Shown here: piece after piece, positions 1 to 64,000 of the stretch
Numbering within the stretch: the first letter of the stretch is position 1
How the letters are laid out: every line of letters begins with the position of its first letter
Assembly: GCA_001464425.1 (NCBI GenBank)
Contig: LNEK01000020.1
Coordinates: 124,001 to 188,000 of the forward strand
Direction of reading: 5' to 3'
Length of the DNA stretch: 64,000 bases
Source: Alphaproteobacteria bacterium Ga0077535
GTDB lineage: Bacteria; Pseudomonadota; Alphaproteobacteria; Caulobacterales; Aquidulcibacteraceae
Notes under the pieces: generated by a model
Told to the model about the DNA's origin: nothing
What the model saw: the letters and a program-made list of their open reading frames with translations, nothing else
The model's database searches: none
Translations under genes and position numbers: made by a program

Positions 1-1
1 G

Positions 2-1234
2 GCGACTTCTCCGACCGGTGGGAACGACATTTACACCTTCACCGAGAGCGCTGACGGGCTGATCGAAGCGCGCATAACGCCGGTTCACTTGCGCGAGCTC
101 AGCCGCCAAGCGGCGCAGCAATCCATCGAAGTCATTCGCCGCCGGATCGATCCGACCGGGACAGCGGAAGTGTCGATCGCGCGCCAAGGCGATCAGCGCG
201 TCGTTGTTCAGGCGCCGGGCGTCACCGATCCGCAGCAATTGAAGGACCGCATCGGCCAAACGGCGCTGATGACGTTCCACATGGTCCGCGAAGTCGATCC
301 AGGCGATGCGGCGGCTGGCCGTCTGCCGCCCGGAACGATGTTGGTGCAGCCGTCACCCGACAGCGATAACGCGCCGGAAATCGTCGAGCGACGCCCGCGC
401 TTTACGGGCGAGCGCCTCGTGCGCGCCAATCCGTCGACTGATCCGCAAACGAATGAGTTTGTCCTAAGCTTTCAGCTCGACAGCGAAGGTTCGCGCATCT
501 TCTGCCGGATCACGCGCGAGAACACCGGCAATCGCTTCGCCATCTTGCTCGACAACCAGGTGCTGACCGCGCCGCGGATCAACGAGCCGATCTGCGGTGG
601 TTCTGGCCAGATATCAGGCAATTTCAGCGCGCAAACAGCTAACGATCTCGCCGTCATGCTTCGCGCTGGCGCGCTACCAGCGCCGCTGACGGTGATCGAC
701 GAACGTACCGTCGATGCGAGCCTCGGGCGTGATGCGATTCAGTCCGGCGGCTTGGCATCCGGGGTCGCGGCGTTGATCACCTTTGTGTTTATGATCCTGG
801 CTTATGGCCTGTTCGGTGTGTTTGCTTGCGTTGCGCTGATCATCAACCTGACGCTCATTCTCGCTGGCATGTCGGTGGTGGGCGCAGCGCTGACTTTGCC
901 CGGCATTGCGGGCCTCATTCTGACGATCGCGATGGCGGTCGACGCGAACGTGCTGATCTATGAGCGCATGCGCGAGGAGGCGGCGTCTGGGCGAAGTCCG
1001 GCGCTAAGCATCGATGCCGGTTTCAGTCGAGCAATGATCACGATCATCGACGCCAACCTGACGACGATCCTCGCGGCCATGATCCTGTTCCAGTTCGGCG
1101 CGGGGCCGGTGCGCGGCTTCGCCTGGACGCTTTCGATCGGCGTCATCACCTCGGTGTTCACCGCGGTTATGGTGACCCAAATCTTGATCGCTTGGTGGTT
1201 CCGCATCGCGCGGCCCAAGCAAATGCCAATTTAA
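2..1234 (+). CDS. secD: Protein translocase subunit SecD, C-terminal part (5' end outside window)
   Basis: SecD is the inner-membrane partner of SecF that uses the proton gradient to pull preproteins through SecYEG. The frame is open to the window edge, so about 410 C-terminal residues are visible and the true start lies upstream; the first start-like codon, TTG at 89, is internal. The first part is the periplasmic P1 head (QSIEVIRRRIDPTG, then the LRAGALPAPL segment), followed by hydrophobic segments of the SecD export fold and the family motif DANVLIYERMREE near the end. secF follows after 16 bases in the same direction, the standard secDF operon. Family identity is certain; only the missing N terminus is unknown. 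Confidence 0.97.
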   Translation, partial: ATSPTGGNDIYTFTESADGLIEARITPVHLRELSRQAAQQSIEVIRRRIDPTGTAEVSIARQGDQRVVVQAPGVTDPQQLKDRIGQTALMTFHMVREVDPGDAAAGRLPPGTMLVQPSPDSDNAPEIVERRPRFTGERLVRANPSTDPQTNEFVLSFQLDSEGSRIFCRITRENTGNRFAILLDNQVLTAPRINEPICGGSGQISGNFSAQTANDLAVMLRAGALPAPLTVIDERTVDASLGRDAIQSGGLASGVAALITFVFMILAYGLFGVFACVALIINLTLILAGMSVVGAALTLPGIAGLILTIAMAVDANVLIYERMREEAASGRSPALSIDAGFSRAMITIIDANLTTILAAMILFQFGAGPVRGFAWTLSIGVITSVFTAVMVTQILIAWWFRIARPKQMPI

Positions 1235-1250
1235 GCGGAAGACCGAACCC

Positions 1251-2288
1251 ATGTGGCCTCTCATCCGGCTTCTGCCCAAGAAGACCAACCTCACCTACGT
1301 GAAGTTCGCGGGCTTCGCGGCGTTCTTGTCCATCGCACTCTGTGCAGCTTCGATCGTTTCGATCTTCACCGGCGGCCTGCGCGAAAATCCGATCGAGGTG
1401 TATCAGCAGGCCGAAGGCACGCCGTTGCAACGCATCGGCGCGATCATGGAGCACGGCTTCAATCTCGGGATCGATTTTCGCGGCGGCACGTCGCTGCTCA
1501 TCGAGTCGCCGCAACCGATTGACCAGGTCGCGCTGGAGCAATTGGGACGACGGGCGCAGGAAGGCAGCATTGAAGTGCAGGGCGCAACGTGCCGGCCTGC
1601 CAACGCGCCGCCGTACTGTGCCATTCTGAACTTTGAGACCGCGCCCGATCAGGCGGAGACGGTGGAAGAAATCCGGGCGGGCCTGCCGAGCGTCGCGCCG
1701 GGCGCCCGGATCGCAAACGTCGATTCCGTCAGCGCCAAAGTCTCTGAGGAGCTCTTTTCCGGCGGCCTGATGGCGCTCGGTTTGGCCATGCTTTTGATGA
1801 TGGCCTACATCTGGTTTCGCTTCGAATGGCAGTTCGGCGTGGGCGCCATGCTGGGCCTGCTCCACGACGTGATTTTGACGCTTGGTGTGTTTTCGTTTTT
1901 CCGGATCGAGTTCACGCTCACCATCATCGCGGCGCTGCTGACCATCATTGGCTACGGCATCAACGACACCGTCGTCGTGTTTGACCGTCTGCGCGAGAAC
2001 TTGCGCAAGTATAAGAAAATGCCGCTCGGCGAGTTGATCGATCTTTCCCTAAACGAAACGCTCTCGCGCACGATCATCACCGGCGCGACTGCAGTGTTCG
2101 CGCTGATCGGTTTGCTTTTCTTGGGCGGCGAGTCGCTTTCGGGCTTCGCCATCGCCATGCTTTTCGGCATTATCTGCGGAACTTATTCGTCGCTTTATGT
2201 TGCCGCGCCGGTGATTCTCCTGTGGGGGGTCAAACGCGGCACAGGCAAAACCGACGAAGCGCAGGGAGCGCCGCAGACGGCGGGCTAG
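1251..2288 (+). CDS. secF: Protein translocase subunit SecF
   Basis: 345 residues, normal SecF length. An N-terminal membrane segment (about residues 23-45) is followed by a periplasmic domain containing NLGIDFRGGTSLLIE, typical of SecF, then a cluster of five membrane segments with the conserved GYGINDTVVVFDRLREN motif. It forms the proton-driven SecDF complex with the product of the gene 16 bases upstream. The ATG at 1251 is the first in-frame start after the secD stop and gives a normal N terminus. Next downstream is a PuuD-like membrane gene rather than a gene of the Sec pathway. Confidence 0.97.
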   Translation: MWPLIRLLPKKTNLTYVKFAGFAAFLSIALCAASIVSIFTGGLRENPIEVYQQAEGTPLQRIGAIMEHGFNLGIDFRGGTSLLIESPQPIDQVALEQLGRRAQEGSIEVQGATCRPANAPPYCAILNFETAPDQAETVEEIRAGLPSVAPGARIANVDSVSAKVSEELFSGGLMALGLAMLLMMAYIWFRFEWQFGVGAMLGLLHDVILTLGVFSFFRIEFTLTIIAALLTIIGYGINDTVVVFDRLRENLRKYKKMPLGELIDLSLNETLSRTIITGATAVFALIGLLFLGGESLSGFAIAMLFGIICGTYSSLYVAAPVILLWGVKRGTGKTDEAQGAPQTAG

Positions 2289-2299
2289 GTCAGGGCGAA

Positions 2300-2333
2300 C
2301 CCTGCTCCTCGCGCATGGGCTGGAGGAGCAGGG
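2300..2333 (+). promoter_or_regulatory. Perfect 10-bp hairpin covering the ribosome binding site of the PuuD-like gene
   Basis: Bases 2300-2309 and 2324-2333 are exact reverse complements (CCCTGCTCCT / AGGAGCAGGG) around a 14-base loop. The right arm overlaps the purine-rich GGAGGAG (2322-2328), the only good Shine-Dalgarno sequence for the ATG at 2335. There is no T-run after the stem, since the start codon follows at once, so a Rho-independent terminator is unlikely. The structure is seen directly; a role in translation control is inference. Confidence 0.6.
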
Positions 2334-2334
2334 C

Positions 2335-2958
2335 ATGGCCGTATTCTTAGGAAATATTCGTTACGTCGCTTGGACAGCGCTCGCGATCGCGGTGCTGCTG
2401 TTGATTTATTTCGCCGTCGGCGTCGGTGGTTTTGGCTTCGGCGATTCCATCTACTGGGAAGCGGTGCTGCGCTGGAGCCATGTGCTCGTCGGCATCATGT
2501 GGATCGGCCACCTCTACTATTTCAACTTCACGCAAATCCCGAACATGCCGAAAATTCCGGATGAGCAAAAACCGGCTGTCACCAAAGTGATCGCGCCGGC
2601 GGCGCTCTATTGGTTTCGCTGGGGCGCGATGCTGACTCTGATCACCGGCATTCTGCTCTCGTGGAACCAGGGTTATTTGCTGCAGGCGTACACGCTCGGC
2701 GCCGTCGAGGAATTCGGCGTGCCCAAGCACATCCTCATCGGCATCGGCATGTGGCTGGCGACGATCATGTGGTTCAACGTCTGGTTCATCATCTGGCCGA
2801 ACCAGCAGAAGGCGCTCAACATCGACAACAAGTATCCCGATCTCGAACCCGCCGCGAAAGCTGCGGCCGGTAAGACCGCGATGCTGTTCTCGCGCACCAA
2901 CACGTTCCTTTCCGCGCCAATGCTGGTGGCGATGACGGGCGCCAGCACGCTGTTCTAG
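2335..2958 (+). CDS. PuuD-like (urate hydroxylase N-terminal domain) membrane protein
   Basis: 207 residues, strongly hydrophobic, with about four to five membrane segments. The stretches RWSHVLVGIMWIGHLYYFN, GILLSWNQGYL and WFNVWFIIWPNQQK match the membrane domain of the PuuD urate hydroxylase family. PuuD proper is about twice as long and carries a C-terminal cytochrome c domain; this protein has no cysteine at all, hence no CxxCH heme site. The histidines in the second segment (residues 49 and 59) could bind heme b, which is inference. No other purine catabolism gene is in the window, so urate as substrate is doubtful; it may be a general redox membrane protein. It is followed by a strong terminator. 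Confidence 0.8.
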   Translation: MAVFLGNIRYVAWTALAIAVLLLIYFAVGVGGFGFGDSIYWEAVLRWSHVLVGIMWIGHLYYFNFTQIPNMPKIPDEQKPAVTKVIAPAALYWFRWGAMLTLITGILLSWNQGYLLQAYTLGAVEEFGVPKHILIGIGMWLATIMWFNVWFIIWPNQQKALNIDNKYPDLEPAAKAAAGKTAMLFSRTNTFLSAPMLVAMTGASTLF

Positions 2959-2982
2959 GGACTAGTTTTGGGGTCGGGAATT

Positions 2983-3016
2983 GGGCGCTGGCTCTGACGC
3001 TGGCGCCCTTTTCTTT
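2983..3016 (+). terminator. Rho-independent terminator after the PuuD-like gene
   Basis: A stem of 10 pairs, two of them G-U, is formed by 2983-2992 (GGGCGCTGGC) and 2999-3008 (GCTGGCGCCC) with a six-base loop, followed by TTTTCTTTT. It lies 25 bases after the stop codon and closes the secD-secF-PuuD-like unit. Confidence 0.85.
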
Positions 3017-3044
3017 TCCGTTGCAACCCGCTCGCCAGTCCCTA

Positions 3045-3797
3045 ATGCCCAATCCGATGGATGATCTCGATCAGCAGGTGCGGCGCGCCGACGAGGATCG
3101 CTGGTTAGCAAGCCGGTTTGCCGCGGCGGAGGTCCGCGCGCGGCTGATTGCGGTCTATGCGTTGAACTATGAACTCGCCCGCGTCGCCGACGCGGTTACG
3201 ACGCCGGCGGCCGGCGATATTCGCTTCGCCTGGTGGCGCGATGCGCTTGAGGAGATTGCCGGCGGCGCCATCGTGCGGGCCCACCCAGTGCTACAAGCAT
3301 TCGCGGGCGCACATGCGCAGACACCCTTCAAGCGCGATGCGCTCAAGACGCTGATCGAAGCGCGCATGCGTGAACTCGACGGTCAGCCGTTCACAACGAT
3401 TGCGGAGCGCGAGACCTATGTCAGCGGTACAGCGGGCGTGACCGCTCGCCTTGCCGTCGTCGCTGCTGGTGGTGCGGACGCGACTGAAGAACTCGCGCGG
3501 GAGGCTGGCTTGGCCTGGGGCTATACCGGGCTGCTCCGCGCCGAAGCCGCGTGGCGGGCCCGCGGTTGGCGTGTGCTGATTGGCGATGAAACCAAAGCCG
3601 ATTTGGCGGGGCGCGCTCTAAGCGCGCATCAAAGCTTGCGCGCCCTCGGCAAGATACCTGCGCAGCTCATGCCGGCGCTGGGTTACGTCGCGCTGTCGCC
3701 CAATTATGTGCGCGCGGCGATGCGGGGGGCGGGCTCGCCATCCTTGTTTTCGCGGCAGCTAAAGTTGGTTCAAACGGCAGCGAGCGGGCGCCTCTAG
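3045..3797 (+). CDS. Squalene/phytoene synthase family protein, NDUFAF6-like
   Basis: 250 residues. The N-terminal half (VYALNYELARVADAV, then GDIRFAWWRDALEEI) is the short alphaproteobacterial form of the squalene/phytoene synthase fold, related to the mitochondrial complex I assembly factor NDUFAF6. The first Asp-rich site of true prenyl synthases is not intact (ARVADAV in place of a DxxxD motif), so prenyl transfer activity is doubtful. I chose the ATG at 3045; a TTG at 3021 and an ATG at 3057 are alternatives. A gene of this family near secDF is common in alphaproteobacteria. Its stop overlaps the stop of the convergent thiol oxidoreductase gene by 4 bases. Confidence 0.85.
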   Translation: MPNPMDDLDQQVRRADEDRWLASRFAAAEVRARLIAVYALNYELARVADAVTTPAAGDIRFAWWRDALEEIAGGAIVRAHPVLQAFAGAHAQTPFKRDALKTLIEARMRELDGQPFTTIAERETYVSGTAGVTARLAVVAAGGADATEELAREAGLAWGYTGLLRAEAAWRARGWRVLIGDETKADLAGRALSAHQSLRALGKIPAQLMPALGYVALSPNYVRAAMRGAGSPSLFSRQLKLVQTAASGRL

Positions 3798-4516
3798 CGA
3801 CCGGCGCGACGCTCACGCACGGCTTGGGTCGCCTCGCGTAAGCGCTGTTCCAACAATTCGCGATTATAGCCGGAGACGATCTCGCCATTGATCATGAAAA
3901 GCGGCGTCGCCGGATTGGAGACGACGTTGACGGCGTGAGCGCGGTTTTGCTCAAGCAGCGCGATAACATCTGGATTGTCCATTGCGCGGCGCATGCGGGC
4001 GACGTCGATACCGGCCCGGCGCGCCAAGGCGTCGATACGCTCGGTGGTGAGATCGCCGCGCTCGCCCATCAACGCTTGGTGGAAGGCCCAGTAGCGGCCT
4101 TGCGGCATCGAGGCGATGGCCGCGCGCGAAGCTTCCATGCTTTGGGCGCTGAGAATCGGAAGTTCCTTCAGCACGATGCGGACATCGCGTCGGGTGCGGG
4201 TGAGATCGGTGACCCATTCCAGCGCCGCGTGGCAGTAGCCGCAGCGATAGTCGAAGAATTCGACGATCACGATCGGTGCGTCGGCTGGGCCGATGGAGAA
4301 ATCGCGCGGATCGGACCTGATCGCGGCCCAGCGCTCGGACTCGGTTCGCTCCTGCAAAGCGTCGAGCGCCTCACGTAACACATCGGGGTTGCGGACCAGA
4401 TAGTCGCGGACGAGGGCGCGAATCTCGGCCTGTTCCTGAGCGTTGAAGGTTTGCGCTGCGGCGGCGGGCGCCAGGCAAAACAGGAAAACAAAGAAGGCGG
4501 TGAGCAGGCGCGCCAT
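3794..4516 (-). CDS. DsbA-family periplasmic thiol oxidoreductase
   Basis: 240 residues from the ATG at 4516, which places a clean signal peptide (MARLLTAFFVFLFCLAPAAAAQ) at the N terminus; an upstream ATG at 4546 would add 10 charged residues in front of it. After a helical region with a DUF/Com1-like feel (NPDVLREALDALQ) comes the thioredoxin fold with FFDYRCGYCHAAL, active-site cysteines 92 and 95, and a cis-Pro region near NPATPLFMINGE. This CGYC subclass (ScsC/Com1-like) often isomerises or reduces periplasmic disulfides. The gene lies 57 bases after the M48 protease gene on the same strand and is probably co-transcribed with it. Confidence 0.92.
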   Translation of the reverse strand: MARLLTAFFVFLFCLAPAAAAQTFNAQEQAEIRALVRDYLVRNPDVLREALDALQERTESERWAAIRSDPRDFSIGPADAPIVIVEFFDYRCGYCHAALEWVTDLTRTRRDVRIVLKELPILSAQSMEASRAAIASMPQGRYWAFHQALMGERGDLTTERIDALARRAGIDVARMRRAMDNPDVIALLEQNRAHAVNVVSNPATPLFMINGEIVSGYNRELLEQRLREATQAVRERRAGR

Positions 4517-4573
4517 GCGGGCGTCTCCGTAACTGGAAACGATCACATGGCGGCTTTCCGCGGCGCGGGCAAG

Positions 4574-5965
4574 TTAGCTGCGGCGGCCGCGCTGTTGCGC
4601 TTGACGATCGCGCACTTCGTTGCCGGCGAAGAGGACGATGTCATTGGCGCGTTGGTAGGAGGGGGTGTTGCGCGGCAGTGTACGCCGGGCCCGCTCGGCG
4701 AAGCTGAGCGCGGAGTTGTAATCTCCGAGCGCGAAATTTTGTTCTGCGGAGGCAAGCTGGGCGAGGCCTTCTTCTCCGCGAAGATCGCGCGCCTGCGCCA
4801 GTTCGCGCCAAGCATAAGCGTTATCAGGCTCGCGTGCGACGGCAGCTTGGAGCAACGCGATGGACTCATCCGTGCCGGCGCGGCCCTCCGCGGCGTTCAG
4901 TGCGCGCGCCAGATTGATCTGCAGCAGCGGCTGGTTCGGCACGAGTTCCAACGAGCGGCGATGGTACGCGATCGATTCTTCGGCCCGGCCGTTCTCGAAC
5001 AGGATCTGGCCCATCAATTCCTGGAAGTAGGGGTTGTTGGGATCTTCCCGCATCAGCACGTCGAGTTCGCCGCGCGCGCGGGTGAGATCGGAGACGCGAT
5101 AATAGGCGACGGCGCGCGCGTAGCGGGCGGGCTGCGAGGTGTCGCGCAGCGGATAGCGTGCGAGCGTTTGGCCTTGCGTTTGGATGAAGCCGACAAGCTT
5201 GGCCTGCATGAAGCGGAAGCGGCGCAGATTTTCTTCACTGTCGGTCGCGTTGTAGTTCTCAGCGCTTTGTACGCGTTCACGGAGCGCTTCGACGCGGTCG
5301 GACGAGAACGGGTGCGTCATCATCCAAGGCGGCGCGCGCCGCGACATAAATTCGTAGGGGCGAATCTGCGTGTTGAAAAAGCTGATGAGGCCGCGTCCCG
5401 ATTGGCCGGTGGCGTCGAGGAATTGCATGGCGGCTTGGTCGGCCGAGGATTCTTGAACCTGGGTGTGGCGGACGATTTCGCCCATGCCGAAGGCGGAACT
5501 GCCGGAGATCAGCGCTGCGCCCGCATCCGGCGCGCCAGCGGCAATAGCGAGAACGCCGAGGCCGATCGAGAGCAGCATAGGGCCGAGCGCGCGCTGCATG
5601 TCTTGCGAGCGGCGGGCGCCGTGGCCGCCGGAGATGTGACCGGTTTCGTGCGCAAGAACGCCGATGACTTCGTTGGGCGAGTCGGCTCGGAGGATGAGGC
5701 CGGTGTGGACGAAGATGTTCTGACCGCCAGCAACGAACGCATTCACCGACGCGTCATTGACGATGTAGAGATCGACATCAGCTGGATCGAGGCCCGCCGC
5801 TTCGAGCAGCGGGTTTGTGTAGACGCGCAGTGTCTCTTCGATTTCGGCGTCGCGGATTAGGCCTTGCGCGGCGGCGGGTGTTGCCGTGATCAGCGCCAAA
5901 GCGCCCAATGCTACGGCGGCTTCCGCAATGCGGCGACCGAACGCAGATACGACAGACGCGACCAT
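4574..5965 (-). CDS. bepA: M48 family periplasmic metalloprotease with TPR domain, BepA-like
   Basis: 463 residues. An N-terminal signal peptide ends near ATPAAAQ (about residue 34). The zinc site HETGH is at residues 106-110, inside VLAHETGHISGGH, with the third ligand in ESSADQAAM about 55 residues later. The second half carries TPR-type repeats (for example NPYFQELMGQILFENGRAEESIAYHRRSLEL). This layout is that of BepA/YfgC, which helps outer-membrane beta-barrel assembly and degrades stalled intermediates. It lies between rne and the DsbA-like gene on the same strand, a common alphaproteobacterial arrangement, which fits an envelope quality-control role. Confidence 0.95.
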   Translation of the reverse strand: MVASVVSAFGRRIAEAAVALGALALITATPAAAQGLIRDAEIEETLRVYTNPLLEAAGLDPADVDLYIVNDASVNAFVAGGQNIFVHTGLILRADSPNEVIGVLAHETGHISGGHGARRSQDMQRALGPMLLSIGLGVLAIAAGAPDAGAALISGSSAFGMGEIVRHTQVQESSADQAAMQFLDATGQSGRGLISFFNTQIRPYEFMSRRAPPWMMTHPFSSDRVEALRERVQSAENYNATDSEENLRRFRFMQAKLVGFIQTQGQTLARYPLRDTSQPARYARAVAYYRVSDLTRARGELDVLMREDPNNPYFQELMGQILFENGRAEESIAYHRRSLELVPNQPLLQINLARALNAAEGRAGTDESIALLQAAVAREPDNAYAWRELAQARDLRGEEGLAQLASAEQNFALGDYNSALSFAERARRTLPRNTPSYQRANDIVLFAGNEVRDRQAQQRGRRS

Positions 5966-5986
5966 GCGCGCTCCTCAAATTGCCTG

Positions 5987-6027
5987 TTGCCGCCCCAGAC
6001 CGGTTAAACCCCGGTTTGCGGCGGCAA
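5987..6027 (-). terminator. Possible terminator or spacer hairpin after rne
   Basis: TTGCCGCC (5987-5994) and GGCGGCAA (6020-6027) pair perfectly, and the loop contains a second short inverted repeat (ACCGG/CCGGT). It lies in the 95-base gap between the rne stop and the M48 protease start. No T-run follows on the minus strand, so it could equally be an RNA processing or stabilising element. Confidence 0.35.
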
Positions 6028-6060
6028 CATGGCCTTCGCCTTATCGGATCGTAACCCGAT

Positions 6061-8412
6061 TTATTTCTTCGACCAGCTTGAGAAGCGCGAGAAGAATTTG
6101 TCACGCCGTTCTTGGTCCGGCTCGTAGCTGAGCGCCGGTTCGTCGCGGGCCGGGGTCACGTCCGCCGCAGGTTCCACCGGGGCGACAGCTGCGACTACCC
6201 CGAGGTCTTCGTGGACGACCGGGGCCGGCTCCGCACGTGCAGCGACGGGCTCTGCGACAGCCTCCACCGCCGGGTGCATGACGATGTCGGCAGTCTCCGC
6301 TACTTCCGCAGCTTCATCGGCAATGATTGCCTGTTGGCGCGGCGCGCGTTCAGGACGTGCAGGGCGCTCAGGACGAGGCGTCAGGTGCTTTAGGTCGGCG
6401 CCGACGAAATCGAGCCATTCGCCGCCATCGACCTCATAAACGCGCCGGCTACGGCCGCGTCCGCGACGACGGCGGCGGCCATTGCGACCGCGTTCGCCGC
6501 GCTCTTCTCTTTCGACAGGACGCGCTTGCGCTTCCGGCGCTTCTTCGCGCGCTTCAACTTCGCCCTCGGTTTCGCCCTCGCCTTCGCCGCGACGACGACG
6601 TCCGCCACGGCGGCCACGACGGCGCCGGCCACGGCGTTCGCCGTCGCTCTCGGCGGCTGCTGCAGCGACCACGCGCGGAGGCTTTGCTTCCGCTTCCGCG
6701 TCTTCTTCCTCTTCGTCGAGATCGACGTCGACATCGTCCGGAATCGCGTCGTCCTCGATTTCTTCCGGCGTGCGTTCGGCGGCGCGTTTGCGGCCCTTGG
6801 TGGGTTCGGCTTCGACCTCCACGTCATCGTCTTCGAAGGTGTCGGCGCCGATATTGATCTCGAAGTCGCCCGGGTTCATGCCGCCGGAGGCGATCACGCG
6901 GACGCGTACGTGCCGATTGGCTTCGATCGTCGCCAACGCATCGCGTTTTTCGTTGAGCAGATAGAGCGCGACGTCGGTGGCCGTGCGCGCTTCGATCGTG
7001 TGGTGCTTTTGCTTGATGCTAGCTTCGTCCAGCGCCCGCAGGAGAGCGAGCGAGGCAGATTCGATTGAACGTACGCGGCCAGAGCCTTCGCAGTGTTCAC
7101 AGACGTGGCTGGTGCCTTCGAGCACGCCGGTGCGGCGGCGCTGGCGGGATAGTTCGAGCAGCCCGAAGCCGCTGATTTTGCCCATTTGTACGCGGGCGCG
7201 ATCAAAACGCAGATTGTCCTTCATGCGCTTTTCGACAGCGCGATCGTTCTTCGACTCTTCCATGTCGATGAAGTCGATGACGATGAGGCCGGCGAGATCG
7301 CGGAGGCGCATCTGACGCGCCGCTTCGTCAGCTGCTTCCAGATTGGTCTTAACCGCTGTTTGCTCGATGTTGCGCTCGCGCGTGGCGCGGCCGGAGTTGA
7401 CGTCGATGGCGACGAGCGCTTCCGCCTGGTTGATCACGATGTAGCCGCCGCTCTTCAGGTGAACGACGGGCGAATAAATTGAATCGAGCTGCCGTTCGAC
7501 GCCTGTCTTGGCGAAGATTGGTGTGGTGTCCTTCCAGAGCTGCACGCGCTTGGCGTGGCTCGGCATCAGCATGCGGACGAAGTCTTTGGCCTCTTTGTAG
7601 GCGGCTTCGCCGTCTACATGCACCTCATCCACGTCTTTGTCGTAGAGGTCGCGAATGGCGCGCTTAACGAGCGAACTTTCTTCGTAGATCAAAGCGGGCG
7701 CGACGCTTTTCAGCGTCTCATCGCGAATAGTTTCCCAGGCGCGTGAAAGATATTCGTAGTCGCGCTTGATCTCGGTCTTGGTGCGTTTGGCGCCGGCGGT
7801 CCGGATGATCAGGCCCTGGCCTTGCGGCACGTCCAGGTCCATCGCGATCTTCTTCAGACGCTTGCGATCAGTCGCTTGCGTGATCTTGCGCGAGATGCCG
7901 CCGCCACGGCCAGTGTTCGGCATCAGCACGCAATAGCGGCCGGCCAGCGAGAGATACGTCGTGAGCGCGGCGCCTTTGTTGCCGCGCTCTTCTTTCACCA
8001 CTTGCACCAGCATGATCTGGCGGCGGCGAATGACTTCTTGAATCTTGTAGCGGCGCGTCAGGATGCGGCGGCGGCGCTCGTCGCGCGCTTCTTCATCCTC
8101 TTCGGCGCCTTCGCTCTCTGCCTCGGCGGCTGCGAGTTCCGCTTTGATCGCTTCCTGATCTGCGTGCGGGATCGCGTAATAATCGGGATGGATTTCTGAG
8201 AACGCGAGGAAGCCGTGGCGGTTGCCGCCATACTCAATGAAGGCCGCCTGCAGCGACGGCTCAACGCGCGTCACCTTGGCGAGATAGATATTGCCTCTGA
8301 GTTGTCGTCTGCTGGCTACCTCGAAATCGAAATCTTCAACCGTTTTTCCGTCGACCACTGCGACCCGGGTCTCTTCCGGGTGGGCAGCGTCGATCAGCAT
8401 TGTCTTTGCCAT
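6061..8412 (-). CDS. rne: Ribonuclease E/G
   Basis: 783 residues from the ATG at 8412, which begins MAKTMLIDAAHPEETRVAV, the standard alphaproteobacterial RNase E start; an in-frame upstream start at 8478 would add 22 unlike residues. The S1 domain (RGNIYLAKVTRVEPSLQAAF) is interrupted by an acidic insertion (ESEGAEEDEEARDERRRR). The catalytic region shows VAIDVNSGRAT and VIDFIDMEE, the two aspartates that hold magnesium, and the zinc-link C-EH-C of HVCEHCEGSGR that dimerises the enzyme. The C-terminal third is low-complexity: acidic DLDEEEEDAEAE, then arginine-rich blocks (GRRRRGRRGG), the usual scaffold for RNA and degradosome partners. It initiates mRNA decay and processes rRNA and tRNA. 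Confidence 0.98.
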   Translation of the reverse strand: MAKTMLIDAAHPEETRVAVVDGKTVEDFDFEVASRRQLRGNIYLAKVTRVEPSLQAAFIEYGGNRHGFLAFSEIHPDYYAIPHADQEAIKAELAAAEAESEGAEEDEEARDERRRRILTRRYKIQEVIRRRQIMLVQVVKEERGNKGAALTTYLSLAGRYCVLMPNTGRGGGISRKITQATDRKRLKKIAMDLDVPQGQGLIIRTAGAKRTKTEIKRDYEYLSRAWETIRDETLKSVAPALIYEESSLVKRAIRDLYDKDVDEVHVDGEAAYKEAKDFVRMLMPSHAKRVQLWKDTTPIFAKTGVERQLDSIYSPVVHLKSGGYIVINQAEALVAIDVNSGRATRERNIEQTAVKTNLEAADEAARQMRLRDLAGLIVIDFIDMEESKNDRAVEKRMKDNLRFDRARVQMGKISGFGLLELSRQRRRTGVLEGTSHVCEHCEGSGRVRSIESASLALLRALDEASIKQKHHTIEARTATDVALYLLNEKRDALATIEANRHVRVRVIASGGMNPGDFEINIGADTFEDDDVEVEAEPTKGRKRAAERTPEEIEDDAIPDDVDVDLDEEEEDAEAEAKPPRVVAAAAAESDGERRGRRRRGRRGGRRRRGEGEGETEGEVEAREEAPEAQARPVEREERGERGRNGRRRRRGRGRSRRVYEVDGGEWLDFVGADLKHLTPRPERPARPERAPRQQAIIADEAAEVAETADIVMHPAVEAVAEPVAARAEPAPVVHEDLGVVAAVAPVEPAADVTPARDEPALSYEPDQERRDKFFSRFSSWSKK

Positions 8413-8802
8413 CGAATAGGGCTCCGTGCGCGTCGCGCGCTCCCGAGCGTCCGGCGAGGGCCGGGGCGAGAGCGGCATGGCGACGCAAAGTTTTCAAGGA
8501 TGACCCGGCGCGATAACGGGCCGGGGCTTGGGAGCCCTCGGCGCGGAAATCGATCGCGGTACGGATCATAGGTTGCTCCAGTTGGCGTAGCCGACCTGGC
8601 GACGCTTACGCTCCCTGGCGGAGGCCTTCAGCTCAGTGGTGGGCGCAAAGAGCGTGCGCGCCGCAATGGGCTGGTTCGCCGATCCGCGTGGCGGGAGCGC
8701 GCCGGGCGCTCATGGGGGACCCCCTTGCGGCGCACGCGACGATGACCGGTACATATGCATGATTTGTCACGCAGTGGAAGCGCCGGAGGCGGACGACTCG
8801 TC
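8413..8802 (-). promoter_or_regulatory. Gene-free leader and promoter region upstream of rne
   Basis: A stretch of 390 bases without a convincing gene separates the rne start from the stop of the next gene upstream, both on the minus strand. It is GC-rich, with several short inverted repeats, and becomes AT-richer at about 8745-8770 (CATATGCATGATTTGTCA). Long untranslated leaders used for autoregulation are known for RNase E in enterobacteria; applying that here is inference. I could not identify a convincing -35/-10 pair. Confidence 0.45.
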
Positions 8803-10020
8803 TTAAGGCGGCGAAGCGCGCTGCCAATCGGGCGCCAAGGTCAGTTGCCAGCCTGGTCCAGACAAGCCGTCTGGCGCGGGTTCGGCTAGGATGAGCTTAT
8901 CGAAATTGGTCGTTATTACAGCGCCTTGCGTGGCGCGCGCCTCGCCCCAGCGGTCGCGAACAGTGAGAACGCCGTAATAGGAGCCGAGGCCCTCCACGGG
9001 CAGCACTTGGTTGGGGTCGAACTCCATTTGCATTTGCTCAAGCGGTAGTTCTTGGCGGGGACCGGTACTGAAGCGCTGACGCAGGTCGGCAAGCCGTTGA
9101 GCTTGCCGTTGCGTCCGTGTTTGCTCCTGCGCGGTCAGTTCCGTGCCGCCATAGCGCTCGGCGCTGCGGCGCAGGTCGCGGGCATCCAGGGCGCGGGCGC
9201 GGATGGCCGCGGCGAGTATGTCCGCCGGAGCGAACGCTCCCAACAATTGGCGCCAGTTGCGTTCGTACTCATCCAAAAGCAGCCCGTACGCTGGGCCTGT
9301 GGCGTAAGCATAAGCCCGCGCCAGCGCTTCATGGCTGTCATGGCGATCGAGGGTGCGGGCGGCGTAAATCTCTGGCGCGTCGACCGCAAGGCGGACGCCG
9401 GTATAGGCGGCGAGCCCCTCGTTACGATCGAGCGCCGCCTCCTGAGCGAAAGCGGTGGGAAATTCCATGTAACGGGCGCGGCGGAAGGCCAGGGCGTCCT
9501 CGATGCCGCGCTCACGGGCATTGCCGCTGGAGCGCAATGCGGCAGCCAGGGCGCGCATTTCTAGGCGCATGAAATAGCGGCCGCGCTCGCTTGCGAGATG
9601 GGCGTTATCGGACGGGCCCATCGGCAGGCCAAGCTGATCCTGGGCGCGATGCCAGGCCTCATGCGCGACTAAAACCCGGCGTTCGGTGGCGTCGGTTGGC
9701 AGCGGGCCGATCAGCATGATCCAGCGCACGCCCGCCCAATCGACCGCCGAATTGGCAATCGGCACGCCCGCCGGAAGCACGCCCGTCCAGCCTTCACCAT
9801 TCTGGGCGAGCACGCCTTGGCCGTCGGGATCGCTTGCCCAAACCGCCCGGGTGGTGGGATCGGCTACGATCACCGGTCCGCACAGCGACACGCCCCAGAG
9901 CCGGCCGCGATCGGCCGCACAGAGTTCGCGAAGATCGGCGGCGGCGCGGGCAGACTCGTAGTCCTGGGCGGCCGCTGGCGTGGCGCACATGAGAGCCAGA
10001 AGAAAGGTGAGACCGCGCAT
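8803..10020 (-). CDS. Secreted protein with an HExxH motif, putative metallopeptidase
   Basis: 405 residues from the ATG at 10020, which starts a clear signal peptide (MRGLTFLLALMCATPAAAQ); a GTG at 10038 would add six residues. I do not recognise a named family. The notable feature is VLVAHEAWHRAQDQLG: HEAWH at residues 120-124 fits the zinc-protease HExxH pattern, and LASERGRYFMRLE about 20 residues later could provide the third ligand. The C-terminal part contains ILPVEGLGSYYGVLTVRD-like beta segments (the sequence reads QVLPVEGLGSYYGVL). It lies between rne and the divergent amidase gene. Export is well supported; peptidase activity is inference from the motif alone. Confidence 0.7.
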   Translation of the reverse strand: MRGLTFLLALMCATPAAAQDYESARAAADLRELCAADRGRLWGVSLCGPVIVADPTTRAVWASDPDGQGVLAQNGEGWTGVLPAGVPIANSAVDWAGVRWIMLIGPLPTDATERRVLVAHEAWHRAQDQLGLPMGPSDNAHLASERGRYFMRLEMRALAAALRSSGNARERGIEDALAFRRARYMEFPTAFAQEAALDRNEGLAAYTGVRLAVDAPEIYAARTLDRHDSHEALARAYAYATGPAYGLLLDEYERNWRQLLGAFAPADILAAAIRARALDARDLRRSAERYGGTELTAQEQTRTQRQAQRLADLRQRFSTGPRQELPLEQMQMEFDPNQVLPVEGLGSYYGVLTVRDRWGEARATQGAVITTNFDKLILAEPAPDGLSGPGWQLTLAPDWQRASPP

Positions 10021-10168
10021 GGCGTTACGTGAACCCACAATGGGCGGCGCGACAAGCCTGACGCGACAGTCGGCGCCGAGGGCAACTGCGGAAGAAGTGT
10101 AGTTACTGTTCTATTCACCCTCCTTTTCAACTGCCTAGCAAGTCGGATGAGGTACTTTCCCGGTCTTC

Positions 10169-11302
10169 ATGGACCTTACTCGCCGCACCCTCCTGTCTGC
10201 CGGCGCGACCGCCCTGGGCGGTGTCGCGTTGAGCGGTCGCGCCTGGGCCGATGTTCCCGCGGTGGTGCGCGGGGTGCTGGTGCAAGAGAACGGGCAGGCC
10301 GCGCGGGTGACCGTTGCGCTCGATGCGCAGGCACAGGCGCGGACTTTTTTCCTATCTGATCCGCATCGTTTCGTCATCGACCTGGCCAACACGCGGCTGG
10401 GCGCGGGCCAAACGGAAAGTGTTGGCGCCGGCGTTGTGCGCCGCGTCCGCTACGGTGCGCAGCCCGGTGGGGTTTCGCGTCTGGTGCTGGATCTTGAGGC
10501 GCCTGCCCGCTTGCTGCGCCAAGAGCTGGGTGGGCGCCGCTCCCCCGAACTGAGTTTTGACATCGCGCCGACTGCGCCCTTCGTCGCCGCGCCGACCCAG
10601 CGGGCGACCGCGGGGCGCGGCCAGCGTCGCACGATCGTAATCGACCCCGGCCACGGCGGCCGTGACCCGGGCGCGATCGGGGTAACCGGCGTGCGCGAGA
10701 AGGACGTGGTGCTCGATGCCGCGTTGCAGTTGCGCCAGGCGCTCGAGAGTCGCGGCCAGTACCGTGTCGTGCTCACACGTGATGCCGACCGCTACATTCC
10801 GCTGGAAGACCGTGTGCCGATCGCTCGTCAGCACGATCCGGACCTTTTCATCTCGATCCACGCGGATTCCGCTCCGAACCGCGAGGCCCAGGGGGTCTCG
10901 GTCTATACGATCTCGGAGCGCGGCGAGGCCCGGGCGCAGAACATGGCGCAGAACTGGGATATCGATTTTGGCGACGCCCCACGCACCGGCGTGGCGCGCG
11001 ACATTCTGCTCGATCTCTACCAGCGTGAAACGACCAATCGCTCGGCGCAATTTGCGCAGACGGTGATCCCGCGACTGGGTGAGGTGGCGCCATTGCTGCG
11101 CAACACACACCGTAACGCTGGTTTCATGGTGCTGTTGGCCCCGGATGTGCCGGCCGTGCTGATCGAGACTGGCTTTCTTAGCAATGTGACGGACGAGCGC
11201 CGTCTCTCCGACCCGCGCGCCCGCCAAGCTATGGCCGAAGCCATGGCGCGGGCGGTGGATGGCTACTTCGCCGCCCCCCAATTGATGGCCGCTGGCGCCT
11301 AA
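10169..11302 (+). CDS. amiC: N-acetylmuramoyl-L-alanine amidase (AMIN + Amidase_3), Tat-exported
   Basis: 377 residues. The N terminus MDLTRRTLLSAGATALGG is a twin-arginine signal, consistent with Tat export of AmiA/AmiC amidases; tatABC are also in this window. An AMIN domain (about residues 33-140) targets the septal wall. The catalytic Amidase_3 domain starts at IVIDPGHGGRDPG (about 156), with zinc ligands in DPGHGG, the Glu of REKDVVLD and the His of ISIHADS, and the catalytic Glu in VLIETGFLSN. It cleaves the bond between MurNAc and the stem peptide during cell separation. The PBP1A gene follows 115 bases downstream on the same strand. Confidence 0.95.
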   Translation: MDLTRRTLLSAGATALGGVALSGRAWADVPAVVRGVLVQENGQAARVTVALDAQAQARTFFLSDPHRFVIDLANTRLGAGQTESVGAGVVRRVRYGAQPGGVSRLVLDLEAPARLLRQELGGRRSPELSFDIAPTAPFVAAPTQRATAGRGQRRTIVIDPGHGGRDPGAIGVTGVREKDVVLDAALQLRQALESRGQYRVVLTRDADRYIPLEDRVPIARQHDPDLFISIHADSAPNREAQGVSVYTISERGEARAQNMAQNWDIDFGDAPRTGVARDILLDLYQRETTNRSAQFAQTVIPRLGEVAPLLRNTHRNAGFMVLLAPDVPAVLIETGFLSNVTDERRLSDPRARQAMAEAMARAVDGYFAAPQLMAAGA

Positions 11303-11417
11303 AAAGCGCGCGAATCTTAAACTATGCGGACTATGTTAGCGGCTCGAACTGGTCTTAATCGCGCCCTATTGGGAGGCGAGGCAGACAGCCTCACGAAGCG
11401 CGCAGAAGCGGGGCGGA

Positions 11418-13982
11418 ATGCCGCGAAATACTAGCTACCGTGTCGATGACACCTGGGATGACGACGATTACGGCTACGATGACCGTACGCCTCGTCGTGG
11501 CTTTCGCTTTCCTGGCGGCGACGGCCCGCTATGGCAAAAGATTCTCTACGGCCTGCTGATCTTCGCCGGCGTCGGCTTCCTCGCGGTTGTCGGTTTCATC
11601 ATTGCGGCGCTGCAGGGCCTGCCGAGCCTTTCCGATCTTCAAGACTATCAGCCGCCGGTTTCGAGCCGCGTCCACGCGGGTGACGGTGCGCTGGTGGCTG
11701 AGTTCGCCGATCAGCAGCGTGTATTCGTGCCGATCGAGCAAATTCCCGACCACGTTAAGAACGCGTTCGTCGCTGTTGAAGACGCGCGCTTCTTCGAACA
11801 CTCGGGCTTGGACTATCAGGGTCTCGCGCGCGCCGTGCTGCGCATTCCGCTCGATGTCATTCAGGGCCGTCGCATCCAAGGCGCGTCGACGATCACGCAG
11901 CAGGTCGCGGGCAACATGCTCACCGGGCGTGCCTCATCTTGCCAAGGCGTGATTTGCGCCGTTTGGACGAAGTTGCGCGAAGGTCTGGTGGCCCAGCGGA
12001 TCGAGCGCGTGCTCGATAAAGAGCGCATCCTTGAACTCTATCTGAACGAAATTTTCCTTGGCAATCGCGCTTACGGCGTTGCGGCTGCTGCGCTCAACTA
12101 TTTCGACAAGCCGCTCAGCGAACTCACCGTTTCGGAAGCCGCTTATCTCGCGATCTTGCCGAAGGGGCCGGCGAACTATCAGCTGCCGCGCCACCGCGAA
12201 CGCGCGATCGACCGGCGTAACTACGCCATCGGGCGCATGCTGGAACGCGGCTACATCACGGAGGCGCAAGCAGAGGAAGCGCGCGCTGCGGATTTGACGA
12301 CCACCAACCGGCTCTCTGGCGACCAATTCATCGCGGCCTCGCACTTCGTCGAAGAGATCCGCCGCCAGGTGGAAAACCAGTACGGCGCCGATGCGCTGTT
12401 GCGCGGCGGCCTCTCGATCCGCTCGACGCTCGACACGCGCCTGCAACTCGCCGCGGCGCGGGCGTTGCGCAGTGGCTTGGAAGACTATGATCGCCGCCAC
12501 GGCTGGCGCGGCCCGCTTGGTGCGGGCGATCCGTCTGGCGATATTCCGGCTCAACTCGCCGAGGCGCAGCGCGCGCCGGGGCTTTCGGGCTGGGTGCGTG
12601 CGATGGTCACGCGCGTCGCCAATGGCGCAACGACTTTGACAGACGAGAACGGTGAGACAGGCCGCTTGAACGCGGACGATGCGCAGTGGGCGGCGCAGGC
12701 CGCTCGTCGCAATCGCGAGCTTGGTCTGCAGCGTGGCTCGATCGTCTATGCGATGCGTTTGGCCAATGGCGGCTATCGTTTGAAGCAGATCCCGGAAATC
12801 CAAGGCGCGCTCGTCGCCATGGATCCGCACACCGGCCGCGTACTGGCGATGGTTGGCGGCTATTCTTTGGAGCAGAGCACGGGCCTGAACCGCGCAACGC
12901 AGGCGCAGCGCCAACCTGGCTCATCGTTCAAGCCGATCGTCTATGCGGCGGCGTTGGATTACGGTTTGACGCCCGCGACGCTCATCGATGACGGCCCACT
13001 GGCCATCGAAGCTGGCGACGGCACCAATTGGTCGCCTGAAAACTACAGCCGTGAGTTTTATGGTCCGACGACGTTGCGCCGTGGCCTCGAACTCTCGCGG
13101 AACGCGATGACTGCGCGTGTCGCTTACGAATTGGGTCCCGAGCGCATTCTCGATTACGGCCGCCGCCTTGGCATTTATGACGAGCGCACGCAGCCTGTGT
13201 TCTCGTTGGCGCTGGGCGCTGGTGAAACGACATTGATGCGGATGACGACGGCCTACGGGATGTTCGTCAATGGCGGACGCTGGATTCAGCCGGTTGTGAT
13301 CGACCGTATTCAGGATCGTACAGGTCGCTCGGTGTTCCGCCGCGATCAGCGCGAATGCCCGAATTGCACGGCCGAATGGCGCAGCGGCATGCGCGCGCCG
13401 ACATTGCCGGATACACGCCAGCAAGTGATCAATCCGGTCACCGCGTATCAGATCGTCTCGATGAGCGAAGGCGTGGTGCAGCGCGGCACCGCGACGGTCG
13501 TCAACTCACTGGGCTTCCCGCTCGGCGGCAAGACCGGCACCACTAACGATTACAAGGACGCTTGGTTTATCGGCTTCTCGCCTGATCTCGTGGTTGGTGT
13601 CTGGGCCGGCTTCGACCAGCCTCGCGACATGGGCGAAGGCGAAACCGGTGGCCGCATCTCCGCGCCGATCTTCCGCGACTTCATGCGCGTTGCGCTCGAA
13701 GATGAGCAGCCGACGCCATTCCGTATTCCATCGGGCGTGCGCTTGGTTCGCATCGACGCGATGACGGGCGGCTTGCCGACGGCGACCACGACGACAACGA
13801 TCCTGGAAGCGTTCCGCCCCGATACGGAGCCAACAGCGGCGGCTTCTTCGTCGCCGTTCATTTTCGGCGGTACCGATCCGATCGATCCGCGCGTTCTATC
13901 CGGCCTGGATGATCCGGTGCCGGGGACTGGGGAGCGTCGGCGAGAACAGCAGGAATCTGAGGAACTCGGCGGCCTCTATTAG
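11418..13982 (+). CDS. mrcA: Penicillin-binding protein 1A
   Basis: 854 residues, a class A bifunctional PBP. A short acidic cytoplasmic tail is followed by a membrane anchor (about residues 42-64). The glycosyltransferase domain has EDARFFEHSG with the catalytic Glu at 121, and GASTITQQVAGNM. The transpeptidase domain has the three penicillin-site motifs: SSFK with Ser502 and Lys505, SRN in LELSRNAMTARV, and KTG in GGKTGTTNDYKDAW. It polymerises and crosslinks peptidoglycan. The segment between the two domains (about 330-460) is an OB-like linker as in PBP1A. The C-terminal tail is low-complexity. The amidase gene upstream and prfB downstream form a conserved alphaproteobacterial block. Confidence 0.97.
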   Translation: MPRNTSYRVDDTWDDDDYGYDDRTPRRGFRFPGGDGPLWQKILYGLLIFAGVGFLAVVGFIIAALQGLPSLSDLQDYQPPVSSRVHAGDGALVAEFADQQRVFVPIEQIPDHVKNAFVAVEDARFFEHSGLDYQGLARAVLRIPLDVIQGRRIQGASTITQQVAGNMLTGRASSCQGVICAVWTKLREGLVAQRIERVLDKERILELYLNEIFLGNRAYGVAAAALNYFDKPLSELTVSEAAYLAILPKGPANYQLPRHRERAIDRRNYAIGRMLERGYITEAQAEEARAADLTTTNRLSGDQFIAASHFVEEIRRQVENQYGADALLRGGLSIRSTLDTRLQLAAARALRSGLEDYDRRHGWRGPLGAGDPSGDIPAQLAEAQRAPGLSGWVRAMVTRVANGATTLTDENGETGRLNADDAQWAAQAARRNRELGLQRGSIVYAMRLANGGYRLKQIPEIQGALVAMDPHTGRVLAMVGGYSLEQSTGLNRATQAQRQPGSSFKPIVYAAALDYGLTPATLIDDGPLAIEAGDGTNWSPENYSREFYGPTTLRRGLELSRNAMTARVAYELGPERILDYGRRLGIYDERTQPVFSLALGAGETTLMRMTTAYGMFVNGGRWIQPVVIDRIQDRTGRSVFRRDQRECPNCTAEWRSGMRAPTLPDTRQQVINPVTAYQIVSMSEGVVQRGTATVVNSLGFPLGGKTGTTNDYKDAWFIGFSPDLVVGVWAGFDQPRDMGEGETGGRISAPIFRDFMRVALEDEQPTPFRIPSGVRLVRIDAMTGGLPTATTTTTILEAFRPDTEPTAAASSSPFIFGGTDPIDPRVLSGLDDPVPGTGERRREQQESEELGGLY

Positions 13983-14008
13983 TCGCTGCGTCCTTCAAAT
14001 CGAGCGTC

Positions 14009-14042
14009 AATCCTCCTCGGGCGTAAGCGCGGGGAGGATTTT
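14009..14042 (+). terminator. Terminator after the PBP1A gene
   Basis: AATCCTCC (14009-14016) pairs with GGAGGATT (14033-14040), with a GC-rich loop and TTTTC at the end of the right arm. It lies 27 bases after the mrcA stop and before prfB, so prfB probably has its own promoter. Confidence 0.65.
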
Positions 14043-14127
14043 CGTGTGAGGGCGCCGTTTGTGGTCCGAAGCGTTGGCGCCGATGCGCGCCATCGCCTAT
14101 CTAGGCGGAAACATCCGGGGACTCAGC

Positions 14128-15259
14128 ATGCGCGCCGACATCGTCACTCTCGCCGAACAAATCGAATCCGCTGTCGCTTTGCTGCGGAGGCGTCTTTGAC
14201 TGGGATCGCGCCCAAGTCCGATTTGACGAGCTGAGCGCTCTCTCCGAGCGCCCCGATTTCTGGAACGACCCCGAAAAAGCGCAAAAGCTGATGCGCGAGC
14301 GCACGAAGCTGGAGTCGGGGATGAACAGCATCCTCGCGCTTGAACGTGATCTGCGCGACTCGATCGAGCTTGCCGAAATGGCTGAGGCGGAAGGTGACGC
14401 GTCGCTGGTCGACGAAGCGCACGCGACGTTAGTCCTTGCGCAGAAGCGCGCTGCCCAAGCTGAGCTTGAGGCGCTGCTCTCGGGCGAAGCTGATAGCAAC
14501 GATGCGTACATCGAATTCAACTCAGGCGCTGGCGGCACCGAGTCTCAGGATTGGACCGAGATGCTGTTGCGCATGTATCTGCGCTGGGCGCAGGCCCGTG
14601 GGTTCAAAGCCGATCTTCTGGAAGAGCAGGGCGGCGACACGGCGGGCATCAAATCCGCGACGGTGCTGGTCAGCGGCGAGAATGCGTATGGCTGGCTGAA
14701 GACGGAAGCGGGCGTGCATCGCCTCGTCCGGATCAGCCCCTATGATTCAAATGCACGCCGACACACCTCGTTCGCGAGCGTCTGGGTCTACCCGAAGATC
14801 GACGACACCATCGATATCGAAATTCTCGACAAGGACGTGCGCACCGATACGTACCGCGCGTCCGGCGCCGGTGGTCAGCACATCAACAAGACCGACTCAG
14901 CGGTTCGCCTCACCCACATCCCAACCGGGATCGTTGTCGCGTGTCAGGCCGAGCGATCGCAGCACAAAAACCGCGCCGCGGCGTGGGACATGCTGCGCGC
15001 GCGTCTCTACGAAGCAGAACTGCAAAAGCGGGAAGCGGCGGCGCAGCAATTGGAAGACAGTAAGACCGAGATCGGTTGGGGCAGACAGATCCGGTCGTAC
15101 GTCTTGCAGCCGTATCAGATGGTCAAAGACCTGCGGACGGGTGTCGAAACGTCTGATACGCAAGGTGTGCTGAACGGCGATCTCGATCAGTTCATGGCGG
15201 CTTCGCTGGCTGCGCGCGTGAGCGGCGCCAGCGATAAGGTGGTGGAAGACATCGACTAG
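14128..15259 (+). CDS. prfB: Peptide chain release factor 2, with programmed +1 frameshift
   Basis: RF2 ends translation at UGA and UAA. The gene begins at the ATG at 14128 and reads 23 codons ([20 protein letters not shown], then RRL) to an in-frame TGA at 14197-14199. Shifting +1 after CTT (14194-14196) and resuming at GAC 14198 gives a 376-residue protein that is full length for RF2. The GGQ motif that triggers peptidyl-tRNA hydrolysis is in [12 protein letters not shown]. The stop-codon-reading tripeptide, SPF in most RF2, is SPY here ([14 protein letters not shown]), a conservative change. Without the shift only the part from about 14198 is open, so automatic annotation may truncate it. 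The gene lies between the PBP1A terminator and an unrecognised gene. Confidence 0.96.
14185..14200 (+). other. Programmed +1 ribosomal frameshift site of prfB
   Basis: The 16 bases read CGGAGGCGTCTTTGAC. They hold every known element of the RF2 autoregulatory site: an internal Shine-Dalgarno-like GGAGG three bases before the slip codon, CTT as slip codon, TGA as the hungry stop and C as the base after it. When RF2 is scarce, ribosomes pause at TGA and slip into the +1 frame. The match is direct; the mechanism is established for Escherichia coli prfB. Confidence 0.93.
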
Positions 15260-15279
15260 CTTTGTCGGCCGGGGGGCGC

Positions 15280-16263
15280 ATGAGCGAAGAAACCTTGATC
15301 GAGCCGGGTGGTTGGCTGGCCGAATATCAACGCGCCAACTGCAGCGGCGCGACCGCGCTCACGATGTATCAGGGCCTGATCGCGGACGAGTTCGTTCTGC
15401 CGCAGAGCGCTGCTGATGCGCGCGATCCGGCGCAATTGGTGATGGCGTGCGACGCGTTCGTGGATGCAGTGCAGACGCACGCGCTGCTGATCCCCGGCGA
15501 GTACGCGCCGGAGGCGTTGTGGAGTTTTTACGCGCACGACTACATCAACCAAGCGCGCGGCGGTGGTCACGATCAGTACTGGGCGAGCCGCGGCGGCAAT
15601 CCGATCGCGCTCCGCGCATGCGCATCGGCGCTGAAAAGCATGCTCGCGGACCCGCACCTCGAAGTGTTCAATCTGTTGCTGCGGATAAAGCGCGCGAGTC
15701 CGCGCGATGTGCGGCGCGTGGTGAAGCAAGCTGGCTACGCGAGTGTGAAGCTGGCGCTGCGCGATCTCGACAAACGCGTAAATGACCTGGAGCAAAGAGA
15801 GCCACTCGCTGCACGTCAAAAGATGTGGCTGAAGAGTTTCCGCAAGCTGACGATCGCCCCAGACGCTGAACTGAGCGGTCACATGCGCCGGATCGCCTCG
15901 GCCAATCCGCTCTATCAGCGACGTCGCGCCGAGGCGCAGCGTGTGAGCGAGGAGCGTCAACGCAGTGATCCAGGGCATATTGCAGTGCGCTCGCTCTGCG
16001 AGATGGCCGGCTTGCGGCTGATCAGTGTTTCTGCGGGCGCGTTCACGCCGATGCGTGAAGTTTGGCCGGAGGGGCCCGACCGCGGCAGCTTTGGGTTTCG
16101 CGCGGAGACGGATGCCGGCGTGCGGTTCGCGCTCTTCTACAGCGAAGGCGGCTTCGTAAAGCGCCGGCTCGCGGTTCTGATTGCGCCCGGTCAGAACTTG
16201 CCGCTGGCATCGTTGACGCTCGCAAAACCCGAATACGAAGCCATCGTAGCCAGCACGCGCTAA
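15280..16263 (+). CDS. Hypothetical protein, possible DUF4375/DMP19-like N-terminal region
   Basis: 327 residues from the ATG at 15280, 20 bases after prfB. I do not recognise it with certainty. The N-terminal half (ALWSFYAHDYINQARGGGHDQYWASRG) weakly resembles the glycine-rich signature of DMP19/DUF4375 proteins. The middle is rich in Arg, Lys and Glu and looks helical. The C-terminal part has beta-rich FALFYSEGGFVKRRLAVLI. There is no signal peptide or membrane segment, so a cytoplasmic protein is likely. Codon use matches the neighbours. Confidence 0.65.
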   Translation: MSEETLIEPGGWLAEYQRANCSGATALTMYQGLIADEFVLPQSAADARDPAQLVMACDAFVDAVQTHALLIPGEYAPEALWSFYAHDYINQARGGGHDQYWASRGGNPIALRACASALKSMLADPHLEVFNLLLRIKRASPRDVRRVVKQAGYASVKLALRDLDKRVNDLEQREPLAARQKMWLKSFRKLTIAPDAELSGHMRRIASANPLYQRRRAEAQRVSEERQRSDPGHIAVRSLCEMAGLRLISVSAGAFTPMREVWPEGPDRGSFGFRAETDAGVRFALFYSEGGFVKRRLAVLIAPGQNLPLASLTLAKPEYEAIVASTR

Positions 16264-16332
16264 GCGCCGCGAACTCAAAACCCTATTGACGCGCCGCTGG
16301 ACTTGATTGAACATTCAAACAAGAGAGGGTCT

Positions 16333-16911
16333 ATGGCATCTCGGCGTTGGATTTCAGCGGTTTTTTACGTCTTTGCGATGGCCATGGGGGCGGGAACGGC
16401 GGCGGCTCAGACCGTTTCAGAGTGCGCCACCCCGGGTGGCGCCCACGGGCTGTGCCATGAGGTGATGCTTCCGGCTTCACTCGATCAGGTCTGGGCGCTC
16501 TGGACGACGTCGGAGGGGCTCGCAACTTGGGTTGCGCCGGTGGCGGCGATCGACCCGGTCGCAGGCGGCGTGTTTGAAACTTCGTACGATCGCAGCGCCC
16601 GGATCGGCGACGCAGGCAACATTCTAAATCGCGTTGTCGCGATCGCACCTGAGCAAATGATCATTGTGCAAATCGATCGGGCGCCGCCGGGATTTCCGCA
16701 TGCAGAGGCCGCGCGCGAGTTGATCACACAAATCCAGTTAGAGGGCCTCGGCGTCAATGAGACGCGCGTGCGGGTTCTCATGAGCGGCTTTCGCGTTGGC
16801 GCAGACTTCGACGCGCTGCACGCATTCTTTGAACGAGGCAACGCCTACACGCTGGAGAGTTTGGTGCGGCGGATCGCCGATGGCCCAATTGATTGGGCGA
16901 GCGCGCAGTAA
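16333..16911 (+). CDS. Exported SRPBCC (AHSA1/START-like) domain protein
   Basis: 192 residues. The ATG at 16333, preceded by AAGAGAGGG, starts a signal peptide (about residues 1-25, ending GTAAAQ). The mature part begins VMLPASLDQVWALWTTSEGLATW, the usual opening of an SRPBCC ligand-binding fold, followed by GGVFETSYD and RVVAIAPEQMIIVQID. Such domains bind hydrophobic ligands. The stop overlaps the ATG of the TetR-family regulator by one base, so the two are translated together, and the regulator may control this unit. Confidence 0.8.
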   Translation: MASRRWISAVFYVFAMAMGAGTAAAQTVSECATPGGAHGLCHEVMLPASLDQVWALWTTSEGLATWVAPVAAIDPVAGGVFETSYDRSARIGDAGNILNRVVAIAPEQMIIVQIDRAPPGFPHAEAARELITQIQLEGLGVNETRVRVLMSGFRVGADFDALHAFFERGNAYTLESLVRRIADGPIDWASAQ

Positions 16912-17513
16912 TGGCCCCGCAATCACCCCGCGATAAAATCGTTCATGCTGCGATGGAGCTGTTTTGGCTGAAAGGCTACAACTCAACATCGATCGCCGAT
17001 TTGCTTTCACGCACGCAGCTGAATTCCGGCAGCCTCTATCACGTGTTTCCGTCGAAGCAGGACGTGCTGATCGGGGTGCTGGAAGCGTATCGCGATGGCA
17101 TCCAAGAGATGCTGCTTGAGCCGGCGTGGGGCGCTGTTGACGACCCGATCGAAAAGATTTTTGCGCTGCTCAACGGCTATCGCACGATGATTGTGGAAAG
17201 CGATTGCACGTATGGCTGCCCGATCGGATCGCTGGCGCTGGAACTGCACGAGCCTGATCCGCAAGTGCGCGCCTTGTTGGCGCAGAATTTCGAGAATTGG
17301 ACGGCGGCGATCGAGACGTGTCTGGCCGATGCCGGGCGGCGGTTGCCGGCGAATACGGATCACCGCGCACTTGCGCAATTTGTGCTGACGGCGATGGAAG
17401 GCGGCGTGATGCAAGCGCGCACGCATCGCGATGTCGCATACTTCGACCGCGCCGTTGCGCAATTGCGCGCGCATTTCAAACTCTTGGAGGAAGCGGCGAA
17501 ATCCAAGGCTTAA
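16911..17513 (+). CDS. TetR/AcrR family transcriptional regulator
   Basis: 200 residues. The N-terminal DNA-binding domain reads AMELFWLKGYNSTSIADLL, then LNSGSLYHVFPSKQDVL, the standard TetR helix-turn-helix. The C-terminal domain with CTYGCPIGSLALELHE is typical of the subgroup related to AcrR/NemR regulators, some of which sense electrophiles; the two cysteines of that motif could do this here, which is inference. The start is fixed by the one-base TAATG overlap with the upstream gene. It is followed closely by DUF1761, a lipoprotein and an FMN reductase gene on the same strand. Confidence 0.93.
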   Translation: MAPQSPRDKIVHAAMELFWLKGYNSTSIADLLSRTQLNSGSLYHVFPSKQDVLIGVLEAYRDGIQEMLLEPAWGAVDDPIEKIFALLNGYRTMIVESDCTYGCPIGSLALELHEPDPQVRALLAQNFENWTAAIETCLADAGRRLPANTDHRALAQFVLTAMEGGVMQARTHRDVAYFDRAVAQLRAHFKLLEEAAKSKA

Positions 17514-17540
17514 ACACGCGCCGCGAGCGGGGAGGCTCAC

Positions 17541-17930
17541 ATGGACATAAATTGGCTAGCGGTCGGCGCAGCGGCGCTGAGTTCGTTTCTGCTCGGCGGC
17601 GTTTGGTATTCGGCGCTTTTCGCGAAGCCTTGGCAAACTGCTGCCGGCCTCAGCGATGCGCAGATCAAAGCGGGCAACATGCCGTTGATCTTCGGCGGTT
17701 CGTTCGTGCTGGCGCTGATCGCCTCTGCTTCGTTTGCTGTGTTTCTTGGGCCTGAGGTCGATGCGGCTACGGGCGCGATGTATGGCTTCACGGCCGGCTT
17801 GTGCTGGGTGACGGCCTCGTTTGGGATCAACTATTTGTTCGAGCGCAAGAGCCTGACGCTATTCTTGATCAATGGCGGCTATCACACGCTCCAGTTTACG
17901 CTGATCGGGCTGATCCTTGGGGCGATGTGA
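17541..17930 (+). CDS. DUF1761 domain membrane protein
   Basis: 129 residues with four predicted membrane segments. The opening INWLAVGAAALSSFLLGGVWYSALFAKPW matches DUF1761, a family of small bacterial membrane proteins of unknown role. A purine-rich GGGGAGG precedes the ATG. The stop codon shares one base with the start of the next gene (TGATG), suggesting coupled translation. Confidence 0.88.
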   Translation: MDINWLAVGAAALSSFLLGGVWYSALFAKPWQTAAGLSDAQIKAGNMPLIFGGSFVLALIASASFAVFLGPEVDAATGAMYGFTAGLCWVTASFGINYLFERKSLTLFLINGGYHTLQFTLIGLILGAM

Positions 17931-18427
17931 TGGTGCGGCTGCTGGCGGCGCTTCTGCTCGTAACGGCGTGTGCGGCGCCTGTAGCGCCGACGCGTGTTCA
18001 AAGCGCTGCGTCGGCGATGGCGCCGTTGATCGGCTGTTGGCGCGGTGTGTTCGAGGGCGTCGCTGACATTACCGACGAGCATTGCTTTGAGGTGCTTGGC
18101 GATCATGTCGTCGATGTTCACGCGGTGCGTCCGACACCGTATGGAGGCGAGACCACGTATCATCTGGACGATACGCAGGGCATGATCGTGTGGGCTTACG
18201 CTGCAAATGATGGCGGACGCTCGCACGGTTCGATCCGGCCGGTGGAGAGTGGCTTTGTTGTTGAGCCACACACGCATCGTGGCGCGACCGGAGAGGCCTA
18301 CCGATTGCGCTCGGCTTGGACGTTCGAGGGCGCCGACCGATTTGTGATGACGACTGAGCGCGAGTTGGACGGCGCATGGCGTCCGTTTATGCGGACGCGC
18401 TTCACCCGCATGGCGACGCCAAATTAA
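17930..18427 (+). CDS. Putative lipoprotein of unknown function
   Basis: 165 residues. The N terminus MVRLLAALLLVTACAAP is a lipoprotein signal with a lipobox (LVTAC, Cys14). The mature part contains APLIGCWRGVF and repeated beta segments ending FMRTRFTRM, resembling small lipocalin-like or DUF1579-like beta barrels, but I cannot name a family. It starts inside the stop codon of the DUF1761 gene, so the two are probably co-expressed. Confidence 0.75.
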   Translation: MVRLLAALLLVTACAAPVAPTRVQSAASAMAPLIGCWRGVFEGVADITDEHCFEVLGDHVVDVHAVRPTPYGGETTYHLDDTQGMIVWAYAANDGGRSHGSIRPVESGFVVEPHTHRGATGEAYRLRSAWTFEGADRFVMTTERELDGAWRPFMRTRFTRMATPN

Positions 18428-18479
18428 CGTCGCGAACCTTTGCAGGTGCTGAGGCGTTGGCTGGCGAAGGAGTATTCCC

Positions 18480-19064
18480 ATGCCGGATCAACGTGACGTC
18501 GCAGTGCTTGTCGGAAGTTTGCGTGAGGGGAGCTGGAACCGCAAAGCAGCGGAGGCGCTGGCGACGCTCGCGCCATCGCACTTGAAGTTTAGCTTCGTTG
18601 ACATCGCGGTGTCGCTTTACAATCAAGAGCTCGACACTGAAAATCCGCCCGAAGATTGGCAGCGCTTGCGCGGTGAAATCGCCCCGGCTGACGCGGTTTT
18701 GTTCGTTACGCCGGAATATAATCGCTCAGTGCCTGGAGTGTTGAAGAACGCGATCGACATCGCGTCGCGGCCGCCGGGGAAAGCGGCTCTGATCGGCAAG
18801 CCGGCGGCGGTGATGGGTGTGTCGCTTGGGCAAATTGGGACGTTCGGCGCCAATCATCATTTGCGGCAGATTACCGCCTATCTCGATATGCCGACGCTCG
18901 GGCAGCCGGAGATGTATCTGGGACCTGCCGACAAACTGTTCAGCCAAAGCGGCGAGATACTTCAGCCCGGCACGCGGGAGCTGATGACCAAGTTCGCTGC
19001 TGCGTTCAGCGACTGGATCGAACTGATGTGCGGACGCAGCAAGGGGTCCGAGCGCGGGCGATGA
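18480..19064 (+). CDS. NADPH-dependent FMN reductase family protein
   Basis: 194 residues, a complete flavodoxin-like fold. The FMN phosphate loop is GSLREGSWNRKAAEAL near residue 11, and TPEYNRSVPGVLKNAIDIAS is the family signature around residue 79. Related enzymes reduce FMN, quinones or azo compounds with NAD(P)H. It has a GAAGGAG ribosome site eight bases before the ATG. It is the last gene of the plus-strand run that begins with the SRPBCC gene, and a strong terminator follows. Confidence 0.92.
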   Translation: MPDQRDVAVLVGSLREGSWNRKAAEALATLAPSHLKFSFVDIAVSLYNQELDTENPPEDWQRLRGEIAPADAVLFVTPEYNRSVPGVLKNAIDIASRPPGKAALIGKPAAVMGVSLGQIGTFGANHHLRQITAYLDMPTLGQPEMYLGPADKLFSQSGEILQPGTRELMTKFAAAFSDWIELMCGRSKGSERGR

Positions 19065-19071
19065 CAAAGAA

Positions 19072-19098
19072 AAAGGCCCGGCTTCAAGCCGGGCCTTT
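19072..19098. terminator. Bidirectional terminator between convergent genes
   Basis: A perfect 11-bp stem (AAAGGCCCGGC / GCCGGGCCTTT) with a five-base loop lies between the FMN reductase stop and the bactofilin stop. A-rich sequence on the left and T-rich sequence on the right make it usable on both strands. Confidence 0.88.
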
Positions 19099-19129
19099 AG
19101 TTTGTATTCCAACCCAAAGACGAAAAAAC

Positions 19130-19696
19130 TTAGCTCGACGTTCCGGTCACGATGACGCCCGACACCATACGGTCGTCATTGCTCGGCTCGCCGAAGACTG
19201 AGCCTTGATTGCCGAACGCCGAAGCCGCCGGCCGCTCTTGCGGCGAGACGATTTGCGGCGAAGCCGGCGTACCCGGACCAGCCTGTGACAGCGGATCCTG
19301 GAGATAACGGCACTGGCCTTCGAAAACCGCACCCATCTCAACAGACAAAGATTGATGGACGATGTCGCCCAACACGTGAGCGTTACGAGCGAGGATGACC
19401 TTGCGCGCGCGCACCGACCCTTCGACGCGGCCATGAACGGTCACGCTTTCGGAGACCACGTCGCCCTTGACCATGCCCGTGTCGCCGACGGTGAGTGAAC
19501 CGCCGCGGACGTTGCCTTCAATTTCACCATCAACCTGGAGCTCGGCGCCTTCGGCTTCGATCGTGCCGGTGATCTTGACGCCGTTCGCGATGATCGACGC
19601 GATGCCAGCGCGGCCCTGCGTCGGGCGGCGCTGTGGCGACGGATCGGGCAGGGCCGGCAAATTGCTATCGCTCGGTCTACCCTTGTTCGTGAACAT
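19130..19696 (-). CDS. bacA: Bactofilin (polymer-forming cytoskeletal protein)
   Basis: 188 residues. The core (about residues 33-130) is a right-handed beta helix with the regular spacing of bactofilins: ANGVKITGTIEAEG, GEIEGNVRGGSLTVG, GRVEGSVRARKVIL, ARNAHVLGDIVH. The N and C tails are Pro/Gln-rich and disordered, as usual. Bactofilins form nucleotide-free filaments on the inner membrane and recruit cell-wall enzymes at stalks, buds or poles. The start overlaps the end of the M23 peptidase gene by 20 bases on the same strand, so both are almost certainly expressed and act together. Confidence 0.95.
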   Translation of the reverse strand: MFTNKGRPSDSNLPALPDPSPQRRPTQGRAGIASIIANGVKITGTIEAEGAELQVDGEIEGNVRGGSLTVGDTGMVKGDVVSESVTVHGRVEGSVRARKVILARNAHVLGDIVHQSLSVEMGAVFEGQCRYLQDPLSQAGPGTPASPQIVSPQERPAASAFGNQGSVFGEPSNDDRMVSGVIVTGTSS

Positions 19697-20909
19697 GCCG
19701 TCCTGCCCTCAAAAAGCTAATCGGATCGACCGCGCGGCCGCGGAACCAGACTTCGTAGTGCAAATGCGTTGCGGTGCTGCGGCCGGTAGAACCCATCGAA
19801 CCGACCCGCTGGCCGATTGCGACACGCTCGCCGGTGCGGACCTGGATATCGCGCAAATGTGCGTACCGAGTCTTAAAGCCGTGGCCGTGGTCGATCTCGA
19901 CCGTATAGCCGTAGCCGGCGCGCGTTCCAGCGTAGACAACAGTTCCAGGCGAAGTTGCCACAACCGGCGCGCGCTCGAAGGCGGCAAGGTCGAGGCCCGA
20001 GTGGAAAGCCGGGCGGCCAGTGAACGGATCGACGCGGGCGCCGTAGCCAGAGGTTTCGCGGTAATCGACGGCAACCGGCGGGGCCAGCGGCGTCGAATTG
20101 GCGATGTCGCCAAGGCGGCGGGATTCGGTAACGCGGGCAGCCACTTGGGCGACGCGTTCGGCGAACGCCGGGTTCAGGCCGCTGTCGCGCAGATATGCGA
20201 CGAAATCTTGCGGAACCAGCGGGCCGCCGCTTTCGACCTCATCAGAGCCGGTCAGCGAGGTCATTGAAACGCCAGTCAGGCGCAGCACGCCGCGGACGGT
20301 TTCGCTTTGCTCAACGACTGAATCTTCGAGTTCAGAGAGCGTTTGCTCCTGGTCAGCCTCGAGGTCGCGGGTGCGGGCGCGGAAGCCAACAGTGGTAACC
20401 TGATAAGGCTCGCTGGTGACGGCGCGGGATTGGCGCGGCTCGGCCTCGTCGATCGAGGCGGCCATAATGATGCGGGCGCCATCGCGCTCGATCGGGCGAG
20501 TGGCGGCGAGTTGGACGCCGTTGCCGCCGGCATATTCCAGCAACGAGCGCAGGACTTCGTGGCGGCTCTCAAAATCTTGGGTGGCGCGGTCGAACTGGCG
20601 GGTGCGCTCTTCGAGGAGGGCCTGGCTAGCGGCGGCCTGGGCGCGGCTTTCGTTCAGCCAGCGATCGTACTTTGCGCGCTCACGTTCGACTTCGGCGTTG
20701 GAGGCTGAGGCTTGTGGGCCTTCGAGCAGGGTATTGGCGCTCGCGTAAACGCACCAACCTGCGAGACCTACCGCTGTAAGTGCGAGGAGCGCCTGCTTTC
20801 CAGGCGAGAGAGAGACATATCGAACCGTACCACCGGATCGGTGATAGATCTGACGCTCTGGAAACGCGCGATCAAAGAACGCTCGCGCGCGTGATCCGAA
20901 CTGGCTCAT
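19677..20909 (-). CDS. Membrane-anchored M23 peptidoglycan endopeptidase, LmdC-like
   Basis: 410 residues from the ATG at 20909. A short cytoplasmic segment is followed by one membrane anchor (about residues 33-53, ALLALTAVGLAGWCVYA), a periplasmic coiled coil (about 70-110, rich in Glu, Arg and Ala) and a C-terminal LytM domain. Zinc and catalytic signatures are present: HSGLDLA, HGHGFKTRYAHL and HLHYEVW. It therefore should cut peptide crosslinks in the wall. Gene overlap with bactofilin is a linkage known in Hyphomonas and relatives, where the M23 enzyme LmdC works with BacA in bud or stalk shaping; assigning that role here is by analogy. Confidence 0.93.
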   Translation of the reverse strand: MSQFGSRARAFFDRAFPERQIYHRSGGTVRYVSLSPGKQALLALTAVGLAGWCVYASANTLLEGPQASASNAEVERERAKYDRWLNESRAQAAASQALLEERTRQFDRATQDFESRHEVLRSLLEYAGGNGVQLAATRPIERDGARIIMAASIDEAEPRQSRAVTSEPYQVTTVGFRARTRDLEADQEQTLSELEDSVVEQSETVRGVLRLTGVSMTSLTGSDEVESGGPLVPQDFVAYLRDSGLNPAFAERVAQVAARVTESRRLGDIANSTPLAPPVAVDYRETSGYGARVDPFTGRPAFHSGLDLAAFERAPVVATSPGTVVYAGTRAGYGYTVEIDHGHGFKTRYAHLRDIQVRTGERVAIGQRVGSMGSTGRSTATHLHYEVWFRGRAVDPISFLRAGRHVHEQG

Positions 20910-21096
20910 GGTCCGCCACCGCCCATTAACCGAAACAAAAAAATTACACTGGCCCCGCCAAGAAGTGATCCAACCTGAAACGCTCTTGAATTGCAACAGG
21001 CGGGCTGCTCCGTTTACGAGAATTTCAGCTTCTCTCAACGGGTTTCTGCGAAAGCCGGGCCAAAGCTGCGTTAACTAAGTAAAACGCGTCCGGAAG

Positions 21097-21570
21097 TTAA
21101 TCGAGCGCCTTAACCGCTTCCAGAACGTCTTCGACATGACCTGGGACGCGGACCTTCCGCCAAGCTTTGGCGATCTTGCCCTTGGTATCGATCAGGAATG
21201 TGGCGCGCTCGACGCCCATATAGGTCTTCCCGTAGAGCTTCTTTTCACCCCAGACGCCGTAGGCGTTGCAGGCTGCGCCGTCCTCATCAGCAGCTAAGGT
21301 CACATTGAGGCCGTGCTTGGCGGCGAATTTTTCATGCTTAGCGACGGAATCCCGCGAGACGCCGATGACGGTGGTCTTAGCCGCGGCGAATTCTTTCGCC
21401 TTTTCAGTGAAGTTTAGTGCTTCTTGGGTACAACCGGGTGTGTCGTCCTTAGGGTAAAAATAGAGGACGAAGCGCTTGCCCTTGAGGCTCGCCAAGCTGA
21501 CGCGCCCGCCCCCGGCCGTTGGTAGATCGAAAGGGGGCGCGGGGTCGCCAAGTTTGAGCTCTTTCGCCAT
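21097..21570 (-). CDS. bcp: Thioredoxin-dependent peroxiredoxin, Bcp/PrxQ type
   Basis: 157 residues from the ATG at 21570, beginning MAKELKLGDPAPPF; an ATG further upstream would add 24 unlike residues. The peroxidatic Cys47 lies in YPKDDTPGCTQEAL. The resolving Cys that Escherichia coli Bcp has five residues later is replaced (Leu in TQEALNF). The only other Cys is in EDGAACNAYGVW, so it may act as an alternative resolving residue or the enzyme may be 1-Cys. It reduces hydrogen peroxide and organic hydroperoxides in the cytoplasm. It is divergent from the large AsmA-like gene. Confidence 0.95.
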   Translation of the reverse strand: MAKELKLGDPAPPFDLPTAGGGRVSLASLKGKRFVLYFYPKDDTPGCTQEALNFTEKAKEFAAAKTTVIGVSRDSVAKHEKFAAKHGLNVTLAADEDGAACNAYGVWGEKKLYGKTYMGVERATFLIDTKGKIAKAWRKVRVPGHVEDVLEAVKALD

Positions 21571-21690
21571 TGCCGGCCTCCGGGTCTTCAAAAATGTCCA
21601 AGCCGCGGCGCAGTCCGCTGCTTGCTTGAAGCTTTGCATCACCCTGATTCCCCGCGCTAGACACGTGGACGGGGTGGCGGAGACGCGCGG

Positions 21691-24600
21691 ATGATACGCC
21701 GCTCGACGCTCATTGCTGTCGAGATCTTACTGGGTCTGGTCGCGGCGCTCGTGATCGGGCTCGGCGTCGCGTGGTGGCGGCTGTCGCAAGGGCCGGTCGA
21801 ACTTTCCTTCCTGCGGGAAGATATGCAAGCCGAGTTGAGCGCTGCCAGAAGTGGCCGGCCTGTGGGTCTCGAGCGCGTCGAAATCGCTTGGACCGAGCGT
21901 AATGCGCTCGAGCTGCGGGCAGTCAACGTAACGGTCGAAGACGGGCGCGGCGGGGTGCTCTCGCGCGCCGAGGAAGCGCGGATCGAGCTGGCTGTGCTGC
22001 CGCTGCTGATTGGGCGTATTCAATTGGTGCGGGCGGAGTTCGTTGGCGGCGAACTCACGTTCACGCGCAAAATCGATGGCGCGATGCACATTGCCTTCGG
22101 ACCAGAAGGCGCACCGCCGGACATCATTATCCCGGCGTCACCCACGAACGAGTCGCTCGAACAGAAGGTCGTCCGCTGGTTGGACGGCATGGAGGCCGGC
22201 TTCCGGCCGATCGGACCTGGCGGGGGCTTGCGCGCACTCAGTGTGCGCGGCGCGCGCTTGGCGGTGATCGATGAAGGCGGCGGCGGTCGCTGGACCGCGC
22301 AGGGCGCCAACTTTGAACTTTCACGCCAGCGCAATGCGTTGGCGCTTTTTGCGGAAGCGCGTCTTGAGGGCGCTGAGGGCCTCGCGCCGGCAAGCTTGCG
22401 CATCACGACGGATACGGGCTTCCAAAGCGCGGTCGTTGAGTTTGGCGCAACTGATGTGCGCCCGCGTGCGCTGTTCTCGCCGGCTGCGCTTGGGCCATTC
22501 GCGGGCCTCGATGCGCCGCTGACGGCCACTGTGGTGATTGGGCTTGATCGCGCGACGGGCGTCAATCGCTTCGAAGGCGATGCGGTGCTCGGGCGCGGCA
22601 CGGCGAACGCGGGCGGCGAGCGCTTCAGTCTCGACGGCGGACGCTTCCATGGCCGCTACGATATCGCCAGCGACGAGCTGATCATCGATCAGCTCGCGCT
22701 CGCGGGCGATACGACTGAGATCGGCGGCGAAATGCGCGTGCGCAATGTGTCCGCGATCCTGCGCGCTCGACCGAATGAGCTTGCAACGTTCAATGTCTCG
22801 TTGCCATCGCTGACGCTCGATGTGCCGGGGACCTTCTCGCAACCGGCGGCTTTCACAAACGTTGGTATTGTGGGCGCGATTAATGCGGCCGAGCGAAGTG
22901 TAGGTTTTACGCGCATTCATGCCGAGACCGGCCAGGGCGCTCTTAACCTGACGGGGCGGATTTATTGGGCCGAAGCTGGCGAAGATCGGCGGCTGCGTCC
23001 GGGCATCGAGTTGAACGGCGCGTTGCAAGGTGCAGTGGACGCGCGCGCGGTTCTCGCGATGTGGCCGATCGGCCTTGGCGAGGGCGCGCGATCCTATCTT
23101 GCCCGATCGCTCACGGGCGGGCGCGTCAGCGATGCGACGGTGCGTATCGATGTACGGCCCTCGGACATTGCCGCGGGCGTGTTGCGGGATGAAGCGATGG
23201 ATATTCGCTTCAATGTCAGCGACGCGTCCATGCAGTTCATTTCCACGATGTCGCCGGTGACGCATGCGCGCGGATCGGCTGTGCTGCGCGGCAACCGCTT
23301 TGACATGACGATCCCGGAAGCGCGCTACCACAATATGGTGGTGACCAATGGCCGGGTGGAGCTGCCGCGGCTGAAGCCGAGAGGCGCGATGGCGACGATT
23401 TCGGCGCGCGTGGATGGCGATGCCCGGCATCTGCTTGAAGTGTTGGGCCAGGAGCCGATTAGTCTGGGTGAACGTTTGCCGATCGCTGCGGCGAGCGCGA
23501 GTGGGCGCGGTATCATCAACATTCGCATTCAGCGGCCGATGCTGAGTGAGGCGCCGTTCGAGACCTGGCGCTTCACCATCGATGGCGGCATTCGCGATTT
23601 TGCCGGCACGATGACGACGCGGCGGATGGCGATCAGCCAGGGCCAGTTGCAGATCCGCGGCGATCAGCGTGCGATAACGGTGAGCGGGCCGATCCGGGCG
23701 GGTGCGTCGGCGATCGAACAGGTGCGATGGACGGAGTACATAGGCCGCTCGGGACGTGCATCATCGGAATACCAAATCTCGGGTGACTTTACTGCGGATG
23801 ATTTGGAGCGCCTGGGTTATCCGGTGGCGCGTTATGCACAGGGGCGTATTGGCGTCACGATTAGTGGCGAGGGCCGCGGCTTCGATGTCGACAACGCGCA
23901 GATCGAACTTGATTTGACCAATGCGGCGGTTGAGGCGCCGCGCCAATTTTGGACCAAGCGCGCTGGCCAAGCAGCCTCAGCGCGATTCAGAGTCGATCGC
24001 CAAAGCGACGGTGGGCTTGCGTTTACAAACATCGAAGCGCGCGGGGCCGGATTGAACACCCAAGGGCGTATGCGCTTGGCGCGCGACAACCGACTGATCG
24101 AAGTGGAGCTGACGCGGCTTGCCATTGAGGGCCGTTCGGATGCGCGGGTGACGGCGACGCGGGCCGCGGATGGCGGGCTCGACGTTGCGGTGCGTGGTGC
24201 GCTGTTCGACGCGGCGCCGTTTATGGGCAGCGATGAAGCGCCGGAGGGCACGAGTGCGGCAAGTGCAAGTGCGGGCGCGCCAGCTGCGCCGCTGCGGGCG
24301 AGCTTGGTCGTCGATCGTTTGAAGATGCGGGGCGGCGCAACGCTGAGCGATGCGCGTGTGCAGTTGGTGACATCGCGGGGGGCGCTAGCGATGCTGACCG
24401 TGGAGGGCCGCGCGCCGAGTGGGCGGGCGTTCTCGCTTGGGCTTGGACCGCGGCCGGGTGATGCGTCGGGACGCATTCGTTTGCGCTCGGATGATGCAGG
24501 TTTTGCAGTCGCAGCGTTGACGGGGGCGGATAATATCGTTGGCGGCACGGCCGCGGCGGATGGCGAGTGGCGCACCGGGCCGCCTAGCCAAGCGCGCTTC

Positions 24601-25188
24601 GACGTGCGGCTGCGTGATTTTCAGGTCGTGCGGTTGCCGGCGATGGCGCGGCTGCTTTCTTCGGCTGGGTCGTTGACTGGACTGGTCGACACGCTGAATG
24701 GCGATGGCATCGGCTTCACCGCGCTCGATGCGCAGATGGCGTATGCGAACAATCGCGTGACGTTCACCGAGGGGCGGATGGCGGGGCCATCACTTGGGCT
24801 CACCGGTTCGGGCGCTTACAATATTCGCGGCGATGATCTCGATATCGATGGTGTCGTGGCGCCTTCGCCGGTGCTCAATTTGTCGATGCTTGGTGAGATT
24901 CCGGTGATTGGTGATCTGCTCGTGTCACGCCGCGGCGAAGGCGTGTTTGGGATGACGTACTCGATCAACGGCCCGGCGGGTGAGCCGCGTGTTGGTGTGA
25001 ATCCGATTTCGGCGCTGACACCTGGAATTTTGCGCCGCATCTTCGAACCAGTGCGCGACACGAGCGGCGCGCATTCGCTGCCGGCGCTTCCGGAAGAAAC
25101 GCCAGTTGAGACGCCGCAAGAGCCGGCGCCAGGGCCGGTGACCGAAGCGCTGCCAGCGGCGAAGCAGGAAACTGTGGCTGCGAATTGA
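21691..25188 (+). CDS. Large AsmA/YhdP-like protein (DUF3971, AsmA C-terminal)
   Basis: 1165 residues. One N-terminal membrane segment (about residues 7-29, LIAVEILLGLVAALVIGLGV) anchors a very long periplasmic region of repeating beta segments, with DUF3971-type sequence in the middle (about 300-800) and an AsmA-like C-terminal region (GSLTGLVDTLNGDGIGFTALDAQMAYANN begins near 990). This matches the YhdP/TamB group, proposed to carry phospholipids between inner and outer membranes. The last 50 residues are Pro/Glu-rich and probably disordered. Bcp lies divergently upstream. Family assignment is firm; the cargo is inferred from relatives. Confidence 0.88.
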   Translation: MIRRSTLIAVEILLGLVAALVIGLGVAWWRLSQGPVELSFLREDMQAELSAARSGRPVGLERVEIAWTERNALELRAVNVTVEDGRGGVLSRAEEARIELAVLPLLIGRIQLVRAEFVGGELTFTRKIDGAMHIAFGPEGAPPDIIIPASPTNESLEQKVVRWLDGMEAGFRPIGPGGGLRALSVRGARLAVIDEGGGGRWTAQGANFELSRQRNALALFAEARLEGAEGLAPASLRITTDTGFQSAVVEFGATDVRPRALFSPAALGPFAGLDAPLTATVVIGLDRATGVNRFEGDAVLGRGTANAGGERFSLDGGRFHGRYDIASDELIIDQLALAGDTTEIGGEMRVRNVSAILRARPNELATFNVSLPSLTLDVPGTFSQPAAFTNVGIVGAINAAERSVGFTRIHAETGQGALNLTGRIYWAEAGEDRRLRPGIELNGALQGAVDARAVLAMWPIGLGEGARSYLARSLTGGRVSDATVRIDVRPSDIAAGVLRDEAMDIRFNVSDASMQFISTMSPVTHARGSAVLRGNRFDMTIPEARYHNMVVTNGRVELPRLKPRGAMATISARVDGDARHLLEVLGQEPISLGERLPIAAASASGRGIINIRIQRPMLSEAPFETWRFTIDGGIRDFAGTMTTRRMAISQGQLQIRGDQRAITVSGPIRAGASAIEQVRWTEYIGRSGRASSEYQISGDFTADDLERLGYPVARYAQGRIGVTISGEGRGFDVDNAQIELDLTNAAVEAPRQFWTKRAGQAASARFRVDRQSDGGLAFTNIEARGAGLNTQGRMRLARDNRLIEVELTRLAIEGRSDARVTATRAADGGLDVAVRGALFDAAPFMGSDEAPEGTSAASASAGAPAAPLRASLVVDRLKMRGGATLSDARVQLVTSRGALAMLTVEGRAPSGRAFSLGLGPRPGDASGRIRLRSDDAGFAVAALTGADNIVGGTAAADGEWRTGPPSQARFDVRLRDFQVVRLPAMARLLSSAGSLTGLVDTLNGDGIGFTALDAQMAYANNRVTFTEGRMAGPSLGLTGSGAYNIRGDDLDIDGVVAPSPVLNLSMLGEIPVIGDLLVSRRGEGVFGMTYSINGPAGEPRVGVNPISALTPGILRRIFEPVRDTSGAHSLPALPEETPVETPQEPAPGPVTEALPAAKQETVAAN

Positions 25189-25190
25189 GC

Positions 25191-25822
25191 TTAACTTGAA
25201 TCAGGTTTGAAGTGGCGCGCGCCGGCATAAGCGGCGTGGTCGCTCTCGATTTGTGCATCGCCGTCGGCGTGTGGCGAACGCGGCCAGCCTTTGACGGCGA
25301 GCTTGAGCGCCAAGTTCGGCGCTGTGTTGAGCTTGCGCGCGAGGCTGCGGACGGCGGCAATTGGTTTCGCGAAGAGGCGCTCCAGTGCGCCGATGCGGCG
25401 TGCGATGAGTTCGGCTTGGGCCGGGCGTGTGGCGCGCGCCATGTTGAGGCGGCGCATCATTGCGGCGCGCGCGTGGTCGCGGAAAATGTCGCGGACCAGC
25501 AGCGGCGGGCCGAGCTGGCGGATGCGTGCTGGCGGCGGAGGTGTGCGCGGCCAGAGGCGAAGCGCGTAGGTGCGCGACCGCGGTGTGGTGGATGTGCGGT
25601 GTGTGAGCCGCGCTCGCTTGACTCCTGCAGGTTCATTCGCGAGCGCCATTGCTTCGATCAGCACGATTTTGCGTACCAAGGCTTCGAGCGGTCGAACCGC
25701 GCGCGCATGCGCTCGATCTCGTATCGGCTGAGCGCTTGCGCCGCGATGTGACCTGCTGCGCGCACGCGCTCGAACATGGTTCGTGCGGCGGCCCAGAGTT
25801 TGGCGATGGTGGATGTGGTCAT
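25191..25822 (-). pseudogene. Conserved alphaproteobacterial hypothetical gene broken by a one-base frameshift
   Basis: The ATG at 25822 starts MTTSTIAKLWAAARTMF and runs to RARFDR at about 25690, then ends after eight unrelated codons at 25658. The next frame carries on without a gap as LEALVRKIVLIEAMALA down to a stop at 25191. Adding one base at 25688-25690 restores a single 210-residue reading frame, RARFDR-LEALVRKIVLIEAMALA. The continuous protein looks like a helical, Arg/Ala-rich alphaproteobacterial hypothetical; I do not know its function. The break is either a real recent mutation or a sequencing error. It lies convergent to the AsmA-like gene, 3 bases from its stop. Confidence 0.72.
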
Positions 25823-25944
25823 GGCGCGAGTATGCGCCGGGTTGGAAGTCGGTCGGATTGAGCGGGCGCTATCCTCGTATTTTGGGGGTGAGCGAGTGGG
25901 TTGGCGCCAAGCTTCTCGTGCGCTTGGCAGGGGGTAGCGCAAAT

Positions 25945-26026
25945 GCTTGCAGAAGTAGCGCTCGCCCCTCCGGCCGCGAACGCTGTTCGCGGCCACCTCC
26001 CCCTGACGGGGGAGGACGGGAGCTAA
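25945..26026 (-). repeat. Palindromic intergenic repeat, copy A, at the 3' end of the DUF559 gene
   Basis: About 82 bases nearly identical to copy B (26487-26569). It holds two hairpins: a 10-bp stem GGCCGCGAAC/GTTCGCGGCC and an 8-bp stem CCTCCCCC/GGGGGAGG. Read on the minus strand it starts exactly at the stop codon of the DUF559 gene, which is supplied by the repeat end itself (CTA at 26023-26025). Confidence 0.85.
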
Positions 26027-26415
26027 CGACCTAGGGTCTTTGCGCGCTCTTTCGCGACGCTGATGATGTGGTCGACAATGACGTCGGTGCTGCGCAGCAT
26101 GTTGTCGTTGGAGAAGCGCAGCACTTCGTAACCTTGCGTGGCCAGCCAAGCCGTGCGCTCGGCGTCGTATGCTTTCGCTGAGGTTTGGTCATGCTGGTCG
26201 CCATCCAGCTCCACGATGAGCTTGGCGCGGCGGCACTCGAAATCAACGATGAAGCGACCTATCGGAGACTGGCGACGAAACGCGAGGCCCTGGTGGCGCA
26301 TGTGACGGAGATTCACCCAAAGCCGGATTTCTGCGTCCGTCAGTCGCTTGCGCAGCGCGCGGGCGAGTTCTTTGGGCGTGCGGCGAAGGTAAGCGCCTTT
26401 TAAGAAGGTTCGCAA
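26023..26415 (-). CDS. DUF559 domain protein, Vsr-like endonuclease fold
   Basis: 130 residues, normal for the family. The sequence ARALRKRLTDAEIRLWVNLR, the Arg-rich FRRQSPIGRFIVDF and then RRAKLIVELDGDQHD match DUF559, a relative of very short patch repair (Vsr) nucleases with a PD-(D/E)xK type core; Asp in IVDF and Glu/Asp in VELDGDQH are the likely metal ligands. The end (GYEVLRFSNDNML) is also typical. No methyltransferase or mismatch repair gene is adjacent. Instead, the gene is bracketed by three palindromic repeats (25945-26026, 26422-26474, 26487-26569), which suggests a selfish or mobile origin. Its real substrate is unknown. Confidence 0.92.
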   Translation of the reverse strand: MRTFLKGAYLRRTPKELARALRKRLTDAEIRLWVNLRHMRHQGLAFRRQSPIGRFIVDFECRRAKLIVELDGDQHDQTSAKAYDAERTAWLATQGYEVLRFSNDNMLRSTDVIVDHIISVAKERAKTLGR

Positions 26416-26421
26416 CTCTCT

Positions 26422-26474
26422 CTCCCGTGCTCCCCCGTTAGGGGGAGCTGTCAGCGCGAAGCGGTGACTGAGGG
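26422..26474 (+). repeat. Palindromic intergenic repeat, copy C (inverted, divergent), upstream of DUF559
   Basis: Two hairpins: GCTCCCCC (26429-26436) with GGGGGAGC (26441-26448), and GTCAGCG with CGGTGAC (26450-26468, one mismatch). The C-rich hairpin and the flanking CCCGTG resemble copies A and B in reverse orientation; the second hairpin differs. It lies just before the DUF559 start codon. Confidence 0.7.
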
Positions 26475-26486
26475 GGCGGCGACGCT

Positions 26487-26569
26487 GCTTGCAGGGATTG
26501 GTGCTCGCCCCTCCGTCCGCGAACGTTGTTCGCGGACACCTCCCCCTGACGGGGGAGGACGGGAGCTAA
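26487..26569 (-). repeat. Palindromic intergenic repeat, copy B, at the 3' end of tyrS
   Basis: About 83 bases matching copy A. The first hairpin is GTCCGCGAAC/GTTCGCGGAC; relative to copy A one G-C pair has become T-A on both arms, a compensated change that keeps the stem. The second hairpin CCTCCCCC/GGGGGAGG is identical. The repeat ends 1 base from the tyrS stop codon. Confidence 0.85.
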
Positions 26570-26570
26570 A

Positions 26571-27827
26571 TTATTCCACCCGCAACAGCGCGTGTTTCTT
26601 TTTGCCGAAGGAAAGTTTCACGGCGCCGTCGACTAAATCGGAGTCGCTTAGGGCTGCGGCTTCGTCGGTGACCAGTGTGTCGTTTACGCTAGCGGCTTTT
26701 TGTTGGATGGCGCGTTTGCCTTCGCCGTTGGAGCCGACGAGGCCGGCTTTTGCCAAAGCGGCGGCGACGCGCAATTGTGCGAATTCTGCACGCGGGATCA
26801 CGATGGTCGGCAGGTTTTCGCTGCGGGCGCCTTGTTCGAATGTGGCGCGCGCGGCCTCTTCAGCTTTCAGCGCTTCGTCACGGCCATGCAGTAGCGCGGT
26901 CGCTTCCGTGGCCAGCACTTTCTTGGCGTCGTTGATCTCGGCGCCTTGCAGCGCCTCGAGGCGCGCGATTTCGTCGAGCGGCAGGTCGGTGAAAATTTTC
27001 AGGAAGCGGCCGACGTCGGCGTCTTCGGTGTTGCGCCAGTATTGCCAGTACTCGTACGGGCTCTTCATGTCGGCGTTGAGCCAGACTGCGCCATCGGCAG
27101 TCTTGCCCATCTTGGCGCCGGAGGACGTGGTGATGAGTGGCTGGGTCAGGCCAAAGAGCTCGTAGCTCTCCATGCGGCGGCCGAGTTCAACGCCGTTGAC
27201 GATGTTGCCCCACTGATCGGAGCCGCCCATCTGCAAGCTGCAGCCGTAGCGCTTCTTCAGCTCCACGAAATCGTAGGCTTGCAGGATCATGTAGTTGAAT
27301 TCGATGAAGCTCATCGGCTGCTCGCGCTCGAGGCGGAGCTTGACGCTATCCATCGAGAGCATGCGGTTGACGCTCATGTGGCGGCCGACCGTGCGCAGGA
27401 AATCGAGGTAGTTCAGTTTCAGCAGCCACTCGGCGTTGTCGACGAGGATGGCGTCGCTCTTGCCGTCGCCAAACGTCAGGAATTTCTCGAACGTGCCGCG
27501 GATGGAGTTGGTGTTCTTGACGATCTGCTCCTCGGAGAGGAGCTGGCGCATCTCTTCTTTGCCGGAGGGGTCGCCGACGCGGGTGGTGCCGCCGCCGAGG
27601 AGAACGATGGGCTTGCCGCCAGCCTGTTGGAGACGGCGCAGGTACATGATCTGGGTGAGGTTGCCGACGTGCAGCGACGGCGCCGTCATGTCGAAACCGA
27701 TATAGCCAGTGATTCCGGCCTTGGCGGCCTTATCCAGGCCCTCCAAATCGGTGCATTGGTGGAACTGCCCGCGCGCGACGGCGGCGCGGAGGAAATCGGA
27801 TTGGACGTTGGCGGTTTCAGCGGTCAT
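26571..27827 (-). CDS. tyrS: Tyrosine-tRNA ligase
   Basis: 418 residues, full length for the bacterial enzyme. The class I HIGH signature appears as LHVGNL (about residue 50) in the Rossmann fold, [13 protein letters not shown] being typical of TyrRS. The KMSKS loop is KMGKT in [14 protein letters not shown]. The C-terminal S4-like RNA-binding domain begins near [20 protein letters not shown]. It charges tRNA-Tyr with tyrosine. The ATG at 27827 gives the normal N terminus. The stop is directly followed by repeat copy B, which may serve as its terminator. Confidence 0.98.
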
Positions 27828-27864
27828 GGCGTGGCGGGGTTAGCATGCGGCGTTCGGAGCGCAA

Positions 27865-28158
27865 ATGAAGGTTCTAACGAACCGAAATGTTTTCGCGGGT
27901 GTCGCGCGGCGTGTGGCGGTTAATACGGCCTGGGCAAGCGTTTTTACGGTTCCAATCGTGGTGATCGGTTTGTGGAGGGCGCCGTGGGCCGTCTTATTGC
28001 TGCTGGCTACTCTCTCGGTGATTTATGCATTGGCGGTCTGGGGCACGGTGGCATTCGCAAAGTGGCTGATCCCCAAGAGCCAAAGAGAGGCTGAGTTCGA
28101 ACGCGTCCCGGACGACGAGAAGGCGGCGTGGATCGTTGGTTGCGCTTGGTGGGGCTGA
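27865..28158 (+). CDS. Small membrane protein of unknown function
   Basis: 97 residues with two predicted membrane segments (about residues 22-38 and 41-66; SVFTVPIVVIGLW and VLLLLATLSVIYALAVWG) and a charged C-terminal tail ending in Trp-rich CAWWG. I do not recognise the family. It starts 37 bases from the divergent tyrS start. Coding bias looks like that of its neighbours, but a small size and no named homologue keep confidence moderate. Confidence 0.6.
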   Translation: MKVLTNRNVFAGVARRVAVNTAWASVFTVPIVVIGLWRAPWAVLLLLATLSVIYALAVWGTVAFAKWLIPKSQREAEFERVPDDEKAAWIVGCAWWG

Positions 28159-28201
28159 CGCGTGGGCGCGTTACTGCGTTCTTAAGCGGTTCTTGTGTTA
28201 G

Positions 28202-28732
28202 GTGAGCGGCGTGCTTCACGAACTGATTTGCCACCCGGATACGCCCAGCAGCGCCGTCGATCGGATCGACGTGGCGATCGCGCGGCCGGAGCCGGGATTG
28301 CTGGCGCTGCGCTTTACGGTGAGCGGGCGGATTGCGGAGGTGCGGCTTGCGCCGCCGAGCGATCCGGTGCGCGCCGATGAGCTTTGGCAGACGACGTGCT
28401 TCGAAGCGTTCGTCGAGACGATGCCGGGTTCGGGCTATTACGAATTCAACCTGTCGCCATCGAGCAGATGGGCGGCTTATCATTTCACCGATTATCGCGA
28501 CGGCATGGCGCTGGCTGAGCTTTCGCCGCCGGCGATCATCACCGGCGCTAACGCGACCCACATCGATGTCGATGCGCTGATCTATCTGCCGGCGAGCGAT
28601 GCGCCGTGGCAGCTGGCGCTGACGGCGGTGATCGAAGAGACGAATGGCGTGAAGTCGTACTGGGCGCTGAAGCATCCGCCCGGCAAACCGGACTTTCACC
28701 ACGCCGATGGTTTTGTGGTGGAGCTTCTATGA
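28202..28732 (+). CDS. DOMON-like domain protein
   Basis: 176 residues, GTG start at 28202 (a second GTG at 28211 is possible). The sequence resembles the alphaproteobacterial DOMON-like family, a beta-sandwich fold that in related proteins binds sugars or heme: ELWQTTCFEAFVE, YYEFNLSPSSRWAAYHFTDYR, and the end SYWALKHPPGKPDFHHADGFV. No signal peptide is visible, so it should be cytoplasmic. Its stop overlaps the start of the DUF1343/NamZ gene by 4 bases (ATGA), indicating coupled translation; the sugar-binding fold next to a glycosidase is suggestive. Confidence 0.82.
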   Translation: MSGVLHELICHPDTPSSAVDRIDVAIARPEPGLLALRFTVSGRIAEVRLAPPSDPVRADELWQTTCFEAFVETMPGSGYYEFNLSPSSRWAAYHFTDYRDGMALAELSPPAIITGANATHIDVDALIYLPASDAPWQLALTAVIEETNGVKSYWALKHPPGKPDFHHADGFVVELL

Positions 28733-29934
28733 AATTCGGCATCGATCGTTTGCTTGAAGATGCAAACTTGCGCGCGCCGCTGGCAGGCAAGCGCGTGGCG
28801 CTCGTGGCGCATCCGGCTTCGGTGACGCGTGATCTGACGCACTCGCTCGATGCGCTGATGGCGTGCGGCGATATTCGCGTGACCGCCGCGTTCGGGCCGC
28901 AACATGGCATGCGCGGCGATAAGCAGGACAATATGGTGGAGTCGCGCGACTACACCGATCCGGTGCTCGGTGTGCCTGTGTTCAGCTTGTACGGCGATCA
29001 GCGGCGGCCGACCGGGCAGGCGATGTCGACGTTTGATGTCGTGCTGATCGATCTGCAGGATCTCGGCTGTCGCATCTACACGTTTATCACCACGCTTTTG
29101 TACGTGATCGAAGCGTGCGCCAAGGACGGCAAGGAAGTGTGGGTGTTGGATCGGCCGAACCCGGCGGGACGGCCGATTGAAGGGCTGACGTTGCGAGCCG
29201 GTTGGGAAAGCTTCGTTGGTGCAGGTCCGATGCCGATGCGTCATGGCATGACGCTTGGTGAATTGGGGCATTGGTTCATCGATCACTACAAGATCGATGT
29301 GAAATATCGTGTGATCGCTATGGAAGGCTACCGGCCGGACGAGGCGCCTGGGTATGGCTGGCCGATTGGTGAGCGCACCTGGGTCAATCCTTCGCCGAAT
29401 GCGCCGAACCTTTGGATGGCGCGCGCTTATGCGGGCACGGTGATGGTGGAGGGCGCAACGCTTTCGGAAGGGCGCGGGACGACGCGGCCGCTCGAATTGT
29501 TTGGCGCGGCCGATATCAATGCGCGTGATGTGATGGCGGAGATGCAGCGCCTGGCGCCGCATTGGCTCGGCGGCTGCAAGCTGCGTGAGATTTGGTTCGA
29601 GCCGACATTCCACAAATGGGAGGGGCAGCTTTGCCATGGCGTGCAGATTCACTGCGAGGACCCGGCGTATTACGATCACGAGGCTTTCAAGCCTTGGCGC
29701 GTGCAAGCGTTGGCGTTTAAGGCAATCCGGCGGCTCTATCCGGATTACGAATTATGGCGCGAGTTCTCGTATGAATATGTGTTCGATAAACTCGCGATCG
29801 ATGTGATTAACGGATCGCCGTTGCTGCGCGAATGGGTCGATGATCCGAACGCGGCGCCGGGCGATCTGGATGCGATCACTGTGCCGGATGAGCAAGCGTG
29901 GGCGGCGGAGCGCGCGAAGTATTTGCTCTATTAG
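28729..29934 (+). CDS. DUF1343 protein, exo-N-acetylmuramidase NamZ-like
   Basis: 401 residues. It matches DUF1343, whose characterised member NamZ of Bacillus subtilis removes N-acetylmuramic acid from the non-reducing end of peptidoglycan fragments. Visible family features are GKRVALVAHPASV near the start, AFGPQHGMRGDKQ, VLIDLQDLGCRIYTF, VLDRPNPAGRP and LSEGRGTTRPLELFG. Unlike many members it has no signal peptide, which points to muropeptide breakdown in the cytoplasm, possibly with NagZ (50046-51062). ATGA overlap with the DOMON-like gene fixes the start. The stop overlaps the stop of the convergent histidine kinase gene. Confidence 0.9.
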   Translation: MKFGIDRLLEDANLRAPLAGKRVALVAHPASVTRDLTHSLDALMACGDIRVTAAFGPQHGMRGDKQDNMVESRDYTDPVLGVPVFSLYGDQRRPTGQAMSTFDVVLIDLQDLGCRIYTFITTLLYVIEACAKDGKEVWVLDRPNPAGRPIEGLTLRAGWESFVGAGPMPMRHGMTLGELGHWFIDHYKIDVKYRVIAMEGYRPDEAPGYGWPIGERTWVNPSPNAPNLWMARAYAGTVMVEGATLSEGRGTTRPLELFGAADINARDVMAEMQRLAPHWLGGCKLREIWFEPTFHKWEGQLCHGVQIHCEDPAYYDHEAFKPWRVQALAFKAIRRLYPDYELWREFSYEYVFDKLAIDVINGSPLLREWVDDPNAAPGDLDAITVPDEQAWAAERAKYLLY

Positions 29935-32411
29935 CGTTCCAGCAGATCGCGGACTTTATTGTTGAAGACGCTGATCTCGAACGGTTTGGTCAGCACTTGC
30001 ATGCCCGGATTCAGGTGGCCGTTGCCGACGACGGCGTTCTCGGCGTAGCCGGTGATGAACAGGATTTTGAGGTCGGGGCGCTTCTTGAGCGCAGCGTCTG
30101 CGACCTGGCGGCCATTGAGGCCCCCCGGCAGACCGACGTCGGTGATCAGCAGATCAATGTGCGCGTCGCTATCAAGAATTTTCAGCGCATTCGGGCCGTC
30201 GGCGGCTTCGAGCGTTTGGTAGCCGTGCTCTTGCAGGAGATCGAGCATCAGCATGCGCAGGATGGCCTCGTCATCGACGACAAGCACCATCTGGCCGTCG
30301 CCGCGTTCTACTTCTTGCGCCGGCGCGGTGCTGTCTTGTTCTTCGGCGTCGCCGAAATGGCGCGGGAAGTAGAGGCACATCGTTGTGCCTTCACCGACTT
30401 CTGAGTAGATCCGTACTTGGCCGCCTGACTGGCGCACGAAGCCATACACCATGGAGAGCCCGAGGCCGGTGCCCTGGCCGAGAGGTTTGGTGGTGAAGAA
30501 GGGGTCGAAGGCGCGTTCGAGCACATCCGGCGTCATGCCCGTGCCGGTGTCGGTGACGCAGAGGGACACGTACTGGCCGGGCGGGAGATCGCGTTCGCGC
30601 GCAGCGCGTTCATCGAGCCATTTGTTGGCGGTTTCGATGGTGAGGCGTCCGCCATCCGGCGCCATGGCATCACGCGCATTGATGCACAGATTGAGCAGCG
30701 CGTTTTCGAGCTGCGATGCGTCGATCTGCGCTGTCCAAAGGCCACCGGCCTGTACGACTTCGACGTGGATCGCCGGCCCCACGGTGCGGCGGACGAGTTC
30801 TTCCATACCGGCGACGAGCCTGTTCATGTCGATGGGGCGCGGGTCGAGCGTTTGACGGCGGGAGAAGGCGAGCAGGCGTTGGGTAAGCGCCGCGGCGCGG
30901 CGGGATGATTCCTGCGCTGCGGAGAGGTAGCGCTCGATGCCGGTTGTGCGGCCTTCGGCGATGCGGGTGGAGATGATTTCGAGGCTGCCGGAAATTCCAG
31001 CGAGCAGATTGTTGAAATCGTGGGCGAGACCGCCCGTGAGTTGGCCCACCGCTTCCATCTTCTGCGATTGGCGCAGCGCCTCTTCGGTCTGCATCAATTG
31101 GCTGGTGCGCTCCTGGACGCGGCGTTCTAGTTCGGCCGCGGCTTCTTTTTGATCGTGGATGTCTGTGTTGGTGCCGATCCAGCGGATGACGGCGCCAGCT
31201 TCGTCCTTAATCGGCGCCGCGCGCGCCAAGTGCCAGCGATAGGCGCCGTCCGCGCGGCGCAGGCGAAATTCGGTTTCGTAAGCTTCGCCAGTGCTGAGCG
31301 CTTCGCCCCAGCGACCGCTGGCGGCGGGGATATCGTCTGGGTGGACGATGCTGGCCCACTCGACACCATCAAGTGCGCCCTGTGCGGCGGCGCTATAGGC
31401 GTAAACCTGCTCGTTGAACCAATCGAGCAGACCGTTTGGCTGGGCGGTCCAAGCTTGGTTCGGCATGGCGCGCGCGAGCGTGCGAAAATTGTCCTCGCTC
31501 TCGCGCAGCGCGATCTCGGCGCGTTTGCGTGAGGTGTGATCCTGAAACAGGACCGCGACTTGCTTGCGGCTGGCCGGTTCGACGCGGAAGGCTGCAAGTT
31601 CGAGCCAGCGGCCCGTGGCTTCGAGTTCACGCTCGAAGCGGATCGGCGCTCCAGTTTCCAGGACGCCCCGATAGCGCGCCACCCAATCGTCAGCTTCCGC
31701 GCCGACCATCTCGCGGACTTTCTTGCCGACGACGTCGGGAATGCCGGCGTGAGTGGTATAGGCGGGATTGGCCTCGATATGGATGTAATCGCTGAGTTGA
31801 CCGTGCGGGCCGTCGAAAAATTCGATGATGCAAAAGCCCTCATCGATCGCATCGAAAAGCGTGCGGTAGCGCCGCTCGCTTTCACGCAATTCGGATTCGG
31901 CGCGGACGCGTTCGATATGGACCCAGCAGCGCTCAGCCACTTCGCAGAGGAGCGACACGTCCTGCTCGCTCCAGACGCGCGGTGTCCTGTTGTGAATCGC
32001 CATGAGCGCCGTGAGCTGACCTTCTTTGACGAGGGGGGCGCACACGGTTGCGGCAACGCCAATGCCGCTGAAGGCAGCGGAGACTTGCGGAGGAAGTTGC
32101 TTGACTGAATCGTTGACGACGAAGGCTGAGCCAGCGTTCAGCGCTTTCACCGCCGCATCGCCGAACGCGGCCAAACTGTATCTGCCGACGATACTGCGCG
32201 AGCCGGGCGCAGCCCAATCGCCGCGAATGGTGAAATGGTCGCCATCGTCGTCCATGTCGGCATAGGCGCAGACGCCGACTTCGAGGTGCTCGCCGAGGAT
32301 GCGCGTCGCGGCGGCCATCACCGCTTCGGCTTCGGCGAGCTTGGTGATTTCTTTGCCTAGCCCGTCCAGAAAGCGGAGCTGCTCGGCGGACGTATCGCGC
32401 GAAGTGGTCAT
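29931..32411 (-). CDS. Hybrid sensor histidine kinase (GAF-PAS-PAS-HisKA-HATPase-REC)
   Basis: 826 residues from the ATG at 32411. Domain order: GAF (about 15-170), PAS (about 180-295), second PAS with PAC (about 305-425, ending [21 protein letters not shown]), HisKA with the phospho-accepting His in [15 protein letters not shown], HATPase (about 550-670, with [20 protein letters not shown] and [13 protein letters not shown]) and a C-terminal receiver with [12 protein letters not shown] holding the phospho-Asp. No membrane segment, so it is a soluble sensor; its ligand is unknown. It lies 98 bases after actR on the same strand and may feed into the same response, which is inference. Confidence 0.94.
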
Positions 32412-32508
32412 ACCGGCCTGAGACAAAGAACGCAGGCGTCACGACATAGCGCGTGGCGCCTGTCGGGGCGAGCGCTAATCGATCTTCTTGGGCGATGGAA
32501 CTTTCCTG

Positions 32509-33057
32509 CTAACGCGGCGCGCGTTTGGCCAGGATGCGTTGCAGCGTGCGCCGGTGCATGTTGAGGCGGCGCGCGGTTTCCGAAACGTTGTGGCCGCAGA
32601 GTTCGTAGACGCGCTGAATGTGTTCCCAGCGGATGCGATCGGCGCTCATCGGATTGTCCGGCGGCTCCGGCGTTGCGTCGGGCGCGGCGAGCAGCGCTTT
32701 GACGATGTCCTCTGGGTCGGCGGGCTTGGCGAGATAGTCGAGTGCGCCGGCTTTCACGGCAGCTACCGCAGTAGCGATGGCGCCATAGCCGGTGAGCATC
32801 ACAACGCGGCAGTCTGGGCGGCTCTTGTTCAGGGCCTCCACGACCGAAAGACCTGACCCGTCTTCAAGACGTAGATCGAGTACGGCGTAGGCGGGCGGGG
32901 TCTTGCCGGCGATGTCGCCCGCTTCGGCGACGCTGCCGACGGCCGTCACCTCGAAGCCGCGCGTCTCAAGCGCGCGTGCGAGACGCGTGCGGAACGCCGC
33001 GTCGTCGTCGAGGATGAGAAGTGATTTATCGCCTTCGAGGGGAAGAGCGGTGGTCAT
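32509..33057 (-). CDS. actR: ActR/RegA/PrrA family redox response regulator
   Basis: 182 residues. The receiver domain starts SLLILDDDAAFRTRL, with the phospho-Asp in AVLDLRLEDGSGL and the Lys in DYLAKPADPED. The C-terminal Fis-type helix-turn-helix reads NVSETARRLNMHRRTLQRIL, the almost invariant DNA-binding segment of RegA/ActR. These regulators control respiratory oxidases, electron carriers, nitrogen and carbon fixation in response to redox state. The cognate kinase gene actS lies 46 bases upstream on the same strand. Confidence 0.96.
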   Translation of the reverse strand: MTTALPLEGDKSLLILDDDAAFRTRLARALETRGFEVTAVGSVAEAGDIAGKTPPAYAVLDLRLEDGSGLSVVEALNKSRPDCRVVMLTGYGAIATAVAAVKAGALDYLAKPADPEDIVKALLAAPDATPEPPDNPMSADRIRWEHIQRVYELCGHNVSETARRLNMHRRTLQRILAKRAPR

Positions 33058-33103
33058 GAGAATCTAGCTCCGATGGCCTCTACGTAGTGCATTTGCCGCC
33101 AGA

Positions 33104-34414
33104 TCAAAGCGAAGGCGCCTCAATCGATGTACGGGCCCACTGCGCTTTCACCATCGCACCCTGGTTAGGAGGCCTGCGATTTCGCACTTCTAGCTTAGCG
33201 CCGGTGCGTTCGAGTAGGGTTTTGGAGATAAAAAAGCCGAGCCCGAGGCCGCCGGCGACACCCTCGCGGTCGCGTTCCGTTAAGTATGGCTCTCCGAGGC
33301 GGCCGAGAATGGCGGAGGAGAAGCCGGGGCCGTCGTCGCGCACTGTGATCTTTATGGTCTCAGCGTCCCAGCGCGCTTCAATATCGACGCGTGAGTTGGC
33401 GAAGCCGACGGCATTCTCGATGAAGCCGCCGAGGGCGTGGACGATTTCGGGCATTCGCCGGATGTCGAGCGGACCATCGCCGTGTGCGTCGATGACGATC
33501 TCGGCGCCAAGGCCTTCGTGGGGCGCGGCGATCTCTTGCAACAACGCGCCGATCGGAGCGCGCGCGTGCATCACGTCGCCCTGATCGCGCATGGCCGAAA
33601 GCTGGCCGAGGATGGCGCGGCAGCGTTCGCTTTGGGTGACCAGCAGCTGCAAATCCTCGATGCGCGGATCGTCAGGTTTGAGATCGCGCGCCATTTCTTT
33701 TGCGACGAGATGGATGGTGGCGAGTGGCGTGCCGAGTTCGTGCGCGGCGGCAGCGGCGAGGCCGCCTAGCGCAGAAAGGGTTTGTTCGCGCGCTAATACT
33801 GCTTGCACGGCGGCGAGGGCGAAGTTGAGCCGTTCTTCTTCAGCCGCTACGCGCCAGGCGTAAACGCTGGTGAAGCCGAGGCCGACCAACACAGCGGCGG
33901 CGATGCCCATGAGATAGAGCGGCGGCAGTTCGAACGCGACGCCGTCCGGCCAGGGCAGCGGCAATCGCCAAACCGAGATGGCGCCGACGCAGATGAAGGT
34001 GAGCGCCGCCAACATCGCCGTGACCGCGGGCCGCAGAATGGTGGCCGAAACTGCGACGGGCGCGACAAACAAAAACACGAATGGGTTCTGCAGACCGCCG
34101 GTGAGCGCGAGCAGGAAGGCTAGTTGCAGCACGTCGTAGGTGAGCTGCGCCGCGGCCTCCCATTCCTTTGCCAGCTCCTGGGAGCGGCGCGAGGCGATGA
34201 GCCCAAGGTTTAGCGCAACCGAGATGCCGATAGCCGCCAGCGCGAGGGTAAGCGGGAAATCGACATCAAGGCCGTAGCGCACGAACAGCACGGCGGAGGT
34301 CTGGCCGATGATGGCGAGCCAACGCAGCAGAATGAGCGTGCGGATGCGGACCCGGCTCTGGGCGATCCAGAAGCTGGGGACGGGAGCGGGCTGGCGGGCG
34401 TCTTGGACGGCCAT
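33104..34414 (-). CDS. actS: ActS/RegB/PrrB family redox-sensing histidine kinase
   Basis: 436 residues from the ATG at 34414. Five to six membrane segments occupy about residues 25-185. The periplasmic-side motif GGLQNPF, known in RegB as the quinone-sensing site, is present. The H-box reads AAAHELGTPLATIHL, and a Cys lies shortly after it in SERCRAIL, at the place where RegB carries its redox-active cysteine. The ATP-binding domain has DDGPGFS and GGLGLGFFISKTLLERTGA. The pair with actR just downstream is standard. It is divergent from the heme-type TonB receptor gene. Confidence 0.96.
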   Translation of the reverse strand: MAVQDARQPAPVPSFWIAQSRVRIRTLILLRWLAIIGQTSAVLFVRYGLDVDFPLTLALAAIGISVALNLGLIASRRSQELAKEWEAAAQLTYDVLQLAFLLALTGGLQNPFVFLFVAPVAVSATILRPAVTAMLAALTFICVGAISVWRLPLPWPDGVAFELPPLYLMGIAAAVLVGLGFTSVYAWRVAAEEERLNFALAAVQAVLAREQTLSALGGLAAAAAHELGTPLATIHLVAKEMARDLKPDDPRIEDLQLLVTQSERCRAILGQLSAMRDQGDVMHARAPIGALLQEIAAPHEGLGAEIVIDAHGDGPLDIRRMPEIVHALGGFIENAVGFANSRVDIEARWDAETIKITVRDDGPGFSSAILGRLGEPYLTERDREGVAGGLGLGFFISKTLLERTGAKLEVRNRRPPNQGAMVKAQWARTSIEAPSL

Positions 34415-34488
34415 GAGCCCGTCATGCGCAGGGAAATCGCTCCGGCTCAAGGGTGCGGCGGAATGGCTGTCATTTCTGAGATTGATTC

Positions 34489-34503
34489 TGCGAAGCGTTC
34501 GCA
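34489..34503. promoter_or_regulatory. Candidate operator palindrome between actS and the TonB receptor gene
   Basis: TGCGAA-GCG-TTCGCA is a perfect 6-bp inverted repeat with a three-base spacer, in the 123-base divergent region, 35 bases before the TonB receptor start. An iron, heme or redox regulator could bind here, but I cannot match it to a known consensus. Confidence 0.35.
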
Positions 34504-34537
34504 ATAAGAGTGCGGCTCTGATTGAGGAGCCGGGTGA

Positions 34538-36769
34538 ATGGGGACGATGCGGGGAACGACGGCGCTAGCTTTGGTGCTGAGCGTTTTGGGTGGCGGCGCG
34601 GCGCAGGCGCAGCGGGCTGACGAGCGCCAGTACGCGGAGAACGAGATCACGGTGACGGCCACGCGCGTGGCGGCGGACACGTTCGAAGTGCCGTCCGTCG
34701 TGACGGTGATCGATGCGGAAGAGATCGAAAACAATCTCGTCACCGACATCAAGGACCTGATCCGGTTCGAGCCGGGCGTTTCGGTGCCGACTTCACCCTC
34801 GCGCTTCAGCGCAGCGCTTGGCGCGACCGGCCGTGACGGCAATTCTGGTTTCAACATTCGCGGCATGGGCGGAAACCGCGTGCTGTTTCAGGTCGACGGC
34901 ATTCGCGTGCCGGACGGATTCAGCTTTGGCCCGAACGCGTTCGGCCGGGGCGATTACGTCGATCTCGATTTGCTGCAATCGGTGGAGATCGTGCGCGGGC
35001 CGGCGTCGGCGCTCTATGGCAGCGATGGTCTTGCTGGCGTTGTGAGCTTCATCACGCGCGATCCGGAGGGTTTCCTGGCTGAAGGCGAAAATTTCGGAGC
35101 GCGCGTGCGCGCGTCTTACGCAAGCGTCGATGATAGCTGGGCTGAGAACATCACGGCCGCGGGCCGTTTGAATGATCAATGGTCGGCGCTGCTGGCGTAC
35201 ACGCGCCGCGATGGCCACGAAACGGAGAACCAAGGCGAGAACGTTTCGACGACAACGTGGTCGGCGCGGACGGTGCCGAACCCGCAGGAGTTTGAGTCAA
35301 ATTCTGTGCTGGGGCGGATCGTATTCCAGCCCAGCGATGCGCATCGCTTCCGCCTGACCGGCGATTACGGCGATCGCACCACGGTGACCGAGCCGCTCAC
35401 TGGCCGCAGTGCAACGGTGCTCGATCTCGATGGTTTGGATGAGAGCGAGCGCTCGCGCCTGACGCTGGACTACACGTTCGACAACGAAGGCGGATTTGTC
35501 GACCGTGCGACGGTTGCGATCTATGCGCAAACCAGTTCGCTGTTTCAGTACACATATGAGGATCGCAGCCCGGCGGTCGATCGCACGCGCCAAACTACAT
35601 ACGATACCGATGTCTGGGGCTTCACGGCGCAAGGTGAGAGCCTGTTCGAAGGCAACGTGCAGCACCGGTTTGTCTACGGCGTCGATTATTCCACGACGAC
35701 GCAGAGCGCGATCCGCGATGGCACGGTGCCAACGCCGCCGGCGGTGTTTCCCGATCGCCCATTCCCGGAAACGGATTATGAGCGCACCGGCGTCTTCCTG
35801 GTCGATGAGATCACGCTGCTCGACGGCGCGCTGACGCTGTTCCCGGGCGTGCGCTATGATTCCTACGAGCTTTCGCCGCAGGATGACGCGCTCTATCTCG
35901 GCACGCTGTCGGGCCAGAGCGATGAGCACATTTCGCCCAAGTTCGGCATTGTGGCGTGGCCGATCGATACGTTCGGCGTGTTCTTTAATTATGCGTCGGG
36001 CTTCAAGGCGCCGGCGCCGAATGAAGTGAACAACTTCTTCGAGAACTTGACGTTTGGCAGCTTCGGCCAGGCCTACACATCGGTGCCTAACCCGAATCTG
36101 ACGCCAGAAACGAGCGAAGGTTTCGAGGCGGGTGTTCGCGGCCGCAATTGGCAAGCAGGCGGCGGCAGTTGGGATTGGAGCGCTTCGGCGTTCGCGACGT
36201 TCTACGAAGACTTTATCAGTCAGCAGGTCGTCAGCGGCTCTGGCTCAACACTCGATCCGTTCGTCTATCAGTACATCAATCTGAACGAAGTCGACATTAC
36301 GGGCGCCGAGGCGCGCGTGCGCGGCTTCTGGGAAAACGGCGTCGGGCTCAATTTCTCGGTGTCGTATGCAGATGGCGAACTGCGCACGCCGCTTGGCACG
36401 GGGCCGTTGCAGAGCATCGATCCGTGGAAGCTGGTGACGGGCCTTTCTTATGACGAGCCGGAGGGGCGCTGGGGCGGTCACTTCATCGTGACCTATAGCT
36501 CAGGCAAAGCGGACGATGAGGTGATCGAGAACCGTGACGCCAGCGCGGCCAATGATCTGTTCACGCCGGACGCGTTCACGATCCTTGATCTGACTGCGTA
36601 CTGGAACGTGACCGATGCGGCGACGCTGCGCGTCGGCGTCTTCAACCTGACTGACGAAACATATTGGTGGTGGAGCGATGCGCGCGGGTTGCCGCAGAGC
36701 TCAACCATCCTCGACGCCTACACGCAGCCGGGGCGCAATTTCTCGGCTTCGATTTCGTATCGCTTCTGA
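34538..36769 (+). CDS. TonB-dependent receptor, heme/hemoglobin type
   Basis: 743 residues. Signal peptide (about 1-25, ending AAQAQ), then TonB-box-like EITVTATRV, plug domain (IKDLIRFEPGVSV, GFNIRGMGGNRVLFQVDGIR, VEIVRGPASALYGSDGLAGVVSF) and a long beta barrel that ends in the canonical C-terminal Phe (ASISYRF). The plug wording is that of the hemoglobin/transferrin/lactoferrin receptor family, so heme or heme-protein uptake is likely. A DUF6607 gene, often found with such receptors, follows 17 bases downstream. The divergent ActSR genes may regulate it. The start could be the ATG at 34538 or the one at 34547. Confidence 0.93.
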   Translation: MGTMRGTTALALVLSVLGGGAAQAQRADERQYAENEITVTATRVAADTFEVPSVVTVIDAEEIENNLVTDIKDLIRFEPGVSVPTSPSRFSAALGATGRDGNSGFNIRGMGGNRVLFQVDGIRVPDGFSFGPNAFGRGDYVDLDLLQSVEIVRGPASALYGSDGLAGVVSFITRDPEGFLAEGENFGARVRASYASVDDSWAENITAAGRLNDQWSALLAYTRRDGHETENQGENVSTTTWSARTVPNPQEFESNSVLGRIVFQPSDAHRFRLTGDYGDRTTVTEPLTGRSATVLDLDGLDESERSRLTLDYTFDNEGGFVDRATVAIYAQTSSLFQYTYEDRSPAVDRTRQTTYDTDVWGFTAQGESLFEGNVQHRFVYGVDYSTTTQSAIRDGTVPTPPAVFPDRPFPETDYERTGVFLVDEITLLDGALTLFPGVRYDSYELSPQDDALYLGTLSGQSDEHISPKFGIVAWPIDTFGVFFNYASGFKAPAPNEVNNFFENLTFGSFGQAYTSVPNPNLTPETSEGFEAGVRGRNWQAGGGSWDWSASAFATFYEDFISQQVVSGSGSTLDPFVYQYINLNEVDITGAEARVRGFWENGVGLNFSVSYADGELRTPLGTGPLQSIDPWKLVTGLSYDEPEGRWGGHFIVTYSSGKADDEVIENRDASAANDLFTPDAFTILDLTAYWNVTDAATLRVGVFNLTDETYWWWSDARGLPQSSTILDAYTQPGRNFSASISYRF

Positions 36770-36786
36770 AGGAGGATCAGTTGAGT

Positions 36787-37746
36787 ATGTCCATAACGCG
36801 CCGTGGCTCGGTGCTGGCTTTGGCGGGCGCCGGGATCGCAGCGGCAACGCCTGCATTAGCGCAGACGCGCGGCAGTCAGGTGGAGCGCGATCGCGCTTCG
36901 ATTCTGGCGATGGCCGGCGATTATCACGTGCGGTTCAATTTCGATGAAACGGTGCCGTTCGTCAGCGATTACACGCCACTCGAGCCGAAAACGAGCGGCG
37001 GCTATGAGAGCGTGCGCGTCATCGCCGACACGGGCACGTTCATCCAGCTTCAGCACATGCTTGTGGCCGAACACGAGGGCCAGACCTTCGTGATCAAGCA
37101 CTGGCGCCAGGACTGGACGTATCAACCGCGCACGGTGCTCGTGTATGACCGACGCAATTACTGGTCGTTGCAAACGGTGCGCAATTCCGAGCGCAGCGGC
37201 GCGTGGTCGCAAACTGTTTGGCAGACCGATGACTCGCCGCGTTATGGCGGCGTCGGGCGTTGGGATTACGCCAATGGACGCACGATCTGGATCAGCAACC
37301 CGACGGCGCGTCCGCTGGCGCGTCGCGATGCGATCCGCAATCCGCCGTATGAGCGCTACCTCTCGATCAACCGTCATGCACTAACGCCGACGGGTTGGGT
37401 GCATGAGCAGGACAACGAGAAGATCGGCACGCGTGATGGCCAACTCGTGGCGATCGTCCATGAAGATGGCGTCAACACCTATGACCGCTTCACTGATTAT
37501 CCGATCGCGGCGGCGGATTCTTACTGGAACGACACGCGCGAATACTGGGCTGGCGTGCGGCAAGCTTGGGAAGATGCGATTGCGCGTCGTCGGGGCGTGT
37601 ACGTTGAAGAAGAGGCGCAGAACGGCGCGGTGACGGGCCCGACTTTGATGGGCCTTGCGTCGCAAATCCACGACGGCGAGGTGCAAACCGCCTCGGCGTT
37701 GGCGGATGCGCGCGCTGCGATCCAGACGGCGACGAGCGCGGCCTGA
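36787..37746 (+). CDS. DUF6607 family exported protein
   Basis: 319 residues from the ATG at 36787; an in-frame TTG at 36781 has better spacing to AAGGAGG and remains possible. The N terminus (SITRRGSVLALAGAGIAAATPALA) looks like a Tat-type or Sec signal. The body matches DUF6607: KHWRQDWTYQPRTVLVYD, TVWQTDDSPRYGGVGRWDY and LTPTGWVHEQDN. The function is unknown, but the family is regularly found next to heme-type TonB receptors, as here, so a role in heme handling is a fair inference. Confidence 0.88.
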   Translation: MSITRRGSVLALAGAGIAAATPALAQTRGSQVERDRASILAMAGDYHVRFNFDETVPFVSDYTPLEPKTSGGYESVRVIADTGTFIQLQHMLVAEHEGQTFVIKHWRQDWTYQPRTVLVYDRRNYWSLQTVRNSERSGAWSQTVWQTDDSPRYGGVGRWDYANGRTIWISNPTARPLARRDAIRNPPYERYLSINRHALTPTGWVHEQDNEKIGTRDGQLVAIVHEDGVNTYDRFTDYPIAAADSYWNDTREYWAGVRQAWEDAIARRRGVYVEEEAQNGAVTGPTLMGLASQIHDGEVQTASALADARAAIQTATSAA

Positions 37747-38523
37747 TCAGCGATCCAGGACGACGACCAGCGGGCCAAGCTCCTGGTTGTCGTCCTGACG
37801 ATCGAGCGAAGGCGCCCAGAGGCTTGATACTGAGCCGTCGAGAAAGAGCGCGTCGCTGCAGCCGAGTTCGTCGCGGAAGAAGCGGGCGAAGCGGCCGAAT
37901 GAGACAAAGCCGGAGCTGATGACGAAATAGGCGGTGCGGTTGTCGCTGACGCCGACACCGTTGCGCAGATAGCGTGAGGCGCCGTCTTCAGCGAAGCGCG
38001 GATGCAGAGCGCCGTTGATGAGCAGCATCGGGCCAGATTGCGTTGCGTAGCGTGGCGTTGGCGCGACCGCGACGTAATCGTCCGTGGTATCGATGTGAAC
38101 GTCGCCGTTGTCAGCAACCCAGAACACGCCATTGGGCTTCATGTGAAAATTGCCCGGGCCATCTGTTTGCCGGATGACGTGCTGGCGGTCGCCGTCCTCC
38201 ACGTAGAGCCCAATCGGCGCGCCTACGTCGTTGAACATGCCGGCGTTCATAGCGAAGCGAACGCGCTGTGCATCGCGCCCAAGCGCGCCCTCAAGCGCCT
38301 CGAAGCTGCGCAGATAGACGCCGGCGCTGTCGCGCGATGCGAGGCGCAGGTCGTGGCGGCTAGCGTCGTACGCGCAGACGATGAAGCGCGAGCCTTCGAA
38401 GTCGCGCGTCGCGCAAGGGCGCTCCGGCTCTGCTCGACCGGCATTGAACAACAACGCGGCTGCGCCAACGGCGACGAGAGCCAGCGCTGCGAGCATGAGC
38501 CGAAAGGGTGAAAGGCGCGTCAT
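37747..38523 (-). CDS. Phosphodiester glycosidase (NAGPA/DUF2233) family exported protein
   Basis: 258 residues from the ATG at 38523. One N-terminal hydrophobic segment (LMLAALALVAVGAAALLF) is a signal or anchor. The body has the NAGPA-fold motifs MNAGMFNDVGAPIGLYVEDG, SGPMLLINGALHP and ALFLDGSVSSLW. Relatives remove GlcNAc from phosphodiesters or act on wall teichoic or capsule polymers; the bacterial substrates are mostly unknown. It lies convergent to and directly abutting the DUF6607 gene, and divergent from the SCO gene. Confidence 0.9.
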   Translation of the reverse strand: MTRLSPFRLMLAALALVAVGAAALLFNAGRAEPERPCATRDFEGSRFIVCAYDASRHDLRLASRDSAGVYLRSFEALEGALGRDAQRVRFAMNAGMFNDVGAPIGLYVEDGDRQHVIRQTDGPGNFHMKPNGVFWVADNGDVHIDTTDDYVAVAPTPRYATQSGPMLLINGALHPRFAEDGASRYLRNGVGVSDNRTAYFVISSGFVSFGRFARFFRDELGCSDALFLDGSVSSLWAPSLDRQDDNQELGPLVVVLDR

Positions 38524-38639
38524 TTGGCTGTCACATGCGCTTATTCGGCGGGCAGGCTCAAGAGAAGCTGCGGCATTGCGCCCCCTGTGCGCTCGCGCCG
38601 CGTTGCTTGGCAAGCGCCGCCGCGCACAAGGTTTGGCCC

Positions 38640-39344
38640 ATGAACGAGCCCGCCGAAACGCCGCGCCGGAATCTGACCGGCGCCATCGTGCCTGCACTGG
38701 CTGCGGCTGGGCTTGCCGCGCTTGGCGCGTTGGTTCTTGTCAGCCGCAACGGCGCCGAGCAAGCGACGCAAACTGCAGATTTGGGTCCGTGCATTCTTGA
38801 AAATGCCGACGGCGTTGGCGGGCCAATCGATCTCCTGGACAGCAACGGCGCGCGCGTAACGCAAGCGGATTTTGCTGGTGAGCCGGCCGTCATTTATTTC
38901 GGCTTCACGCACTGCCCGGATGTGTGCCCGGGCACGATGTATGCGGTGGCCGAGGCGTTGGCGCTCGACAGCGGATACGATGTGCAGCCGATCCTGATCA
39001 CCGTCGATCCGGCGCGGGACACGCCTGAAGTGATGGGCCAGTACGCCAGCACCAGTGGGTTTCCGCCGGGCTTGGTGGGATTGAGTGGCAGCGAAGCGCA
39101 GATCGACGCAGCCAAGCGCGCGTTTCAGGTTTATGCGAGCCGGGCCCCGGCGAACGCCGATGGCGGCTACAATGTGGACCACTCGTCCTTGCTCTATGTG
39201 GTCGATAGCCAGTGGCGGACAGTGTCGATCATTCCGACGATGGCGCGGGCTGATCCGACCGACCCTCGCAGCCCGTTCGTGGCGACCCCGCCGCGGCAGG
39301 TTGCGGCATGTATTGCGGCCGGCCTGGAGCGTTCCGGGTCCTGA
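38640..39344 (+). CDS. SCO1/SenC family copper chaperone
   Basis: 234 residues. N-terminal membrane anchor (about 12-34), then a thioredoxin fold with the copper-binding CxxxC in FTHCPDVCPGT and the third ligand His in NVDHSSLLYVVD. SCO proteins deliver copper to the CuA site of cytochrome c oxidase. In several purple bacteria senC lies in the regA operon; here it is separated from actSR by four genes, so a remnant of that linkage is possible. The ATG at 38640 was chosen because it places the membrane anchor near the N terminus. Confidence 0.93.
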   Translation: MNEPAETPRRNLTGAIVPALAAAGLAALGALVLVSRNGAEQATQTADLGPCILENADGVGGPIDLLDSNGARVTQADFAGEPAVIYFGFTHCPDVCPGTMYAVAEALALDSGYDVQPILITVDPARDTPEVMGQYASTSGFPPGLVGLSGSEAQIDAAKRAFQVYASRAPANADGGYNVDHSSLLYVVDSQWRTVSIIPTMARADPTDPRSPFVATPPRQVAACIAAGLERSGS

Positions 39345-39555
39345 GCAAGCGTCTTGGCGCGCCCCGTAACCGTGATTACCTTAACACAGCGGGTCTGAAA
39401 AACGGGTGCGGAACCCGGATATCGCCCCGGTAGGACCTCTGGCCGAGTCGCCTCTATGGCGCCGCGGTGCAACAAACACGCCCGATCAGGCGTCTTACCT
39501 TGTTGGTAATGGAACGCGCCGCACATTGTTGCGGTGCAGCACGGAAGGGGCTGAA

Positions 39556-40848
39556 TTGCTCTATTCGCTTTACGAGTTCGGGCACATGTCGGTCGCGCCA
39601 TTTAGGATGGCCGCGCTGATGCAGTCGTCCATGCTGCGCTCGCCGTTTAACCCTATCGCTGGTTCTGACATTTCGCGCACCGCCGCGGCGGCGTCGGAAT
39701 TGTTTGAGTCGGTCACGCGCCGCTATCGCAAGCCCGAGTGGAAGTTGCCGACCACCACGATCAACGGCGTGGACGTCGCGGTGACGCCGCGCAGTGTCTG
39801 GTCGACGCCGTGGTGCCGGATGCTGCATTTCGAGCGCGATGCAAAGGCGCTCAGCAATGCGCGCGGCGAACGCACCGATCCTACTGTGCTGATCGTCGCG
39901 CCGATGTCTGGCCACTACGCGACGCTGCTGCGCAGCACGGTGGAAGCGTTCCTGCCTGAGCACGAAGTCTACGTCACCGATTGGTCGGACGCGCGCATGG
40001 TGCCGGTGATGGCCGGGCGCTTCGATCTCAACGATTACATCGATCACGTCATGAACATGTTGCGCGCGCTTGGCCCGCAGACGCATGTGGTGGCTGTGTG
40101 TCAGCCGGGGCCGCTGGTGCTCGCGGCCGTTTCTCTGATGGCGCAAGCGGACGATCCGTGCACGCCGGCGACGATGACGATCATGGGCTCGCCGATCGAT
40201 GCGCGCAAATCGCCGACGGCGCCGAACAAGCTGGCCGAGACGCGCGATCTGGAATGGTTCAGCCAGAACATGATCCATACCGTGCCGGCGATGTATCCCG
40301 GCGCATTCCGGCGCGTTTATCCAGGCTTCGTGCAGCTCGCGAGCTTCATGGGCATGAACCTCTCGCGCCACGTGGACGCGCACCATTCGTACTTCCAGAA
40401 TCTTGTGAAGGGCGACGGCGACAGCACCGATAAGCACCGCGAGTTCTACGACGAGTATCTGGCCGTGATGGACCTCTCGGAAGAGTTCTACATGCAGACG
40501 TTGGAAGAGGTGTTCCAGAAGTACACGCTCGCCAACGGCACGATGATGCATCGCGGCGAGCGGGTTGATCCCGGCGCGATCACCAAGACAGCGCTGCTGA
40601 CCGTTGAAGGCGAGAACGACGATATTTCCGGCATCGGGCAAACTCAGGCCGCGCACGATATCTGCGTGAACATTCCGGAAAGCATGCGCCGCGATTACAT
40701 TCAGGCGGGCGTTGGCCATTACGGCGTGTTCTCAGGCCGCCGCTTCCGCACCGAGATATATCCGCGCGTGCGCGAATTCATGCGGGCGTTTCAGTCTGAA
40801 GCGTCGCGTTCGTCGAAGCGGGCGAAGCTCAAGGTCGTCAGCGAGTAA
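39556..40848 (+). CDS. phaZ: Intracellular polyhydroxyalkanoate depolymerase
   Basis: 430 residues from a TTG at 39556 that has GGAAGGGG just before it and begins MLYSLYEFGHMSVAPFR, the normal PhaZ N terminus; a longer reading from GTG at 39406 would add 50 unlike residues. The catalytic Cys lies in VAVCQPGPLVLAAVS, the variant lipase box of intracellular depolymerases, and the C-terminal region carries GENDDISGIGQTQAAH and the His of AGVGHYGVFSGRRF. It mobilises stored PHB granules to 3-hydroxybutyrate. It suggests that the organism stores PHB; no phaC or phasin is in the window. Confidence 0.93.
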   Translation: MLYSLYEFGHMSVAPFRMAALMQSSMLRSPFNPIAGSDISRTAAAASELFESVTRRYRKPEWKLPTTTINGVDVAVTPRSVWSTPWCRMLHFERDAKALSNARGERTDPTVLIVAPMSGHYATLLRSTVEAFLPEHEVYVTDWSDARMVPVMAGRFDLNDYIDHVMNMLRALGPQTHVVAVCQPGPLVLAAVSLMAQADDPCTPATMTIMGSPIDARKSPTAPNKLAETRDLEWFSQNMIHTVPAMYPGAFRRVYPGFVQLASFMGMNLSRHVDAHHSYFQNLVKGDGDSTDKHREFYDEYLAVMDLSEEFYMQTLEEVFQKYTLANGTMMHRGERVDPGAITKTALLTVEGENDDISGIGQTQAAHDICVNIPESMRRDYIQAGVGHYGVFSGRRFRTEIYPRVREFMRAFQSEASRSSKRAKLKVVSE

Positions 40849-41241
40849 TTACTCGCGCGGGCCGGACCACTCTTTGCGCGGGTTTGCGGCGACTACACTC
40901 ATGCTGTGCCCTTCTGCGGCGCGCACTGGCATTCCAGTGGGATCGAAATTGTCGAGCGCACGCACGTTTATTCCGTAATGATCCGGCATCGAGCGCTTGC
41001 GGTGGAATGGATAGATGCCGCACACGCTGCAGAAATAGTGGCGCGCGATGCGGGTGTTCCACTGATAGAGCGAAAGCTTGTCGTCGCCGGCGAGGAGCTT
41101 GAAGCGGCTCTCATGCACGGTTGTCATCAGCGCGTTTTTCTTGGCGCAGAGTGAGCAATCGCACGTATAGAGATCGGAGATTTCGGTATCGATCTCGAAA
41201 CGAATGGCGCCGCAGTGACAGCTTCCGGAATAGGTCGGCAT
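40849..41241 (-). CDS. GFA family (glutathione-dependent formaldehyde-activating/CENP-V) zinc protein
   Basis: 130 residues. Zinc-binding cysteines are in the expected order: GSCHCGAIRFE, TCDCSLCAKK and YFCSVCGIYPFH. The fold is shared by Gfa and CENP-V proteins; most bacterial members have no proven substrate, and activity with S-hydroxymethylglutathione is uncertain. It abuts the PhaZ stop on the opposite strand and is divergent from the YgjP-like gene, 21 bases away. Confidence 0.92.
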   Translation of the reverse strand: MPTYSGSCHCGAIRFEIDTEISDLYTCDCSLCAKKNALMTTVHESRFKLLAGDDKLSLYQWNTRIARHYFCSVCGIYPFHRKRSMPDHYGINVRALDNFDPTGMPVRAAEGHSMSVVAANPRKEWSGPRE

Positions 41242-41262
41242 CTCCTGAGGCTAGAGCGGCGT

Positions 41263-42045
41263 ATGGGTCGCGTGAAGCGGCGGTTCGTGAGATTCTTCCG
41301 TATGCGCTTCGATTCGCGGCCGAAGGCCGGACCAACTCAGACCGAGATCGAAACGATCGATGGCCGCCGCGTGCCGGTGAAGCTGATCGTGAATCCGCGC
41401 GCGCGCCATGTGTCCGTGCGCATCGATCCGACACGGCGCGAGGCGATCGCGACGGCGCCGTCACAACGGCATCTGAAGCATGCGGCGCAGTTCGTGGCCG
41501 AGCGCGCTGGCTGGATTGCGCAAGAATTGTCGCGGCTGCCGCAGGGCGTCTTGCTGACTCCCGGCTCGATCGTGCCGCTGCGCGGTGTGCCGCATTTATT
41601 GGTGTATGAGCATGGCCGCGGCGCAGCGCGGATCGAGGGTGGAGATATTCCCCGGCTCATCGTGCCAGCGCCGGATGTGGCGCTGTTCGAGTCGCGGCTG
41701 CTGCGGTTTTTGAAGGATCAGGCGCGCGAGGATCTGATCGATCGCGTCGCCGTGCATGCGGTGGCGCTCGGCGTGCGGCCGGTGCGCATTCAGGTGAAAG
41801 AACTGCGATCGCGCTGGGGTTCTTGCTCGGTCGACGGGATGCTCTCGTTCTCGTGGCGGCTCATCCTCGCGCCGAGTTTCGTGCTGGACTACTTGGCCGC
41901 GCATGAAGTCGCGCACTTGCGCGAGATGAACCATTCACGCCGGTTCTGGGCGCACGTGAAGCGCTGCTTGCCCGACTTTGAGGTGGGGCGCCAATGGCTG
42001 CATGAGCGCGGCAGCGAACTCCACGCCGTGGGCCTCGTGCGCTAA
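41263..42045 (+). CDS. YgjP/SprT-like zinc metallopeptidase (DUF45)
   Basis: 260 residues from the ATG at 41263; a later ATG at 41302 is possible. The HExxH site is in YLAAHEVAHLREMNHSRRFW, where a second His two turns later is the third ligand. KELRSRWGSCSVDGMLSFSW is the other family signature. Members of the DUF45 group are predicted soluble proteases; some sit next to restriction systems, but none is near here. The N terminus is Arg-rich (MGRVKRRFVRFFRMRF). The start is 21 bases from the divergent GFA gene. Confidence 0.9.
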   Translation: MGRVKRRFVRFFRMRFDSRPKAGPTQTEIETIDGRRVPVKLIVNPRARHVSVRIDPTRREAIATAPSQRHLKHAAQFVAERAGWIAQELSRLPQGVLLTPGSIVPLRGVPHLLVYEHGRGAARIEGGDIPRLIVPAPDVALFESRLLRFLKDQAREDLIDRVAVHAVALGVRPVRIQVKELRSRWGSCSVDGMLSFSWRLILAPSFVLDYLAAHEVAHLREMNHSRRFWAHVKRCLPDFEVGRQWLHERGSELHAVGLVR

Positions 42046-42596
42046 GACTTCGGCGTTAGCATTCTGAATTCGCCGTTCTCGTCCATCATGACGTGCTTCA
42101 GCGCGCCGAGAATGTGGAGGGACAACAGGCCAACAATCGCCCAGCGGCCGATTGCGTGCATCAGCTCGGCAAACTCGTGCACGCCCTCATTGCGCGCAGC
42201 GAATGGGCTTGGGATCGAGAGCACATCGAACACGTTGATCGCGCGCCCGCCGGACCAGATCGCAAGCGGGCCGGAGATCACTTGGATGAGGATCGCGATC
42301 AGCAGCAATTGATGCGTCGCGCTGGACAGAAATTTCAGAATGGGCGCTTGCTCGGGCGGTGTCGGGCGAGGTTGGGCGTAACTTGAGGCCACGCGCGCGA
42401 GAAAAACGAGCGCGAACGTGGCGCCGAGCGAGATGTGCCAGCCCATGAGCAATGCCCGCGCTTCACGGTCGCCTGCTTCGCCGGCGAAGTCCGCGCGAAA
42501 GCCGGTTACGAGCAAGAGGGCGATGCCGATCGCTGCAAGCCAGTGAAGGCCGATCGAGAGCCAACCATAGCTGCGCTTGTCGTTGATCCACTGCAT
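42042..42596 (-). CDS. Cytochrome b561 family membrane protein
   Basis: 184 residues with four membrane segments. Likely heme ligands are the paired His in SIGLHWLAAIGI, LLMGWHISLGAT, SSATHQLLL and LSLHILGALKH. This family passes electrons from the quinone pool or a periplasmic donor across the inner membrane. The stop overlaps the stop of the convergent YgjP-like gene by 4 bases. I see no clear ribosome site before the ATG at 42596. Confidence 0.92.
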   Translation of the reverse strand: MQWINDKRSYGWLSIGLHWLAAIGIALLLVTGFRADFAGEAGDREARALLMGWHISLGATFALVFLARVASSYAQPRPTPPEQAPILKFLSSATHQLLLIAILIQVISGPLAIWSGGRAINVFDVLSIPSPFAARNEGVHEFAELMHAIGRWAIVGLLSLHILGALKHVMMDENGEFRMLTPKS

Positions 42597-42727
42597 GCGC
42601 GCTTCTCCGGAGCTCCGTCGGCGAGGGCCGAGCGCTTGAGCATACGAGGTGACAAGACCGCATCAAGGCGCGCGGCGCGCTTTCTGAATTGCGTTTGCGT
42701 GGGATTTGCAAGTGTCCCCGCTACAAG

Positions 42728-42759
42728 AAAAAAGCTCCCCGCGTTTCCACGGGGAGCTT
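42728..42759 (-). terminator. Rho-independent terminator of the S9 peptidase gene
   Basis: AAGCTCCCCG (42732-42741) and CGGGGAGCTT (42750-42759) form a perfect 10-bp stem with an eight-base loop. The A-run at 42728-42733 becomes the U-tract on the minus strand, 22 bases after the peptidase stop. Confidence 0.9.
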
Positions 42760-42781
42760 CGTTCTAGGATTGGATTTGGAT

Positions 42782-44851
42782 TTAGTTGCTTGCCGCTGGC
42801 GGCGGGACGCCCGGGCCGATGTGCTGGTTGAAGAACGCCAGCGCTTCGGTCAGCACCGTCCGCCAAGCTTCGCCGTTTTGCGGCGAGGCGTAGTGGTCGA
42901 TGTCGACGAGCGTGATGAGACGCGCCTCTTTGCCGGCGCGTTGCATCGCCTGTTGCATCAGGATGCTCTGTTCGATCGGTACGGTGATGTCTTCATCGCC
43001 GTGGATCATCAGCAGCGGCATGCCAACACGGGCGGCGTTCTGCGCGGCGGAGACCGCGTCGAGGCCAGCGTCGTCACGGCGCGGATCGCCGATAGCGTCG
43101 GTCCAGTATTGGTAGGTCGGCGAGTTCACGCCGCCGCCGCCGCCGCCGCCCTGCACGTCGCCGCGATCGCCTGAGCGAACCCAGCGCAACATGGCGCGCA
43201 AGTCCGAAACGCCAGCGCCCGCGACCGAGCACTTGAAGATGTCGGCATTCATGAACGAGGCCGTGAAGGCGACATAGCCGCCGTAGGACCAGCCGTTGAT
43301 GCAGACGCGGTTAGGGTCGGTGATGCCGGATTGGATGAGGTGACGCGTTGCGTCAGCCACGTCCGCCTGCATGCGTTGGCCCCATTGGCCGTGACCGGCC
43401 ACCACGAAAGCGCGGCCGAAGCCGCCGCCGCCGCGGAAGTTCGGCTGGAACACCGCATAGCCTTGGCTGGAGAACGATTGCGCGAACGGATCGCTGCCCC
43501 AAACGTCGCGCCCTTCTGGGCCGCCGTGCGGAACGACGATCGTCGGCAAGTTGCGCGCTTGCTCGCGGCTGACGCCCGGCGGCAGCCAGAGATAGCCCCA
43601 CTGACGTTGGCCGTCCGAGGTCGTGTATTCGACCACGTGCTGCGTCGGCAGCAGGTTGGCGTTGATGTTGGAGCGCTGCGAGATGATCGAGTTCATCGTG
43701 CGCGTGGAGTGGTTGTAGAGATAGTAAGTGCCGAGGTCCTGCGGGCCGTAAGTGTAGATCAGCCACAGATTGCCGTCGTCCGAACGGTCAACGAGCATCA
43801 CGTTGCGCTGATCGCCCAGCGCGGCGTTGATCGACGTCCAACGTTCGCCGAAGGCCGGGTCTTTGGCTTCGCAGGTCCAGCGATAAGCCCACCAGCAGGC
43901 CGCCTGCAGAACGTTGTTGGCGGTGTCGAGTTCTACGGCGGTGACGTCGAAGTTCGGGTTGGTTTGGATCGTCTGCGTGTATTGGCCAGTGGCCGTGTCG
44001 TAAACGTAGAGGCCGCTCGTGTCGGCGCCGTCGCGGCGGGCGAGAACGAACACTTGGCCGGGTTGCGTGGCAGGACCAACGGGTTGGAAATCCGGACCCG
44101 AATTGGCGGCCGCCGCGCCGCGATAGCGGGCGATTTCAGTCCAGCCGCGTTGGCCAGGGCCACGGCGCAGCCAGGAGAAGCCACGGCCGTTCTGCACGCT
44201 GTCCTGACGCAGGACCGGCGTGCCGTTCAGATCGACTTCCCAGTTGAAGGTAAACAGCGTGCCGCTTTCGACGCGATCGAAAGCTGCCGTGTTGACGTTG
44301 ACCTTGCGCAGTTCAGCGCCGCCTTGCGTCGGTACGATGAGCAGGATGTTGTCATCGTCGCGCGGCAGATCGCTGATGATGCCGGCGTCGAGATATTGCG
44401 AGAGCGCTGACGGATCGTAGAGCTGCAGCAAGTTGGTGCCGTCGAGGTTCACGGCATAGATGCGCGTGTTGGTCTCGAAGCCATCGTCCATACGGCCGCG
44501 ATTGCGGACCATGCTGCCGCCTGTGTCGGCGACGACGCGGTTGCGTTGAACGAGGCGGAACACGATCCGCGCGTTGCTTGCAAAGCCGACTTGGCTGATC
44601 TCGAGGCTCTGGTCGGCGCGGGCGCGTTGGATCGGCGTCGCGCGGCGGGTTTCCATGTTCACGACCAAGAGGACGTCGCCCACTTCGTCACGCCGCAGGA
44701 CCGCGAGGTGGCGTCCGTCCGGAGAGAGCGTTGCCCCGCGGAACTGGTCATAGCCGAGGAACCAGTCGAGCGGCGCGCGCTGTTGCGCCGCCGCTGGCGT
44801 CGCGAACGCCAGCATGGCGCCGACGAGCAAAAGCAATGTTCGGATCATCAT
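42782..44851 (-). CDS. S9 family prolyl oligopeptidase, exported
   Basis: 689 residues from the ATG at 44851, preceded by GGGGG; the second ATG at 44848 is also possible. Signal peptide ends near FATPAAAQQ. The N-terminal beta-propeller is followed by the alpha/beta-hydrolase domain, with the nucleophile Ser in INGWSYGGYVAFT, Asp in LLMIHGDEDITVPIEQ and His in LVDIDHYASPQNGEAW. It cuts short peptides, usually after Pro or as a dipeptidyl peptidase, in the periplasm. A run of seven glycines (from seven GCC triplets on the plus strand, 43130-43150) sits in the catalytic domain. Confidence 0.95.
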   Translation of the reverse strand: MMIRTLLLLVGAMLAFATPAAAQQRAPLDWFLGYDQFRGATLSPDGRHLAVLRRDEVGDVLLVVNMETRRATPIQRARADQSLEISQVGFASNARIVFRLVQRNRVVADTGGSMVRNRGRMDDGFETNTRIYAVNLDGTNLLQLYDPSALSQYLDAGIISDLPRDDDNILLIVPTQGGAELRKVNVNTAAFDRVESGTLFTFNWEVDLNGTPVLRQDSVQNGRGFSWLRRGPGQRGWTEIARYRGAAAANSGPDFQPVGPATQPGQVFVLARRDGADTSGLYVYDTATGQYTQTIQTNPNFDVTAVELDTANNVLQAACWWAYRWTCEAKDPAFGERWTSINAALGDQRNVMLVDRSDDGNLWLIYTYGPQDLGTYYLYNHSTRTMNSIISQRSNINANLLPTQHVVEYTTSDGQRQWGYLWLPPGVSREQARNLPTIVVPHGGPEGRDVWGSDPFAQSFSSQGYAVFQPNFRGGGGFGRAFVVAGHGQWGQRMQADVADATRHLIQSGITDPNRVCINGWSYGGYVAFTASFMNADIFKCSVAGAGVSDLRAMLRWVRSGDRGDVQGGGGGGGVNSPTYQYWTDAIGDPRRDDAGLDAVSAAQNAARVGMPLLMIHGDEDITVPIEQSILMQQAMQRAGKEARLITLVDIDHYASPQNGEAWRTVLTEALAFFNQHIGPGVPPPAASN

Positions 44852-44918
44852 ATTACCCCCATACGCCGTAGATACGGGCGTCACCGGTTTTCGGTTTAGC
44901 CCGGCGGCGAGCCTTTTG

Positions 44919-45719
44919 TCAGCCTACTGGTGCAGCGGAATCGAAGCTTGCGACGATCGGTACGTGGTCGCTGGCTTTCTCCATACCCCGGGCTTTCTTG
45001 AAGATTTCCACGCCTTTAAGCCGGTCCGCAGCCTGGGGCGACAACAAGACGTGGTCGATGCGGATGCCGTGGTCCTTCTGCCAGGCGCCGGCCTGATAGT
45101 CCCAGAACGTGTATTTGTGCGCGCCGCCGTCCGCCTGCATGTAGGCGTCGGTGAGGCCCAAGTTTTGGAGGGCCCGGTAAGCGGCGCGGGTCTCTGGTTG
45201 GAAGAGCGCGTCGCCTGTCCATACCGCCGCGTTATGGCAATCCACTTCGCGCGGAATGACGTTGTAATCGCCGGCGATCATGAAGCGCTCTTCGAGCGCG
45301 AGCAGATCGCGCAGATGCGCGTTGAGCGCTCCCATGAAGGCGAGTTTGAATTGGAATTTTTCAGTGCCGATTGGGTTGCCGTTCGGCGCGTAGATGGATG
45401 CGACGCGCACTGGCCCATCTGGCGCTGAGATGACGGCTTCGATGTAGCGGGAGTGTTCGTGCTCTAGCCCGGGTATGCCGCGGATGGTTTCTTCGATGCG
45501 ATGCTTCGAGAGGATCGCGACGCCGTTATAACTCTTCTGCCCGAACGTTTCGACATTGAAGCCGAGCGCCTCGATCTCGAACCGCGGGAAGCGTTGGTCT
45601 TCGCATTTGATTTCTTGCAGGCACCAAATATCGGCGTCGACTTGCTCGAACACCTTCAGCGCCGTCGGCAGGCGCGCGAGGATGGAGTTGACGTTCCAGG
45701 CAGCAATTTTAAGGGCCAT
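44919..45719 (-). CDS. xthA: Exodeoxyribonuclease III
   Basis: 266 residues, full length for the family. Motifs around the metal site: AAWNVNSILARLP at the start, CLQEIKCEDQRFP, NGNPIGTEKFQFK, GDYNVIPREVD, RIDHVLLSP and the catalytic His region ASDHVPIVASF. It repairs abasic sites and removes 3'-blocked ends. Nearness to erpA is common in alphaproteobacteria. It lies in the same direction as the S9 peptidase gene, 67 bases upstream of it. Confidence 0.97.
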   Translation of the reverse strand: MALKIAAWNVNSILARLPTALKVFEQVDADIWCLQEIKCEDQRFPRFEIEALGFNVETFGQKSYNGVAILSKHRIEETIRGIPGLEHEHSRYIEAVISAPDGPVRVASIYAPNGNPIGTEKFQFKLAFMGALNAHLRDLLALEERFMIAGDYNVIPREVDCHNAAVWTGDALFQPETRAAYRALQNLGLTDAYMQADGGAHKYTFWDYQAGAWQKDHGIRIDHVLLSPQAADRLKGVEIFKKARGMEKASDHVPIVASFDSAAPVG

Positions 45720-45750
45720 GGCCGGGGCTTAGCCGCCCCAGCGCTGAGGT

Positions 45751-45903
45751 TCAACCAAACCAGCCCATCGCGACGGCCGTGAAGCCGACAACCACAAGAA
45801 CCAGCCCGATTACGAGTATATAGCGAAGGTGGGTGCCGGTTTGACCAGCACGGGCGTCTTCTTCCTCGATCTCGATATGATCGCCGACTTTGCGTCCGGT
45901 CAT
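45751..45903 (-). CDS. Small conserved-looking membrane protein, 50 residues
   Basis: The ATG at 45903 opens a 50-residue frame. A charged first half (VGDHIEIEEEDARAGQTG) is followed by one strong membrane segment (RYILVIGLVLVVVGFTAVAM) and a short Trp/Phe/Gly tail. GCTCACC complement (GGTGAGC) precedes the start but is weak. The EEDARAGQ plus single-helix layout recurs in small alphaproteobacterial proteins of unknown function, from memory. It lies upstream of xthA on the same strand, with 31 bases between. Confidence 0.7.
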   Translation of the reverse strand: MTGRKVGDHIEIEEEDARAGQTGTHLRYILVIGLVLVVVGFTAVAMGWFG

Positions 45904-45980
45904 GGTGAGCTCCAATTTTGGCCCCGCGCGGTAGCGCGCCGGCGGGACAGGTTGTGCGGCGGCGTGTTAGAACCACGCCC

Positions 45981-46307
45981 ATGACAGTAATCCTGTGGGC
46001 CTTCACGTTGTTCCATGTCGTGGTTGGCATGGCGAGTTTAGCGACCGCTGTGCGGCTGCTGGCGCCGGAAGAACGGGCTCATTGGCGCTCCCCGGTCGCG
46101 CTGCTGATCGCCGAATTCATGTGCTGGATTTATCCGATCACGGCGTTCGTGTCGGTGCGGTCGGCGTGGGGGGCTAACGAGGCGGGCCATCCGTTCGCGC
46201 TAGTGATGATCCTCGCCCCTATCGCGTGGCTGGTGGTGATGGGCGTCGCCTTCGCGATCGTGGATTTTGCTGAGGACGGTGTCCTGGGCAACGCGCGCGA
46301 GGCTTGA
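45981..46307 (+). CDS. Hypothetical membrane protein
   Basis: 108 residues from the ATG at 45981. Three membrane segments (LWAFTLFHVVVGMASLATAV, LLIAEFMCWIYPITAFV, ALVMILAPIAWLVVMGVAF). I do not recognise the family. The stop at 46305-46307 touches the stop of the convergent nitroreductase gene without overlap. Confidence 0.7.
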   Translation: MTVILWAFTLFHVVVGMASLATAVRLLAPEERAHWRSPVALLIAEFMCWIYPITAFVSVRSAWGANEAGHPFALVMILAPIAWLVVMGVAFAIVDFAEDGVLGNAREA

Positions 46308-46967
46308 TCAGAAGCCTTTGAAGGTCGCGAACTCATCGACGCTGGCGCGGTCGCTGCGCAGGGTGTTTACCGGTTTTGTCATGTCGGCGTAGCCGAGCGC
46401 CATGCCGCAATAGATCATCTCAGTTTCCGGCAACGCGAAATGCTGTGCTAGCGGGATGCGCATACGCGCCCACGCTTCCTGCATGCACGAGTGCACGCCC
46501 CGCTCCAGTGCGGCCAACGCCACGCTTTGCATGAACATACCAAGGTGCGCCCACTGGCCGTGGCCCATGCCTTTATCGATGACGAAAAAGAGCGCGACGG
46601 GCGCGCCGAAGAATTGGAAGTTCTGCGCGAGATGCATGAAGCGCGCGGGCTTGTTGTCGCGGCCGATGCCGAGCAGCGCGTACATGTCTTCGCCGACTTT
46701 GTAGCGGCGCGAACGGTAGGGTTCCCAGAGATCGGCTGGATAAACCGGCCGATCATCTTCGGCGCCCGGCAAATTGGCTTGCGCCAGCGCGACGACGGCA
46801 TCGCGCTCCGCCCCCGATACGGCGATCACTTTCCAAGGCTGGAGATTGCCGCCCGACGGCGCAAACCGTGCGACATCGAGAATATCGCGCACGAGCTGCT
46901 CCGGCACAGGATCGGGTTTAAACGCGCGGATAGAGACGCGGGTCTTGATCGCTTCATCGATATTCAT
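46308..46967 (-). CDS. Nitroreductase family protein
   Basis: 219 residues. Starts NIDEAIKTRVSIRAFKPDPVP, with the FMN-binding Arg-Ser/Arg pattern of the family, then DVARFAPSGGNLQPWKVIAV. The C-terminal half has YCGMALGYADMTKPVNTLRSDRA, also typical. Such enzymes reduce nitro-compounds, quinones or enones with NAD(P)H. It sits between a small membrane protein gene and the Sel1 gene, and shares the strand of the latter. Confidence 0.95.
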   Translation of the reverse strand: MNIDEAIKTRVSIRAFKPDPVPEQLVRDILDVARFAPSGGNLQPWKVIAVSGAERDAVVALAQANLPGAEDDRPVYPADLWEPYRSRRYKVGEDMYALLGIGRDNKPARFMHLAQNFQFFGAPVALFFVIDKGMGHGQWAHLGMFMQSVALAALERGVHSCMQEAWARMRIPLAQHFALPETEMIYCGMALGYADMTKPVNTLRSDRASVDEFATFKGF

Positions 46968-47020
46968 GAGCCGATGATGGACCGATGCGCCGACGCTCGC
47001 CAGCGATCACGTGGCGGCAA

Positions 47021-47650
47021 TCAGCCGGGGCCGCGGGCGCGTTCGCGGATATCTTTGACGAAGCCGCGGCCATATTTCTGGGCTTCGTCGATTTCGCGGG
47101 CGGTCATTTCTTTGGCGAGGGCGGCGGCGCGTTTGCGGGCCGCATCGTCGCCGGCGAAGGCAACGCTCGCGTAGAGCCAGGCCAGGGCTTCGACGGGATC
47201 GCGCGTCATCAGGAAATCGGAGAGGTGCAGCATCGCAGGCGCATATCCGTTTTCGGACGCCCGCGTGAGCCAGCGGCGCGCATCGTCAGGCTCGCTCATG
47301 GTCGCCAATTGCACCATCGCTTCGCCGTCACCTGCGCCGGCGGCGGAGCGGAAGTGCTGTTGCGCCAGATCGTTGTTCTTTGGAACGCCAACGCCTGATC
47401 GCAGCGCGATGCCGTACGCGGTCTCGGCCCCAGGGTGGCCGTCTTTCGCGGCGCGTGTAAAACAATCGACGGCCGCAGTTTTGTCGGCGGCGCCGCCTAG
47501 ACCGCGCCAATAGAGCAGGCCGAGATGATAGTGGCCGGAGGCGCGTTCCTCTTCCTGTAACGCTTCTTCAAGCAGGCGGCGTGCGCGCTTCCAATCGCGG
47601 CGCTCAAACGCGTCGAGCCCGCGATCGAGTTTGGAGCGGGCGCCGAACAT
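47021..47650 (-). CDS. Sel1/TPR-repeat protein
   Basis: 209 residues from the ATG at 47650. Helical repeats of about 36 residues are visible: HYHLGLLYWRGLGGAADKTAAVDCF, AETAYGIALRSGVGVPKNNDLAQQHF, AMVQLATMSEPDDARRWL and MLHLSDFLMTRDPVEALAWLY. Sel1 proteins mediate protein-protein contacts. No signal peptide. The start overlaps the stop of erpA by one base (TGATG on the minus strand), so it is co-expressed with erpA. Confidence 0.88.
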   Translation of the reverse strand: MFGARSKLDRGLDAFERRDWKRARRLLEEALQEEERASGHYHLGLLYWRGLGGAADKTAAVDCFTRAAKDGHPGAETAYGIALRSGVGVPKNNDLAQQHFRSAAGAGDGEAMVQLATMSEPDDARRWLTRASENGYAPAMLHLSDFLMTRDPVEALAWLYASVAFAGDDAARKRAAALAKEMTAREIDEAQKYGRGFVKDIRERARGPG

Positions 47651-47976
47651 CAGACCGAGAAGCTGACGCCGCAGCCGCAACTGGATGTGGCGTTTGGGTT
47701 GCGCACCTTGAACGAGGCGCCGATCAGCTCGTCGACCCAATCGACCTCCGAGCCGAGCAGGAACGGCAGCGAGACCGGATCCACGAAGAGGCGGGCGCCG
47801 TCGCGCTCAATGACGTGGTCGTCGGCATTGGCGGCAGGGGCCACGTTGATTTCGTACTGGAAGCCCGAGCAGCCGCCGCCTTCGACAGCGACGCGGAGGC
47901 CCGCGCCGGCAGGCTCGCCGACAACCACACTTTTGATCCGTTCCGCAGCCGAGGCGGTGAGGCCGATGCTAGTCAT
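47650..47976 (-). CDS. erpA: Iron-sulfur cluster insertion protein ErpA
   Basis: 108 residues, A-type carrier. The three cluster cysteines are in GGGCSGFQYE and SSCGCGVSF. ErpA hands 4Fe-4S clusters to apoproteins such as the isoprenoid enzyme IspG. A single small gene without neighbouring suf or isc genes is typical for erpA. It is divergent from dgt with 66 bases between, the common alphaproteobacterial arrangement, and coupled to the Sel1 gene downstream. Confidence 0.95.
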   Translation of the reverse strand: MTSIGLTASAAERIKSVVVGEPAGAGLRVAVEGGGCSGFQYEINVAPAANADDHVIERDGARLFVDPVSLPFLLGSEVDWVDELIGASFKVRNPNATSSCGCGVSFSV

Positions 47977-48042
47977 TCGTTAACGCAAACCTTTCAGCGG
48001 TTTCTCAAGCGTCTCTGCCCCATATATGGTCTGAACTCTGGC

Positions 48043-49302
48043 ATGAGGAGAAGCGGTTCGGTGGCGGACTCGCAGAAAGCAGCAGCGGCAAAACGGGTGA
48101 GGGCGCCGAAACCGACGTCCACGCCCTATGAAAGGCCGCCGAAAGCGCCCTACGCCACCGATTTCACCCGTTCGCGGGGCCGTCTGCACCCCGAGGCGGA
48201 GAGTCGGACGCGGACCCCCTTCGAGCGCGATCATGACAGGATCGTTCATTCGAGCGCGTTTCGGCGCTTGCGCGGCAAGACCCAGGTGTTCGTTGCGCAT
48301 GAGGGCGATCACTACCGCACGCGGCTGACGCATTCGCTGGAAGTGGCGCAGATCGCCCGCAGCGTGGCGCGGGTGATGGGGCTCGATGACGATCTGGCCG
48401 AGACGCTCGGCATTGCGCACGATCTCGGCCATCCGCCGTTCGGGCACACGGGCGAGGATGTGCTCGACGCCTGCATGGAGGGGTTTCACGGCTTCGATCA
48501 CAACGCGCAGACGCTGCGTGTGCTGACCAAGCTAGAGCGCAAGTATCCGGCGTTCGATGGCTTGAACCTTACATGGGAGACGCTGGAAGGCGTCGTGAAG
48601 CACAACGGCCCGCTGATCCGCTATGGCGCGACGCTGAAAGATTTGCCGATCGCTATTCAGGAATATGTCGCGACACACGATTTGGAATTGGATTCGTGGC
48701 CGGGCTTGGAAGCGCAGGTCGCGGCGCACGCTGACGATATCGCTTATAACAATCACGATATAGACGACGGCCTGCGGGCTGGCCTCTTTTCGCTGACTGA
48801 GCTGCGCGAAGAAGTGCCGATGGTCGAGCGTGTCTTGCTCTTGGTAGAAAAGGATCATGCCGGCGTCGATGAGTTTCGCATCGCGGCGGAGACGATCCGG
48901 CGGCTGATCGGCGTCTGGATCAATGATCTGGTTTCGGAAAGCGGCAATCGTATCGCCGACGCCAAGCCGCAATCCGTGGAAGACGTGCGCGCCGCCGGCA
49001 AGCCGCTGGTGGGGTTCTCGGATGAAATGAACGAGCACCAAGCGGTGCTGCGGCGCTTCCTGATGGCGCGGATGTATCGGCACTGGAAGGTCAATCGCTC
49101 GCGCAGTCATGCCAAGCGAATCCTTGCGCAGCTGTTCGAGCTCTTTGTGAGTGAGCCGGAACTTTTGCCGCCGGCGTGGCAACAGGGTGGCGATGGGCCG
49201 CGCGGTCAGCGCACCGCACGCCGGGTCTGCGATTATATCGCCGGGATGACCGATGATTTCGCCATCGATGAGCACAGGCGGTTGTTCAATCTCGAGCGAT
49301 GA
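48043..49302 (+). CDS. dgt: Deoxyguanosinetriphosphate triphosphohydrolase-like protein
   Basis: 419 residues from the ATG at 48043; a GTG at 48061 lies at a better distance from GAGGAG and may be the real start. The HD metal site is in AHDLGHPPFGHTGED (about residue 126), with an earlier His in TRLTHSLEVAQIARS, RLRGKTQVF just before, and the substrate-side HADDIAYNNHDIDDGL later. It hydrolyses dNTPs to deoxynucleosides and triphosphate. In many alphaproteobacteria argS follows dgt; here a SPOR gene follows after 140 bases. Confidence 0.95.
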   Translation: MRRSGSVADSQKAAAAKRVRAPKPTSTPYERPPKAPYATDFTRSRGRLHPEAESRTRTPFERDHDRIVHSSAFRRLRGKTQVFVAHEGDHYRTRLTHSLEVAQIARSVARVMGLDDDLAETLGIAHDLGHPPFGHTGEDVLDACMEGFHGFDHNAQTLRVLTKLERKYPAFDGLNLTWETLEGVVKHNGPLIRYGATLKDLPIAIQEYVATHDLELDSWPGLEAQVAAHADDIAYNNHDIDDGLRAGLFSLTELREEVPMVERVLLLVEKDHAGVDEFRIAAETIRRLIGVWINDLVSESGNRIADAKPQSVEDVRAAGKPLVGFSDEMNEHQAVLRRFLMARMYRHWKVNRSRSHAKRILAQLFELFVSEPELLPPAWQQGGDGPRGQRTARRVCDYIAGMTDDFAIDEHRRLFNLER

Positions 49303-49442
49303 CGAGGGTTTAAGGCTCGCGTGAACGACTCCGTTACGCCTACGGAATTATGGATTCTGAATGGCTGCTCTTCGGCCCGTTAAGCGGACATGAAGGGCAG
49401 GCGTGGTAAACGCCATCTGAATTGATTCCGTGGAGCACTCTG

Positions 49443-50036
49443 GTGAGCACTCGTTACGATCCGCGTATGCACGCGTACGACGATCAGGCGCGTCACGCCG
49501 GGATGATCTATATCCTGATGTTGGTGGTGGCGGTCGCGTTCGGCGCGTTCCTCTGGCAGCTCTACAGCGCGCCGGAAGTCCCGCGTATTGAAGCTCCGGC
49601 AGGGCCTTATAAAATCGCACCATCGGCGGAAGCGGCGATGGCCCCGGACGCAGTCGAAAGTGAGTTGGCGCCGGCGGCGGAAGACGTTGTCGCGCCCACC
49701 CCTTCGCGCACCGAGCCGGTGCAAGCGCAAGCGCCCGCGACTGAGGGACCGCCGCAGCTGCCGTCTGCGCCGCAATTTGTTTCTAATGGCCCGTACGTCG
49801 CGCAGCTTGCGGCGCTGCAATCGGAAGCGGCAGTGGAGCAATCCTGGCGCAGGCTTTCGTCGCGTGCGCCGCAGCTATTTGCTTCCGCACGATTGGACGT
49901 GGAGCGCGCCGACTTGGGCCAGCGCGGCATCTACTATCGCGTCCGCGCCGGCTATTTTCCTGATCGCGCCAACGCCGCGCGCTTCTGCGATCGCATCCGG
50001 CAAATGGGCCAGGACTGCATCGTCGCGGCGCGCTAA
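49443..50036 (+). CDS. SPOR domain protein
   Basis: 197 residues from the GTG at 49443, preceded by GTGGAG. One membrane segment (about residues 21-40, MIYILMLVVAVAFGAFLWQL), a Pro/Ala/Glu-rich periplasmic linker (about 50-120) and a C-terminal SPOR fold (GPYVAQLAALQSEAAVEQSW to FPDRANAARFCDRIRQMGQ). SPOR domains bind denuded glycan strands at the division septum. Location before nagZ and scpA is conserved in alphaproteobacteria. Confidence 0.92.
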   Translation: MSTRYDPRMHAYDDQARHAGMIYILMLVVAVAFGAFLWQLYSAPEVPRIEAPAGPYKIAPSAEAAMAPDAVESELAPAAEDVVAPTPSRTEPVQAQAPATEGPPQLPSAPQFVSNGPYVAQLAALQSEAAVEQSWRRLSSRAPQLFASARLDVERADLGQRGIYYRVRAGYFPDRANAARFCDRIRQMGQDCIVAAR

Positions 50037-50045
50037 GAGCGGGCG

Positions 50046-51062
50046 ATGAGTTTGCTCTCTGTTTCGTTCGGCTTGCGACAGGCCAAGCTCGACGCTGATA
50101 CGCGCGCGTTTTTCCGCGAGGTGCGGCCGTGGAGCTTTATCCTGTTTCGCGAAGCGTGTGTGTCGCGCGTGCAGGTGCGCGCTTTGTGCGAGCAATTGCG
50201 CGAAGCTGCCGGCCACGATGCGATCGTTTGGATCGATCAAGAAGGCGGACGCGTTGCGCGCTTGAAAGCGCCCGAATGGCCAGTGTGGCCGGCGGCTGCG
50301 AAGTATGGCGAGATTTACGCGCGCGATTTCGAGTTGGGTTTGGAAGCGGCGCGGCTAGGGCATCGCTTGATAGCAGATGAGCTAAAGAGCATCGGCATCG
50401 ATGGCGATTACGCGCCGGTGCTGGATGTGCCGGTGGACGGCAGCGACAAGATTGTCGGTGACCGCGCCTTCTCCGCCAAGCCAGGCGAAGTTGCGACCTT
50501 GGCGCGTGCCGCGCTCGAAGGGCTGCATGAGGGCGGCGTCGCGGGTTGCATCAAGCACATGCCCGGGCATGGCCGCGCGACGGCGGACAGTCACTTCGCA
50601 TTGCCGCGGGTGAGTGCAAGCGAGACTGAGCTGGCCAACGACGTCGCGCCATTTGCGGCGCTAGCGGACGCGGAAGCGGCGATGACGGCGCACATCGTTT
50701 TTGACGTTTGGGACCAGGATCGTCCGGCCACGTGTTCGTCTTTTGTGATCGAGCAAATCATTCGCGGGCGCATAGGGTTCAATGGCCTGCTCATGAGCGA
50801 CGACCTCGACATGAAGGCGCTCCAGTTTGCGTTGAACGGTGGCCTGCAGCAGCGCGCTGAAGCGGCGCTGGGCGCCGGCTGCGATATGGTGCTGCAGTGC
50901 TCAGGTGAGCTCAAAGAGATGCAGGAAGTGGCCAAAGGCTGCCGGGGGCTGGACGGCATGGCGCTGGTGCGGGCGCGGGCTGTGGAGGCGTTCGCAAAAC
51001 GCCCAGCGCGCGAATTTGATGCTGACGCCGGCTGGGCGCGGTTCAAGGAATTGTTGGCGTAG
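50046..51062 (+). CDS. nagZ: Beta-N-acetylhexosaminidase NagZ
   Basis: 338 residues, GH3 fold. IDQEGGRVARL, KHMPGHGRATADSH (with the His that acts in general acid-base catalysis) and the nucleophile Asp in MSDDLDMKAL are the family motifs. NagZ removes GlcNAc from GlcNAc-anhydroMurNAc peptides in the cytoplasm, the first step in wall recycling. It starts 9 bases after the SPOR gene. The NamZ-like gene at 28729 and the amidase at 10169 are other wall-recycling enzymes in this window. Confidence 0.96.
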   Translation: MSLLSVSFGLRQAKLDADTRAFFREVRPWSFILFREACVSRVQVRALCEQLREAAGHDAIVWIDQEGGRVARLKAPEWPVWPAAAKYGEIYARDFELGLEAARLGHRLIADELKSIGIDGDYAPVLDVPVDGSDKIVGDRAFSAKPGEVATLARAALEGLHEGGVAGCIKHMPGHGRATADSHFALPRVSASETELANDVAPFAALADAEAAMTAHIVFDVWDQDRPATCSSFVIEQIIRGRIGFNGLLMSDDLDMKALQFALNGGLQQRAEAALGAGCDMVLQCSGELKEMQEVAKGCRGLDGMALVRARAVEAFAKRPAREFDADAGWARFKELLA

Positions 51063-51114
51063 GCGCGGTAATCGGCCGCCCCATTCGCGGTCTGCCTATG
51101 CTAATATCATCCCA

Positions 51115-51939
51115 ATGAGCGACGCAGACGACCAGATCGAGCTTGATCTCGCCGCCGCCGAAGAGGCGGATGAGGGCGAGGCGCTCCGCGTGGCGCTCGA
51201 TGCGTTCGAAGGGCCGCTGCACATCCTTTTGGAACTGGCGCGCGCGAAGAAGATCGACATCGCCAAGGTTTCCGTGGGTGAGATTGCCGATCAGTTCCTC
51301 GCCTTCATCGCCGAAGCGCGCGCGCAGAACATGGAAATCGCCGGCGACTATCTGGTGATGGCGGCGTGGCTGGCGCTGCTGAAATCGCGCCTGCTGATTC
51401 CGAAGCCGCAACTGCCGGCGGATGAGCCTGATCCGCAGCAGCTTGAAGAGGCGTTGCGTCAGAAGCTGCTCAATCTGCAAGCTGCGCGCGCGGCGGCGAA
51501 GAAATTAGAAGAGCTGCCGCAGCTGGGGCGTGACGTGTTCCTGAACGGCCAGCCGCAAACGACTGTGCTGACCAAGACGACCACCTGGAAGGCCGATCTC
51601 TACGAATTGCTCAACGCGTATTGCGCCGATCGCACCAAGCTTGTCCGCAAGCGCGCGTACACGACTATGGTGCGCCGCGCTTACCCGCTCGAAAGCGCGC
51701 GCAAGAAGCTGGAGCAGGCGCTGGTGCGGCTCGAGGACTGGAGCGCGATCGAATCCGTCGCGCCGGTTTCTTCTGACACAAGCGCCGATGCGCCGCCGCA
51801 GGAGAGCTATCTGGCTTCGACCTTCGGCGCGGCGCTGGAACTGACGCGCGAAGGCAAGATGGAACTGCGGCAGACGGAAGCATTTGCGCCGCTGTTCGTG
51901 CGTGCGCGTCCGGTTCAGGCTAAAGGAAGCCGCGAATGA
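51115..51939 (+). CDS. scpA: Segregation and condensation protein A
   Basis: 274 residues. The kleisin N-terminal region reads LDAFEGPLHILLELARAKKIDIAKVSVGEI, then DYLVMAAWLALLKSRLLIP, standard ScpA wording. It bridges the SMC ATPase heads with ScpB. The C terminus has a winged-helix-like part (SYLASTFGAALELTREG). The last 4 bases overlap the scpB start (ATGA). Confidence 0.96.
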   Translation: MSDADDQIELDLAAAEEADEGEALRVALDAFEGPLHILLELARAKKIDIAKVSVGEIADQFLAFIAEARAQNMEIAGDYLVMAAWLALLKSRLLIPKPQLPADEPDPQQLEEALRQKLLNLQAARAAAKKLEELPQLGRDVFLNGQPQTTVLTKTTTWKADLYELLNAYCADRTKLVRKRAYTTMVRRAYPLESARKKLEQALVRLEDWSAIESVAPVSSDTSADAPPQESYLASTFGAALELTREGKMELRQTEAFAPLFVRARPVQAKGSRE

Positions 51940-52661
51940 ACCCGTCCGATCCGCCCCTCGCCGACACGATGCGCCGCATCGAAGATGCCTTCACCGAAGG
52001 CGAGCATTTGCGCGCGGCCCCGAGCGCCGACGCGATCCGGGCGGCCGAGGCGCTTCTGTTCGCGGGTGGCGAGCCGATTAGCGCGAAGACTTTGGGCGAA
52101 AAGCTCGGACCGGCCGTGGATGTCGCGGCGGTGCTGATGAAGCTGAAGGCGGACTACGCCGACCGCGGCGTCCAATTGGTGGAGACTGGGGCCGGGTGGC
52201 GTTTCCAGTCCGCACCCGATCTGGCGTCCCTCTTCACCGAGACCCGGGAAGCGCCCAAGCGGCTCCCGAAGGCGGCCCTGGAGACCTTGGCGGTTATCGC
52301 TTACCACCAACCCGTAACTCGGGCGGAGATCGAGGAAATTCGGGGCGTCAGCCTCTCCCGGGGATCGATGGAACTCCTGATGGAGATCAATTGGATCAAG
52401 CCGCGAGGCCGGCGACGGACGCCCGGCCGGCCGCTCACCTTTGGGACGACGGACGCGTTTCTCAGTCATTTCGGCCTGGCTTCGCTTGACGCGCTGCCAG
52501 GCAAGGATGATTTGAAGGCTCTGGGGCTTTTGGACCCCCGCGCTGCCGCGCAGCTTGACGTGCCGCGCCCAAGCGAGGATGCCGCCTCGGACGAAGAGCC
52601 GCTGTCAGAAGGTGACGACGCGGCAAGCTTTTTCGTGGATCATCTGGACCAAGATGAGTGA
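51936..52661 (+). CDS. scpB: Segregation and condensation protein B
   Basis: 241 residues. Two winged helices are recognisable: RAAEALLFAGGEPISAKTL and ALETLAVIAYHQPVTRAEIE with GVSLSRGSMELLMEINWIK, RRRTPGRPLTFGTTDAFL. It forms the condensin-like SMC complex with ScpA. The C-terminal 45 residues are acidic and probably disordered. Start fixed by the ATGA overlap with scpA. Confidence 0.96.
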   Translation: MNPSDPPLADTMRRIEDAFTEGEHLRAAPSADAIRAAEALLFAGGEPISAKTLGEKLGPAVDVAAVLMKLKADYADRGVQLVETGAGWRFQSAPDLASLFTETREAPKRLPKAALETLAVIAYHQPVTRAEIEEIRGVSLSRGSMELLMEINWIKPRGRRRTPGRPLTFGTTDAFLSHFGLASLDALPGKDDLKALGLLDPRAAAQLDVPRPSEDAASDEEPLSEGDDAASFFVDHLDQDE

Positions 52662-52693
52662 CACGCGCCCCCCCGCGCGATGGAGTTTTGACG

Positions 52694-52927
52694 ATGCATA
52701 TGCCCGGGCTAATCCCGCTCCTGATCGTTCTGGTGCTTGCCTTTTTGCTGTTCTCCAAGCCGGGCCGGATTTCCGGTCTGATGGAAGATCTCGGCAAAGG
52801 CATCAAAGGCTTCCGCAAGGGCCTGGGCGACGAGCAGAATTCGGCCAACGCCGCCGCTGAAGAGCCGCCGCGTCAGGTGCCGGATCAGAACGCCCAACCG
52901 CGCGAGACCGACCGCGCGCAGAACTGA
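52694..52927 (+). CDS. tatA: Sec-independent protein translocase subunit TatA
   Basis: 77 residues. One membrane helix (GLIPLLIVLVLAFLLF) followed by an amphipathic helix (SGLMEDLGKGIKGFRKGL) and a polar tail. The hinge, FG in most TatA, reads FS here (LLFSKPGRISG). TatA oligomers make the passage for folded Tat substrates such as the amidase at 10169. ATG codons at 52694 and 52700 are both possible. It sits between scpB and tatB. Confidence 0.9.
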   Translation: MHMPGLIPLLIVLVLAFLLFSKPGRISGLMEDLGKGIKGFRKGLGDEQNSANAAAEEPPRQVPDQNAQPRETDRAQN

Positions 52928-52947
52928 TGCGAGGCGATTGAGCGCGT

Positions 52948-53418
52948 ATGCTTCCGAGCCTCGGCTTCAATGAGATTATCATTCTCGGCATCCTCGCGCT
53001 CGTCGTGGTGGGGCCGAAGGATTTGCCGCTGCTGTTCCGCAAGCTCGGACGGTGGACGGCGAAGCTGCGTGGCATGGCGCAAGAGTTTCGCACCGGCTTC
53101 GATGAACTTGCGCGCCAGGCTGAACTCGATGAGCTGAAGAAGGAAGTCGACGCACTAAGGCGGACGACATCGCTGCAAGAGCTGCGCAACGAGTTCACGA
53201 AGCCGCTGCCGACGCTTGAGGATTATGCAGGCATCAAATCAACGCCGGCCATTCCCGCGTCTGCCGTAGCACCGGTTGTGACTTCCACTGTGGCGGAAAA
53301 CGCCGAAGACACGGACGACGTCGCGGCGGAGAAGGCTGTGGATGAGGTCGCGGCCGCCAAGCCCGAGGGTGTGCCCGAACATGCGGACGTAGCGCCGATC
53401 GTGAGGAGCGCGCAGTGA
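52948..53418 (+). CDS. tatB: Sec-independent protein translocase subunit TatB
   Basis: 156 residues. The N terminus MLPSLGFNEIIILGILALVV ends in GPKDLPLLFRKLGRW, the TatB signature with the Glu in the first helix. The rest is an amphipathic helix and an Ala/Val/Glu-rich tail. TatB with TatC recognises twin-arginine signals. The last 4 bases overlap the tatC start. Confidence 0.95.
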   Translation: MLPSLGFNEIIILGILALVVVGPKDLPLLFRKLGRWTAKLRGMAQEFRTGFDELARQAELDELKKEVDALRRTTSLQELRNEFTKPLPTLEDYAGIKSTPAIPASAVAPVVTSTVAENAEDTDDVAAEKAVDEVAAAKPEGVPEHADVAPIVRSAQ

Positions 53419-54260
53419 CGTCCGCCGCGAACAAGAAAGTGCTCACGGACGAGGATGAGATCGAAGCCTCGCGGGCGCCGCTGCTCGATCACCTCGGAGA
53501 ATTGCGCGACCGGCTGGTGCGCTCGATCATCGCGGTCGTCGTCGGGTTTGTGATCTGCTTCATTTTCGTCGACGCGCTGTTTCTCTTTCTGGCGCAACCG
53601 TTTCAGACGGCGATGGCAGTCGTTCATCCCGAGCGCGCCGGCCAAGCGATTGAACTTATCAACACGGGCGCCTTCGGCTTCTTTTCGGTGAAGATGCAGA
53701 TCGCGCTGTTCGGCGGGATCGTCTTGGCTTTTCCGATCCTCGCGTGGCAGGCCTACGCGTTCATTGCGCCTGGGCTCTATCGCAACGAGCGTGCGGCGGC
53801 GGCGCCGTTTATGATCGCGGCGCCGGCGATGTTTCTGCTGGGCGCCGCCTTTGTGTTTTACGTGGCGATGCCGTTCGCGTTGAACTTTGCCTTGCATCAG
53901 GAAGTGACCGACGGGCCGGTGCGGGTGACGTATCTGCCGAAGGTCGAGGAATATATGGGCCTCGTCACCACTCTGGTGTTGGCCTTTGGCTTGATGTTCC
54001 AGCTGCCGGTGGTTTTGTCGCTCCTGGGCAAGATCGGCGTCGTCTCGACCTCATTGCTGCGCAAAGGGCGCCGCTACGCCATTGTCGGCATCGCCGCGTT
54101 CTCGGCGCTGGTGACGCCGAACGACGTCATCTCGATGTTCGTCATGGCCCTGCCTGTCTATGCGCTCTACGAAATTTCCATCTGGATCGTTGCGCTGATG
54201 GAAAAGGATCGCGCGAAAAAGGAGGCGGCGGAGGCCGCCGCAGCGCCTCCGGCCCCATAG
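53415..54260 (+). CDS. tatC: Sec-independent protein translocase subunit TatC
   Basis: 281 residues, six membrane segments. RAPLLDHLGELRDRLVRS at the N terminus carries the conserved Glu used for signal binding, and the end of helix three region YLPKVEEYMGLV is also conserved. The start is GTG in a GTGA overlap with tatB. The C-terminal tail is Lys/Glu/Ala-rich. serS follows after 32 bases. Confidence 0.96.
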   Translation: MTSAANKKVLTDEDEIEASRAPLLDHLGELRDRLVRSIIAVVVGFVICFIFVDALFLFLAQPFQTAMAVVHPERAGQAIELINTGAFGFFSVKMQIALFGGIVLAFPILAWQAYAFIAPGLYRNERAAAAPFMIAAPAMFLLGAAFVFYVAMPFALNFALHQEVTDGPVRVTYLPKVEEYMGLVTTLVLAFGLMFQLPVVLSLLGKIGVVSTSLLRKGRRYAIVGIAAFSALVTPNDVISMFVMALPVYALYEISIWIVALMEKDRAKKEAAEAAAAPPAP

Positions 54261-54283
54261 CGCGTACGCGCTGCTTCGGCTAA

Positions 54284-56245
<1,962 letters not shown>

Positions 56246-56293
56246 GGGCCGACGCTTTTGCTTGCTGGCGCGCCAAACCGCGCCGCGTTGACG

Positions 56294-56941
56294 CTAGCGG
56301 GCGGAGAGTATTGAGATCAAGTCGTTACCCTTGGTCTCCACCGGGAGCGCAGCGAAGTTGGCGTTCGTCTCCAACGCTACGCCGAGCAGAGATTGAAAAA
56401 TCCGCCGCGGCAGGGTTTGTGCGTTGAATTGTTCGAGGTGCGGGGTGGTGAATTGCGCATCGAGCAGTTTGAAGCCGCCATGTCTGAGCCGCGCCGCGAG
56501 ATGCACCAAAGCGACTTTGCTGGCGTCGGTGACGCGCGAGAACATGCTTTCACCGAAGAATGCACCGCCCATCGCAACGCCGTAGAGGCCGCCGACAAGT
56601 TCGCCGTCCACGCGCGTCTCAACGCTGTGCGCCAAGCCTTGCGCGTGCAGCGATTGGTAGAGCGAGCGGATGTCGGTGTTGATCCAGGTGTCTTCGCGAT
56701 CGGGCCCGGGCGCGGCGCAGCCCTTGATGACGGCGGAGAATTCGCGGTCGATGGTGAAGGTGAACCGGTCTTGGCGCAGGGTTCGCGCGAGGCGCTTGGG
56801 GACGTGGAAATCGTCGAGCGGGAAGACGCAGCGCCATTCGGGATCGACGATGAAGAATCCGTCGTCGTCACGACTTTCCGCCATGGGAAAGACGCCGCGC
56901 CGATAGCAGGCGAGCAGATCGTCGGTCGAGAAGGCCTTCAC
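56294..56941 (-). CDS. aat: Leucyl/phenylalanyl-tRNA-protein transferase
   Basis: 215 residues from a GTG at 56941, which gives the usual N terminus (KAFSTDDLLACYRRGVFPMAE); a TTG at 56959 would add six residues. No good ribosome site marks either. Motifs: WINTDIRSLYQSLHAQGLAHSVE, GELVGGLYGVAMGGAFFGESMFSR and GFKLLDAQFTTPHLEQFNA. It attaches Leu or Phe to proteins with N-terminal Arg or Lys, marking them for ClpAP. Nearness to accBC is common in alphaproteobacteria. Confidence 0.94.
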   Translation of the reverse strand: MKAFSTDDLLACYRRGVFPMAESRDDDGFFIVDPEWRCVFPLDDFHVPKRLARTLRQDRFTFTIDREFSAVIKGCAAPGPDREDTWINTDIRSLYQSLHAQGLAHSVETRVDGELVGGLYGVAMGGAFFGESMFSRVTDASKVALVHLAARLRHGGFKLLDAQFTTPHLEQFNAQTLPRRIFQSLLGVALETNANFAALPVETKGNDLISILSAR

Positions 56942-56986
56942 GACGCCGGAGTGTGCCAAACGGCAGTACCGGCGTCTATTTTCTGG

Positions 56987-57202
56987 CTACTCGGCGAGCA
57001 GTCGCGAGCGCAGGGTGTCCGCGCCGATCGGGGCGCCGTGGAACTCAGGCTGACCTGACGCTTCGGCCGGGATCGGTGCGATCATCGCCGGGCCATAGGT
57101 CGCGACCGTGGTTTGTGCGGAATTGGCGCAAGCGGCGAGGGCCAGGACCATGAAAGTCAGGACAACGAGTACTGCGACGCCCGCGAATTGTTGATGTGCC
57201 AT
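56987..57202 (-). CDS. Small putative lipoprotein
   Basis: 71 residues. The N-terminal stretch VAVLVVLTFMVLALAACANS ends in a lipobox (LAAC), so a lipid anchor is likely. The rest is short and low in recognised features (PIPAEASGQPEFHGAPIG). I do not recognise it. It lies between aat and a larger lipoprotein gene on the same strand. Confidence 0.6.
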   Translation of the reverse strand: MAHQQFAGVAVLVVLTFMVLALAACANSAQTTVATYGPAMIAPIPAEASGQPEFHGAPIGADTLRSRLLAE

Positions 57203-57260
57203 ACCAAATCAGCCCTGAAAGAGTTTCCAGGGGGCGCTTTGCAATGGCCGGGCCGTTGGC

Positions 57261-57710
57261 TCACTCGCCAGAAAGGCCCATGAGTTCGGGGGGCGCCCCG
57301 TAGCGGGTGGGCCAGTCGCCATAGGCGACATCGCTCGGGCCGACGACGAAATCGAGTACGCCCCAAGCACCGTTCTCGCGCTTCAGCAGCGCGTACGTTC
57401 TACCGCCGCCGTCGAGCACCCCTTCGGCGGCTTGGACGCCGTACTTTGTCTGCGACCAGTCGATGTCGCCGCCGTCGGTTGTGTGGGGTTGGACGACGAG
57501 CCAGGCCCAATCGTTATCAACACTGACAGTCTCGATGGTGAACGACACGTGCTGACCGATGTCGGTGGAAAGCACAGGCGTCAGAGCGTCTATCAGCTCC
57601 TGGCTCGCCGCTTCGGGCGCTGCAGGAGCGGGGGGCCCCGCTTGGTCGGTAGGCGCTTGCGGCGAGCAGGCGACAAGGGCAAACGCCGCGAAAAGAGCTT
57701 TGATCTTCAT
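57261..57710 (-). CDS. Putative lipoprotein of unknown function
   Basis: 149 residues from the ATG at 57710. Short signal with lipobox ([12 protein letters not shown], Cys14), then a Pro/Ala spacer and a beta-rich domain with [20 protein letters not shown] and [19 protein letters not shown] cannot name the family. The start overlaps the accC stop by 3 bases within an ATGA, so it is translated with accC. Confidence 0.78.
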
Positions 57711-59071
57711 TTCGCGGGCGCCTCTGCTTCTGCTTTGGCCTTCAGATTTTTCTCCAGCCAGTGGATGGAGTAGTCGCCGTTGATCACGTCCGGCTCGTTC
57801 ATCAAATCGCGGAAGAGCGGCAGCGTGGTCTCGACGCCGGTGATGACCATTTCGTTCAGCGCACGGCGCAGGCGCATCAGGCATTCGGCGCGGTCGCGGC
57901 CGTGGACGATGAGCTTGCCGATGAGCGAGTCATAGTTCGGCGGGATCGCGTAGCCGGCATAGATGGCGCTATCCAAGCGCACGCCGAGCCCGCCGGGCGG
58001 GTGATAGCCGGTGATCTTGCCGGGTGACGGTCGGAAAGTTGCCGGGTTCTCGGCGTTGACGCGGCACTCAATGGCGTGGCCGTTGAACTTCACGTCCTTC
58101 TGCTTCACCGAAAGCGGCGCGCCATCGGCGATGCGGATTTGCTCGCGCACCAGATCGATGCCGGTGATCATCTCGGTTACCGGATGCTCGACCTGCAGGC
58201 GCGTGTTCATCTCGATGAAGTAAAACTCTCCGTCCTCGTAGAGATATTCAACTGTGCCGACGCCGAGATAGCCGAGCTTCTGAATGGCTTCGGCAGTGAC
58301 GCGGCCGATCTTGGCGCGGTCCTCGGCGTTGAGCGCGGGTGAGGGCGCTTCTTCGAGCACTTTCTGGTGGCGGCGCTGCAGCGAACAATCGCGCTCGCCC
58401 AGATGGATGACATTGCCGTGGCTGTCCGCGACGACCTGGATTTCGATGTGACGCGGATGCGTCAGATACTTCTCCATGTAAACTTCGTCGTTGCCGAACG
58501 CGGCTTTCGCTTCAGCGCGCGCGGTGGAGAAGGCTTCGCTGACTTCTTCGGCGCTGCGCGCGACTTTCATGCCGCGCCCGCCGCCGCCGGCTGCGGCTTT
58601 GATCAGCACTGGATAGCCGATCTTCTTGCCCCACTTTTTGGCGTCTTCTTCGGTGGCGATGCCGCCGTCAGAGCCGGGCACCACGGGCATGCCTGTGTCG
58701 ATCGCGGCCTGCTTGGCGGCGATTTTGTCCCCCATCAGGCGGATGTGTTCGGCGGTGGGGCCGATGAAGGTCATGCCGTGTTGAGTGACGATCTCGGCGA
58801 ACTTGGCGTTCTCCGAGAGAAAGCCGTAGCCCGGATGGATGGCCTGCGCGCCGGTGATTTCGGCGGCGGCGATGATGGAGGGAATGTGCAGGTAGCTCTT
58901 CTGCGCCGGCGGCGGGCCGATGCAGACGCTCTCATCGGCGAGGCGCACGTGCATGGCGTCCGTATCCGCGGTCGAGTGCACGGCGACGGTGGAGATGCCC
59001 ATCTCCTTGCATGCGCGATGGATGCGAAGCGCGATCTCGCCGCGATTAGCGATCAGGACTTTTTCAAACAT
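57707..59071 (-). CDS. accC: Acetyl-CoA carboxylase biotin carboxylase subunit
   Basis: 454 residues, full length. ATP-grasp domain with the Gly-rich loop [28 protein letters not shown], the catalytic [14 protein letters not shown] and the C-terminal domain [18 protein letters not shown]. It carboxylates biotin on AccB using ATP and bicarbonate, the first step in fatty acid synthesis. Its start overlaps the stop of the interposed secreted-protein gene by 8 bases. Confidence 0.98.
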
Positions 59072-59564
59072 GATCGACGTAGACTCTTTGCAACTCGCCG
59101 CTCAGCACCATGGAAAAGGCCGCGCCCTCTTCGCCGTGCGGGACGTGATGGTTGTTGACCTGACGTGTGAAAACGCAAGCAAGCGTGTGTTCGGCTTTGA
59201 GAGTCACTGAGAACGACCAGCTCTCTACCCAACCTTGGCCAAGCGGGACGGTGGGCGCCGCGTCAATCGCTGAAATGACGGCGCTGTTTCCGAGCCGGGT
59301 GATGAAGAACTCGCCGGGCTTAATCTCTTCAAATACGTCGCCGTCATCTTCACGCAGAAACACGCGCACGGTGTCGCGAAGTATGATTAGTCTAAAAGGC
59401 TCCCATGCTTCGTCTGCGACCGAGAGGTCCTGGCCGCGGAGAGGCGTCAGCACCCCTTGCCAAGCGCCATCAAGCGCTTGACCCACTTGCGCGCTGGCAG
59501 GCGTTGCCGCGAGTGCGAACGCACTTGCGGCGGCGAATGCGACATGGCGGCGCGAGATTTTCAT
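59064..59564 (-). CDS. Exported protein of unknown function between accB and accC
   Basis: 166 residues. [23 protein letters not shown] is a signal peptide. The mature part is beta-rich ([47 protein letters not shown]). I do not recognise it. In most bacteria accB and accC are adjacent; here this gene lies between them with 1 base after accB and an 8-base overlap with accC, so it is locked into the same transcript. Confidence 0.78.
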
Positions 59565-59565
59565 C

Positions 59566-60036
59566 TTACTCGAGAATCACGAGCGGCTCGCCGTATTCGA
59601 CGGGCTGCGCATCGTTGACGAGGATCGCTGTGATCTTGCCGGCGCGTGGTGCTGGGATCGGATTGAAGGTCTTCATCGCTTCGACGACCATCAGGGTCTG
59701 GCCAGCAGTGACGGTGTCGCCGATTTTGATGAACACCGGCGCGCCGGGCTCCGGCGAAAGATAAGCGGTGCCGACCATCGGTGAAGGCACGGCGCCAGGA
59801 TGCGAAGCGGCGTCCGCAACCGGCGCAGGGCCAGCGGCAGGCGGCGGCGCTGCCGGCGCGTGTGCGACTGGCGCTGCGGCGACCATATGCGTGACCGGCG
59901 CGGCAGTCAGCGTGCGGGCAATGCGCAAGCGCAGTTCGCCGTGTTCGACTTCAATCTCCGAGAGCCCGGTGTCGGAGAGAATCTTCGCTAGCTCACGCAC
60001 GAGATCGGGATCGATCGCTTGCTTCTTGTCGCTCAT
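59566..60036 (-). CDS. accB: Acetyl-CoA carboxylase biotin carboxyl carrier protein
   Basis: 156 residues from the ATG at 60036. The C-terminal biotinyl domain (about 85-156) carries VVEAMKTFNPIPAP, with the biotinylated Lys. An Ala/Pro-rich linker (about 50-85) connects to the N-terminal part. It is the first gene of the accB-X-accC run and follows aroQ by 27 bases, a common alphaproteobacterial arrangement. Confidence 0.97.
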   Translation of the reverse strand: MSDKKQAIDPDLVRELAKILSDTGLSEIEVEHGELRLRIARTLTAAPVTHMVAAAPVAHAPAAPPPAAGPAPVADAASHPGAVPSPMVGTAYLSPEPGAPVFIKIGDTVTAGQTLMVVEAMKTFNPIPAPRAGKITAILVNDAQPVEYGEPLVILE

Positions 60037-60063
60037 GTTCTGCGGTTTCCTGCTCACGCGCTT

Positions 60064-60513
60064 TTAGCTCTCGTTCGCCAGCAAGGCTGCAGCCTCGATA
60101 GCCAATAAATATGATGTCGCCCCAAAGCCGGCGATGACGCCCTTTGCGGCTTTGCCCACTAACGAAACGTGACGGAAATCCTCACGCGCGGTGGGGTTGG
60201 AAAGGTGGGTTTCGATCACCGGAACGGCGATCGCCTTGATCGCATCGTGCAGCGCGACCGAGGTATGGGTGTACGCCCCGGCGTTTAGAACAACCGCCCC
60301 GGCCTTGTCGCCCGCCTCTTGCAGCCAGGTGACCAACTCGCCCTCGATATTGGACTGGCGGAACACAATGCCGCGCCCCAGCTGCGCTGCGCGCTCGGCG
60401 CAGGCGACCTCGATCTCAGCCAGCGTCACGCGGCCGTAGATTTCAGGCTCCCTGGTCCCCAACAGGTTCAGGTTGGGGCCGTTCAGCACGTAAATTGGCT
60501 TTGCGTCCGGCAT
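60064..60513 (-). CDS. aroQ: 3-dehydroquinate dehydratase, type II
   Basis: 149 residues from the ATG at 60513; a GTG at 60525 would add four. The catalytic Tyr region is [17 protein letters not shown], and [16 protein letters not shown] and [14 protein letters not shown] are the other conserved blocks. It dehydrates 3-dehydroquinate in the shikimate pathway. It opens the aroQ-accB operon and is divergent from thiS. Confidence 0.97.
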
Positions 60514-60590
60514 CGTCCTCTGCACGGGCGGATGGGGGCTCCGTTGAACCCCGGCTCAAGGGGCTCTAAGTCGGGCGGATAGGAAGGCCT

Positions 60591-60791
60591 ATGCGTCTGA
60601 CCGTCAATGGAGAAACGCGAGATGCGCCCCCCGGGGCGACCCTCGCCGACCTGCTCGCCTCGCTGGGGATAGAGAGCGGCCGCGTGGCGGTAGAGCGCAA
60701 CCGCGAAATTGCGCCAAAGAGCCTGTGGTCTGAGATCGCACTTGAGGACGGCGATCAGCTGGAGATTGTCCAGTTTGTTGGGGGCGGGTGA
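60591..60791 (+). CDS. thiS: Sulfur carrier protein ThiS
   Basis: 66 residues, ubiquitin-like. MRLTVNGETRDAPPGATLADLL is the usual start and the C terminus ends VGGG, providing the Gly-Gly tail that becomes a thiocarboxylate. It gives sulfur for the thiazole ring of thiamine to ThiG. I saw no TPP riboswitch in the 77 bases upstream. The stop overlaps the start of an exported-protein gene by one base. Confidence 0.95.
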   Translation: MRLTVNGETRDAPPGATLADLLASLGIESGRVAVERNREIAPKSLWSEIALEDGDQLEIVQFVGGG

Positions 60792-61414
60792 TGCGGACAC
60801 TTCTTACAGCTTTGCTGACGCTCATTTTTGTCTTTGCGCCAACGGCTGATGCGCAGGACCGGCGTCAGAATGGGTGGTCCGAGCGCGGCGTGTTTGTGTT
60901 TGGCTCCTACTATTTCGATTTCTGGCGCGGCGTGTCCGGGCCTGCCGGGTCGCACATGGTTTCGTCGCTCGTGGACTGTTCGACCGAGGAGTTCTATTGC
61001 CTGCGCGAACAATGGTTCAGCGTCGTGCTGCCGAAGCGGTGCGCTCCTGTTGAAGTCGGCGATGCATGGACAGTGGGCGCCACGACAACGCGCGTCGTTG
61101 CGCGTATCCCGATCACGCGCGGTCCCCATGATATGGGAGACCCAGACCACGCCTTCGCGGTCGCCACGGATGGCTACAACACGGTCTTCTTCTACGATAC
61201 CCAGCGTGGCGTGAGAGCAATTTACCAGGGCTGGCCATTCCACACCAGCGCCGAGGCGGCTGTACAAGCAGATCGCTCACCCCAGATACCGCGCCGCGAT
61301 GCGCGCGCACTTGCTGTGGAGGGCCGACTGCTTGAAGCGGACAATGGCTTTAGCCCCCTCGCAATCGTTTCACCCGATGTTTTCGGCCCATGCTTGGAAG
61401 GCCGCTCTCAATGA
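60791..61414 (+). CDS. Exported protein of unknown function between thiS and thiG
   Basis: 207 residues. [22 protein letters not shown] is a clear signal peptide. Several Cys ([25 protein letters not shown]) could form disulfides, in keeping with export. I do not recognise a family. It is coupled to both neighbours: TGATG with thiS and ATGA with thiG. A periplasmic protein inside a cytoplasmic thiazole pathway operon is odd. Confidence 0.75.
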
Positions 61415-62181
61415 CCGATACACTGAATATCGCCGGCAAGGCTTACGCTTCTCGGCTCATCATCGGCACCGGTAAATACAAATCCTACGCCGAGAACGCT
61501 GCCGCCCTCCAAGCTAGCGGTGCCGAGATCGTCACCGTCGCGGTGCGGCGCGTGAATATCTCAGATCCCACCAAGGAGCGGCTCACCGATCACATCGATC
61601 CGAAGAAGACGACGTTCCTGCCCAACACCGCCGGCTGCTTCACCGCCGACGAAGCGTTGCGCACGCTCCGCCTCGCGCGCGAGGCGGGCGATTGGAAGCT
61701 GGTGAAGCTCGAAGTCCTCGCCGACCAGAAGACGCTCTATCCGGACATGGAAGAGACGCTCAGCGCCGCCAAAATCCTCGTCGCCGAAGGCTTCGACGTG
61801 ATGGTCTATTGCAGCGATGATCCGGTCTATGCGCGCAAACTCGAAGACGCGGGCTGCGTCGCCATCATGCCGCTGGGCTCACTGATCGGATCCGGTCTCG
61901 GCATCCAGAACCCGGTGAACATCCGCCTCATCGTCGAACAAACCCGCGTCCCCGTCATCGTCGATGCCGGCGTCGGCACCGCGAGTGACGCGGCCATCGC
62001 TATGGAGCTCGGCGTCGACGGCGTGCTCATGAACACCGCCATCGCCGAAGCGAAGGACCCCGTCCGCATGGCGCGCGCGATGAAGCACGCCGTGATCGCG
62101 GGGCGGGAAGCGTATCTTGCGGGGCGGATGGGGAAGAAGAAGTATGCTGATCCGTCGAGCCCGCTGGGTGGGCTGATTTGA
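61411..62181 (+). CDS. thiG: Thiazole synthase
   Basis: 256 residues, TIM barrel. Key blocks are [29 protein letters not shown], the substrate Schiff-base Lys in [16 protein letters not shown], and [32 protein letters not shown]. It joins deoxyxylulose phosphate, the ThiS sulfur and dehydroglycine into the thiazole. The codons are rich in C at third positions from about 61420 to 62090, unlike adjacent genes. A second copy of its last 15 codons, with other synonymous codons, lies at 62898-62942. Confidence 0.97.
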
Positions 62182-62846
62182 TGATGCACAAGCCGTTGCT
62201 CGTGTTCCTGTTTAGCGCCGCGTTATGCGGGGTTGCCGTGGCGCAGGAAGGGACGATGCGAATCGAACTCGACTTGCAAGGAGATAGGCCTGAGGCGCTC
62301 TCCACGCCGGAAAAACCGTACGTGGCCCTGATGACCGAAAGCCTAGCGTCTTCTCTATCGTCATTTATCAATGCACGCGGATGCGAGAATGTAACGGCGC
62401 GTTCAACTTCTTTTACGGATGTGAGCCAATCCGATCAGCTCACGCAGCAACTCACACGCGACGGCGGTCGCATGTACAGTGAGCGTCTGTTCGTCGAAAT
62501 CTGCGGTGCGCAGTACATCTCGAACTATTATGTATTGGCGCGTCCCGGCGCGCCGCCTTCTGTCGTGAGCGGCGTGGCCGGTCAGACGCGCGCAAGTCCA
62601 ATGCTGCAGCGCGACGTGCATCCACACGTGATACGTGTGGCGAGGACGCTAGCGGAGTGCCCCGAGCCAAATGCTGTTGGCGTGGCACACACGACGGCTC
62701 AGGACACGCCCGCAGGAAGCGCCTGGCAGGAAACGTGGCTCATTAGCGCGTGCAATAAGGTTGTGGAAATCCCAATCTCATTTACGCCTGCAGCCCAGGG
62801 CGGGCTCAACTACGGAATTAACGGAGAAGCCGCGCGCGTACGCTAG
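62181..62846 (+). CDS. Exported protein of unknown function after thiG
   Basis: 221 residues. Signal peptide KPLLVFLFSAALCGVAVAQ, then a region with four cysteines (ARGCENV, FVEICGAQ, LAECPEPN, ISACNKVVE). I do not recognise it. It starts inside the thiG stop codon (TGATG), so it is translationally coupled. The vestigial thiG end lies 51 bases after its stop, so this gene appears to have arrived as an insertion. Confidence 0.72.
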   Translation: MMHKPLLVFLFSAALCGVAVAQEGTMRIELDLQGDRPEALSTPEKPYVALMTESLASSLSSFINARGCENVTARSTSFTDVSQSDQLTQQLTRDGGRMYSERLFVEICGAQYISNYYVLARPGAPPSVVSGVAGQTRASPMLQRDVHPHVIRVARTLAECPEPNAVGVAHTTAQDTPAGSAWQETWLISACNKVVEIPISFTPAAQGGLNYGINGEAARVR

Positions 62847-62897
62847 CTTGTTGCGTCGATCACCACGGCACTTTCGATTTAGCCTTCAACGCCAGTG

Positions 62898-62942
62898 AAG
62901 AAGTACGCCGATCCGAGTTCGCCGCTGGGTGGGTTGATCTAG
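62898..62942 (+). pseudogene. Vestigial 3' end of thiG
   Basis: The bases encode [14 protein letters not shown] and a stop, identical at the protein level to the last 14 residues of the intact ThiG, but 10 or so bases differ, nearly all at synonymous sites, and the stop is TAG instead of TGA. Upstream the frame is closed (TAG at 62880-62882). It is a leftover of an earlier thiG allele, displaced by the segment in front. Confidence 0.75.
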
Positions 62943-63409
62943 GCCGCTCTGCTGGCTGCGCCCGTGAGGCGAGCGAGTTCTACAAAGCCGATGTCGCTGT
63001 GCACGGCGGCGATCTCTTCGCGCGTGAACAGGTCCGCCGCGTCATTGAGGTCGGCGACGAGCATGAGGTCTGCGCCCTGGCCGTCTCTGGAGTGACGGTC
63101 CTTCAGCCAATACTCGACCACACGACAAGCAGCCGCGTCGCGGCAAACCCAGACAGAGCGTCGCAACAGGAAAAGATCGAGGCCTTCGTGCAGAGCGCGA
63201 TAGTGGTCGCGCAGAACGTCGAGCTTGCCTTCGGTGAGATCGGAAAGATCGGCGCCTTCATCGACGATATAGAAGGTGTCGGTGGCGGCCCAATCTTGTC
63301 GCTCGCGATGGCGCGCGCCAAGTTCGCAAAGCTCGGCAAACATCACCCGCGCTTCGAAGCGGACGACATGCAACTTCAGATCGCTGTTTTCGCTAATGAT
63401 GATAGCCAA
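62939..63409 (-). CDS. Hypothetical protein
   Basis: 156 residues from a TTG at 63409 that has GGAGG six bases before it; the frame is open upstream to 63448. I do not recognise a family. It is acidic, with HYRALHEGLDLFLLRRSVWVCRDAAACRVVEYWL and ATDTFYIVDEGADLSDL; no signal peptide or membrane segment. The stop codon lies in the end of the thiG remnant. Upstream on the same strand is trmFO, 42 bases away. Confidence 0.7.
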   Translation of the reverse strand: MAIIISENSDLKLHVVRFEARVMFAELCELGARHRERQDWAATDTFYIVDEGADLSDLTEGKLDVLRDHYRALHEGLDLFLLRRSVWVCRDAAACRVVEYWLKDRHSRDGQGADLMLVADLNDAADLFTREEIAAVHSDIGFVELARLTGAASRAA

Positions 63410-63451
63410 GCCAGCCTCCGGAACGGGCAGTCTCCGCGAAGGCGCCAAATA

Positions 63452-64000
63452 TTAGGTTAAGGCGCCGAGCCACCCCCCCAAATCCCCCAACGCCCGTTCC
63501 GCCATCGCCAGCTTCTTGGCCCGTCCGCGCTCTTCGCCCTTGAGCTTCTTCCCATCCGCCCCATGCGTCGGCGCATCTAGCGGGGGAAACAGCCCGAAGT
63601 TGACGTTCATCGGCTGAAAAGAACCTTTGCCGTCGCCGATATGCCCGCCCGTCACGTGCGCGAGCAGCGCGCCGAACGCTGTTGTGTGCGGCGGTGGTTC
63701 GATCGCGCGCCCCAAACGCTCCGCCGCCGCAAAGCGCCCCGCCATCATCCCCATCGCAGCGCTTTCGACGTAGCCCTCAACACCAGTCACTTGCCCCGCA
63801 AAACGCACGCGCGGCTCGGCGCGCAAACGCAGCGTGCTGTCGAGCAACTTCGGCGAATTCAAAAACGTGTTGCGATGGATGCCGCCCAGCCGCGCAAAGC
63901 GCGCGTTCTGCAGGCCGGGGATCATGCGGAAGATTTCTTCCTGCGCGCCGTATTTCAGCTTGGTCTGAAAGCCGACCATGTTGAACAACGTGCCGAGCTT
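63452..64000 (-). CDS. trmFO: Methylenetetrahydrofolate-tRNA-(uracil-5-)-methyltransferase TrmFO, C-terminal part
   Basis: About 182 C-terminal residues; the start lies beyond the window edge. [57 protein letters not shown] and [10 protein letters not shown] are nearly invariant in TrmFO. The enzyme makes T54 in the tRNA T-loop, using folate and FAD. The frame is open to the last base. Its codons are rich in C at third positions, like thiG. Confidence 0.95.

What the first reader, a model, noticed from the sequence alone, without database searches (positions are those of the whole stretch)
25945..26569. DUF559 nuclease-like gene bracketed by three palindromic repeats, with a compensated base-pair change
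Seen: copies A (25945-26026) and B (26487-26569) are about 82 bases, near identical, each with two hairpins; copy C (26422-26474) is a diverged inverted relative. On the minus strand A and B start at or 1 base from the stop codons of DUF559 and tyrS, and A supplies the DUF559 stop. In the first stem one G-C pair in A is T-A in B on both arms, so the stem is selected. Known: DUF559 is a Vsr-like PD-(D/E)xK family. Inference: nuclease plus palindromes may be a transposable or domesticated module similar in logic to REP/RAYT, but with a different enzyme.
Basis: partly seen in the sequence, partly recalled or inferred. Interest (0 to 1): 0.65.

Follow-up and report, generated by a model that had tools for sequence, protein, structure and literature searches.

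The report
Nuclease gene bracketed by triplex-forming palindromes
A small nuclease gene family (DUF559, called ycjD in E. coli) is bracketed by short hairpin repeats in nearly every bacterium examined, and genomes that carry the gene hold many more copies of those repeats, so the gene is the best candidate yet for what spreads a repeat class (BoxC, intrastrand triplex motifs) whose origin was unexplained.

Summary
DUF559 genes are bracketed by pyrimidine-arm hairpins (CCTCCCC/CCCTCTCCC stems) in 65/72 loci of the window's order, 27/30 of a class sample and 28/28 of a phylum sample; ParE-toxin controls 1/30. Named loci (67/80) span about ten phyla; E. coli K-12 ycjD also qualifies. Most flanking hairpins (87% against 12% in shuffled flanks) carry a mirror-repeat purine tract: they are the BoxC/PIT/'intrastrand triplex' repeats, published without any known mobility gene (PMC4666352). 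Genome-wide hairpin number follows DUF559 gene number (389 Alphaproteobacteria: OR 31, p 4e-30; 120 other Pseudomonadota: OR 97, p 2e-11; also within genera, families and E. coli). Hairpin class follows the nuclease lineage, not the host genome. The window block, and blocks at other sites, are absent at the same sites in sister species; in one case the inserted block runs exactly from hairpin to hairpin. The fold is closest to a homing endonuclease catalytic domain. Best reading: a second REP/RAYT-like enzyme-palindrome system with an unrelated enzyme. That the nuclease moves the repeats is inferred, not shown.

The parts
26023..26415 (-). DUF559 (PF04480, YcjD-type) nuclease gene, 130 aa from a TTG start
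   Evidence: Pfam E 6e-38; E, D, E-x-D-G and H positions invariant in the family alignments; AF2 model pLDDT 89
25945..26026 (-). palindromic unit A; contains the DUF559 stop codon
25996..26015 (-). A: Y-arm/R-arm hairpin CCTCCCCC-GTCA-GGGGGAGG
25972..25994 (-). A: variable second hairpin (GGCCGCGAAC stem)
25965..25971 (-). A: purine third tract GGAGGGG (minus strand), mirror of the R-arm
   Evidence: sequence; statistical test of the class
26422..26476 (+). palindromic unit C (Y/R hairpin 26429-26448, second hairpin 26450-26468, purine third tract GAGGGGG 26470-26476), inverted to A and B
26487..26569 (-). palindromic unit B (third tract 26508-26514, second hairpin 26515-26537, Y/R hairpin 26539-26558) next to the tyrS stop; B and C form an inverted pair
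25810..26571 (.). stretch missing in sister species G022 although both of its flanks are kept; holds A, DUF559, C and B
   Evidence: alignment to L125: homology stops at 25809 and resumes at 26572
26571..27827 (-). tyrS, host gene at whose 3' end the block sits

Best explanation
The block is one copy of a widespread enzyme-plus-palindrome element: a DUF559/YcjD nuclease gene bracketed by BoxC-type palindromes (pyrimidine arm, loop, purine arm, spacer, mirror purine tract). SHOWN: the bracketing, the copy-number dependence, hairpin class following the nuclease lineage, and insertion of blocks into sites empty in sister species. INFERRED: the nuclease recognises the folded (hairpin, cruciform or triplex) DNA of its own lineage and cuts or nicks it; the break is resolved by copying, so that gene-bearing blocks and gene-less inverted pairs of palindromes (MITE- or REPIN-like) spread to gene junctions and to linkers inside genes. 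Gene loss leaves relic palindromes behind.
For: Bracketing 65/72, 27/30, 67/80 and 28/28 (partly overlapping sets) against ParE 1/30 and distal windows 4/72 per side. Mirror third tract in 87% against 12% in shuffled flanks; inverted against direct arrangement 56:16, p 2e-6. Copy number follows gene number: order rho 0.70 with within-genus permutation p 0.0005; class OR 31, within-family permutation p 0.0002; other Pseudomonadota OR 97; E. coli ycjD+ median 9 against ycjD- 4, p 2e-6, in 60 evenly drawn genomes. Hairpin class follows the nuclease tree: 44 changes against 75 shuffled (minimum 66); nearest non-syntenic relative shares it 69% (88% at 65% identity or more) against 20% for same-genome paralogues. 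Empty sites: window; L065 block of 587 bp from hairpin to hairpin against 15-18 bp, with a solo hairpin in G020; L315 junction empty, solo, paired or full in different species. Homing-endonuclease-like fold.
Against: No cutting or movement assay exists. No target-site duplication was seen. Some genomes have many hairpins without DUF559 (e.g. G302, G462, G524), or DUF559 with few matches to the patterns counted. About one in ten DUF559 loci lacks detectable hairpins. Both orientations of the bracketing units occur, so no single element boundary fits all loci. Correlation does not give direction.
Confidence: 0.62

Rival explanations
1. Homing parasite: the palindromes spread by another, unknown process, and the DUF559 gene homes into them. 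It cuts a palindrome and is copied in by recombination, the palindromes serving as homology arms.
For: Nearest non-DUF559 fold is the homing endonuclease I-Bth0305I. Gene sits between palindromes. Solo palindromes occur at sites where sister species hold the full block.
Against: The window site and others are empty of palindromes as well as of the gene in most relatives. Genomes without the gene mostly have almost no palindromes, which a gene-independent spread does not predict.
Confidence: 0.22
2. Housekeeping repair enzyme: DUF559 is a Vsr-like mismatch or structure-specific nuclease that lets a genome tolerate triplex palindromes; repeats build up where it is present and sit beside it by accident.
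For: Caulobacter VsrA (DUF559) is tied to a cytosine methyltransferase and to SOS (PMC12907096); copy-number correlation.
Against: Does not explain physical bracketing by inverted copies, lineage-specific hairpins or patchy multi-copy presence.
Confidence: 0.09
3. Passenger: the hairpins are ordinary terminators or insulators, and DUF559 is a passenger in intergenic DNA.
For: Hairpins lie at gene ends; the stop codon is often inside or near the repeat.
Against: ParE toxin genes are not bracketed (1/30). Stems are followed by a mirror purine tract rather than a T run. PIT elements showed no terminator activity, as reviewed in PMC4666352. Copy number and lineage tracking are unexplained.
Confidence: 0.05
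4. Confounding: GC-rich or repeat-rich lineages happen to have both.
For: Both are commoner in GC-rich Pseudomonadota.
Against: Holds within genera, within families and, allowing for clonal structure, within E. coli; reversed-pattern control counts stay at chance; hairpins are local to the gene.
Confidence: 0.02

Closest known systems
BoxC / PIT elements / intrastrand triplex motifs (TMECO), PMC4666352
   Same: Pyrimidine arm, loop, purine arm, spacer, mirror purine tract; inverted pairs; intergenic; numbers differ sharply between close strains. E. coli copies lie beside ycjD, whose 3' end runs into one.
   Different: Known as repeats only; that paper reports no mobility gene nearby and leaves the origin open. 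In the window the spacer is a 19-23-nt hairpin rather than 3 nt.
REP/REPIN with RAYT (TnpA-REP)
   Same: Enzyme gene bracketed by palindromes, gene-less inverted pairs dispersed, copy number linked to the gene, lineage-specific repeats.
   Different: Enzyme is a PD-(D/E)XK nuclease, not a Y1/HUH transposase; no GTAG tag; the palindrome is of triplex type.
EDxHD homing endonuclease I-Bth0305I
   Same: Same nuclease fold (Foldseek E 5.6e-5, probability 1.0; profile E 2e-5).
   Different: I-Bth0305I belongs to a phage mobile intron; DUF559 is free-standing, chromosomal and rare in phages (3 of 50,697 records).
Vsr / Caulobacter VsrA
   Same: PD-(D/E)XK fold; VsrA contains a DUF559 domain (PMC12907096).
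   Different: Vsr is only a weak match (Foldseek 0.02; profile 0.2); no palindrome link was described there.
CGTC-tagged REPs (PMC3733652)
   Same: Alphaproteobacterial palindromes found mostly as inverted dimers, with no transposase gene associated.
   Different: CGTC tag and A/T at the first two stem positions; different sequences.

Membership tests
DUF559 (PF04480) | profile match over the curated cut-off | tested here: met
   129.5 bits against cut-off 20.6
DUF559 (PF04480) | conserved nuclease residues (E, D, E-x-D-G, H) | tested here: met
   invariant columns in A1 and A3
BoxC/PIT intrastrand triplex motif | Y-arm, R-arm and mirror purine third tract | tested here: met
   A, B and C by sequence; class test 87% against 12% shuffled
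BoxC/PIT intrastrand triplex motif | strict E. coli consensus with a 3-nt second loop | tested here: not met
   spacer in A, B and C is a 19-23-nt hairpin; shorter spacers occur elsewhere, e.g. Deinococcus
BoxC/PIT intrastrand triplex motif | triplex formation | not testable with these tools
   needs CD, NMR or footprinting
REP/RAYT | Y1/HUH transposase | tested here: not met
   only DUF559 and MTES_1575 match; PD-(D/E)XK-type fold
REP/RAYT | GTAG-tagged palindromes | tested here: not met
   arms are CCTCCCC-type in 454 units; no GTAG tag in A, B or C
REP/RAYT (logic only) | gene bracketed by lineage-specific palindromes, dispersed inverted pairs, copy number linked to the gene | tested here: met
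Vsr mismatch endonuclease (PF03852) | Vsr profile or close fold match | tested here: not met
   no Pfam Vsr hit; Foldseek 1vsr E 0.02
EDxHD homing endonuclease | catalytic-domain fold | tested here: met
   3r3p
EDxHD homing endonuclease | residence in an intron or intein | tested here: not met
   intergenic, palindrome-bracketed
IS element / MITE | target-site duplication | tested here: inconclusive
   none seen at three junctions read

The most novel reading that the evidence does not exclude
DUF559/YcjD nucleases and BoxC-type triplex palindromes form a class of mobile element of their own, present in about ten phyla or more: a homing-fold nuclease that copies its own triplex-forming palindromes by structure-specific cleavage, with the gene-less palindrome pairs as its non-autonomous passengers. 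It would be the second, independently evolved counterpart of REP/RAYT.
Probability: 0.5. Interest if true: 0.95.

Novelty: new variant of a known kind. Interest (0 to 1): 0.88.

Why it matters
Triplex palindromes (BoxC/PIT) have been known in E. coli since the 1990s and occur in thousands of genomes, and their spread was unexplained: PMC4666352 states that no mobility activity was found beside them and that the origin remains unanswered. A named candidate enzyme, present in E. coli K-12 as ycjD, makes the question testable in a laboratory strain with standard deletions. It would also give a function to a large DUF family and show that the enzyme-plus-palindrome strategy arose more than once.

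Tried and rejected
(2) blastn of the 82-bp unit in its own genome found only A and B as strong matches; this looked like 'no dispersal' until the other two DUF559 loci showed hairpins of different sequence. (3) Rfam: no match. (4) An alignment-based locus scan with 20 diverse sequences failed; a closer set worked. (5) First chimeric flank query was discarded before use because some flanks still held repeats. (6) The pyruvate dehydrogenase E2 linker as a clean empty site: rejected, since linkers without palindromes have similar length; kept only as intragenic insertion. (7) E. coli sapF site as an empty site: rejected, since ycjD- strains carry eefRABCD there. (8) Compensated base pair as proof of selection: one event, not relied on. 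(9) CGTC-REP membership: rejected. (10) Phage origin: DUF559 in 3 of 50,697 phage records.

Full report
OBSERVATION. The three palindromic copies are present as described. A (25945-26026) and B (26487-26569) are direct copies, 96% identical over 67 nt; C (26422-26476) is an inverted, diverged relative. The DUF559 stop codon lies in A and the tyrS stop borders B. The base-pair swap between A and B is real. The three pyrimidine-arm hairpins with stems of 8 bp or more at this locus are the only ones in the 64-kb window, and five block shuffles gave none.

THE OTHER DUF559 GENES OF THE GENOME. The genome has three DUF559 genes. A blastn search with unit A found only A and B as strong matches, but reading the other two loci showed that each also has two-hairpin GC-rich repeats, of other sequence. 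This led to a wider test.

BRACKETING. In 72 DUF559 loci drawn from 101 relatives' genomes, 65 have a hairpin with a pyrimidine 5' arm (or, rarely, a purine one) within 300 bp and 49 have one on both sides; windows 700-1000 bp away have one in 4 of 72 per side. In the same set of genomes 1 of 30 ParE-toxin genes has one. A sample across Alphaproteobacteria gave 27/30; a sample across Pseudomonadota gave 28/28, 14 of them outside Alphaproteobacteria. Named loci gave 67/80, including Betaproteobacteria 7/8, Gammaproteobacteria 6/7, Thermodesulfobacteriota 3/3, Myxococcota 2/2, Chloroflexota 2/2, Planctomycetota 2/3 and single loci of Methylomirabilota, Rokubacteria and Binatota. Further cases: Deinococcus, cyanobacteria, Neisseria, Sinorhizobium. 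The sets overlap slightly.

WHAT THE PALINDROMES ARE. The E. coli DUF559 gene is ycjD, between sapF and fabI. Its last codons run into, and its downstream region holds, the repeats known as BoxC, PIT or TMECO, with published consensus CCCTCNCCC-loop-GGGNGAGGG-N3-GGGNGAGGG (PMC4666352). The third block is a mirror repeat of the purine arm, so the strand can fold into an intrastrand triplex. Of 310 hairpins flanking DUF559 genes, 87% have such a tract within 45 nt (match of 83% or more), against 12% after shuffling the flanks. A, B and C have it too, with the variable second hairpin as the loop between purine arm and third tract. PMC4666352 found no mobility genes near these motifs and calls the origin unanswered. 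My searches of open-access papers found none that links DUF559 or YcjD to palindromes; subscription papers are not covered.

COPY NUMBER. In 101 genomes of the order, the count of CTCCCCN{3,8}GGGGAG follows the DUF559 gene count: Spearman 0.70; median 2.5 copies with no gene, 67.5 with 6-11 genes; within-genus permutation p 0.0005. In 389 Alphaproteobacteria, 61 of 106 genomes with DUF559 have ten or more copies against 12 of 283 without (OR 31, p 4e-30; within-family permutation p 0.0002). In 120 other Pseudomonadota, with the pattern CTCNCCCN{3,8}GGGNGAG, the figures for twenty or more are 14/21 and 2/99 (OR 97, p 2e-11). In E. coli, 3364 of 5426 genomes have ycjD; in 60 genomes drawn evenly down the ranking, ycjD+ genomes have a median of 9 TMECO places and ycjD- genomes 4 (p 2e-6), and 550 genomes have neither. 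E. coli clonal structure is a caveat. Exceptions without the gene but with many copies (e.g. G302, G462, G524) fit gene loss, but were not traced.

SPECIFICITY. Hairpins were classed by arm sequence. On a tree of 167 DUF559 domains the class changes 44 times against 75 on average (minimum 66) for 100 shuffles. The nearest relative in another genome whose flanking DNA is unrelated shares the class in 69% of cases (88% at 65% identity or more), against 20% for paralogues in one genome and 33% for all pairs. The repeats thus follow the enzyme lineage, not the host.

EMPTY SITES. Of 30 tyrS loci in the genus only the window's has DUF559. In most of the loci read by eye the neighbouring AsmA-like gene follows the tyrS stop directly; in G022 the same hypothetical gene lies between them and homology stops at 25809 and resumes at 26572, the DUF559 block being absent. 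At the L065 site the inserted 587 bp run from hairpin to hairpin; G010, G001 and G027 have 15-18 bp there, G020 has a solo hairpin, G007 and G029 have the gene. At the L315 junction (overlapping stop and start codons) some species are empty, G022 has a solo hairpin, G008 an inverted pair, G020 the full block, and G007 an unrelated palindrome. Inverted pairs without the gene also sit in frame inside the linker of pyruvate dehydrogenase E2 in the window's genome, with different ones in other species. About half of DUF559 frames with a downstream hairpin run into it before stopping.

THE ENZYME. E, D, E-x-D-G and H positions are invariant. A confident model (pLDDT 89) matches a DUF559 structure (3hrl) and then the catalytic domain of the intron homing endonuclease I-Bth0305I (E 5.6e-5); Vsr is weaker (0.02). 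Sequence profiles agree. A Caulobacter DUF559 protein, VsrA, has been tied to DNA damage when a cytosine methyltransferase is lost (PMC12907096), so activity on chromosomal DNA is plausible. The family is rare in phages.

MECHANISM. The bracketing, copy-number link, lineage specificity and block insertion are what one expects if the nuclease acts on its own palindromes and causes them to be copied, as RAYTs are thought to do with REPs. The cutting step, the DNA form that is cut and the repair route are inferred. The main rival, homing of the gene into palindromes that spread by other means, explains less well why genomes without the gene have so few palindromes. The direction of cause can be settled only by experiment or by dated gain histories.

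Noticed in passing
window 25191-25862 (-): Hypothetical ORF next to tyrS, apparently frameshifted near 25660-25680; a homologue lies at the same place in G022 (L125) and not in most other relatives. No Pfam match.
   Followed up: partly
L123 (tyrS locus of G019) and L316 (G007): Another palindrome type (GCGGGTCGGAAGACCCGCGCTCC-like) sits at the same junctions that hold DUF559 blocks elsewhere, so these junctions are insertion hot spots for several repeat types.
   Followed up: no
L278 1498-1605 and L353, L355-L357: The linker of pyruvate dehydrogenase E2 holds in-frame palindrome pairs of different sequence in several species.
   Followed up: partly
L259-L263 (G043, G054): Multi-copy composite repeat that joins a triplex-type pair with GTCATCCCGGAC..CCGGGAT palindromes, possibly two repeat systems moving together.
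   Followed up: no
L375 and L377 (cyanobacterial plasmids): DUF559 genes lie beside DUF1156-domain genes on plasmids of Synechocystis and Picosynechococcus.
   Followed up: no
G010:C1:463194, G020:C1:3590768, G029:C5:516051: DUF559 copies with one in-frame stop codon, possible decaying copies.
   Followed up: no
L372 and L373 (E. coli): Strains without ycjD have other genes (eefRABCD operon, PMC12817139) at the sapF-fabI site.
   Followed up: partly
G302, G414, G462, G524: Genomes with many BoxC-type hairpins but no DUF559 match: candidates for relic populations after loss of the gene.
   Followed up: no
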